DNA of 34,381 bases from Verrucomicrobiia bacterium (GTDB lineage Bacteria > Zixibacteria > MSB-5A5 > DSPP01). Shown piece by piece: positions 1-34,381 of this stretch. The notes below the pieces were generated by a model. It had not been told where the DNA came from and searched no databases. It saw only the letters and a program-made list of their open reading frames with translations. Numbering within the stretch: position 1 is the stretch's first letter; each line of letters begins with the position of its first letter. The translations under genes and the position numbers were made by a program. Location of the stretch: assembly GCA_035574275.1 (NCBI GenBank), contig DATLYY010000036.1, positions 1 through 34,381 on the forward strand, in the 5' to 3' direction.

Positions 1-52
1 CGAAGGGATGAAGTAGGCCGGCCGATCTTTCTTGCCTTTTGAGAATGAAGTT

Positions 53-391
53 GTGGCTTCCCCGCGCGTTCTGCAGTTCCGTAAAATCGTCCAATTAGAC
101 CCGAAAGACCCGGTTTCGTACTACGGGCTGGGTTCCGCTTGCATCGAAGAGGGTTTGTGGGAGGAAGCGGTCGAATCTTTTAGAAAAGCGCTTGAGCTGA
201 AACCGGACTACACCGCCGTTTTTCCGCTTCTCGCGGATTCCTTGCAAAAGTTGGGAAAAATGGAAGAGGTCAAAGAAGTTCTACGCAAAGGACTCGAAAT
301 TGCCGAAGTGACCCGCGATATGATTCCCAAGCAACGGATGGAAGCGAAACTGCGCGGGATTTTAAAAAGGGAACAGCCGGGCGGCTCGTAA
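53..391 (+). CDS. Small TPR protein
   Basis: The product is about 112 aa and consists of tetratricopeptide helices, a protein-protein interaction fold. A clear TPR unit follows the N-terminal FRKIVQLDPKDP motif: YYGLGSACIEEGLWEEAVESFRKALELKPDY. The second unit (LADSLQKLGKMEEVKEVLRKGLEIA) is weaker. The GTG at 53 is chosen because it gives an N-terminus (MASPRVLQFRKIV) like those of short stand-alone TPR proteins. A TTG at 32 in the same frame would add seven residues. Neither start has a good ribosome binding site. An ATG at 8 in the same frame reads only two codons before a TAG at 14, so a decayed or misassembled 5' end is possible at this contig edge. The partner and cellular role cannot be told from the sequence. 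Confidence 0.7.
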   Translation: MASPRVLQFRKIVQLDPKDPVSYYGLGSACIEEGLWEEAVESFRKALELKPDYTAVFPLLADSLQKLGKMEEVKEVLRKGLEIAEVTRDMIPKQRMEAKLRGILKREQPGGS

Positions 392-399
392 CTTCTACT

Positions 400-888
400 T
401 CAGAATTTTTCTGGAACAATCAGGTCCGTATCCGGAACGGGGTGACCGAGATGGCGGCAGATATCCGTGATTTGGCCTTTGTGGTGAAATTCGTGGGTGA
501 CGGTATGCGTGAAAAGCCAGCGGGGCGTCACCGTCAAGCCGTTCGGAAACGACGGATGCGGGCGGGTAAGTGGTTTATCCAGCGAGCTCGAAAATTCGGA
601 TAAAAAGCTTTCCACCACAGCATCAGCCCCGGCAAAGCCCTTGCGCACGGCGGCGACGTTTGGATAATCGGGTCTTTTGGGGCGCACGCGCTCTTTTCCC
701 CGGGCGAACTGCAAGAGCCAGCCGTTGTAAACGTCGAAAACGTGCACCTGCAGGTTGCGAATTGAACCATGGCCGAAGTTGGGCAGTTCCTTGGTGTAGA
801 ATTCCTCCGGCATCGATTCGCAGTGCTTGAAAAGCACTTCACGAGTCCCGCGCACCCAGTCGTAGATTGTTTTTAGTCCTTCGACCAT
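400..888 (-). CDS. DinB-like putative metal-dependent four-helix protein
   Basis: The 162-aa protein has the DinB/YfiT-type layout. A first metal-ligand histidine lies in helix 2 (H49, context LQVHVFDVYNGWL). A C-terminal HTVTHEFHHKGQI segment supplies H132 and H136 in the typical HxxxH-x-GQ arrangement. Members of this superfamily include thiol-dependent hydrolases and transferases, for example in bacillithiol or mycothiol chemistry, but many are uncharacterised. The length is normal for the family. The gene is read leftwards and ends 9 bp from the stop of the convergent TPR gene. It starts at ATG 888, where no clear Shine-Dalgarno is seen. A perfect -10-like TATAAT lies only about 15 bp upstream, so the transcript may have a very short leader. 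Confidence 0.8.
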   Translation of the reverse strand: MVEGLKTIYDWVRGTREVLFKHCESMPEEFYTKELPNFGHGSIRNLQVHVFDVYNGWLLQFARGKERVRPKRPDYPNVAAVRKGFAGADAVVESFLSEFSSSLDKPLTRPHPSFPNGLTVTPRWLFTHTVTHEFHHKGQITDICRHLGHPVPDTDLIVPEKF

Positions 889-903
889 TGTCTTAAAATA
901 CGA

Positions 904-909
904 ATTATA
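904..909 (-). promoter_or_regulatory. Candidate -10 box for the DinB-like gene
   Basis: Read on the minus strand, this is an exact TATAAT ending 15 bp before the start codon. No convincing -35 hexamer sits 16-18 bp upstream, so the assignment is tentative. Confidence 0.3.
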
Positions 910-949
910 TCCCCATTGGTTACAATTAGGAGTACAAAAAAAGCAGGTT

Positions 950-967
950 CCGCGACAGAAGTCGCGG
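950..967. repeat. CCGCGAC-N4-GTCGCGG palindrome (copy 1)
   Basis: A perfect 7-bp inverted repeat with loop AGAA lies in the leader of the GYD gene. The same arms with a different loop (TTCA) recur at 31872-31889, so this is a dispersed REP-like element and not a gene-specific site. There is no U-tract on either side, so it is not an intrinsic terminator. Confidence 0.55.
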
Positions 968-1074
968 CCACCCGAAGGGAGCGAGAAAGGCGGTTGATTT
1001 TTCGGCGCTGGAAGATTTACTTAATGGCAACAACCGGATTCGGCAACAGGACTCAAACCATAAAGGAGGTTAAA

Positions 1075-1362
1075 ATGGCGACCTACATCATTCTTTCCCG
1101 TTTTTCGCCGGAGGCGTTCCGCGAGCCGAAGGATTTCAAAAAACTGGCCGAGCAGGTTTCCGCCAAAATCAAAGCGGACTGCCCGGGGGTGAAATGGCAG
1201 GGGAGCTGGGCCACGATGGGGCAGTACGACGTGGTGGATGTGGTGGAAGCCAACGACCCGAAGGAGGTGGAACGGGCGGCGATGATTATCCGCGCCTACG
1301 GGCATTCCACGACGGAAACACTCTTAGCTACGCCGTGGAAGGAGTTTTTGGGGATGCTGTAA
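1075..1362 (+). CDS. GYD-domain protein
   Basis: The 95-aa protein matches the GYD family, small alpha/beta proteins of unknown biochemical role with a ferredoxin-like fold. Typical features are the N-terminal strand TYIILSRFSPEAF, the central GSWATMGQYDVVDVVEANDP block and the C-terminal ETLLATPWKEFLGML. The family's namesake Gly-Tyr-Asp appears here as GQYD. ATG 1075 is chosen because a strong AAAGGAGG lies 5 bp upstream; an in-frame ATG at 1024 lacks such a site. The last 32 bases of the gene are repeated perfectly at 2532-2563, beyond the next gene, and imperfectly at 2675-2707. Confidence 0.85.
   Translation: MATYIILSRFSPEAFREPKDFKKLAEQVSAKIKADCPGVKWQGSWATMGQYDVVDVVEANDPKEVERAAMIIRAYGHSTTETLLATPWKEFLGML
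1330..1361 (+). repeat. 32-bp direct repeat, copy A (inside GYD gene 3' end)
   Basis: These bases encode the GYD C-terminus ATPWKEFLGML up to the stop codon. An identical 32-base copy lies at 2532-2563 in the same orientation, so the two copies bracket the minus-strand metallopeptidase gene. Confidence 0.9.
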
Positions 1363-1373
1363 GCCAGCAAGAA

Positions 1374-2435
1374 TTACTCGTTCAGGTTGCCCAAAATACC
1401 CGACAACGCGCGCTGTTCCAACTCCGTAAGGTTATTTTTTTTGCGGATTTCGATTTGAGAACTATCTGAATTCATCTCCAAAACCAAACCCGCGTTCGAT
1501 AAATACTGAACAACCGGTAGGCGCTCCGTTCCATCGACATACTTTTCAAAAAAGTCGTCGTTTGCGCCGCTTGTTAGCTGCCTTGCAATTTTTTTAATTT
1601 CCTTCAAGTCATAACGCTTATTGGTACTATTGTATTTTTTAAATAGAATTTGCATCAAGTCGTCCAAGCTTTTTTCATTTTTCGTGGCATTGCGAACCAT
1701 GGCGTCCAAGCATAGTCCAATCCAGAGCCCGCCACCTTCCACCAATCCGGTATGCTGTTTTTTATCCAACCCCGCTTCCCGCATGGATTGGCGGCCGGTT
1801 CCCTTGTCGGCGAAATACAATTGTAAAAACTTTCCCAACGCCCAGAAAAACCATTCTTCATCGATAGCATTCATTTGCTTCAGCGCTTTGAGCGCATAGT
1901 ACTGGGAGACGCCTTCGTTAAACCACTGTTCCCTTTCACTTGAATATCTAAATGACTTGGAATTCCAAAGATGAAATATTTCGTGGGCCACGATCCCCTT
2001 CCATCTAAATTGATCAAACGAGTCCGGTTTTGGATTGAAGGTTAGTTCGAGACGCTTTGCGTAAGCTTCTCCATTCCATTCTTCAGACTGACTTACTTCG
2101 ATTGTGAGATGGGTGAATTTTTCTCCCATCGTCTGCTCCGGCAGACTGCCGAAAAGTTTTATGTAATAATCAAAGGAGGCCTTCGTTACGTGAATTATCT
2201 CTTCTTTTAGGGTTACTATGTTGGCACCCTGCAAAACAAGGTTTATGGACAGACCATTTACCGTCACCGCGACCCGCTCTGTTACTTGCTCTGCATCAAG
2301 GACCCCGTTGGATTGACTAACTGCTTCCGAGGCAAGCGATTCTTTTGAGTTGAAGGAATTTAGGACCGGCAGAATTAACAAAAAAAAGGCAAATACCCGG
2401 ATTCGTATTTTCCGTTCCCAAATTATTAACTTCAT
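1374..2435 (-). CDS. Secreted gluzincin metallopeptidase (M1/M61-like)
   Basis: The product is 353 aa and probably exported. It has a basic N-terminus followed by a hydrophobic stretch (VFAFFLLILPVL) and a plausible signal-peptidase region near SLASEA. The catalytic zinc site is explicit: HEIFH at residues 151-155, then exactly 18 residues to the third ligand E174 in WFNEGVSQYYAL. HExxH-x18-E is the gluzincin signature of M1-type and M61-type peptidases, and the context GIVAHEIFHLWNS is closest to M61 glycyl aminopeptidases. The protein is shorter than a full M1 or M61 enzyme and no PDZ domain is seen. ATG 2435 is chosen because AAGAGG precedes it; a longer frame to 2519 is not supported. The gene is bracketed by copies of the GYD 3' end. 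The upstream minus-strand neighbour carries peptidase-propeptide domains. Confidence 0.8.
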   Translation of the reverse strand: MKLIIWERKIRIRVFAFFLLILPVLNSFNSKESLASEAVSQSNGVLDAEQVTERVAVTVNGLSINLVLQGANIVTLKEEIIHVTKASFDYYIKLFGSLPEQTMGEKFTHLTIEVSQSEEWNGEAYAKRLELTFNPKPDSFDQFRWKGIVAHEIFHLWNSKSFRYSSEREQWFNEGVSQYYALKALKQMNAIDEEWFFWALGKFLQLYFADKGTGRQSMREAGLDKKQHTGLVEGGGLWIGLCLDAMVRNATKNEKSLDDLMQILFKKYNSTNKRYDLKEIKKIARQLTSGANDDFFEKYVDGTERLPVVQYLSNAGLVLEMNSDSSQIEIRKKNNLTELEQRALSGILGNLNE

Positions 2436-2531
2436 TGCCTCTTTTCCAATACGGGGTGGGCGTGCGATGGTTTCATGAAAATGGCGAGGTAAGGGGGGAG
2501 GGGATAGCGTCAGCGCCAATTTGCTTTCGCC

Positions 2532-2563
2532 ACGCCGTGGAAGGAGTTTTTGGGGATGCTGTA
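2532..2563 (+). pseudogene. 32-bp direct repeat, copy B: orphan GYD 3' end
   Basis: This is a perfect copy of bases 1330-1361 and would encode TPWKEFLGML then a stop. Directly upstream the reading frame has decayed: there is a TAG at 2505 and no GYD-like residues beyond about three codons. Only the tail of the gene is present. Confidence 0.8.
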
Positions 2564-2674
2564 GTTTTACCCTCTGCGCCGAGGTTTTTGCAGAATCTCT
2601 TCGCGTCCCTCTTGGTAGGGGGGGCAGGGTCTGGTCAGCACCGCGGAGACTCCATGTCCGCGACTCTTTTCACC

Positions 2675-2707
2675 ACGCTGTGGGAATTGTTTTTAGAGAT
2701 GTGGCAG
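2675..2707 (+). pseudogene. Diverged third copy of the GYD 3' end
   Basis: About 23 of 33 positions match copies A and B, including GTTTTT and the spacing to the stop. The translation TTLWELFLEMWQ-stop parallels ATPWKEFLGML-stop. It is an older remnant of the same duplicated gene end. The bases between 2564 and 2674 hold no reading frame I can assign. Confidence 0.5.
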
Positions 2708-2729
2708 TGATGCATTTTTTTGTTAAGCA

Positions 2730-3833
2730 TCAATTTATAATCTCTTGGATTAATTCGGTCCTGTGAATTATCCTACCACTAAGTGCATCGATATAATATT
2801 CCCGTCCCACCGGAGAGTGGTCAACATAAATTTCGACCAACCAAGCCAGATAGTATTTTTTGTCGAATGGGAATACAATCAATGAAGCCGATGGACTTCC
2901 ACGTTTTTCCATACTTTGATAATCGGTTGGAAATTTGAGGTCTATCAAAGCTTTTCTGATAGCGGCAACTGAATCAATTTTGGGCACTGCCGAAATATTT
3001 ATCTCGGTGTGAAAACTACCGTCAAAGTCTATTTTACCAGTAGGAGTAATGCTTGCCCTAAGGCCACCACCTGATACCTTCACCCCTTTATATTCTTGTT
3101 GAAACTCCATTCTGCGACCTCGTAGTTTTACTTTCAATTCGGATCGAGGATCATCGAGCCCAATCATTTTCTTGTACGTTTCAAGAAATTCATAAATCAT
3201 TTCGATGGGGTCAGTAGTTGCGAACTTTTTCAATACAGTGCCTTGAAATGAAAAGGCAATGCCTATTGCCGTATCGACCTGACCTCTCCCGCGAAAGTCA
3301 TGCTGAACGAAATCGTAGAATGCTTTTATTTGAAGGTGTTTCTTAGAGTTTTGCTTGATTGTGACGACAAACACAAATGGCAACGTTTCAGGACCGAAAT
3401 AAGCTCGATATTTTCCCAAGGGGAAATACGCATCGTGCAAGGAATTCACGGGAGTATGGCTTTCTTCATAATTTAGGCGTTCAATTGGGGTAACTCCTCC
3501 GATGGAATCACCAGGCTTAAGATTGAAGGATTTAAGCGGTATGGAAACGTCAGGATGTCTGTAAACGTTATTATTCTCGTCGCGAATTGTCCACCAAAAG
3601 GGTTTAGAAAAAGTGAACTTGACGGTTTCTTGGGAGATATTTTTCATCCAAAATTCGCCCTTAATGTTTTCTAACAATAGAAAGGTATCTCTGGGAAGAG
3701 AAACCCTACACTCAAATTTAGCGCCATCCTGCTCGATTTGGAATGTATGGATTTGTTCTGGCATTGCAGGGCTGCTAAAGAGGTTTACTACTAAGAAAGT
3801 TAAGAATCCAGCAAAGAATTTGCGTTTAAGCAT
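2730..3833 (-). CDS. Secreted BsuPI-like / orphan FTP-PepSY propeptide protein
   Basis: The 367-aa protein has a signal peptide at about residues 1-23 (KRKFFAGFLTFLVVNLFSSPA). Residues about 27-157 look like an Ig-like domain of the BsuPI proteinase-inhibitor type: a strand ending in N-x-S (WMKNISQETVKFTF), then WTIRDENNNVYR, then a LKPGDS turn and a PLGKYRAYF strand. Residues about 205-275 resemble the FTP domain of thermolysin-type propeptides (FQQEYKGVKVSGGGLRASI, then GKIDFDGSF). Residues about 283-360 resemble PepSY (IRKALIDL, YYLAWLVEIYV, YYIDALSGRII). In M4 peptidases FTP-PepSY precedes the catalytic domain, folds it and inhibits it; here the chain stops after PepSY. The start at 3833 gives the signal peptide, but the ribosome binding site is weak. 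miaB ends 49 bp upstream on the same strand. Confidence 0.75.
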   Translation of the reverse strand: MLKRKFFAGFLTFLVVNLFSSPAMPEQIHTFQIEQDGAKFECRVSLPRDTFLLLENIKGEFWMKNISQETVKFTFSKPFWWTIRDENNNVYRHPDVSIPLKSFNLKPGDSIGGVTPIERLNYEESHTPVNSLHDAYFPLGKYRAYFGPETLPFVFVVTIKQNSKKHLQIKAFYDFVQHDFRGRGQVDTAIGIAFSFQGTVLKKFATTDPIEMIYEFLETYKKMIGLDDPRSELKVKLRGRRMEFQQEYKGVKVSGGGLRASITPTGKIDFDGSFHTEINISAVPKIDSVAAIRKALIDLKFPTDYQSMEKRGSPSASLIVFPFDKKYYLAWLVEIYVDHSPVGREYYIDALSGRIIHRTELIQEIIN

Positions 3834-3882
3834 ATAATGCCATTCTCGTCCTTCAAATAATACGCAGAAATAGACGAAGCAA

Positions 3883-5322
3883 TTAGTTGTTCGGGAAAAA
3901 TGGCTCTTTTTCACCAACACCCGCCCCAAGTAGCGTATGGCTGGTTGCGCGGGAGATGGGGACAGGGGTTTTGTCGCCGGGGCGAATTTCCCCCTTGGGT
4001 TTAAAGACGACGGTTTTGAATTGGGGGGATTTGCCGAACCAAGTGCCATCGCCGTTGCCATTTCCAGTTTTCTTTGATGGGCCTTCGGCCAAAACCTCCA
4101 CCGTTTTGCCAACCCAGGCCTGATTTTTCTCCAAAGATATTTTTTCCTGCAGGCCAATCACCGACTGCAGCCGGCGGAGCTTTTCTTCTTCCGGAACGGT
4201 TCGACTACGCTCACCGCAAGTCGGGTTCTCCCATTCATACGCTTTGGTGCCCGGGCGGGGGGAATATTTGAACAAAAAGGCGCTGTCGTAGCGGGTTTGG
4301 GCCAGATAGTCGTAAGTGGCTTGGAAGTCCGCTTCCGTTTCCCCCGGAAAGCCGACGATGATATCGGTGGAGACGGCCAAATTGGGGACGGCATTGCGAA
4401 AGGCGGAGAGAAGCATGTCGTAATATTCAATCGTGTAGCGGCGTTTCATTTTCAAAAGCACCGGATTGGAGGCGGACTGCAAAGGGAGATGCAGTTGCGG
4501 ACAGATTTTGGGATTTTCGGCCATCGCCCCAATCGTTTCCCAGTCGAAATCGACCGGATGGGGGGAAGTAAAACGGATGCGCTCGATGCCGTCGATTTCC
4601 GCTGCTTTTTTCAAGAGCGCGGCGAAGGAGTTGCGTTTTTTGGGAATTCCGTCTTCGGGTATAAGCGGCACCGAGGAACCGGATTTGCCATTTTCGGCAA
4701 GAATTGAAGCGTCTTTGTAGGCGTTGACGGTCTGGCCCAAGAAAACAACTTCTTTGTACCCTTCCGCCGCCAGTTTTTCCAACTGGTTCAGAATGTCGGC
4801 CATCGGCAGGGAGCGTTCCCGGCCGCGGACGTAGGGGACTATGCAGAAGGTGCAGAATTTGTCGCAGCCGCGCATTATCGAAACCCAGGCGCGGATGCCG
4901 GATTCCCGGAGGGGATGAATGTCGGCATAGGTCTCCGTTTTGGAAAGCTCGACTTCCAAGTACGGCTCGTCCGTATGCTCGGCAATCAGGCGGGGGAGGG
5001 TGCGGTAGCCATCCGGGCCGGCGACGATATCGACGGCAGGGATTTGAGAGGTGACTTTGGTTTTGATATGCTGGGCCATACAGCCCAAAACGCCCAAGAC
5101 CAAATCCGGCTTTTGGTGCTTGAGACGGGCGAGTTCGAAAAGGCGGCCCAAAACCCGCTCTTCAGCCCGCTCGCGGATGGCGCAGGTGTTGACGAAGATG
5201 ACGTCAGCTTCTTCCAGCGCGTCTGCGCTCCGGTAGCCGGCCTGGGTCAAGATGCCGCCGACGGTTTCGGAGTCGGCGACGTTCATCTGGCAGCCGTAGG
5301 TTTCTACAAAGAAGGACTTCAT
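3883..5322 (-). CDS. miaB: tRNA-2-methylthio-N6-dimethylallyladenosine synthase MiaB
   Basis: The 479-aa radical-SAM methylthiotransferase makes ms2i6A37 in tRNAs reading UNN codons, using two [4Fe-4S] clusters and SAM in the cytoplasm. The N-terminal domain supplies the auxiliary-cluster cysteines C11 (ETYGCQMN), C47 (NTCAIRE) and C81 (GCMAQ). The radical-SAM CxxxCxxC motif is C153-C157-C160 (RGCDKFCTFCIVPYVRGRERS). A C-terminal TRAM-like region follows (VGKTVEVLAEGPSKK). A linker of about 30 residues after GQTVNAYKDA (ILAENGKSGSSVPLIPEDG) is longer than in E. coli MiaB. The start at 5322 follows a GGGAG that is the 3' arm of a 9-bp hairpin at 5334-5355. The gene lies 48 bp after the RAYT-like gene on the same strand, so the two may be cotranscribed. 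Confidence 0.95.
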   Translation of the reverse strand: MKSFFVETYGCQMNVADSETVGGILTQAGYRSADALEEADVIFVNTCAIRERAEERVLGRLFELARLKHQKPDLVLGVLGCMAQHIKTKVTSQIPAVDIVAGPDGYRTLPRLIAEHTDEPYLEVELSKTETYADIHPLRESGIRAWVSIMRGCDKFCTFCIVPYVRGRERSLPMADILNQLEKLAAEGYKEVVFLGQTVNAYKDASILAENGKSGSSVPLIPEDGIPKKRNSFAALLKKAAEIDGIERIRFTSPHPVDFDWETIGAMAENPKICPQLHLPLQSASNPVLLKMKRRYTIEYYDMLLSAFRNAVPNLAVSTDIIVGFPGETEADFQATYDYLAQTRYDSAFLFKYSPRPGTKAYEWENPTCGERSRTVPEEEKLRRLQSVIGLQEKISLEKNQAWVGKTVEVLAEGPSKKTGNGNGDGTWFGKSPQFKTVVFKPKGEIRPGDKTPVPISRATSHTLLGAGVGEKEPFFPNN

Positions 5323-5333
5323 ATCTTTAATCT

Positions 5334-5355
5334 CCCGCCGGCCAAAGCCGGCGGG
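5334..5355 (-). promoter_or_regulatory. GC-rich hairpin overlapping the miaB Shine-Dalgarno
   Basis: CCCGCCGGC, loop CAAA, GCCGGCGGG forms a perfect 9-bp stem. On the miaB strand the downstream arm runs into GGCGGGAG, which is the only Shine-Dalgarno-like sequence before ATG 5322. There is no U-run, so it is not a terminator. It could limit miaB translation, or it may simply be a REP-like palindrome. Confidence 0.5.
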
Positions 5356-5370
5356 GCTTGCTGAAAATTG

Positions 5371-5835
5371 TTAAGCAGGAACTTCGGCTTTTTCTCCGGC
5401 CAGAATAGTTGCGCCCAGCTTTTGCATTTCGGCAATCGCCTCCTCCAGCGAATCATCCACCGTCACTCCCTTGGTGAAATAATTCCCCATCCAGAGCCGC
5501 TTCCGTTCCCGCAGTTTATACTCGATTTCGGTGTCCTGCATAAAAAATTTCAGCATCCGGTCAAAAACCCGCACGTCGGGCGGGTTTTGGGCCAACAGCT
5601 CCAGCCGGGCGGGCTGGAAGGCGTAGGCCAATAGTTTTATCCCGAAGCGGTCGGCCTCCGCCAAAAGCGATTTTTCGGCGTAACCCTTCCATTCCTCATT
5701 CACAAACACCTCGCGCCGGTTTTTGGCGGCAATCGAGACCCGCCGGGCCTGATAGGGGCGGGCTTTTTTAACCGGCCGTTTCGGCTCGGGGGCTTTTTGG
5801 GCCGCCGGCATATCCGGCCAGAAGTAGCGGTTCAT
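5371..5835 (-). CDS. Y1/RAYT transposase-like protein lacking the HUH motif
   Basis: The 154-aa protein aligns by eye with REP-associated tyrosine transposases (Y1_Tnp fold). The matching blocks are NRREVFVNEEWKGYAEKSLL, EADRFGIKLLAYAFQPARLELLAQ, FDRMLKFFMQ, and LWMGNYFTKGVTVDDSLEEAIAEM. In RAYTs the strand after 'LLAY' reads MPNHVHLLL, with the two histidines forming the metal-binding HUH site. Here those positions are R77 and E79, so nicking activity is not expected. The N-terminal 30 residues are basic and Pro/Ala-rich. ATG 5835 is chosen because AAAGGAGGGAGG lies directly upstream. The next gene on the strand is miaB. A domesticated nucleic-acid-binding role is possible, and the assignment rests on motif order only. 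Confidence 0.6.
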   Translation of the reverse strand: MNRYFWPDMPAAQKAPEPKRPVKKARPYQARRVSIAAKNRREVFVNEEWKGYAEKSLLAEADRFGIKLLAYAFQPARLELLAQNPPDVRVFDRMLKFFMQDTEIEYKLRERKRLWMGNYFTKGVTVDDSLEEAIAEMQKLGATILAGEKAEVPA

Positions 5836-5947
5836 CCTCCCTCCTTTGCTAAAGACGAACTCGGCCAAGCACTCTCGTAATCCATGCCCACTGCTGTTAA
5901 GGAGGGGATAATATAAATCTTTACCCGCAAAGGGCAAATCGGGGCAG

Positions 5948-5976
5948 TTGCCGTAAGCGGAATGGCAAGGTATCTT
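5948..5976 (+). promoter_or_regulatory. Candidate sigma70-type promoter for the 6015 gene
   Basis: TTGCCG, a 17-bp spacer, then TATCTT, placed about 39 bp before the start codon. Both hexamers match consensus at four of six positions. Confidence 0.4.
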
Positions 5977-6014
5977 GGGTTTGTGGAAACTTTCGACCTA
6001 AGAAAGGATTGAAT

Positions 6015-6827
6015 ATGCGCAAGGCATGGGCTCTTTTTTTCACGGCGGCCCTCGTTTCCCCGGCGTGGGGGGAGGATTTTTTTCCGCTGAACCCGGGGAC
6101 CAAAAAACATTTCAAGGCCACCGTCAACCAGAACACCAGCGTGGGGGGGCAGTCGGCGATGAGCAACTCCGCTTATTTTCGCAATACCGAGGAAGTAATC
6201 GGGCAGGCCAAGGTGTACGACAAGCCGGCCGTCTTGGTGCGCACCACCCGGGTGGATTCGATACCGGGGCGGCCGGCCGATGAATCGAAACAGTCCCATT
6301 TGATTGAAAATTATTACCAGGCCCGGCCGCAGGGGATTTTTCTTCTGGCCAATTTCAACCTCCCCTCCGACAGCGGCCAGAAGCCGGATTCCACCCGCTA
6401 CGAGCCGACCCTGCAGGTGTTGAAACTGCCGGCCGATTCGGGGGCCAAGTGGATCATCGGGACGATGAAGATGCAGGGAATTTTGGTGGGACTGACCGGA
6501 CAGGTCTTGGGGCGGGAGGATGTGGAAACGCCGGCCGGGAGTTTTAAAAACTGCCTGAAAACCAAAAGCAGCTCCACCAGCGTGAGCGGCACCCTTCAGG
6601 GAGCCTCTCGACTTTCGATGAGCGTCACGGGGGGAGAGTTTTCCTCCATCTCCTGGTACGCCCCAGGGGTGGGGCTGGTCAAGCAGGATGTTTCCACCCG
6701 GTTTGTTTTGAGCTCCCCCAACCTGCCACCCGGCATGTCGGCGGAATTGACTTTCCAACAGAATTTGGCGCTGACTAAAGTGGAAACCGCTCCGAAGGAG
6801 GAGAAAAAAGCCCCGACCAAGAAATGA
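6015..6827 (+). CDS. Secreted protein of unknown function
   Basis: The 270-aa product has a short signal peptide (MRKAWALFFTAALVSPAWGE) with likely cleavage after WG or GE. The mature part is predicted beta-rich. It contains two motifs common in a family of small exported proteins: GREDVETPAGSFKNCLKTKS, and WYAPGVGLVKQDV near the C-terminus. This pattern (an 'ethical' VPAGTF turn followed by a WYAPGVGLVK strand) occurs in TapB/DUF3108-like beta proteins whose role is not established. The tail is Lys-rich (KEEKKAPTKK). ATG 6015 is used because AGAAAGGA lies 6 bp upstream; a TTG at 6009 is less likely. Its stop overlaps the start of the lipoprotein gene (ATGA), so the two are translationally coupled. 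Confidence 0.7.
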   Translation: MRKAWALFFTAALVSPAWGEDFFPLNPGTKKHFKATVNQNTSVGGQSAMSNSAYFRNTEEVIGQAKVYDKPAVLVRTTRVDSIPGRPADESKQSHLIENYYQARPQGIFLLANFNLPSDSGQKPDSTRYEPTLQVLKLPADSGAKWIIGTMKMQGILVGLTGQVLGREDVETPAGSFKNCLKTKSSSTSVSGTLQGASRLSMSVTGGEFSSISWYAPGVGLVKQDVSTRFVLSSPNLPPGMSAELTFQQNLALTKVETAPKEEKKAPTKK

Positions 6828-7429
6828 AGCGCGCCAGCTACCTTTACTTTTGCTTTTTCACACTCGGTATTTTCTGGGGGTGCGGCGGCACCCCCTTTTT
6901 AATCGGGGATTTCGAGTCCAACTATAAATCGAAGGTCAAGACAATCGCCGTTATGCCTTTTTCGGTTCCAGCGGGGAACCGGGGAGCCTTTGAGAACCGG
7001 GCGCTTTTGGAGGAAACCATCACCGGAGTTCTGATTCCAGTGGATTCGGCTCGTTCGTACCTTTCCCCGTTTCGCCTGCGGGCGCGGTTTGAGGGAATGG
7101 CGGATTCGGCCATCCTGCGCCTTTCGAAGGATCGCGCGGGGAAACTTCTTTCGGCGGAGGTGCTCTTATATAGCGAGGCAGTTCGGTTTCACCCGGCGGA
7201 GGGGGACAACCCGACCAGCCGGCGAATCGGCGGGGGAAAATACCAGCGGCGGGGGGTTGAGTTGTTGATGGAATTCCGGCTGGTGGAAGCGGCCAGTAGC
7301 CAGCTTTTATGGAAATACCGCGTGCGGCGGTTTGGAAAGGACGCCGAAGAGGCCGCCCGGATGACCGCGCAGGCGCTTTCCCGCGTCTGGCCGCTTCGGG
7401 CGCACGAGCCGCCTACTCCACAACCGTGA
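6824..7429 (+). CDS. Putative lipoprotein (GNA1162/DUF799-like)
   Basis: The 201-aa product has a basic start, a hydrophobic stretch and a candidate lipobox cysteine in GIFWGCGGT (the -3 to -1 residues are not ideal). The mature region begins with KVKTIAVMPFSVPAGN. It continues with AGKLLSAEVLLYSEAVRF and LLMEFRLVEAASSQLLWKYRV. This layout resembles small outer-membrane-associated lipoproteins of the GNA1162/DUF799 group, where an 'IAVLPF' strand opens the domain and a 'LLW' strand describes a trafficked component. The resemblance is by pattern only. The gene overlaps the preceding secreted-protein gene by 4 bp. Its 3' end overlaps the convergent 7413-7709 gene by 17 bp. Confidence 0.65.
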   Translation: MKRASYLYFCFFTLGIFWGCGGTPFLIGDFESNYKSKVKTIAVMPFSVPAGNRGAFENRALLEETITGVLIPVDSARSYLSPFRLRARFEGMADSAILRLSKDRAGKLLSAEVLLYSEAVRFHPAEGDNPTSRRIGGGKYQRRGVELLMEFRLVEAASSQLLWKYRVRRFGKDAEEAARMTAQALSRVWPLRAHEPPTPQP

Positions 7430-7709
7430 AAATCTCCCGGCGGCCCGACTCCGCCAGCGGGACGAATTTCCTGTACCACTCCACCCAATTTTGGTCGGCG
7501 CGGGTTTTGGCTTCGGCGCTCTCGTAGTCCGCCAGGCTTCGGTAGGTGCACTCCAAAACCAGAGTGTAGTAGGGGCCGGCGATGTCGGTGAGCAGCCGAT
7601 CCACCTGGTGCCCCGATTTTTTTATCGAAGGCAACCCCTCCTTCCAAAGCGCCAGGGCTTCTTTGGCCTTGCCGAATTTCAACTGAAAAATGTCGCGAAC
7701 GACGATCAT
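7413..7709 (-). CDS. Small NIPSNAP/ABM-like ferredoxin-fold protein
   Basis: The 98-aa protein begins MIVVRDIFQLKFGKAKEALALWKEG. This is a strand followed by a long helix, typical of the dimeric alpha/beta-barrel (ABM/NIPSNAP/Dabb) superfamily. A central strand follows (YYTLVLECTYRSLADYESA), and the helix DQNWVEWYRKFVPLAESGRREIFTVVE closes with a strand. Members bind small aromatic or lipid molecules or heme, or are uncharacterised; no catalytic residues can be assigned. A good GGAGAA lies 6-7 bp upstream of ATG 7709. The gene faces away from the RND efflux operon and is convergent with the lipoprotein gene. Confidence 0.65.
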   Translation of the reverse strand: MIVVRDIFQLKFGKAKEALALWKEGLPSIKKSGHQVDRLLTDIAGPYYTLVLECTYRSLADYESAEAKTRADQNWVEWYRKFVPLAESGRREIFTVVE

Positions 7710-7775
7710 TTTTTCTCCTTTCCTTTTCGGTTCCGGAAGAAAAACGGGCGAGCTTTTCCGGTCAAGAAGGGGTTT

Positions 7776-7803
7776 TTGACGGATGCCGCCCGGGCGTTAT
7801 ACT
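7776..7803 (+). promoter_or_regulatory. Promoter of the RND operon
   Basis: TTGACG, a 16-bp spacer, then TATACT. The same two hexamers with the same spacing stand before the second efflux operon at 13519-13546. The predicted leader is about 165 nt. Confidence 0.6.
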
Positions 7804-7808
7804 TGAGA

Positions 7809-7818
7809 AGGCGCGCCT
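7809..7818. promoter_or_regulatory. AGGCGCGCCT palindrome at the predicted RND transcription start
   Basis: A perfect 10-bp palindrome begins 5 bp after the -10 hexamer, where a repressor would block initiation. Its short length and GC content mean chance is possible. Confidence 0.3.
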
Positions 7819-7974
7819 CCCGATGGTGAGACGGCAACCTTTCCGCCGCGCGAACCGTTTTTCTTATCGGACGGCCTTTAAGACGGAAACGCCCGGCGGG
7901 TGTAGAAAGAATATCGGGCCGTAACCGGGGCGAAGATTCACGGTTATCTTCCGAAAAAGAGACAGGAGACGGAG

Positions 7975-9042
7975 TTGACGAATAAACAAAAAAAATGGCT
8001 GTGGGGAGGGGCGGTTCTGCTTCTTCTGGCCTTGGCCATCCCGAAGGTGCTTTCGCTTTCAAAATCGTCGGGCCGCACGGGGGGCGGCGGAGGCGGGGGG
8101 GAGTTGTCCGTGCGCAGCGTGGTCGTTTCCCCCCGGCCTCTGGAGGAGGTGGTGCGGTCCATCGGCACCCTTTCGGCCAACGAAGAAGTTGAACTTCGGA
8201 GCGAGCGCTCCGGAAAAATCCAAAAGATTTATTTTCGGGAGGGAGGCGCGGTAAAGGCCGGGGATCTCCTGGTCAAAATCGACGATTCGGAGCTTTCGGC
8301 CCAATTGGCGCGGGCCGAGCAACGCCGGAAGCTGGCGGAACAGCTGGAGGAGCGGCAGAAGGTGCTTTTGGAAAAAGGGGGGGTGAGCCGGGAGGAGTAC
8401 GACCGCATCTTAACGGAGCTGAACACGCTCAAAGCCGAGGAGCAGCTCATCCGGGTGCAGGTGGAAAAGACCGAAATCAAAGCGCCGTTCGACGGCATAA
8501 TCGGGCTGCGCTACGCCTCGGAAGGGAGCTACGTCACCTCGTCCGACCGGCTGGCGACTCTGCAGGATTTGGGTTCGCTCAAAATAGATTTCTCGATACC
8601 GGAAAAATACGCACGGCAGGTGAAACCGGGGGATAAAATCCTTTTCACCATCGCCGGAGCGGAGCGGCAGTTTGCCGGGACGGTTTTTGCCGTGGAACCG
8701 AAAGTGGATCCGGCCACCCGGACGCTCCCGGTGCGGGCGCGGGCCTCCAACGTGAACCGGGCCTTGATGCCGGGGGGGTTTGCCAACGTGGAGCTGGTTT
8801 TGCGTCAGGAGCGGGCGATTATGGTTCCGGCCGGGGCGGTCATTCCGGATATCAAGGGGCACAAAGTTTTTCTCTACAAGGGGGGAAAGGCGGAGGCGCG
8901 GGAGGTGCAAGTGGGGCTGCGCACCGCCGATGAAGTGGAAATCGCCGCCGGCATTTCCCCCGGGGACACGGTTCTTACCAGCGGACTTTTGCAGCTTCGT
9001 CCCGGCGCGGCCGTCCGCTTGAGCGGCGAGGCAGCGAACTAA
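7975..9042 (+). CDS. RND efflux periplasmic adaptor (membrane fusion protein)
   Basis: The 355-aa adaptor links an inner-membrane RND pump to an outer-membrane channel. It has an N-terminal anchor (KKWLWGGAVLLLLALAIPKVL) and a glycine-rich linker. The first half of the biotinyl-lipoyl domain follows (ANEEVELRSERSGKIQKIYFREGGAVKAGDLLVKID), then a short alpha-hairpin (residues about 100-150). The second lipoyl half is KTEIKAPFDGIIGLRYASEGSYV. Beta-barrel and membrane-proximal domains close the protein (VDPATRTLPVRARASN, then IMVPAGAVI). The start is TTG 7975, with AGGAG 6 bp upstream; the nearby ATG is out of frame. The pump gene starts one base after the stop. No TolC-like gene is in the window. 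Confidence 0.93.
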   Translation: MTNKQKKWLWGGAVLLLLALAIPKVLSLSKSSGRTGGGGGGGELSVRSVVVSPRPLEEVVRSIGTLSANEEVELRSERSGKIQKIYFREGGAVKAGDLLVKIDDSELSAQLARAEQRRKLAEQLEERQKVLLEKGGVSREEYDRILTELNTLKAEEQLIRVQVEKTEIKAPFDGIIGLRYASEGSYVTSSDRLATLQDLGSLKIDFSIPEKYARQVKPGDKILFTIAGAERQFAGTVFAVEPKVDPATRTLPVRARASNVNRALMPGGFANVELVLRQERAIMVPAGAVIPDIKGHKVFLYKGGKAEAREVQVGLRTADEVEIAAGISPGDTVLTSGLLQLRPGAAVRLSGEAAN

Positions 9043-9043
9043 C

Positions 9044-12000
9044 ATGAGTTTGTCGGCCGTTTCCATCCGGCGTCCGGTTCTGGCCACCGTTTTCTCTCTG
9101 GTCATTCTGCTTTTCGGCGCCATCGGCTTTTTCCGGCTGGGCGTGCGGGAGTACCCGAACGTTGACCCGGCCATCATCAACGTCAACACCAGCTATGCCG
9201 GGGCGAACGCCGACGTCATTGAAACGCAAATCACCGAGCCGCTGGAGGAGGCGATTTCCAGCGTGCCGGGAATCCGCACAATCACCTCCTCCAGCCGGGA
9301 AGGGCGCAGTTCCATCACCGTCGAGTTCGACTTGGAGGTGGATCTGGAAACGGCGGCCAATGATATCCGGGACAAGGTTTCCGGGGCGGTGCGCAATCTG
9401 CCGCCGGACGCCGAGCCGCCGGTGGTGGCCAAGGCGGATGCGGACGCCAGCCCGATTATCGTTTTGAACATCAGCTCGGCGCAACGGGATTTGCTGGAAC
9501 TTTCCGCTTTTGCTTCCAATATCTTCAAAGAACGGTTGCAGACCACACCCGGCGTGTCCGAGGTGCGGATATTCGGAGAGCGGCGCTACGCCATGCGGCT
9601 TTGGATCGACCCGCAGAAGCTGGCCGCCTACCGGCTTTCCCCCCTCGACGTGCGCAATGCGCTTTCGCGGGAGAACGTGGAGCTTCCCTCCGGGCGCATC
9701 GAGGGGAGCCGGGTGGAACTGGCCGTTCGGACGCTCGGGCTTCTTTCCGATCCGGAGGAGTTCAACAATCTGATTCTGCGGGAAGAAGGGGGAAAAATCA
9801 TCCGTTTTCGGGATGTGGGAACCGCCATTTTGGGGACGGAAAACGAGCGCTCCGGCTCCAAGGGGATGCGGGGGCCGCGGGTGGCCGTGGCAGTTGTTCC
9901 CCAGCCGGGCTCCAACCACATCTCAATTGCAAACGAAGTGTACCGGCGGGTGGAACAAATCAAAAAGGAACTGCCGCCCGATTTGGAAGTGGGGGTGGTT
10001 TTCGACACCACCCGCTACATCCGTTCTTCCATCACCGAGGTGGTGGAGACGATTTTCATCGCTTTTCTGCTCGTGCTTTTAATCATTTATCTGTTTCTGC
10101 GGGACTGGCGCACGACCATCATTCCGATGGCCGCCGTGCCGGTCTCGCTCGTAGGCGCCTTTTTCATCATGTATGCGGCCGGTTTTTCCATCAACGTGTT
10201 GACTTTGCTCGGGCTGGTTTTGGCCATCGGTCTGGTCGTGGACGATGCAATCGTGATGCTGGAAAACATCTTCACCAAAATCGAGGCCGGCCGGGAGCCA
10301 GTGGAGGCGGGGTTAACCGGTGCTCGGGAGGTTTTCTTCGCCATCGTCTCCACCACGGTCGCGTTGGTCGCCGTCTTCATGCCGATCATCTTCCTCGAGG
10401 GGCTGACGGGGCGGCTTTTCAAGGAGTTCGGCATCGTTCTGGGAGGGGCGGTGGTCATCTCCGCCTTTGTGGCTTTGACTTTGACGCCGATGCTGGCGAC
10501 CAAAATTCTGCGGCATCGCCGACACAGCCGGTTTTACCAACGGACGGAGCCCTTTTTTCAAAACCTGGCGGGCGGCTACCGGCGGAGTCTGGACCGCTTT
10601 ATGCAAAGACGCTGGCTGGGGTTCGTTTGTATCGGCGCAGCGGCCGTTTTGGTTTTCCTTTTCGGCGCGATTCTGCCGCGGGAGCTGGCCCCCTTGGAAG
10701 ACCGAAGCCGGCTTCGGGTTTCCGCCACCGCGCCGGAGGGGACTTCGTTTGAAGAAATGGACGCCTACTTCGACCGGTTAATTGCCACCTCCAAGGAGGT
10801 GGTGCCGGAGATGGAGGAACTGGTATCGGTGACCGGCGGCGGAGGGGGCGGGGTCAACTCCGGGTTTATGTTCATCACCCTGAAAACCCCCGACCAGCGG
10901 GAGCGGAGTCAAAAGGAAATCCATGCCGCACTTTCCGCCGCCGTCCGAGGGTTGACCGAGGCGCGGGCGGTCGTTTCCCAAGAGCAAACGATTGCCGTGG
11001 GAGGGGGCGGGGCGCGCTTCGGACTGCCCGTGCAGTATGTTTTGCAGGCCCCCAATCTGGAAAAGTTAAAACAGGTTTTGCCCCCCTTTGTGGAAGCGGC
11101 GCGGGAGCATCCGGCCTTCGACGCGGTGGATTTTGATTTGAAATTCAACAAGCCAGAGTTGGTGGTGAAAATCGACCGGAACCGGGCGCAGGCTCTCGGT
11201 GTGTCAGTGCTCGACGTGGCCCAGACTCTACAGCTTGCCCTAAGCGGGCAACGCTACGGCAATTTCATTCGGGACGGGAAGCAGTACCAAATCATCGGGC
11301 AGTTAGACCGGCCGAACCGGGATGAGCCGGCGGATTTGAAGTCCCTTTTTGTGCGGAGCCGGAGCGGGGAGCTGGTGCAACTGGACAATCTGGTTACGGT
11401 CATCGAAGAGGCCAATCCGCCCCAGCGCTACCGCTTCAACCGCTACATTTCGGCCACGGTCTCGGCCGGGCTGGCTCCGGGATTTACGCTCGGGCAGGGG
11501 ATTGCCGCCATGGATGAAATTGCCGATTCGCTTCTGGACGAGTCGTTTGCCACCTCTCTGGCTGGGGCTGCGCGTGATTTTGCCGAAAGCTCCTCCAGCT
11601 TGGTTTTCGTGTTTATTCTGGCCCTGCTTTTGACCTATCTGGTTTTAGCCGCGCAGTTCGAAAGCTTCCGGGATCCGTTCATCATCATGTTCACCGTGCC
11701 TTTGGCCTTGGCCGGGGCGCTTTTGACGCTCTGGTATTTCGGCCAGACCCTGAACATCTTCAGCCAAATCGGGCTGGTGATGCTCATCGGGCTGGTGACC
11801 AAGAACGGCATTCTGATTGTCGAATTCGCCAACCAGCGCAAGGCGGCCGGACTGCCGATGCTGGAGGCGGTGAAGGACGCCGCCGCCTCCCGCTTCCGCC
11901 CGATTTTGATGACCAGCTTGTCCACCATCTTGGGCACCCTGCCCATTGCCCTGGCGCTCGGGGCGGGGGCGGAGAGCCGGATGTCAATGGGGATTGGCGT

Positions 12001-12160
12001 AATCGGCGGGCTGATTTTCTCCACCGGGCTTACCTTGTACGTCATCCCTGCCATTTATTCCTACTTTTCCACCGAGCGGAAGGCGGCGGGCGCGCCGGCT
12101 TCCGCGCTTGAGCCGCAGGAAGCGGCCGTTTCGGTTGGACGGAGGGTTCAAGAGGCGTGA
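9044..12160 (+). CDS. RND multidrug/solute efflux pump (AcrB/HAE1-type)
   Basis: The 1038-aa inner-membrane proton-driven exporter has the normal length for HAE1-type pumps. It starts MSLSAVSIRRPVLATVFSLVILLFGAIGFFRL (TM1). The first porter domain contains NTSYAGANADVIETQITEPLEEAI, typical of AcrB relatives. The proton-relay residues are present: D400-D401 in TM4 (AIGLVVDDAIVMLEN) and K920 in TM10 (GLVTKNGILIVEFANQ). Two internally homologous halves with large periplasmic loops are evident. A glycine-rich patch (GGGGGGVNSGF) falls in the second porter region. The substrate cannot be deduced. The gene follows the adaptor by one base and overlaps the phosphoesterase gene by 4 bp, so the three form one operon. 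Confidence 0.95.
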   Translation: MSLSAVSIRRPVLATVFSLVILLFGAIGFFRLGVREYPNVDPAIINVNTSYAGANADVIETQITEPLEEAISSVPGIRTITSSSREGRSSITVEFDLEVDLETAANDIRDKVSGAVRNLPPDAEPPVVAKADADASPIIVLNISSAQRDLLELSAFASNIFKERLQTTPGVSEVRIFGERRYAMRLWIDPQKLAAYRLSPLDVRNALSRENVELPSGRIEGSRVELAVRTLGLLSDPEEFNNLILREEGGKIIRFRDVGTAILGTENERSGSKGMRGPRVAVAVVPQPGSNHISIANEVYRRVEQIKKELPPDLEVGVVFDTTRYIRSSITEVVETIFIAFLLVLLIIYLFLRDWRTTIIPMAAVPVSLVGAFFIMYAAGFSINVLTLLGLVLAIGLVVDDAIVMLENIFTKIEAGREPVEAGLTGAREVFFAIVSTTVALVAVFMPIIFLEGLTGRLFKEFGIVLGGAVVISAFVALTLTPMLATKILRHRRHSRFYQRTEPFFQNLAGGYRRSLDRFMQRRWLGFVCIGAAAVLVFLFGAILPRELAPLEDRSRLRVSATAPEGTSFEEMDAYFDRLIATSKEVVPEMEELVSVTGGGGGGVNSGFMFITLKTPDQRERSQKEIHAALSAAVRGLTEARAVVSQEQTIAVGGGGARFGLPVQYVLQAPNLEKLKQVLPPFVEAAREHPAFDAVDFDLKFNKPELVVKIDRNRAQALGVSVLDVAQTLQLALSGQRYGNFIRDGKQYQIIGQLDRPNRDEPADLKSLFVRSRSGELVQLDNLVTVIEEANPPQRYRFNRYISATVSAGLAPGFTLGQGIAAMDEIADSLLDESFATSLAGAARDFAESSSSLVFVFILALLLTYLVLAAQFESFRDPFIIMFTVPLALAGALLTLWYFGQTLNIFSQIGLVMLIGLVTKNGILIVEFANQRKAAGLPMLEAVKDAAASRFRPILMTSLSTILGTLPIALALGAGAESRMSMGIGVIGGLIFSTGLTLYVIPAIYSYFSTERKAAGAPASALEPQEAAVSVGRRVQEA

Positions 12161-13440
12161 GAAGCATGGGGTGGCTCTGGCTTTTGATTTTTCTTTCGTC
12201 GGCGGCTTTAATCGATTGGTACGTTTTTCAGGGGGTGAAAACGCTCACCGCCCGGCTTTCTCGCGCGTTGACCAAGCGAATCATTCATAGCGGCTATTGG
12301 GGATTAACGGCTGTGTTTTTTGTGGGCATCGCCTCCGTTCTCTTCAAATCGGGCGGGCGTTTTCGCTTGATGGTTCTGGTTTTCATTTTCTTTCTTTTCT
12401 CCTATCTCCCCAAGCTGGCGTTTGCGCTTCTCCTTGCCGCGGAGGATTTGTACCGGATAGGGAGATCGGCGGTCGTTTTTCTTTCCCGGCGTCTCAAAAA
12501 CCTTGAGCCGGGGGCCCGGTCGGAGATTTTTGAAACGCGGAGAAGATTTATCAGCCAGATGGGGTTGCTCGCGGCCAGCGTGCCGTTCGCTTCGATTCTC
12601 TACGGCGTGACCGCCGGGAAGTACGACTTTCGGGTGCGCAGGGAGACTTTGTACTTCGAGGATTTGCCGGAGGGGTTCGACGGGTTCACCATCACCCAGG
12701 TTTCGGACGTCCACATCGGCAGTTTTGACAACGAGGCTGCCGTCCAGAAAGGGGTCGATTTAATCCGGGCGCAGGAATCAGATTTACTCGTTTTCACCGG
12801 GGATTTAATCAACAACCGGGCCTCCGAGATGGAGGGGTGGATGAAAATGTTCGGCCGACTGGAGGCGCCTTTTGGCAAATTCTCGATTATGGGAAATCAC
12901 GATTACGGGGACTACGTCGATTGGCGCTCGCCGGAGGAGAAGGTCAAAAACTTCGCGGAATTGCAGGCGGTTCACGGGGAGCTGGATGTCCGGCTGCTTT
13001 TGAATGAAAACAAAGAGATCGTTCGCGGCCAAGAGCGAATCTTTTTGCTCGGTTCGGAAAACTGGGGGCGGCCGCCGTTTCGCCAATACGGGGATTTGAA
13101 AAAAACCGTCGAAGGAGTTGATCCGAAGGCGTTCAAAATTCTTTTGTCGCACGACCCGTCGCATTGGGACGGGGAAGTGCTCAATTTTTCCGAGCGGATT
13201 CCGCTCACCCTTTCCGGACACACGCACGGGATGCAGTTCGGCATCGAAATTCCGGGCTGGAAGTGGAGCCCGGTGAAATACCGCTATCCGCGCTGGGCGG
13301 GGTTGTATCAAGAAGGAAATAAATACCTCTACGTCAACCGCGGCTTCGGTTTCTTAGGTTTTCCGGGACGGGTCGGCATCTGGCCGGAGGTCACGGTCAT
13401 TACCCTCCGCAAGGGCCTGCCACCAGTTGCCGCTGCTTGA
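12157..13440 (+). CDS. Membrane-anchored metallophosphoesterase (YkoQ/YaeI-type)
   Basis: The 427-aa protein has three N-terminal hydrophobic segments (residues about 4-20, 45-63, 70-95). A fourth follows after a RRRFISQMGLLAASVPFASIL stretch that resembles a twin-arginine signal. The catalytic domain carries all calcineurin-like dimetal motifs: D184-x-H186 (VSDVHIGSF), GDLINN, GNHDYGD, LSHDPSHW and SGHTHGMQFG. Family members hydrolyse phosphoesters such as lipid-linked or UDP-sugar-lipid pyrophosphates; the substrate here is unknown. GTG 12157 overlaps the pump stop codon. An in-frame ATG at 12166 is an equally plausible start, with AGAGG 10 bp upstream. A membrane phosphoesterase in an RND operon is unusual. 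Confidence 0.88.
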   Translation: MRSMGWLWLLIFLSSAALIDWYVFQGVKTLTARLSRALTKRIIHSGYWGLTAVFFVGIASVLFKSGGRFRLMVLVFIFFLFSYLPKLAFALLLAAEDLYRIGRSAVVFLSRRLKNLEPGARSEIFETRRRFISQMGLLAASVPFASILYGVTAGKYDFRVRRETLYFEDLPEGFDGFTITQVSDVHIGSFDNEAAVQKGVDLIRAQESDLLVFTGDLINNRASEMEGWMKMFGRLEAPFGKFSIMGNHDYGDYVDWRSPEEKVKNFAELQAVHGELDVRLLLNENKEIVRGQERIFLLGSENWGRPPFRQYGDLKKTVEGVDPKAFKILLSHDPSHWDGEVLNFSERIPLTLSGHTHGMQFGIEIPGWKWSPVKYRYPRWAGLYQEGNKYLYVNRGFGFLGFPGRVGIWPEVTVITLRKGLPPVAAA

Positions 13441-13479
13441 TTTCCGATAAAAGCTAAAATCCAAGGCAATCCTAATCTA

Positions 13480-13514
13480 TTTTTCCGCAAGAAGTTGTGA
13501 TTGTTGCGGAAAAA
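13480..13514. promoter_or_regulatory. 11-bp inverted repeat upstream of the ABC export promoter
   Basis: TTTTTCCGCAA and TTGCGGAAAAA are perfect arms separated by 13 bases. The second arm ends 4 bp before the -35 hexamer. The T-run precedes the stem and the A-run follows it, the reverse of an intrinsic terminator. A regulator-binding site is more likely. Confidence 0.45.
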
Positions 13515-13518
13515 ATTG

Positions 13519-13546
13519 TTGACGGGATTGAAACTTTTGCTATACT
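13519..13546 (+). promoter_or_regulatory. Promoter of the ABC export operon
   Basis: TTGACG, a 16-bp spacer, then TATACT: both hexamers five of six to consensus. Hexamers and spacing are identical to the RND operon promoter at 7776-7803. Confidence 0.7.
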
Positions 13547-13561
13547 CGTGCGTAATTTTTG

Positions 13562-13574
13562 ACTGACGGTCAGT
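13562..13574. promoter_or_regulatory. TetR-type operator palindrome
   Basis: ACTGAC-G-GTCAGT is a perfect 6-bp inverted repeat centred about 22 bp downstream of the -10 hexamer. TGACTGAC/GTCAGT half-sites are typical of TetR-family operators at efflux promoters. No intact TetR gene is present in the window. Confidence 0.5.
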
Positions 13575-13589
13575 TTTAGGCTGGAGATT

Positions 13590-13670
13590 ATGGGTTCGAT
13601 GCAAAGCAAGGGAAGAAAAAGGAGAACCGCAAAAAAGAATAACGAAACGCGTTTGGGTTTAGTATGTTAG
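13590..13670 (+). CDS. Candidate 26-aa basic leader ORF or truncated TetR N-terminus
   Basis: The frame reads MGSMQSKGRKRRTAKKNN then ETRLGLVC and stops at TAG 13668. A GGAG sits 3 bp before ATG 13590. The stop overlaps the adaptor's ATG at 13664, and the adaptor has no Shine-Dalgarno of its own, so coupled translation would explain its expression. The basic arm followed by E-T-R resembles the N-terminal tail and first helix of TetR repressors, and a TetR-like operator lies just upstream. It may be the stub left by deletion of the repressor gene. It could also be non-coding. Confidence 0.35.
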   Translation: MGSMQSKGRKRRTAKKNNETRLGLVC

Positions 13671-14860
13671 AAACGAAAATGGAAAGTTCAAAACCAGATT
13701 TATCCTCCCTGCGAATTAATCGCGGGACTGAGTACAAATCGCCGCGCAAATGGTGGAAGTGGGCGCTGGCCGCCTCGGTCGTTCCGCTGCTTCTGCTCGG
13801 CTATTTTCTTTTGATGCGGAGTGTTTCGCCGGGGCTCACGGTTCAAATCGGCTCCGCCACCACGATTACCGGCAGCCAGGCGCAGGCGCTTTTGACCGCC
13901 TCCGGCTATGTCGTCGCTCAACGCCGGGCGGCGGTCGCCTCCAAGGCGACCGGGCGGCTGGCCTACCTTGGCGTAGTGGAAGGGGACCGGGTTCGGGCCG
14001 GGCAGGTCCTCGCCCGGCTGGAAAACGAGGATTTCGCCGCCGAGGTGGACCGGGCCAGGGCGACCTTGATGCAGGCCCGGGCAGAATCGACCGAGGCGAC
14101 CCGTTTCTATGAACGCCAGAAAAAACTTTTGGCCAGCGGCGGCATCAGCCAGCTGGAATTTGAGGGAGCCGAAGCGAGGCATCAACGGGCTTTGGCTGGG
14201 ATGGCTTCGGCCCGGGCCGCTGTAAAATCAGCCGAAGTGGCTTTGGAAAACACCTTGATCCGGGCCCCGTTTGCCGGCACAGTTTTAACCAAGTCGGCGG
14301 AAGTCGGAGAGATGGTGGCACCTCTGGCCTCCGTCGGTTCCTCGCGCGGGGCGGTAGTCACGCTCGCCGATATGAACTCGTTGGAAGTGGAGGCGGATGT
14401 GGCGGAGGCGAACATCGACCGGGTGCGGGTGGGGCTGCCGTGTGAAATCACGCTGGACGCTTATCCGGACACCCGCTATCCCGGCAAAGTGGTTAAAATC
14501 GTGCCGACCGCCGACCGCTCGCGGGCCACGGTTTTAGTCAAAGTGGCCTTTGTCTCCCGCGACCGGCGGGTTTTGCCGGAGATGAGCGCCAAGGTGAACT
14601 TTTTGCCGCAGGATACCAAGCTGTCCGGCGAAAACGAGGCGCCGGTGGTGGCTGTGCCGAACTCGGCGGTGACCTTGCGAAACGGCGTGAAGATGGTTTT
14701 TTTGGTGGAGGGGGCCACCGTCCGCAGCACACCGGTGGTCACGGGGCGGGTTCTGGGGGATTTGACGGAAATCAAGGAAGGTGTAACTTCCGGCGACCGC
14801 GTGGTTTTATCCCCGCCGGGAAGTTTGACCACCGGAATGAAAATTAAAACCTCCGAATAG
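13664..14860 (+). CDS. ABC-exporter periplasmic adaptor (MacA/HlyD-like)
   Basis: The 398-aa membrane fusion protein has a cytoplasmic N-terminus of about 30 residues, then one TM segment ([19 protein letters not shown]). The lipoyl-domain halves are residues about 85-120 ([21 protein letters not shown]) and 195-230 ([25 protein letters not shown]). A coiled-coil hairpin rich in Ala/Arg/Glu lies between them. Beta-barrel ([18 protein letters not shown]) and membrane-proximal domains follow. It would bridge the two FtsX-type permeases to an outer-membrane channel. The start at 13664 overlaps an upstream small frame; a second in-frame ATG at 13679 is possible. The ATPase gene begins 19 bp downstream. 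Confidence 0.92.
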
Positions 14861-14879
14861 GGAAAACGCAAGGGAGCTT

Positions 14880-15554
14880 ATGGCCGAGCCGATTATACAG
14901 ATTGAGTCGCTTTCCAAATCGTACTACCGGGACAGCTTGGAGATTCCGGTTTTGCGGAATCTATCCTTTTCCATACCGGAAGGGGAGTTCGTCGCCTTGA
15001 TGGGGCCCTCCGGTTCCGGCAAAACCACTTTGCTGAATATGATTGCCGGCATCGACCGGCCGACCAAGGGGGCCGTCAAGGTGGCCGGCACCGATTTGGC
15101 CAAGCTTGGCGAAAGCGAACTGGCCTCCTGGCGGGCGCGGCATATCGGATTCGTTTTCCAGTTTTACAATTTGATTCCGGTTCTGACCGCCTTTGAAAAC
15201 GTGGAGCTCCCTTTGCTTTTGACCAATTTGTCCAAGGACGAACGGAAAAAACACGTCGAAACGGCGCTCGGTATCGTCGGGCTGGCCGACCGGATGCACC
15301 ATTACCCCCGCCAGCTTTCAGGCGGGCAGGAGCAGCGGGTGGCAATCGCCCGGGCTATCGTCACCGACCCGACGGTCATCGTGGCGGACGAGCCGACCGG
15401 AGATTTGGACAAGCAGTCGGCGGAGGAGATCATGGGGCTTTTGTCGCGGCTCAATTCGGAATTCAAAAAAACGATCGTGATGGTGACCCACGACCCGCGG
15501 GCGGCGGAAAAGGCGCACATCCAAAAACATCTGGATAAAGGGGAGCTTTCTTGA
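14880..15554 (+). CDS. ABC transporter ATPase (MacB/LolD-type)
   Basis: The 224-aa nucleotide-binding subunit has Walker [10 protein letters not shown] at residues 42-50, Q-loop Q94 (FVFQFYNL), signature LSGGQ at 146-150, Walker B VIVADE at 166-171 and H-loop H204 (MVTHD). The [20 protein letters not shown] segment is characteristic of the LolD/MacB/FtsE group that powers type VII (mechanotransmission) ABC systems. These do not move substrate through the membrane domains but drive a periplasmic conformational change. A GGGAG Shine-Dalgarno lies close to ATG 14880. The stop overlaps the start of the first permease by 4 bp. Confidence 0.95.
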
Positions 15555-16708
15555 AAATCTTAAAGCTGGCGATCAAAAACGCCTTCCGGCACAAGCTGCG
15601 CACCGGGCTGACCATTCTCGGTCTGGCGGTGGCGGTGATGGCCTTCGGACTTTTGCGCACGGTCATCGACGCCTGGTACGCCGGGGCGGAGGCCGCTCCC
15701 CCCGACCGGTTGATTGCCCGCAACGCGGTCAATATCATTTTTCCCCTCCCCCTTTCCTACCGGGATCAGATTGCCAAGGTGCCGGGGGTGGAAAAGGTCT
15801 CCTACGCCCACTGGTTCGGGGCCTACTACGTGGACCCTAAAAACTTTTTTGCCAACTTCGCCGTCGACCACGAAACCTTCTTCGATTTGTATCCCGAAGT
15901 CGTTTTGGATTCGACGGAGTTGGCGGCGTTCAAGTCGGAAAAGACGGCGGCGGTCTGCGGGCAGATTCTGGCCGACCGGTTCGGCTGGAAGGTGGGGGAC
16001 CGGATCCGGCTCATTGGCACCATCTATCCCGGCAACTGGGATTTACATTTGGTCGGGATTTACCGCGGCTTGAAAAAATCGACGGATGAATCCGGTTTCT
16101 ATCTGCGCTGGGATATGCTGGACGAGAACTTGAAAGCGACCGTCCCCGCACGGGCCGGAAACGTCGGCTGGTATATTATGAAAATATCCGACCCGAACGA
16201 CGGGGTCAGGATTTCCAAAGCGGTGGACGAGCTTTTCAAAAACTCCTTGGCCGAGACCTTGACCGAAACGGAGGAGGCGTTCAATCTTTCCTTTATCGCG
16301 ATGTCTTCCACCATCATCACGGGCTTGCAGCTCGTTTCCTACCTCATCATCGGCATCATCCTTTTGGTTTTGGCCAACACGATGGCGATGACGGCGCGGG
16401 AGCGGATTTCGGAATACGCCGTTTTGAAAACTTTGGGATTCCGCCCCGTCCATCTGGTCATGCTGATTGCCGGGGAATCGGTTTTCATTGCCATCGTTGG
16501 CGGGGTTTTGGGAATGCTTTTGATTTACCCCATGGCGGGGGGATTCGGGGAGGCGATGAAATATTTCTTCCCTGTCTTTGAAGTGAAACCGGTTACGGTG
16601 GTTTTGGCCGGAATTTTCTCCCTCACGGTCGGCGTTCTGGCCTCCCTCTTCCCCATTTTTCGGGCGACGCGGGTTTCCATCGTCGACGGTTTGCGGGTGG
16701 TGGGATGA
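15551..16708 (+). CDS. FtsX-like ABC permease (first)
   Basis: The 385-aa type VII permease begins [35 protein letters not shown], the amphipathic start and first TM of the MacB/FtsX family. A MacB-like periplasmic domain of about 200 residues follows. Three C-terminal TM segments (about 255-285, 310-335, 350-370) include the conserved [24 protein letters not shown] coupling-helix region. The start is TTG 15551 in TTGA overlap with the ATPase stop, preceded by AGGGGAGC. It ends in ATGA overlap with the second permease. The two permeases share layout but little sequence, which suggests a heterodimer. Confidence 0.92.
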
Positions 16709-17871
16709 AAATACCCCTTTACTACAGCTACCGGAACCTGTTCGCCCGCCGGCTCACCACCGGGCTCACGGTATTGGGGATCGGGCTGGTGGTTTTCGTT
16801 TTTTGCGCCGTTTTGATGATGGGGAACGGAATCAAACAGACCCTGGTGACCTCCGGCTACGACGACAATGCGATACTCATCCGCAAGGCGTCGCAAAACG
16901 AGATGAACTCCTACATCGTGCGGGATCAGGCGGGGATTTTGGAATCGCAAATGGAGATTGCTCGAGGCTCCGACGGCAAGCCGTTGGTGGCCGGGGAACT
17001 TTATGTGGTGGTAAGCTTGGAAAAACGGGACGGGGGCGGCTCGGTGAACGTGGTGGTGCGCGGGGTGAAACCGGTTTCTCTGGCCATCCGCCCGAACATC
17101 AAATTGACCGCCGGACGGATGTTTACGGAAGGGCTGTCGGAAGTGATTGTGGGGAAACAGACGGCGGCGCGATACAAGGGGGCGGAACTGGGGGGGATTT
17201 TGAAGTTCGGGCGGCGGGAATGGCGGGTGGTGGGGGTTTTTGAGGCCGGCCGTTCGGCCTTCGAGTCGGAGGTCTGGGGGGATGTGAACCAGATGATGGC
17301 GGCCTTTGACCGGCCGGTGGTCTCCTCAATGACGATGAAATTAGCCGACCCGTCAAAATTTTCCGAACTGAAAAAGCGGCTGGAAGGGGATCCGCGGCTC
17401 ACCGTGGACGTGAAACGGGAAAAAGAGTACTACGCCGATCAGTCGTACGCCACTTCCAGTTTTATCAACATTCTCGGGATGGTCATCAGCATCATTTTTT
17501 CCTTCGGGGCGGTCATCGGGGCGATGATTACCATGTACGCTTCGGTGGCCAACCGCTCCGCCGAAATCGGCACTTTGCGGGCCTTGGGCTTTCAGCGCCG
17601 CAGCATCTTAGGGGCTTTTCTGGTCGAGTCCGTGCTGCTTTCCTTAATCGGCGGCGTGGTCGGCGTGGCCGGAGCATCACTTTTGAGCTTTGTCACCGTC
17701 TCCACCACCAACTGGGATACTTTCTCCGAGCTGGCCTTCGGCTTTGCCCTCTCCACCGCCATCATCGGCTCGGCCCTCGTCTTCTCCGTCCTGATGGGGT
17801 TCTTTGGCGGGTTTTTGCCCGCCGTCCGGGCCGCCCGGATGAACATTATCAACGCCCTGCGGGCGGAATAG
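16705..17871 (+). CDS. FtsX-like ABC permease (second)
   Basis: The 388-aa protein has the same topology as the preceding gene product: TM1 (LTTGLTVLGIGLVVFVFCAVLMM), a periplasmic MacB-like domain, and three C-terminal TMs. The family motif ANRSAEIGTLRALGFQRRSILGAFL lies between TM2 and TM3. The periplasmic domain contains VIVGKQTAARYKGAELGGIL and a FEVGRSAFESEVWGDVNQM-type segment, as in MacB/LolC relatives. The ATG overlaps the preceding stop. It is the last gene of the operon, and no clear terminator follows. A single ATPase with two different permeases resembles the LolCDE layout, but the adaptor makes it an efflux-like or export-like system. Confidence 0.92.
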   Translation: MKIPLYYSYRNLFARRLTTGLTVLGIGLVVFVFCAVLMMGNGIKQTLVTSGYDDNAILIRKASQNEMNSYIVRDQAGILESQMEIARGSDGKPLVAGELYVVVSLEKRDGGGSVNVVVRGVKPVSLAIRPNIKLTAGRMFTEGLSEVIVGKQTAARYKGAELGGILKFGRREWRVVGVFEAGRSAFESEVWGDVNQMMAAFDRPVVSSMTMKLADPSKFSELKKRLEGDPRLTVDVKREKEYYADQSYATSSFINILGMVISIIFSFGAVIGAMITMYASVANRSAEIGTLRALGFQRRSILGAFLVESVLLSLIGGVVGVAGASLLSFVTVSTTNWDTFSELAFGFALSTAIIGSALVFSVLMGFFGGFLPAVRAARMNIINALRAE

Positions 17872-17892
17872 TTTTTCCCCTAAAAAAACCGC

Positions 17893-17920
17893 TTGACAAA
17901 CTTCTTGCGGGTTATAGATT
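17893..17920 (+). promoter_or_regulatory. Candidate promoter of the first giant surface protein
   Basis: A consensus TTGACA, a 16-bp spacer, then TAGATT (four of six). An alternative -10, TATAGA, gives a 14-bp spacer. Confidence 0.4.
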
Positions 17921-17925
17921 TCTGT

Positions 17926-18267
17926 TTACTATAAGCTCTTGGCTTATGGAGGGGAAGTGCTTGGCTTGGACCGGGCAAAGAGGTTGAGGGATTTAAAAAA
18001 CAAAGTTTAGTGGCAAAACAGTAAAGACGGAAGCCTGTTTTCTGTCCGCGGACTTCTGCCGGTTTTCCGTACCGGCCAAGCGGCATAAACCGGGTTGACC
18101 CACCCGTCCCGATTTGGGAAAGGGAGGGGCGGGGTGTCTTTTGCGCCCGAAAAGGAGGTTGAAAAAGGGGAAAAATCGTAAAACGGAGCAGACGAAATCG
18201 AGGGGTTTTCGTCAACGAACCAGTTGTCAACGTTAACTGCACAAACCCAAAAAGGGAGGAGCAACAA
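17926..18267 (+). promoter_or_regulatory. Long structured 5' leader of the first giant gene
   Basis: About 340 nt without a coding frame on the plus strand. It contains AAAACAG/CTGTTTT (18015-18021 with 18035-18041) and GCCGGT/ACCGGC (18058-18063 with 18071-18076). TGCCG/CGGCA (18057-18061 with 18081-18085) also encloses a stem. Motifs such as GGCAAAAC, AAGCC and CCGGGTTGACC occur in the order seen in c-di-GMP-I (GEMM) riboswitches, but the GACGCAAAGCC core is missing. The assignment to that class is therefore weak. A Shine-Dalgarno GGGAGG lies before ATG 18268. Confidence 0.35.
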
Positions 18268-21200
18268 ATGTCACGATGTAGCAATGTCTTTCGAACTACG
18301 GTCCTGCTTCTGGCCGTATTGACGCTCGGATTGACGACGGTGGCTTTTGGCAACGTCATCGTCGATTTCAGGCAGTCGGCCAACAATGAGACCAACGGGA
18401 CTATCCAGGGGCTCGGAAATGTGCATTGGATTAATTCCATTGTTCAGTCGAGCAATTCCCGATACTACGAGGGGATGTCCAACTTTCAGCGGGCTCTCTT
18501 TGCACAAACTCCCGCCACCACCGGCAATATCCACACCCTGACTTTAAGCCACCAGTTCACCAAGGGAGGCATTCATGCCTACGATTTCTTGACCTCTTGG
18601 GCGCAGGGTATTGCCGACGATGGAGCCGCCTTGGGAGTTCCCATCCAAATCAATCAGTGCGGCATTGAGATTGGCCCGCCGAACACCCTGGTGGACTCTT
18701 GCAATGCCCTCCACAGCGCCTTTTTTGTGGATGTTGACATTCCGGATGACCCGTATATCAGTAAGGATGGCTCCACAGCGGCCAAAATCGCCGCCTATGA
18801 GGCGATCCGGGGGAACCGCACCGTCCGGATTTACGGCAACGCGCCCATCAGCAATGCCTCGATGACAGTCAGCCACGATGTGGCCAACGGAGCGGACAAT
18901 GGGGATTCGTACGCCAAGTACGTGTTGCAGTGGACCTCCAGTTCCAGCCAGATTCTGGTCGAAATGGCCGGCCATTTGGCCATTTCCGGCGACGGCACCG
19001 GTATGACCTGGGGCCCGGGGTTGGGTTCTTCCCAGATTAATGGCGGCCCCTATCACTTCAAACTGGATGCATTGGGCGGCGCTTTGGCAGCCAACGGCAC
19101 GCAGACCCAGGTCACTTCGCTCGGTTCGCAGGACAACCAAATCAAGGGAGCGGACATTTTGGTTCCCTGTCCGACCTGCGCGGTTTCCGGGCCGACCGGG
19201 CCGCTCTGCCCCGGCTCCGCCGCCCAGAGCTACTCGGTCTCCATCACCGGGACCTGCACGAACCAGTCCGCCATAACCTGGAGTTTGAGCAACAACACGT
19301 CCGGGGCTTCCTTCAATGGCGGTAATACTGGCACTTCGGTCTCCGTGAACCCCGGCTCTTCCTGCGGTTCTTTCACGCTGACCTCCAGTTTCACCTGCAG
19401 CAATTGCATCGATCCGGTCACCTGCTCCATCGATGTGACCGTGCAGGACAACACGGCGCCGGTGATTTCGGGCGTGGGCGCCAACACAAACATTGAGTGC
19501 CCGGCGACCCCGGTCTTTTCCAATCCGACCGCCTCGGATGACTGCGACCAGAGCCCTGCGCTTACGTATAACGACGTGACAACTCCGGGCAGCTGCCCGC
19601 AGGAGTACTCGGTCACCCGCACTTGGACGGCCACGGACGACTGCGGCAACAGCTCCACGGCCTCCCAGACCATCAACGTGCAGGACAATACGGCGCCGGT
19701 GATTTCGGGCGTGGGCGCCAATGCAAACATCGAGTGTCCGGCCACGCCGGTGTTCAGCAATCCTTCGGCGGCGGATGCTTGCGACCCGAATCCGTCCTTG
19801 ACCTACAACGACGTGACCACTCCGGGTTCTTGCCCGCAGGAGTACTCGGTCACCCGCACCTGGACGGCGACGGATGCCTGCGGCAACTCTTCGCAGGCCA
19901 GCCAGACCATCACGGTGGAAGACAACACCCCGCCGACTTTGAGCGGCCAGGGTGCCGATGCCACCATCGAGTGCCCGGCTACTCCATCCTTCACGCCGCC
20001 GACGGCTTCGGACGCTTGCGATCCGAACCCGGTTATCAGCTTCAGCGACCAGACCACCCCGGGTGCCTGTCCGCAGGAGTACAGCGTGACGAGAACCTGG
20101 ACGGTGGTGGATGCCTGCGGCAACCAGGGCACACCGGTTTCCCAAACGATTACCGTGGAGGACAACACCGCTCCGGTCATCTCTGGAGTGGGTGGTAACG
20201 CCACCATTGAGTGTCCGGCGACTCCGGTGTTTAGCACTCCCTCTGCTTCGGATCTCTGCGACCCGAACCCGTCCTTGACGTTTAATGATGTCACCACGCC
20301 GGGTTCCTGTCCGCAGGAGTATTCGGTTACGCGTACTTGGACGGCTACGGATGCCTGCGGCAATTCTTCGCAGGCCAGCCAGACCATCACGGTCGAGGAC
20401 AACACCGCTCCCGTAATCTCGGGTGTGGGTGGTCCGCAGACCATTGAGTGTCCGGCCACTCCGGTGTTCAGCAATCCGAGCGCTTCGGATCTCTGCGACC
20501 CGAGCCCGTCCTTGACGTTTAATGATGTCACCACGCCGGGTTCCTGTCCGCAGGAATACAGTGTTACCAGAACCTGGACAGCTACGGATGCCTGCGGCAA
20601 CGTGTCGGCTCCGGTTTCCCAGACGATTACGGTGGAGGACAACACGGCACCGGTCATCAGCGGGGTGGGCGGCAACCAGACGATTGAATGTCCGGCGACG
20701 CCGGTCTTCAGCACGCCTTCGGCCTCCGATGTTTGCGATCCGAATCCGTCCTTAACATTTAATGACGTGACCACGCCCGGTTCCTGTCCGCAGGAGTACA
20801 GCGTTACCAGAACCTGGACGGCTACGGATGCCTGCGGCAATTCTTCGCAGGCCAGCCAGACCATCACGGTCGAGGACAACACGGCACCGGTTATCAGCGG
20901 AGTGGGCGGCAACCAGACCATTGAATGCCCGGCCACCCCGGTGTTTTCCAACCCGACCGCTTCGGATCTTTGCGACCCGAACCCGAGCTTGACGTTCAAC
21001 GACGTGACGACTCCGGGCTCTTGTCCGCAGGAATACAGCGTAACGCGCACTTGGACGGCCACGGATGCCTGCGGCAATTCGTCTTCTGCTTCCCAGACCA
21101 TTACGGTGGAGGACAATACTGATCCGGTGTTGACGGCTTGCCCAGCTCCAATCGTGGTCTGCGAGGGTTCACCGATTAGCTTCACCCCGCCGACCGCCAC

Positions 21201-22698
21201 GGATGCCTGCGATTCGGATGTTCCCGTGGTCTGCACGCGCAGCGACGGCCAGGGCTTGGGAGACCCCTATCCGATTGGGACCACCACGATTACCTGTGTG
21301 GCCGCCGATGATTGCGGGAATTCCGATGATTGCAACTTTACGGTAACGGTGAACGCCAACCCGGTCTGCAGCATCAGCGATGGACCGGGCTTCGGCACAC
21401 CCATCTGCGCCGGCTCCTCGACGCCTATCGCCGACCTCTTCTGCGGGCCGGCCGGTATGGCTTCTTACAGCTGGTCAGTGGATTGCGGCACGATCAGCGG
21501 CTTTTCCACCGAACAATGTGTGGACTGGACACCGCCGGCCGTGGGCGGCACCTGTACCTTCACTTTGACCATCGTGGACGGCAACGGCTGCACAAGCACC
21601 TGCACGCGCCAGATTTCGGTACCCAACCCAACGCCGTGCGTGCTCGTTCCGCCAGCCACCCTGCCGGTGTGCGGCTCGACTGGCAACAGCTACTGCGGCC
21701 CGGCCGGCTTTGCCGATTACCAGTGGTCCTTCAGCTCGCCCGATTGGGTGATAACCGGCGGTCAGGGAACTTCGTGCATCACCTACACGGCGGGGAGTTC
21801 CGGCCCGGCCACCTTGCTTCTGGATGCCACCAACCAGTTTGGCTGCCATTCCAGTTGCGACGTGCCGATCGACTGCCAGCCCGGCTTTGAGGGTTGCACC
21901 CCGGGTTTCTGGAAAAACCACACCGGCTTGTGGAATCAGACGAGCGATGCGGTCTCCCAGTGCGTGGCTTCGGCCATTGCCGGTTTGGGTGCTCCTTACA
22001 GCGGCAACGGCACCACAGGTTCCTCTTTCCGCACGACCTTCGGTCTTACGGGAAGCGAGATGCTGGAAGCCGGTTTGAATGCCAACCTCACACTCCAGCA
22101 GGCCATCAACCTCGGCGGCGGCGGCTTCCAAAAGCTGGCCCGCCATGCCGTGGCCGGTCTTTTGAGCTCCTGCCAGGTCAACTACACGTATACCACTTTG
22201 CAGGTACTGACCCAGGTGCACGAAGCCATCATCAATCTGGAAGCGGAGCCATTGGCCACCCAACTGGCCGCGGCCAACAACCTTCCACATGATCATTGTG
22301 AGAGCGGTTTGCCAGCCGCAGCCCCCGTGGCATCGGGAAGGGATCTCTTGAACGTCGAGGATGATAACTTCGCGCTGGATCCGGTAGCCGTCGAAAAGGC
22401 GGCAGGCAGCGCTTTGCCGACCGTGTTTGCCCTGCGCGGCAGCTATCCCAATCCGTTCAATGCTTCCACCCAGATCAACTTCGCCCTGCCGCAAGCCGGC
22501 ACGGTGCGGTTGGTTATCTACAACATTCTGGGGCAGCCCGTGCGTACTCTTCTGGATGGCGACCAGCCGGCCGGGGAGCGTTCGGTACTCTGGAACGGGA
22601 CGGACAACAGCGGTAGCAGTTTGTCTTCCGGGGTTTACTTCTACAAGATTATGTTCAACGGCCAAGTCAAAGTCGGCCGGATGAACCTGATTAAGTAA
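18268..22698 (+). CDS. Giant secreted HYR-repeat protein with T9SS-type sorting domain
   Basis: The 1476-aa protein begins with a signal peptide (FRTTVLLLAVLTLGLTTVAFG). An N-terminal beta-rich domain (to about 300) is shared with the 24522 gene product (YYEGMS, AYDFLT, GGPYHFKLDALGG). Residues 394-948 hold seven HYR-like units of 79-80 aa, each with four cysteines (IEC, CD, SCPQEYSVTRTW, CGN). A classical HYR domain (949-1030) and PKD/Ig-like domains (GMASYSWSVDCGTI) follow. A CTPGFWKNH domain starts at about 1209 and runs to about 1350. The C-terminus (about 1390-1476; YPNPFNASTQINFALP, LVIYNILGQPVRTL, GVYFYKI) is a type-A sorting domain of type IX secretion. The likely role is a disulfide-rich surface or matrix protein. 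GGGAGG precedes ATG 18268. Confidence 0.9.
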   Translation: MSRCSNVFRTTVLLLAVLTLGLTTVAFGNVIVDFRQSANNETNGTIQGLGNVHWINSIVQSSNSRYYEGMSNFQRALFAQTPATTGNIHTLTLSHQFTKGGIHAYDFLTSWAQGIADDGAALGVPIQINQCGIEIGPPNTLVDSCNALHSAFFVDVDIPDDPYISKDGSTAAKIAAYEAIRGNRTVRIYGNAPISNASMTVSHDVANGADNGDSYAKYVLQWTSSSSQILVEMAGHLAISGDGTGMTWGPGLGSSQINGGPYHFKLDALGGALAANGTQTQVTSLGSQDNQIKGADILVPCPTCAVSGPTGPLCPGSAAQSYSVSITGTCTNQSAITWSLSNNTSGASFNGGNTGTSVSVNPGSSCGSFTLTSSFTCSNCIDPVTCSIDVTVQDNTAPVISGVGANTNIECPATPVFSNPTASDDCDQSPALTYNDVTTPGSCPQEYSVTRTWTATDDCGNSSTASQTINVQDNTAPVISGVGANANIECPATPVFSNPSAADACDPNPSLTYNDVTTPGSCPQEYSVTRTWTATDACGNSSQASQTITVEDNTPPTLSGQGADATIECPATPSFTPPTASDACDPNPVISFSDQTTPGACPQEYSVTRTWTVVDACGNQGTPVSQTITVEDNTAPVISGVGGNATIECPATPVFSTPSASDLCDPNPSLTFNDVTTPGSCPQEYSVTRTWTATDACGNSSQASQTITVEDNTAPVISGVGGPQTIECPATPVFSNPSASDLCDPSPSLTFNDVTTPGSCPQEYSVTRTWTATDACGNVSAPVSQTITVEDNTAPVISGVGGNQTIECPATPVFSTPSASDVCDPNPSLTFNDVTTPGSCPQEYSVTRTWTATDACGNSSQASQTITVEDNTAPVISGVGGNQTIECPATPVFSNPTASDLCDPNPSLTFNDVTTPGSCPQEYSVTRTWTATDACGNSSSASQTITVEDNTDPVLTACPAPIVVCEGSPISFTPPTATDACDSDVPVVCTRSDGQGLGDPYPIGTTTITCVAADDCGNSDDCNFTVTVNANPVCSISDGPGFGTPICAGSSTPIADLFCGPAGMASYSWSVDCGTISGFSTEQCVDWTPPAVGGTCTFTLTIVDGNGCTSTCTRQISVPNPTPCVLVPPATLPVCGSTGNSYCGPAGFADYQWSFSSPDWVITGGQGTSCITYTAGSSGPATLLLDATNQFGCHSSCDVPIDCQPGFEGCTPGFWKNHTGLWNQTSDAVSQCVASAIAGLGAPYSGNGTTGSSFRTTFGLTGSEMLEAGLNANLTLQQAINLGGGGFQKLARHAVAGLLSSCQVNYTYTTLQVLTQVHEAIINLEAEPLATQLAAANNLPHDHCESGLPAAAPVASGRDLLNVEDDNFALDPVAVEKAAGSALPTVFALRGSYPNPFNASTQINFALPQAGTVRLVIYNILGQPVRTLLDGDQPAGERSVLWNGTDNSGSSLSSGVYFYKIMFNGQVKVGRMNLIK
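19447..21111 (+). repeat. Seven in-frame tandem HYR-like repeat units (237/240 bp)
   Basis: Units start at 19447, 19684, 19921, 20161, 20398, 20638 and 20875. Five are 237 bp, and two are 240 bp with an extra codon in the loop after CGN (N-Q-G-T-P-V-S and N-V-S-A-P-V-S). Amino-acid identity between units is very high, while many third positions differ. Some blocks are DNA-identical between alternate units. The unit after 21112 is a diverged HYR domain. Confidence 0.9.
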
Positions 22699-22717
22699 GC
22701 CCAATCAAAGCACCTCC

Positions 22718-22754
22718 AAAAAGCCCCCCGGGAAACCGGGGGGCTTTTTGTTTT
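22718..22754 (+). terminator. Intrinsic terminator after the first giant gene
   Basis: GCCCCCCGG, loop GAAA, CCGGGGGGC forms a perfect 9-bp stem flanked by AAAAA and TTTTTGTTTT. It lies 20 bp after the stop codon. Confidence 0.95.
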
Positions 22755-22790
22755 GAATGAAAGCGCAGGTGCTTGAAAACACGGTTGGGA

Positions 22791-22811
22791 ACCGGCGGGA
22801 GGACCGGCGGG
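22791..22811. repeat. ACCGGCGGG direct repeat before the protease gene
   Basis: Two copies of ACCGGCGGG with a 12-bp period (22791-22799 and 22803-22811) lie upstream of the trypsin-like gene. They may be a regulator-binding pair; there is no other evidence. Confidence 0.3.
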
Positions 22812-22845
22812 TTTAAAACTTGGGGTTGAAAAGAGAGGAGCCGAA

Positions 22846-23883
22846 ATGCCACCGTTCGTACAATTGGTTTCCAGTGAAACTTCGGAAAAAGATTTGCAAA
22901 ACGGAAAACCGCCCGGTTTGTCCGACCGGGAGATTCTGGACGCCTACTCCCAAACCGTGATGGACGTGGCGGAAAAGGTTAGTCCGTCCGTCGTCAACAT
23001 CCATGTGCATCAAGAGGGAAACGGCCGGACGGGGCCGCGTCCCGTTAACGGCAGCGGCTCCGGGTTTGTATTTACGCCGGACGGGTTTATTCTGACCAAC
23101 AGCCACGTGGTGCACGGTGCCAACCAAATCGAAGCCGTGCTTTTCGACGGGCAGCGGTATTTGGCCCAGTTGGTCGGCGACGACCCCCACACCGACTTGG
23201 CCGTGGTGCGCATTAATGCGCCCAATTTGATTCCGGCGGAGTTCGGCGATTCGCAAGCCATCCAAGTCGGGCAACTGGCAGTCGCCATCGGCAACCCGTA
23301 CGGTTTCCAGTGCACGGTCACCGCCGGGGTCGTTTCGGCCCTCGGACGGTCTTTGCGTTCCCAGTCGGGCCGCTTGATTGACAACGTCATCCAGACCGAC
23401 GCCGCCCTGAACCCGGGCAATTCCGGCGGGCCATTGGTCAATTCGCGCGGAGAGGTTATCGGGGTTAATACGGCGGTCATATTGCCCGCGCAGGGAATCT
23501 GCTTTGCCATCGCCGTCAACACGGCCAAGTTTGTGGCCGCGCGGCTCATCAAGGAAGGCCGGGTGCGCCGCAGTTTTATCGGCGTGGCGGGACAAAATGT
23601 TTCCCTGCACCGCCGGGTGGTCCGGTTCCACAACCTGCCCGCCGAGACAGGGGTCTTGGTCGCCTCGGTTGAGCAAGGAAGCCCCGCTAAACGCGCCGGC
23701 CTTTCCGAAGGGGACGTCATCATCGGTTTTGCCAACCAGCCGGTGGCAGGTATAGACGATTTGCACCGGTTGTTGACGGATGAACGGGTTGGCCTACGTT
23801 GTGAACTGGTTTTGGTGCGTAGAAATGAATTGCTCCGGCTGACGGTTTTTCCAAGGGAACAGAGGGCGGGAAGAGAAAACTGA
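22846..23883 (+). CDS. Trypsin-like serine protease with PDZ domain (HtrA-type), no signal peptide
   Basis: The 345-aa S1C protease has the catalytic triad H87 (LTNSHVVHG), D117 (HTDLAVV) and S193 (LNPGNSGGPLV). A single C-terminal PDZ domain occupies about residues 255-340 (AETGVLVASVEQGSPAKRAGLSEGDVIIGFANQPV). The N-terminus (MPPFVQLVSSETSEKDL) is hydrophilic with no hydrophobic segment. Unlike DegP/DegS it therefore appears cytoplasmic, unless export is atypical. The segment normally forming the long LA loop is short (QEGNGRTGPRPVNG). AGAGGAG lies 6 bp before ATG 22846. The gene is a stand-alone unit between two terminators and lies between the two giant paralogs; a functional link to them is inference. 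Confidence 0.93.
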   Translation: MPPFVQLVSSETSEKDLQNGKPPGLSDREILDAYSQTVMDVAEKVSPSVVNIHVHQEGNGRTGPRPVNGSGSGFVFTPDGFILTNSHVVHGANQIEAVLFDGQRYLAQLVGDDPHTDLAVVRINAPNLIPAEFGDSQAIQVGQLAVAIGNPYGFQCTVTAGVVSALGRSLRSQSGRLIDNVIQTDAALNPGNSGGPLVNSRGEVIGVNTAVILPAQGICFAIAVNTAKFVAARLIKEGRVRRSFIGVAGQNVSLHRRVVRFHNLPAETGVLVASVEQGSPAKRAGLSEGDVIIGFANQPVAGIDDLHRLLTDERVGLRCELVLVRRNELLRLTVFPREQRAGREN

Positions 23884-23916
23884 AAACCGAACAAAATCCG
23901 CAATACTTGACGTTGA

Positions 23917-23943
23917 GTCGGTCAATTTTGGGCCGACTTTTTT
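23917..23943 (+). terminator. Intrinsic terminator after the protease gene
   Basis: GTCGGTC, loop AATTTTG, GGCCGAC (7-bp stem with one wobble), followed by TTTTTTATTTTA. It lies 33 bp after the stop. Confidence 0.85.
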
Positions 23944-24521
23944 ATTTTAGGAGGAATGATTAAGTGCATATTTTTGCGCACAAACAGGGTATTGTATGCA
24001 AGGTAATTAATTAGCGGTTTTTTTGCTCGGCATTCTTTTGCAAACCAGATAAGACTATGATTGAAAATGTGTTAGATTTAAAATCAGTCCCTTTTCAAAG
24101 CTAACTTTTTGGGGCGCAAGGAGATTGGCATTGTTGTTGCTTAACCTGAGAAAGCCAAGTTGTATTCGGCTCTTGGTTTGTTTGAAAATGAAGGCTTGTT
24201 GAGGAGCTTTTAGTAAAAACTTTTCGGGTGAGTTTTTCCGGAAGTTTCTAAAAGTTAAGAGGCCAAAATCTTAGGGGCCGGGTCCGAAATCGGAGCCCCG
24301 GTTAGATTGAGGGAATAAAAGTAATTGATCGCGGAAAGTTTTTTCGCGGCGGTGCAAGAGGTGCCGCCCTATATAAAACCTGTCTTTTTACTTCAAAGGG
24401 GGGCTTGCACGTGCTGACGCGCGATGACCAAGAAGAAAATCCATCTATTTCCGACTGTAGTGAACTGTTAACCAAGTTTAACCACGCACCATCCACCATC
24501 CAAAAAAGGGAGGGTATTTCA
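23944..24521 (+). promoter_or_regulatory. Long AT-rich to structured leader of the second giant gene
   Basis: No gene is seen in this ~580-bp stretch. The first part is AT-rich, with no promoter I can fix confidently. The second part has four consecutive inverted repeats. These are AACTTTT/AAAAGTT (24218-24224, 24250-24256), GGGGC...TCCG-AAAT-CGGA-GCCCC (24274-24299), CGCGGAAA/TTTTCGCG (24330-24348) and GGCGGTGC/GTGCCGCC (24348-24368, with wobbles). None has a U-tract, so they form a leader and not a terminator. TATATAAAA at about 24371 is a possible -10-rich site. GGGAGGG precedes ATG 24522. Confidence 0.4.
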
Positions 24522-27500
24522 ATGTCCTCGTGTCGAACTATTTCCATTTTTAAAACCATTCTGATTGCCACGGCCATCCTGTTTGCCTTCGGGCTGGCCG
24601 GCGCCTTCGGCCAGGCAACCGTAACGACCGACAAGATGGATTATCATCCGGGGGATACGGTTATCATCACCGGCTCCGGCTGGCAGGCGGGGGAAACCGT
24701 GCTTTTGGAAATCGTCGAATCCCCGTTTATTCATCCGGCCGAAACGCTCTTCGCCGTGGCCAGCGGCTCCGGCGATATTTACAATAATCAATACATCATT
24801 CAGCTGCATGATTTGGGACAGACCTTCACATTGACCGCCATCGGACAATCCTCCGGCATGACGGCCAGCACGATGTTTACGGATGCCCCGCCGGCGGCCA
24901 ATTTGGATCAATACCGCAACGGTTCGGCCGATGCGCCGATCACCACCGGCGGCAACTGGGTGAACGGCAACGCCGGGGCGGAAAACTCGCACTACGTGGA
25001 AGGAATGTCGATTCCCTACCGCTGCCGGATGACCGATTTGCCCACCGGCACGACCATCGCGCTCACATTAGGATACGACGTCAAGCACAGCGATGCGCAT
25101 GCCTTGGATTATCTGACTCATTTCAACCGGCTGGAGCCGCATACCTTCGCCACTCACACGACACCCGAACCGCTCAATCCCTTGGCCGGTGTCACCGGCG
25201 TTTCGGCCACGGTTTCGACTTTTACCATTCCGGCTCCCAGTTCCGCCGGTTCTCCGGTGCCCGGACAGCCGACCACCAGCTATAACAACCTTCCGGCCGG
25301 TGAACGGCTGATGACTTTGTACGGTGGCACCATCGACAGCATCAAGTACGCTACCCAGGGAAGCTTAACGGCTTCCCAGTCCGAAACACAGATTACCGTC
25401 TATTTCCGCGCTGACGGTTTGACCGCCGTATTGTCCTGGGGCGGGCATATCGGCAGCCGTTTGGACTGGGGTTATGAACCGGATGGCACACCCCGTTCGG
25501 CGGGCGGCATCAGCGGTTCTCCTTATCATATGCGCCTGATCGATTGGAATCTCAATAATCTTGGAAATCAAGACCGCTCGCTCAAGGCGGACGCGGTGGC
25601 CCCCCCCTGTGACATTGTTGGCCCCAGCCCCGTTTGCGGCGGCTCCACCAATCAATACTGCGCGCCGGGCGGCACGGGCGTTACCTATAGCTGGAGCATT
25701 ACCGGCAACGGTACCATCGTCGGTTCCACCACCGGCCAGTGCATCAACGTGCAGGCCGACGCCTCTGGTTCGTATACTGTCACCGTAACGGCGACCCAGT
25801 CCAACGGCCCTTCCAGCACCTGCACCAAAACAGTCACGATTTCTCCTTTGCCGATTTGCAGCATAGACGGAGCCGATTCCGTTTGTCCGCAGTCAAGCAA
25901 CAACCACTGCGGCCCGGCGGGTGCGGCTTCGTACGAATGGTCCATTTCCGGCAACGGCACTATCAGCAGCTCGACCACCAGCCAGTGCGTTTCGGTTCTG
26001 GCCGGTTCCAGCTGCAACGCCCCTTATACTTTGACCTTGAAGATTAAAAACGCCGACCAGTGCAGCAGCCTCTGTTCAAAAACCGTTCAAGTTGTGGACA
26101 CGACCAAGCCGACCATCAGTTGCCCGGGCCCCGTCACGGTGGAATGCCTGGCGGACGTGCCGCCGGTAAATATCGGCTCAGTTACCGCGTCGGATAACTG
26201 CAGCGGCGTCACGGTGACCCACGATGGGGACGTGGCCTCCGGTTCCTGTCCGAAGATTATCACCCGTACCTACAGAGCCACCGATGCCTGCGGCAATTTT
26301 GCCACCTGCACCCAGACTATAACGGTGGACGATAATACCCCGCCGGTGCTGGCGGGCTGTCCGCAGAATGCCTCTTTGCAGTGCTATGCAGACGTTCCGG
26401 CACCAGCCGTGGTGACCGCGACCGACAACTGCGACGGAGTAATTCAGGTTCAATTTAATGAGACCCAGTCCAATCCGGGTTCAAGCTGCAACAATATTAT
26501 TACCCGGACTTGGACGGCCACCGACGCCTGTGGAAACGTGGCCACCTGCCAGCAGGTTATCACGGTCAACGACAATACGGCTCCGATCGTCACCTGCCCG
26601 GCCAATATTGATGTGAATAACGACCCGGCCACCTGTGATGCGGTTGTGAATTTCACCGCCACCGCCACGGACAACTGCGCCCCAACTCCTTCGGTGGTTT
26701 GCGTGCCGCCTTCCGGCACGGCTTTTCCAGTGGGGGTCACGACCGTTACCTGCACGGCCACCGATGACTGCGGTAACTCCAGTTCTTGTTCATTTACAGT
26801 GACTGTTCGGGATAACGAAAGGCCGGTTTTGGTGAACTGCCCGGATCCGGGTCCGCTCACCGTGGAGTGTGGCGTTCAGTTGGTTCCCCCTCCCGATCCC
26901 ACACCGCAGGATAATTGTGATCCCAATCCAATCATTGCCTTCCGGCAGGATTCGATTCCCGGCAATTGCCCGCAGGAGTATACGCTCATCAATACTTGGA
27001 TTATCACGGATGCTTCGGGTAACAGCGACAGCTGCAAACAGACAATAATTGTGCAGGACACCCAGGCCCCGACGATCTCGGGGGTGGATGCCGGTTACCG
27101 GGTGGAGTGTCCGGCGGTTCCGGTCTTCTCCAATCCATCGGCGGCCGATCTGTGCGACCCGAACCCGGGCTTGACCTTTGTTGATGTGACCACTCCGGGG
27201 AACTGTCCGCAGGAGTACAGCGTGACCCGCACCTGGACGGCTGTGGACGCCTGCGGCAACTCGGCCACGGCTTCGCAGACCATCAACGTGCAGGACGTCA
27301 CGGCGCCGGTTTTGACGGCTTGTCCGGATAACATCGCGGTTTGCGCGGGTGCTCCGATTAGCTTCAACCCGCCGACTGCTACGGATAACTGTGACGGGGA
27401 TGTGCCTGTGACCTGTACCCGCAGCGACGGGCAGGGCTTAGGTGCTCCTTATCCGGTCGGCACCACCACCATCACCTGTGTGGCAACCGATGATTGTGGA

Positions 27501-28817
27501 AATTCGGACGACTGCAGCTTCATGGTGACGGTATACGAGACCCCGGCCTGCAGTATTAATGAGGGTCCCGGTTTCGGAACGCCCGTTTGCGCCGGTTCCG
27601 GTGTGCCGCTTGTCAGCCTGTTCTGCGGGCCGGACGGCATGGCGTCCTACAGCTGGTCGGTGGACTGCGGCACCATCGACGGTTCCAGCACCAGCCAGTG
27701 CGTTTCCTGGATTCCGCCGGCGGTGGGCGGCACCTGCACCTTTACTTTGACCATCGTGGACGGCAACGGCTGCATCAGCACCTGCACCCGGAGCATCTCG
27801 GTGCCCAACCCGACCCCCTGCGTTTTGGCCCCTCCGTCAACCCTGCCGGTCTGCGGCTCTTCGGGCAACATCTATTGCGGGCCCGCGGGGTTTGCCAACT
27901 ACAACTGGACAATCAGCTCTCCCGGCAACGACTGGGTGATCACCGGCGGGCAGGGGACCTCGTGCATCACCTACACGGCGGGGCTTTCCGGCCCGGTGAC
28001 CATCCTTCTGGATGCCACCAACAACTTCGGCTGTCATTCCAGTTGCGACATCAGCTTCAACTGCACACCGCAGTTCGAGGGCTGCACCCCCGGCTTCTGG
28101 AAAAATCACACCCGTCTCTGGGATCAGGCCGGCGACCCGGTCTCCCAGTGCGTGGCCGCCTCCATTGCCAGCCTGGGTTCCCCCTACGGCGGGAGCGCCA
28201 CGACCGCATCCCTCTTCCGGATGACCTTCGGGCTGACCCAGTCGCAAATGAGCGCGGTCGGTTTGAACCCGAACCTCTCGCTGCAACAGGCCATCAACCT
28301 GGGGGGCGGCGGCTACCAAAAGCTCGCCCGCCACGGCGTGGCGGCCGTGTTGAGTTCCTGCGCGGTGAACTACACCTATTCCACCACGCAGGTTTTGACG
28401 ATGGTTCAAAACGCCATCGTCGACAGGCAGCCGGAGCCCACGGCCCAGCAATTGGCGTCTGCCAATGAACTGACCCACATCAACTGTCCGGGAGGCCCGC
28501 AGCCGGCCAGCCTGGCCGCTCTTTTGGCCCAGGCGGGTGAGTTCATGCGCGGCGACCTGAATGGCGACGGCTCCTTCACCCCGGTGGATGTGGTTACGCT
28601 GTTGAACATCGTGTTCGGCGGGATGCAGCCGACCCAGTCGGTTTGCGCCGCCGATTTGAACCGGGACGGCCTGTTTTCCCCGTCGGACGTCGTGGCCGGC
28701 CTTTCGTGCATCTTCGGCGGTTCCGGCGAGGTCTGCGGGGAGCTTTGCGTGGATGCCTCGGGCGAGACCGAGGAGCTCCCAATGGATTCCAATCCGGTCG
28801 TTTCGCCGAAGAAATAG
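24522..28817 (+). CDS. Giant secreted HYR/PKD-like protein with dockerin-like C-terminus
   Basis: The 1431-aa protein has a signal peptide (IFKTILIATAILFAFGLAGAFG). An Ig-like domain follows (VTTDKMDYHPGDTVIITGSGW), then the N-terminal domain shared with the 18268 protein (HYVEGMS, ALDYLTHF, GSPYHMRLIDWNLNNLGNQDRSL). Two PKD-like Cys-rich domains (about 365-525) precede about six HYR-type units, some identical to those of its paralog (CPQEYSVTRTWTAVDACGN). A PKD-like pair and a CTPGFWKNH domain (from C1188) follow. The C-terminus carries two Ca-binding loops (G1344-DLNGDG and A1377-ADLNRDG), each followed by a DVV helix, as in dockerin type I, then a Pro/Glu-rich tail of about 30 residues. 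There is no T9SS sorting domain. A GGGAGGG supports ATG 24522 over an earlier in-frame GTG/ATG frame at 24405. Confidence 0.9.
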   Translation: MSSCRTISIFKTILIATAILFAFGLAGAFGQATVTTDKMDYHPGDTVIITGSGWQAGETVLLEIVESPFIHPAETLFAVASGSGDIYNNQYIIQLHDLGQTFTLTAIGQSSGMTASTMFTDAPPAANLDQYRNGSADAPITTGGNWVNGNAGAENSHYVEGMSIPYRCRMTDLPTGTTIALTLGYDVKHSDAHALDYLTHFNRLEPHTFATHTTPEPLNPLAGVTGVSATVSTFTIPAPSSAGSPVPGQPTTSYNNLPAGERLMTLYGGTIDSIKYATQGSLTASQSETQITVYFRADGLTAVLSWGGHIGSRLDWGYEPDGTPRSAGGISGSPYHMRLIDWNLNNLGNQDRSLKADAVAPPCDIVGPSPVCGGSTNQYCAPGGTGVTYSWSITGNGTIVGSTTGQCINVQADASGSYTVTVTATQSNGPSSTCTKTVTISPLPICSIDGADSVCPQSSNNHCGPAGAASYEWSISGNGTISSSTTSQCVSVLAGSSCNAPYTLTLKIKNADQCSSLCSKTVQVVDTTKPTISCPGPVTVECLADVPPVNIGSVTASDNCSGVTVTHDGDVASGSCPKIITRTYRATDACGNFATCTQTITVDDNTPPVLAGCPQNASLQCYADVPAPAVVTATDNCDGVIQVQFNETQSNPGSSCNNIITRTWTATDACGNVATCQQVITVNDNTAPIVTCPANIDVNNDPATCDAVVNFTATATDNCAPTPSVVCVPPSGTAFPVGVTTVTCTATDDCGNSSSCSFTVTVRDNERPVLVNCPDPGPLTVECGVQLVPPPDPTPQDNCDPNPIIAFRQDSIPGNCPQEYTLINTWIITDASGNSDSCKQTIIVQDTQAPTISGVDAGYRVECPAVPVFSNPSAADLCDPNPGLTFVDVTTPGNCPQEYSVTRTWTAVDACGNSATASQTINVQDVTAPVLTACPDNIAVCAGAPISFNPPTATDNCDGDVPVTCTRSDGQGLGAPYPVGTTTITCVATDDCGNSDDCSFMVTVYETPACSINEGPGFGTPVCAGSGVPLVSLFCGPDGMASYSWSVDCGTIDGSSTSQCVSWIPPAVGGTCTFTLTIVDGNGCISTCTRSISVPNPTPCVLAPPSTLPVCGSSGNIYCGPAGFANYNWTISSPGNDWVITGGQGTSCITYTAGLSGPVTILLDATNNFGCHSSCDISFNCTPQFEGCTPGFWKNHTRLWDQAGDPVSQCVAASIASLGSPYGGSATTASLFRMTFGLTQSQMSAVGLNPNLSLQQAINLGGGGYQKLARHGVAAVLSSCAVNYTYSTTQVLTMVQNAIVDRQPEPTAQQLASANELTHINCPGGPQPASLAALLAQAGEFMRGDLNGDGSFTPVDVVTLLNIVFGGMQPTQSVCAADLNRDGLFSPSDVVAGLSCIFGGSGEVCGELCVDASGETEELPMDSNPVVSPKK

Positions 28818-28836
28818 GAAGAAACAAAAAAATACC

Positions 28837-28870
28837 CCGGTCCCGCCCGAAGGCGGGACCGGTTTTTTTT
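28837..28870 (+). terminator. Intrinsic terminator after the second giant gene
   Basis: CCGGTCCCGCC, loop CGAA, GGCGGGACCGG forms a perfect 11-bp stem followed by eight T. It lies 19 bp after the stop. Confidence 0.96.
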
Positions 28871-28888
28871 GGTCAAAATTTAATCAAC

Positions 28889-28917
28889 TTGCCTTGGGAC
28901 AAGGCCGATGTTAATAT
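28889..28917 (+). promoter_or_regulatory. Candidate hsp20-lon promoter
   Basis: TTGCCT, a 17-bp spacer, then TAATAT, each four of six to the sigma70 consensus, ending 17 bp before ATG 28935. It does not match the sigma32 pattern. Confidence 0.4.
28891..28905. promoter_or_regulatory. Inverted repeat in the hsp20-lon promoter
   Basis: GCCTTG-GGA-CAAGGC is a perfect 6-bp inverted repeat overlapping the -35 and spacer. It is a good position for a repressor. It is neither a CIRCE nor a HAIR element. Confidence 0.4.
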
Positions 28918-28934
28918 AGGGTAAGAGATTATCT

Positions 28935-29381
28935 ATGGCCGAAGAGGAAAAGAAGGATTTTTTAAAGGATATCAAGCAGATTCAGGAGGAGATGGATTTA
29001 ATCTTCGACCATTTCTACAAGCTCCGCCGCTCCCCACTGCTCACCCACACCCACATCTGGCGCCCCCCCACGGATGTTTTTGAGACCAAAAACGAAATCG
29101 TGGTCTTGACCGAAATCGCCGGCATCGATCCGAAAAAGCTTTCCATTCTGTTCAAGGAAGGGATTTTGACCATCCGGGGAGAACGGCAGACCCCCAAAAT
29201 TGAGGACTCCATCGCCTGCCGGAACAAGGAAATCATCGCCGGCCGGTTTGAGCGAAACATCCACGTCCCCTTCTCCGTGGATAAGGAATCGGTCAAGGCT
29301 TCCTATCAAGACGGCATCCTGATCGTCCGTCTGCACCGGGTGGGTCCGGAAGAAAAAACCACCAAGATACCGATCGCTTAA
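28935..29381 (+). CDS. Hsp20/alpha-crystallin small heat-shock protein
   Basis: The 148-aa ATP-independent holdase has an N-terminal arm of about 40 residues (KDIKQIQEEMDLIFDHFYKL). An alpha-crystallin domain follows (about 42-138): PPTDVFETKNEIVVLTEIAGIDPKKLSILF, GILTIRGER, FERNIHVPFSVD and ASYQDGILIVRLHR. A C-terminal IPI occurs in TTKIPIA, the IxI-type oligomerisation motif. The length is normal. The Shine-Dalgarno is weak (AAGAGA). The gene is separated by only 13 bp from lon, so unfolded-protein capture and ATP-dependent degradation are likely co-expressed. Confidence 0.93.
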   Translation: MAEEEKKDFLKDIKQIQEEMDLIFDHFYKLRRSPLLTHTHIWRPPTDVFETKNEIVVLTEIAGIDPKKLSILFKEGILTIRGERQTPKIEDSIACRNKEIIAGRFERNIHVPFSVDKESVKASYQDGILIVRLHRVGPEEKTTKIPIA

Positions 29382-29394
29382 GAGGGGAAAGTCC

Positions 29395-31851
29395 GTGGGA
29401 AAAACGGCTAAAGAAGAGTTGAAGCTGGAAGAGGAAATTAAAAAAGGGCTGGGGGAGCTGCCGATTCTTCCCACCCGCGGGGTGGTGGTCTTTCCCGCTT
29501 TTTTGACCCCTTTAATGGTTTCCGACCAGCGCTACGCCCGGCTGATCGACGAGGCGGTGATGGCCGGGCGCCCCATCGGGTTATTTTCCCAGAAAAACGA
29601 GGAGGAGGAAACAGTCGCCCCGGAAGGCATCTATACGGTCGGCACCTTGGGGCAGGTGATCAAAATGCTCCGCTTCCCGGACGGCTCCGTCCGCTTCTTG
29701 GTGCAGGGGTCCTCCCGCATCCGGCTGAAAAAATTCATAAAGACCGAGCCCTACTTCACCGCCGAGGTGGAGGAGGTTGCCGAGCGCTTCGAAAAAACAG
29801 TTGAAGTGGAGGCATTGGTGCGGAACATCACCGACTCCGTCAAAAAAATCGTCGGGCTGGCCCCCTATCTGTCCGAGGAGCTGCAGATTTCCGCCCTGAA
29901 CACGGAAGACCCCGGAAAGCTGGCGGACCTGGTGGCCAATTCCTTGAATCTCCCCGTGGCGCAAAAGCAGGAGGTACTGGAAACCTTCGACGTCCGCCAG
30001 CGCCTTTTCAAAGTGCACAAAATCCTGCTCAAGGAGGCCGAGGTTCTGGAACTTTCCCGCAAAATCCAGACCGACGCCGCCTCCGAAATGGGAAAATCGC
30101 AAAAAGAATACATTTTGCGCGAGCAATTGAAAGCCATCCAGAAGGAGCTGGGGGAATCGGACGAGCGGACCGCCGAGCAGGAGGAGTTTGCCAAAAAAAT
30201 CGAGGCGGCCCAAATGCCCCCCCTGGCGCTCGAGGCGGCCAAAAAAGAGCTGGAGCGGCTTTCCCGCATGAACCCGGCCTCGGCGGAGTACATCGTCTCG
30301 CGCAACTATCTGGACTGGCTGGTGGCGCTTCCCTGGAGCAAATCGACCACAGACGTTCTGGACATCAAGCAGGCCAAAAAAATTCTGGACGAGGACCATT
30401 TCGACTTGGAAAAAGTGAAAGATCGGATTCTGGAGTTTCTGGCCGTCCGGAAATTAAAAGACACCTTGAAGGGCCCCATCCTCTGCTTCGTCGGCCCTCC
30501 CGGCGTTGGGAAAACCTCCCTCGGCCGTTCCATCGCCCGCGCCATGGGGCGGAAATTTTCCCGCATTTCGCTCGGCGGCATGCACGACGAGGCGGAAATC
30601 CGCGGCCACCGCCGCACCTACGTCGGCGCGCTCCCCGGCCGCATCATTCAGGAATTGCGCCGTTCGGAAGCCAACAATCCGATTTTCATGCTGGATGAAA
30701 TCGACAAAGTGGGGCAGGATTTCCGCGGCGACCCGGCCTCCGCCCTGCTCGAGGTTTTAGACCCGGAGCAGAACAATACCTTCTCTGACCATTACCTGGA
30801 TGTTCCCTTCGATTTATCCCGGGTGCTTTTCATCACCACCGCCAATTATTTGGACCCCATCCCGGCCGTTTTGCGCGACCGGATGGAAGTAATCGAGCTC
30901 CCCGGCTACACCGATTTGGAAAAAATCGCCATTGCCAAAAAATTTCTCATCCCGCGGGAGCTGGAAAACCACGGGCTGAAAGCCGAGCAGTTGGAAATCA
31001 AGGAAGAGGCGCTGAAAAAAATCGTCCGGGACTACACCCGCGAGGCGGGCTTGCGCAACCTGGACCGCTACTTGGCCACCCTCTGCCGCAAGGCGGCCAA
31101 AAAAGTGGCCTCGGAAGAAGAAAAGAAAATCACCGTCACCGGCGAAAACCTCTCCGATTTCCTGGGTGCCGCCCGCTACTATCCGGAGCTTTCCACCCGC
31201 AGTTCGCAAGTGGGCGTGGTTCCCGGTCTGGCCTGGACCCCTTCCGGCGGGGAGATTCTGTTTATCGAGGCGACCAAAATGCGCGGCAAGAAAAATCTGA
31301 CTTTGACCGGCAATTTGGGAGACGTGATGCGGGAATCGGCCCAAGCGGCCCTCTCCTATTTGCGCTCCTCGGCCAAAAAATACGGCATTCCGGAAGATTT
31401 CTTCGAGCATTTCGATATCCATCTGCACGTCCCGGAAGGGGCCATTCCCAAAGACGGCCCTTCCGCCGGCATCACCATGGTCACCGCCCTGGCTTCCCTT
31501 TTTTCGGAGCTTCCGGTCAAGCCGTATCTGGCGATGACCGGCGAAATCACTTTGCGCGGGCTGGTGCTCCCCATCGGCGGGCTGAAGGAAAAATGTTTGG
31601 CGGCCCACCGGGCGGGGATCAAAACCGTGGTTTTGCCGGAGCAGAACAAAAAGGATTTTGACGACCTGCCGGCGGAAATCAAAAAGGACATAAAATTCGT
31701 CTTCGTTTCCACCATCGACGAGGCCCTGGAAGAGGCCATCGATTTTTCCAAATCGAACTCCAAAAAAAAGCCCCGCATCACCGTCAAAACCATCCGCAAA
31801 AACGGAAAAACCACCTCCGCCCGCGTTCCTGTTGCGGTCAAGGGAAAATAA
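29395..31851 (+). CDS. lon: ATP-dependent protease Lon (LonA)
   Basis: The 818-aa cytoplasmic AAA+ protease degrades misfolded and regulatory proteins. The N-terminal LON substrate-binding domain (LPILPTRGVVVFPAFLTPLMV) leads to a coiled-coil middle (QKEYILREQLKAIQKELGE). The AAA+ module has Walker A GPPGVGKT at 367-374 and Walker B IFMLDEID. The peptidase domain has the Ser-Lys dyad S690 (PKDGPSAGI) and K733 (GGLKEK), spaced exactly as in the E. coli enzyme. A basic tail after residue about 790 (SKKKPRITVKTIRKNGKTT) is an extra extension. The start is GTG 29395 with GAGGGG upstream. It is the second gene of the hsp20-lon operon, and no clear terminator follows. Confidence 0.97.
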   Translation: MGKTAKEELKLEEEIKKGLGELPILPTRGVVVFPAFLTPLMVSDQRYARLIDEAVMAGRPIGLFSQKNEEEETVAPEGIYTVGTLGQVIKMLRFPDGSVRFLVQGSSRIRLKKFIKTEPYFTAEVEEVAERFEKTVEVEALVRNITDSVKKIVGLAPYLSEELQISALNTEDPGKLADLVANSLNLPVAQKQEVLETFDVRQRLFKVHKILLKEAEVLELSRKIQTDAASEMGKSQKEYILREQLKAIQKELGESDERTAEQEEFAKKIEAAQMPPLALEAAKKELERLSRMNPASAEYIVSRNYLDWLVALPWSKSTTDVLDIKQAKKILDEDHFDLEKVKDRILEFLAVRKLKDTLKGPILCFVGPPGVGKTSLGRSIARAMGRKFSRISLGGMHDEAEIRGHRRTYVGALPGRIIQELRRSEANNPIFMLDEIDKVGQDFRGDPASALLEVLDPEQNNTFSDHYLDVPFDLSRVLFITTANYLDPIPAVLRDRMEVIELPGYTDLEKIAIAKKFLIPRELENHGLKAEQLEIKEEALKKIVRDYTREAGLRNLDRYLATLCRKAAKKVASEEEKKITVTGENLSDFLGAARYYPELSTRSSQVGVVPGLAWTPSGGEILFIEATKMRGKKNLTLTGNLGDVMRESAQAALSYLRSSAKKYGIPEDFFEHFDIHLHVPEGAIPKDGPSAGITMVTALASLFSELPVKPYLAMTGEITLRGLVLPIGGLKEKCLAAHRAGIKTVVLPEQNKKDFDDLPAEIKKDIKFVFVSTIDEALEEAIDFSKSNSKKKPRITVKTIRKNGKTTSARVPVAVKGK

Positions 31852-31871
31852 ACAGTTCATAATTTTGGTAG

Positions 31872-31889
31872 CCGCGACTTCAGTCGCGG
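31872..31889. repeat. CCGCGAC-N4-GTCGCGG palindrome (copy 2)
   Basis: The arms are identical to the element at 950-967, here with loop TTCA. It lies 20 bp after the lon stop. Confidence 0.6.
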
Positions 31890-31897
31890 GAGCCCTT

Positions 31898-31960
31898 GTA
31901 GGGGCCGGCCTCCGCGCCTGCCCGTTTTTGTTTTTGTAGGGGCACAATACATTGTGCCCG
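31898..31960. repeat. Two GTAGGGGC-type palindromes
   Basis: The first (31898-31924) is an imperfect GGGCCGGC...GCCTGCCC stem. The second (31936-31960) is GTAG followed by GGGCACAAT-AC-ATTGTGCCC and G, a perfect 9-bp stem. Four more members lie at 33601-33804 and one at 34316-34341. They form an intergenic REP-like family. Confidence 0.7.
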
Positions 31961-31965
31961 TTATT

Positions 31966-33525
31966 CTAACAGGGCGGTGAAACCGAAAGAAAGAAAATCT
32001 GCAAAAGAATCACCACATCCGTCGGCGAAATCGTTCCATTGCAGTTCAAATCCCCGGCCGCAGGCGCCGCCGGGAACGGCGTTCCATTAAACGTAAAATT
32101 CAGCATCAAAACCACATCCGCCAAGGTCATTACCCCGTCTAAATTCAAATCTCCTTTGAGGATGGGGAGGGGAGAATATTTTATAGTAGCAAAGTCGTAA
32201 TCATAGGGTGTAGAGCTTCCGATGCTTCTTCCCGTGACAACTATATTTCCACTTCGGTCTATTGAAATTGCCCAGGCTTCATCAACAGAGTTGAGAGAGC
32301 TGTTGTACCGTTTCTCCCAAAGCAAATTTCCATTTGTGTCATATTTCAACAAAATGTAATCTCGGTTAGTGCCGTTTCCTACACTCGTACCGGCAACATA
32401 AACATTACCAGCACTATCAACCCTTAACCCATATCCTGCATCGTAGCCGTTTCCCGGCCCATTGAAATGTTGCACCCAAAGCTCATTGCCCAGTGAATCG
32501 TACTTGAATGTGGTGATGTCTCCATCTGTTCCAATTCCACGGCTGAAGCCGGTTACAAGTACATTACCCTCTTTGTCAAAGTCAATTGCAACAGCCCAAT
32601 CATCATCGTTTGCAGGCCCGTTAAAGCGCGCTGACCAAAGTAGCTTACCCTGCCCGTCATATTTAATTATAGTGTAATCTATTTTAGTAACACTGTCTTC
32701 CATTCCGCCACAGACGTAAACATTTCCCTGAGAGTCCAGTTTAAGATCGGTCGGGCCATTAGAATAACTCGTTTGCCACCTAATGGTATCCCTCAACCAG
32801 AGCTCGTTGCCCATTGAGTCGTATTTAATCGTGACCCATTGCACTCCCCCAGAAAGGTTCGTCCAATTTGTATGGCCGCTCACATACGCATTGCCATTTT
32901 TATCAACAGCAATCAGGTGACCGTGATCACCGTTGTGCTGGGGGTTGTCATAGCGTACAACCCAAAGCTGATTGCCGTTTGAATCGTATTTAACAGTTGC
33001 GTAATCGCGGTCGGTGCCTGCTCCTACACTAAGCCCTGTGACATAAACAAAGCCTTCTTCATCGACACAAACGTCGGTGGCCCAGTCTTCACCATTGCCG
33101 GGGCCGTTGTAACGAGCCGTCCAAAGCTGACTTCCCTGAGAATCATATTTTATAGTGAAGTAGTCGTTATAACTTATCCCGGTAACATATACATTACCCC
33201 TTTTGTCTAATACAAGAGCTTCCGGTGAATCCGTCCCGCTATTAATCGAACTGCTATGTCGCCGAATCCAAACTTCATTGCCATGTCGGTCATATTTTAT
33301 TGTGGCAAAGTCAAGGTCGCTATTATTTCCCAGACCAAAACTGAAACCGGTAACATATATATTGCCGCTATCGTCAACTACCAACCCTTTAGCCTGTTCT
33401 TCTTTACCCGCGGGTCCATTGTAACGCCGCACCCAGGCGGTATCGACTTGGCAAAAAGCGGAAAGAGGAAATGCCAAAATGCCGAAAAATAAGGCGACTG
33501 AAATTTTCTTTGCAAAGCGGCGCAT
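31966..33525 (-). CDS. Secreted SBBP-repeat beta-propeller protein with dockerin-like C-terminus
   Basis: The 519-aa product has a signal peptide (FAKKISVALFFGILAFPLSAFC). Eight or so SBBP-type repeats of about 50-55 aa follow. Each reads roughly 'W-x-R-(R/Y)-(H/Y)-(N/S)...D.x-G-N-(V/I)-Y-V-(T/A)-G...D-Y-x-T-(I/V)-K-Y-D-S-x-G-(N/Q)-x-L-W', for example YATVKYDSNGNQLWVVRY and EGFVYVTGLS. They are predicted to form a beta-propeller. The last 62 residues hold two Ca-binding loops (GDLNLDGVMT and GDLNCNGTIS), each followed by a DVV helix, as in dockerin type I and in the 24522 protein. ATG 33525 is preferred; a TTG at 33534 is in frame. The gene is convergent with lon. Confidence 0.88.
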   Translation of the reverse strand: MRRFAKKISVALFFGILAFPLSAFCQVDTAWVRRYNGPAGKEEQAKGLVVDDSGNIYVTGFSFGLGNNSDLDFATIKYDRHGNEVWIRRHSSSINSGTDSPEALVLDKRGNVYVTGISYNDYFTIKYDSQGSQLWTARYNGPGNGEDWATDVCVDEEGFVYVTGLSVGAGTDRDYATVKYDSNGNQLWVVRYDNPQHNGDHGHLIAVDKNGNAYVSGHTNWTNLSGGVQWVTIKYDSMGNELWLRDTIRWQTSYSNGPTDLKLDSQGNVYVCGGMEDSVTKIDYTIIKYDGQGKLLWSARFNGPANDDDWAVAIDFDKEGNVLVTGFSRGIGTDGDITTFKYDSLGNELWVQHFNGPGNGYDAGYGLRVDSAGNVYVAGTSVGNGTNRDYILLKYDTNGNLLWEKRYNSSLNSVDEAWAISIDRSGNIVVTGRSIGSSTPYDYDFATIKYSPLPILKGDLNLDGVMTLADVVLMLNFTFNGTPFPAAPAAGDLNCNGTISPTDVVILLQIFFLSVSPPC

Positions 33526-33600
33526 CTCTTTCAAATTATCGGCAAAACCACCCCCCTAAATCACCCACCCATTTTTCTGTCCCCCTGCCTTCTCGTTTTT

Positions 33601-33804
33601 GTAGGGGCGAGGTCTCCTCGCCCGGGCGGTGCGGGGTGTACGAATCTCTAATCTCCAGTCTCTAATCTCTGCCTTATCTGTAGAGGCGAACCTTGTGTTC
33701 GCCCGTAGGGGCACGTTGCTACGTGCCCTTTCGTTTTGTCCCCTCCTTACGAAGGAGGGGATTAAGGGGAGGTTGCATTTGTAGGGGTACAATATATTGT
33801 GCCC
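33601..33804. repeat. Cluster of GTAGGGGC-type and related palindromes
   Basis: Members are GGGCGAGG/CCTCGCCC (33605-33623), GGCGAAC/GTTCGCC (33685-33703), GGGCACGT/ACGTGCCC (33709-33728), CCCCTCCTT/AAGGAGGGG (33740-33760) and GGGTACAAT/ATTGTGCCC (33785-33804). Most begin G-T-A-G-G-G-G and end C-C-C-G. Reading frames here are broken and none looks coding. Confidence 0.7.
33641..33671. repeat. 31-bp direct repeat, copy 1
   Basis: A CT/AAT-rich unit beginning CGAATCTCTAATCTCCAG. A second copy with one mismatch lies at 33934-33964 in the same orientation. Confidence 0.75.
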
Positions 33805-33933
33805 GCTTTTCTCATCAGCAAATTCACTACAACTTCAGAGTGAATTTCGCAGGGCGGGCCTTTAGTAGAGGGACGCGGCTGAGGCCAACCCCCAAACCGC
33901 CATCCCTCTTTTACAGGGGTTGTGAGGTGGGGA

Positions 33934-33964
33934 CGAATCTCTAATCTCCAGTCTCCAATCTCTG
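33934..33964. repeat. 31-bp direct repeat, copy 2
   Basis: This matches 33641-33671 at 30 of 31 positions. The intervening ~260 bp contain palindromes but no gene. Confidence 0.75.
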
Positions 33965-34315
33965 TCGTGCATCGGGTCGGCTCGGCGCATCTGGCGTGTC
34001 CGGGCCGAACCCCAAAAGGATAAGGGAGCCGGTATGGCAAAGAACACGGATTCCCCACCCTTTCGGGGTTGATTTCCTCCATTGCCTGGGGGAAAGGACA
34101 GCCGCTTTTTTGTGGCCAAACCCCCGCTTCTCCTTGAAAGGGTTGGGCGGATTAGACCAGACCTGCGCCCGCGCGGAGTCCGTCGCGCGCGGACAGAACA
34201 ACTACACAGACGGCCGCATGGAGAGGACCTATCATATAAAATGTCCCGTCTCCACTTTCACGGCTGTTTTAAAACCCGAGCACGTAAAAGAAAAGAAACA
34301 AAAAAAGGAAAGGCG
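33965..34315. other. Intergenic region with no recognisable gene
   Basis: Open frames of 78-120 codons exist on both strands, but all are of low complexity (Arg/Pro/Gly-rich) and lack ribosome binding sites and family motifs. I see no tRNA, CRISPR or mobile-element ends. Confidence 0.5.
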
Positions 34316-34341
34316 TAGGGGCAGCCCCAACGGCCTGCCCC
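34316..34341. repeat. GTAGGGGC-type palindrome at the right edge
   Basis: GGGGCAG and CTGCCCC with a 10-base loop, beginning TAGGGGC like the elements at 31898-31960 and 33601-33804. Confidence 0.55.
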
Positions 34342-34381
34342 TCCCTCTCCTGCAATGACCTGACTTTCCCTGTTCCCCCTC

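Follow-up and report, generated by a model that had tools for sequence, protein, structure and literature searches.

A stand-alone FTP-PepSY protein of probable M4-propeptide descent next to an M61/M1-like zinc protein: neighbors by insertion more probably than enzyme and inhibitor

Do a zinc peptidase-like protein and a free-standing propeptide-like protein encoded by adjacent genes form an enzyme and its inhibitor? This question is raised by a locus in a 34,381-nucleotide stretch of bacterial DNA (contig DATLYY010000036.1, positions 1 to 34,381; hereafter the window). The initial annotation proposed that one protein, P0002, uses its FTP-PepSY module to fold and inhibit the other, P0001, a non-M4 gluzincin, in trans. 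Both minus-strand open reading frames that it described are present, and the locus comprises the following features.

1075–1362, plus strand: GYD-domain gene; duplicates of its 3′ end flank P0001
1324–1361, plus strand: GYD 3′-end copy 1, 38 bp, inside the gene
1374–2435, minus strand: P0001, an M61/M1-like gluzincin of 353 aa that consists of the catalytic domain only and is degenerate apart from the zinc triad
1971–1985, minus strand: HEIFH zinc-binding motif of P0001, with the third ligand, E174, at 1914–1916
2526–2563, plus strand: GYD 3′-end copy 2, 36/38 identical, followed by ancestral downstream sequence common to the sister species
2644–2701, plus strand: GYD 3′-end copy 3, degenerate, abutting the 3′ end of P0002
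2730–3833, minus strand: P0002, a 367-aa, apparently secreted stand-alone FTP-PepSY protein (from sequence, profiles, and tree)
2748–3314, minus strand: residues 174–362 of P0002, FTP-PepSY propeptide module
3339–3755, minus strand: residues 27–165 of P0002, N-terminal domain of unknown kind, not confirmed as BsuPI
3883–5322, minus strand: miaB-like gene, bordering the variable gap on the side opposite the GYD gene

Both genes are AT-rich, with GC contents of 0.44 and 0.40 versus 0.56 for the window. Both proteins begin with a hydrophobic segment resembling an export signal, as read from the sequence and not with a predictor, and P0002 is thus probably secreted.

We examined the domain content of P0002. 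Searched as a single sequence, it gives Pfam matches to PepSY (0.0038) and FTP (0.0089) that both lie under the cutoff. Its C-terminal half gives a 42% match (5e-28) to the propeptide of an M4 enzyme encoded on another contig (C24) of the same genome, an 1118-aa protein to which Pfam assigns FTP, M4, and M4_C. A profile built from 15 relatives of P0002 retrieves M4 and M36 proform structures from the PDB, including 5a3y (7e-23), 3nqy (4e-13), 4k90 (3e-10), and pro-elastase 8cr4 (1e-8). These matches establish the FTP-PepSY module predicted by the initial annotation, as does the presence of an FTP motif followed by PepSY with the conserved [IV]DAxxG. P0002 shares this two-module sequence of ~180 residues with the propeptides of M4 and M36 peptidases such as Mcp02 (3nqy/3nqz), pro-elastase (8cr4), and fungal mep (4k90). 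However, whereas those modules precede a catalytic domain in cis, P0002 is a separate, apparently secreted protein that carries an extra N-terminal domain and stops after PepSY, and a search for a catalytic remnant downstream of it found none. The absence of a catalytic domain was therefore described correctly at the outset.

The N-terminal domain had been read as BsuPI-like, an assignment that is not confirmed: neither Pfam nor NCBIfam yields a BsuPI match even at E ≤ 10. Residues 1–184 have no credible relative in 129 genomes of the phylum, the matches to the N-terminal domain returned by that search being judged due to chance. A scan of GTDB with P0002 alone as the query gave no match, and a single-sequence fold model has a pLDDT of 34, too low to read a fold.

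P0001 is a gluzincin without a propeptide, as first described, in which HEIFH occupies residues 151–155 and E174 follows after exactly 18 residues. A match to either M61 or M1 had been expected; the Pfam match to Peptidase_M61 passes the cutoff (34.8 versus 22 bits), and that to M1 falls below it. P0001 also has the fold of peptidase family M61 (glycyl aminopeptidase) and, in common with it, the HExFHxWN and WFxEG blocks. The best PDB matches of its fold model (pLDDT 77, low at residues 1–48 and 103–135) are 4fgm and the M61 structures 8j9c and 7xyo. In an alignment of P0001 with 37 M61 relatives, the zinc triad (HExxH and Glu) is invariant in all 38 rows. Other features of the family are missing from P0001. 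The GGLEH substrate-binding motif, seen as a G-L-E-H block in 33–36 of 36 relatives depending on the column, is absent, and the transition-state Tyr of YYxKG, present in 37/37 relatives, is replaced by Glu233. The spacing from HExxH to the Glu ligand is an M1-like x18 instead of x29, for lack of the M61 insertion, and the N-terminal beta domain and C-terminal PDZ domain are both missing, so that the 353 residues comprise the catalytic region only, compared to about 580–630 aa in M61. The loss of these hallmarks makes aminopeptidase activity doubtful.

No close relative of P0001 was found in 132 genomes of the phylum. Its nearest relatives in GTDB are M61 proteins of 23–34% identity, most of them from outside the phylum and almost all full length. 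We infer that P0001, an M61/M1-like zinc protein consisting of the catalytic domain only, was acquired separately, and we regard its activity as a peptidase as doubtful. Several M61-like proteins of 580–600 aa in the class lack HExxH altogether (L022, L023, and L025–L029) and are apparently inactive relatives.

The surroundings of the two genes were compared with the corresponding site in the sister species. There, miaB and the GYD gene also flank a gap, which contains neither P0001 nor P0002 but a gene whose 497-aa product matches HATPase weakly and has HEVAH as a C-terminal motif (L055 2286–3779, G001:C37); PADLOC returned no defense match for this protein. The final 38 bp of the GYD gene recur in the window on the far side of P0001, identical in 36 of 38 positions, and the sequence after this second copy is the one that directly follows the GYD gene in the sister species. 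P0001 therefore sits between the GYD gene and its ancestral 3′ flank. The third, degenerate GYD 3′ end abuts P0002, and none of 500 shuffles scored as high. A search for the 38-bp repeat elsewhere in the genome did not find it. Because each gene adjoins its own copy of the GYD 3′ end, two insertions are likely, and the simplest reading would be two successive insertions at this point. The window and the sister-species locus together have the appearance of a hot spot for insertion at the 3′ end of a gene, with no visible integrase. Next to miaB, at 5371–5937, lies a 188-aa open reading frame with a weak, sub-threshold match to IS200-like (Y1) transposases, which is kept in the sister species.

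These observations bear directly on the proposed pair. The two genes are directly adjacent on the same strand, both products are apparently secreted, and P0001 combines the lack of a propeptide with a thermolysin-like helical zinc core, all of which would suit an enzyme with an inhibitor supplied in trans. However, the GYD-tail copies lie between the genes, the sister species has neither gene at this site, P0001 has lost catalytic motifs, and P0002 is of M4-propeptide descent, as described below. Nor does the arrangement recur: an FTP-PepSY open reading frame within 6 kb was found at none of the 80 nearest M61 loci, some of which were cut shorter by contig ends, and pairing with M61 is thus without support beyond this one locus, an outcome that the initial annotation had itself named as refuting its proposal. 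Taken together, these results make it very improbable that P0002 is the foldase and inhibitor of P0001. We consider it reasonably probable instead that both genes were inserted, most likely separately, into a hypervariable gap between miaB and the GYD gene, and that P0002 descends from an M4 propeptide. For the window, our analysis is mainly a correction, in that adjacency is ascribed to insertion and the likelier target of P0002 is encoded elsewhere in the genome.

The descent of P0002 was traced in a tree of FTP-PepSY modules with 53 rows. P0002 falls in a clade of its genus (98/93) that also includes the cis M4 propeptides of its own genome and of the sister species and two other stand-alone copies. 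Nearest to it are the propeptide of the only M4 enzyme of its genome, on contig C24, and a stand-alone copy on contig C64 (98/68), although P0002 sits on a long branch (1.06) and SH-aLRT support for its exact sister relation is no more than 68%. Across the tree, the stand-alone state requires at least six changes on well-supported branches, indicating that the propeptide has been released from its enzyme repeatedly, although some of the copies are fragments. P0002 thus probably derives from the propeptide of the single M4 (thermolysin-type) peptidase of its lineage and gained a new N-terminal domain. Searches of the genome found neither an M36 peptidase nor a second M4, and the sole M4 carries its propeptide in cis; P0002 consequently has no propeptide-less M4 or M36 partner at home.

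Descent from an M4 enzyme would also fit a less constructive history, in which P0002 is the decaying 5′ part of a former M4-type proenzyme that lost its catalytic part by recombination at the GYD tail. P0002 stops right after the PepSY module and near a GYD-tail copy, and in another family several of the stand-alone copies are fragments produced by frameshifts. On contig C64 of the P0002 genome, the stand-alone copy (L034 6207–7452) retains the signal region of the M4 enzyme and is followed by a weak dockerin-like match. It has the look of an M4 gene with an internal deletion, of which the propeptide remains, and P0002 could accordingly be a remnant as well. We nevertheless regard this as rather unlikely, since the frame of 367 codons is intact, begins with a signal-like segment, includes an added N-terminal domain absent from the cis enzymes, and is not followed by any remnant of a catalytic domain.

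If P0002 is a functional protein, the likelier target is the C24 M4 enzyme rather than P0001, as the best candidate by descent. The propeptide of M4 peptidases helps the catalytic domain to fold. In M4 zymogens it also binds the catalytic domain and is an intramolecular inhibitor (PMC4282423), so that a free FTP-PepSY protein would act in trans. P0002 would then most likely bind the active-site cleft of an M4 catalytic domain, with the C24 enzyme as the prime candidate, and may serve either as an inhibitor or as a folding helper. Regulation of peptidases in trans by stand-alone PepSY proteins is a long-standing proposal (Yeats 2004, quoted in PMC4282423). The proteins discussed there (group 2 of Yeats 2004, SspA, and YpeB) resemble P0002 in being secreted, in lacking a catalytic domain, and in being proposed as trans-acting regulators; as described there, however, they consist of PepSY repeats only, whereas P0002 contains both FTP and PepSY and branches within the M4 propeptides. 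This difference also weighs against a role for P0002 as a PepSY regulator of an enzyme other than a peptidase, in the way that YpeB acts on SleB. Stand-alone PepSY proteins such as YpeB do inhibit non-peptidase enzymes (PMC4282423), and the N-terminal domain could direct P0002 to another target, but with the FTP domain and the placement in the tree we judge such a role improbable.

Finally, we surveyed related genomes for propeptides encoded apart from their enzymes. Among 61 M4_C matches in 97 genomes of the class, 51 have a cis propeptide, including one (G100:C88) that was rejected as a propeptide-less candidate once its divergent cis propeptide was seen, and six genes without a visible propeptide were set aside as cut by contig ends. 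The remaining four lack a propeptide (two on G031:C39 and one each on G031:C117 and G057:C210), and directly after every one of them, on the same strand, lies a stand-alone FTP-PepSY gene (L043, L140, and L046). In contrast, no stand-alone copy was found on the contig of any of 54 cis enzymes, comprising 51 M4 and three M36, the latter from a search of 12 genomes only. Fisher's test gives p = 2e-6, with the caveat that the four loci come from one family and are not independent. At all four the enzyme comes first and the propeptide second, an order that is not derivable from a simple frameshift of a proenzyme. The first M4 of L043 and the M4 of L046 are full length and have a signal-like start of their own, and by eye the M4_C His and the zinc ligands are in place; the remaining two M4 open reading frames are shortened or interrupted. 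A stand-alone FTP-PepSY gene beside a propeptide-less peptidase, as the initial annotation described for the window, does occur in these relatives, where the partners are M4 and not M61 enzymes.

An M4 gene of this type and the gene after it may constitute a natural split thermolysin proenzyme. Tentatively, FTP-PepSY modules in this class might have been freed as diffusible regulators, with the propeptide supplied in trans in these two genomes and with P0002 acting on the M4 enzyme of its own genome. With two intact, propeptide-less M4 enzymes, each ahead of a secreted FTP-PepSY gene, the idea can be put to a direct test. L043 1031–7552 (G031:C39) and L046 2453–6157 (G057:C210) are three-gene modules in which the propeptide-less M4 peptidase and the secreted FTP-PepSY gene are followed by a secreted companion, a protein with no Pfam match that appears cohesin/dockerin-like by eye.

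The survey had initially counted nine propeptide-less M4 or M36 genes with an adjoining stand-alone propeptide; inspection of the junction DNA removed five, leaving the four M4 loci of two genomes. All five are M36 proenzymes, from G026, G044, and G049, in which the frame is shifted or the gene broken. Three (L038, L040, and L144) are not true splits, the frame being shifted at long runs of C or G within the linker; L147 is a broken gene with the end of the PepSY module in its second open reading frame; and L146 is fragmented. The homopolymer runs lie in the propeptide–catalytic linker at ~5090–5210 in L038, ~5140 in L040, and ~1640 in L144, and the frame breaks at these runs could be due to phase variation, decay, or assembly error.

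A lone propeptide domain as an inhibitor in trans is established for other peptidase classes. Stand-alone propeptide-like inhibitors are known for subtilases (the malaria subtilisin propeptide-like protein, PMC6993865) and for cathepsins (CTLA-2, crammer, and BCPI, family I29, PMC4089206). In each case a single propeptide domain inhibits a related peptidase, a layout that P0002 would share by analogy, with the difference that these inhibitors act on subtilases and cathepsins whereas P0002 is of the metallopeptidase-propeptide type. The literature searched, which excluded most subscription journals, yielded neither a metallopeptidase counterpart of these inhibitors nor a description of a natural M4 partner for a stand-alone PepSY protein. 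Elsewhere in the window, 18268–22698 and 24405–28817 encode two large secreted proteins with many repeats of 237–240 bp, HYR-like by eye, and similar C-terminal parts.
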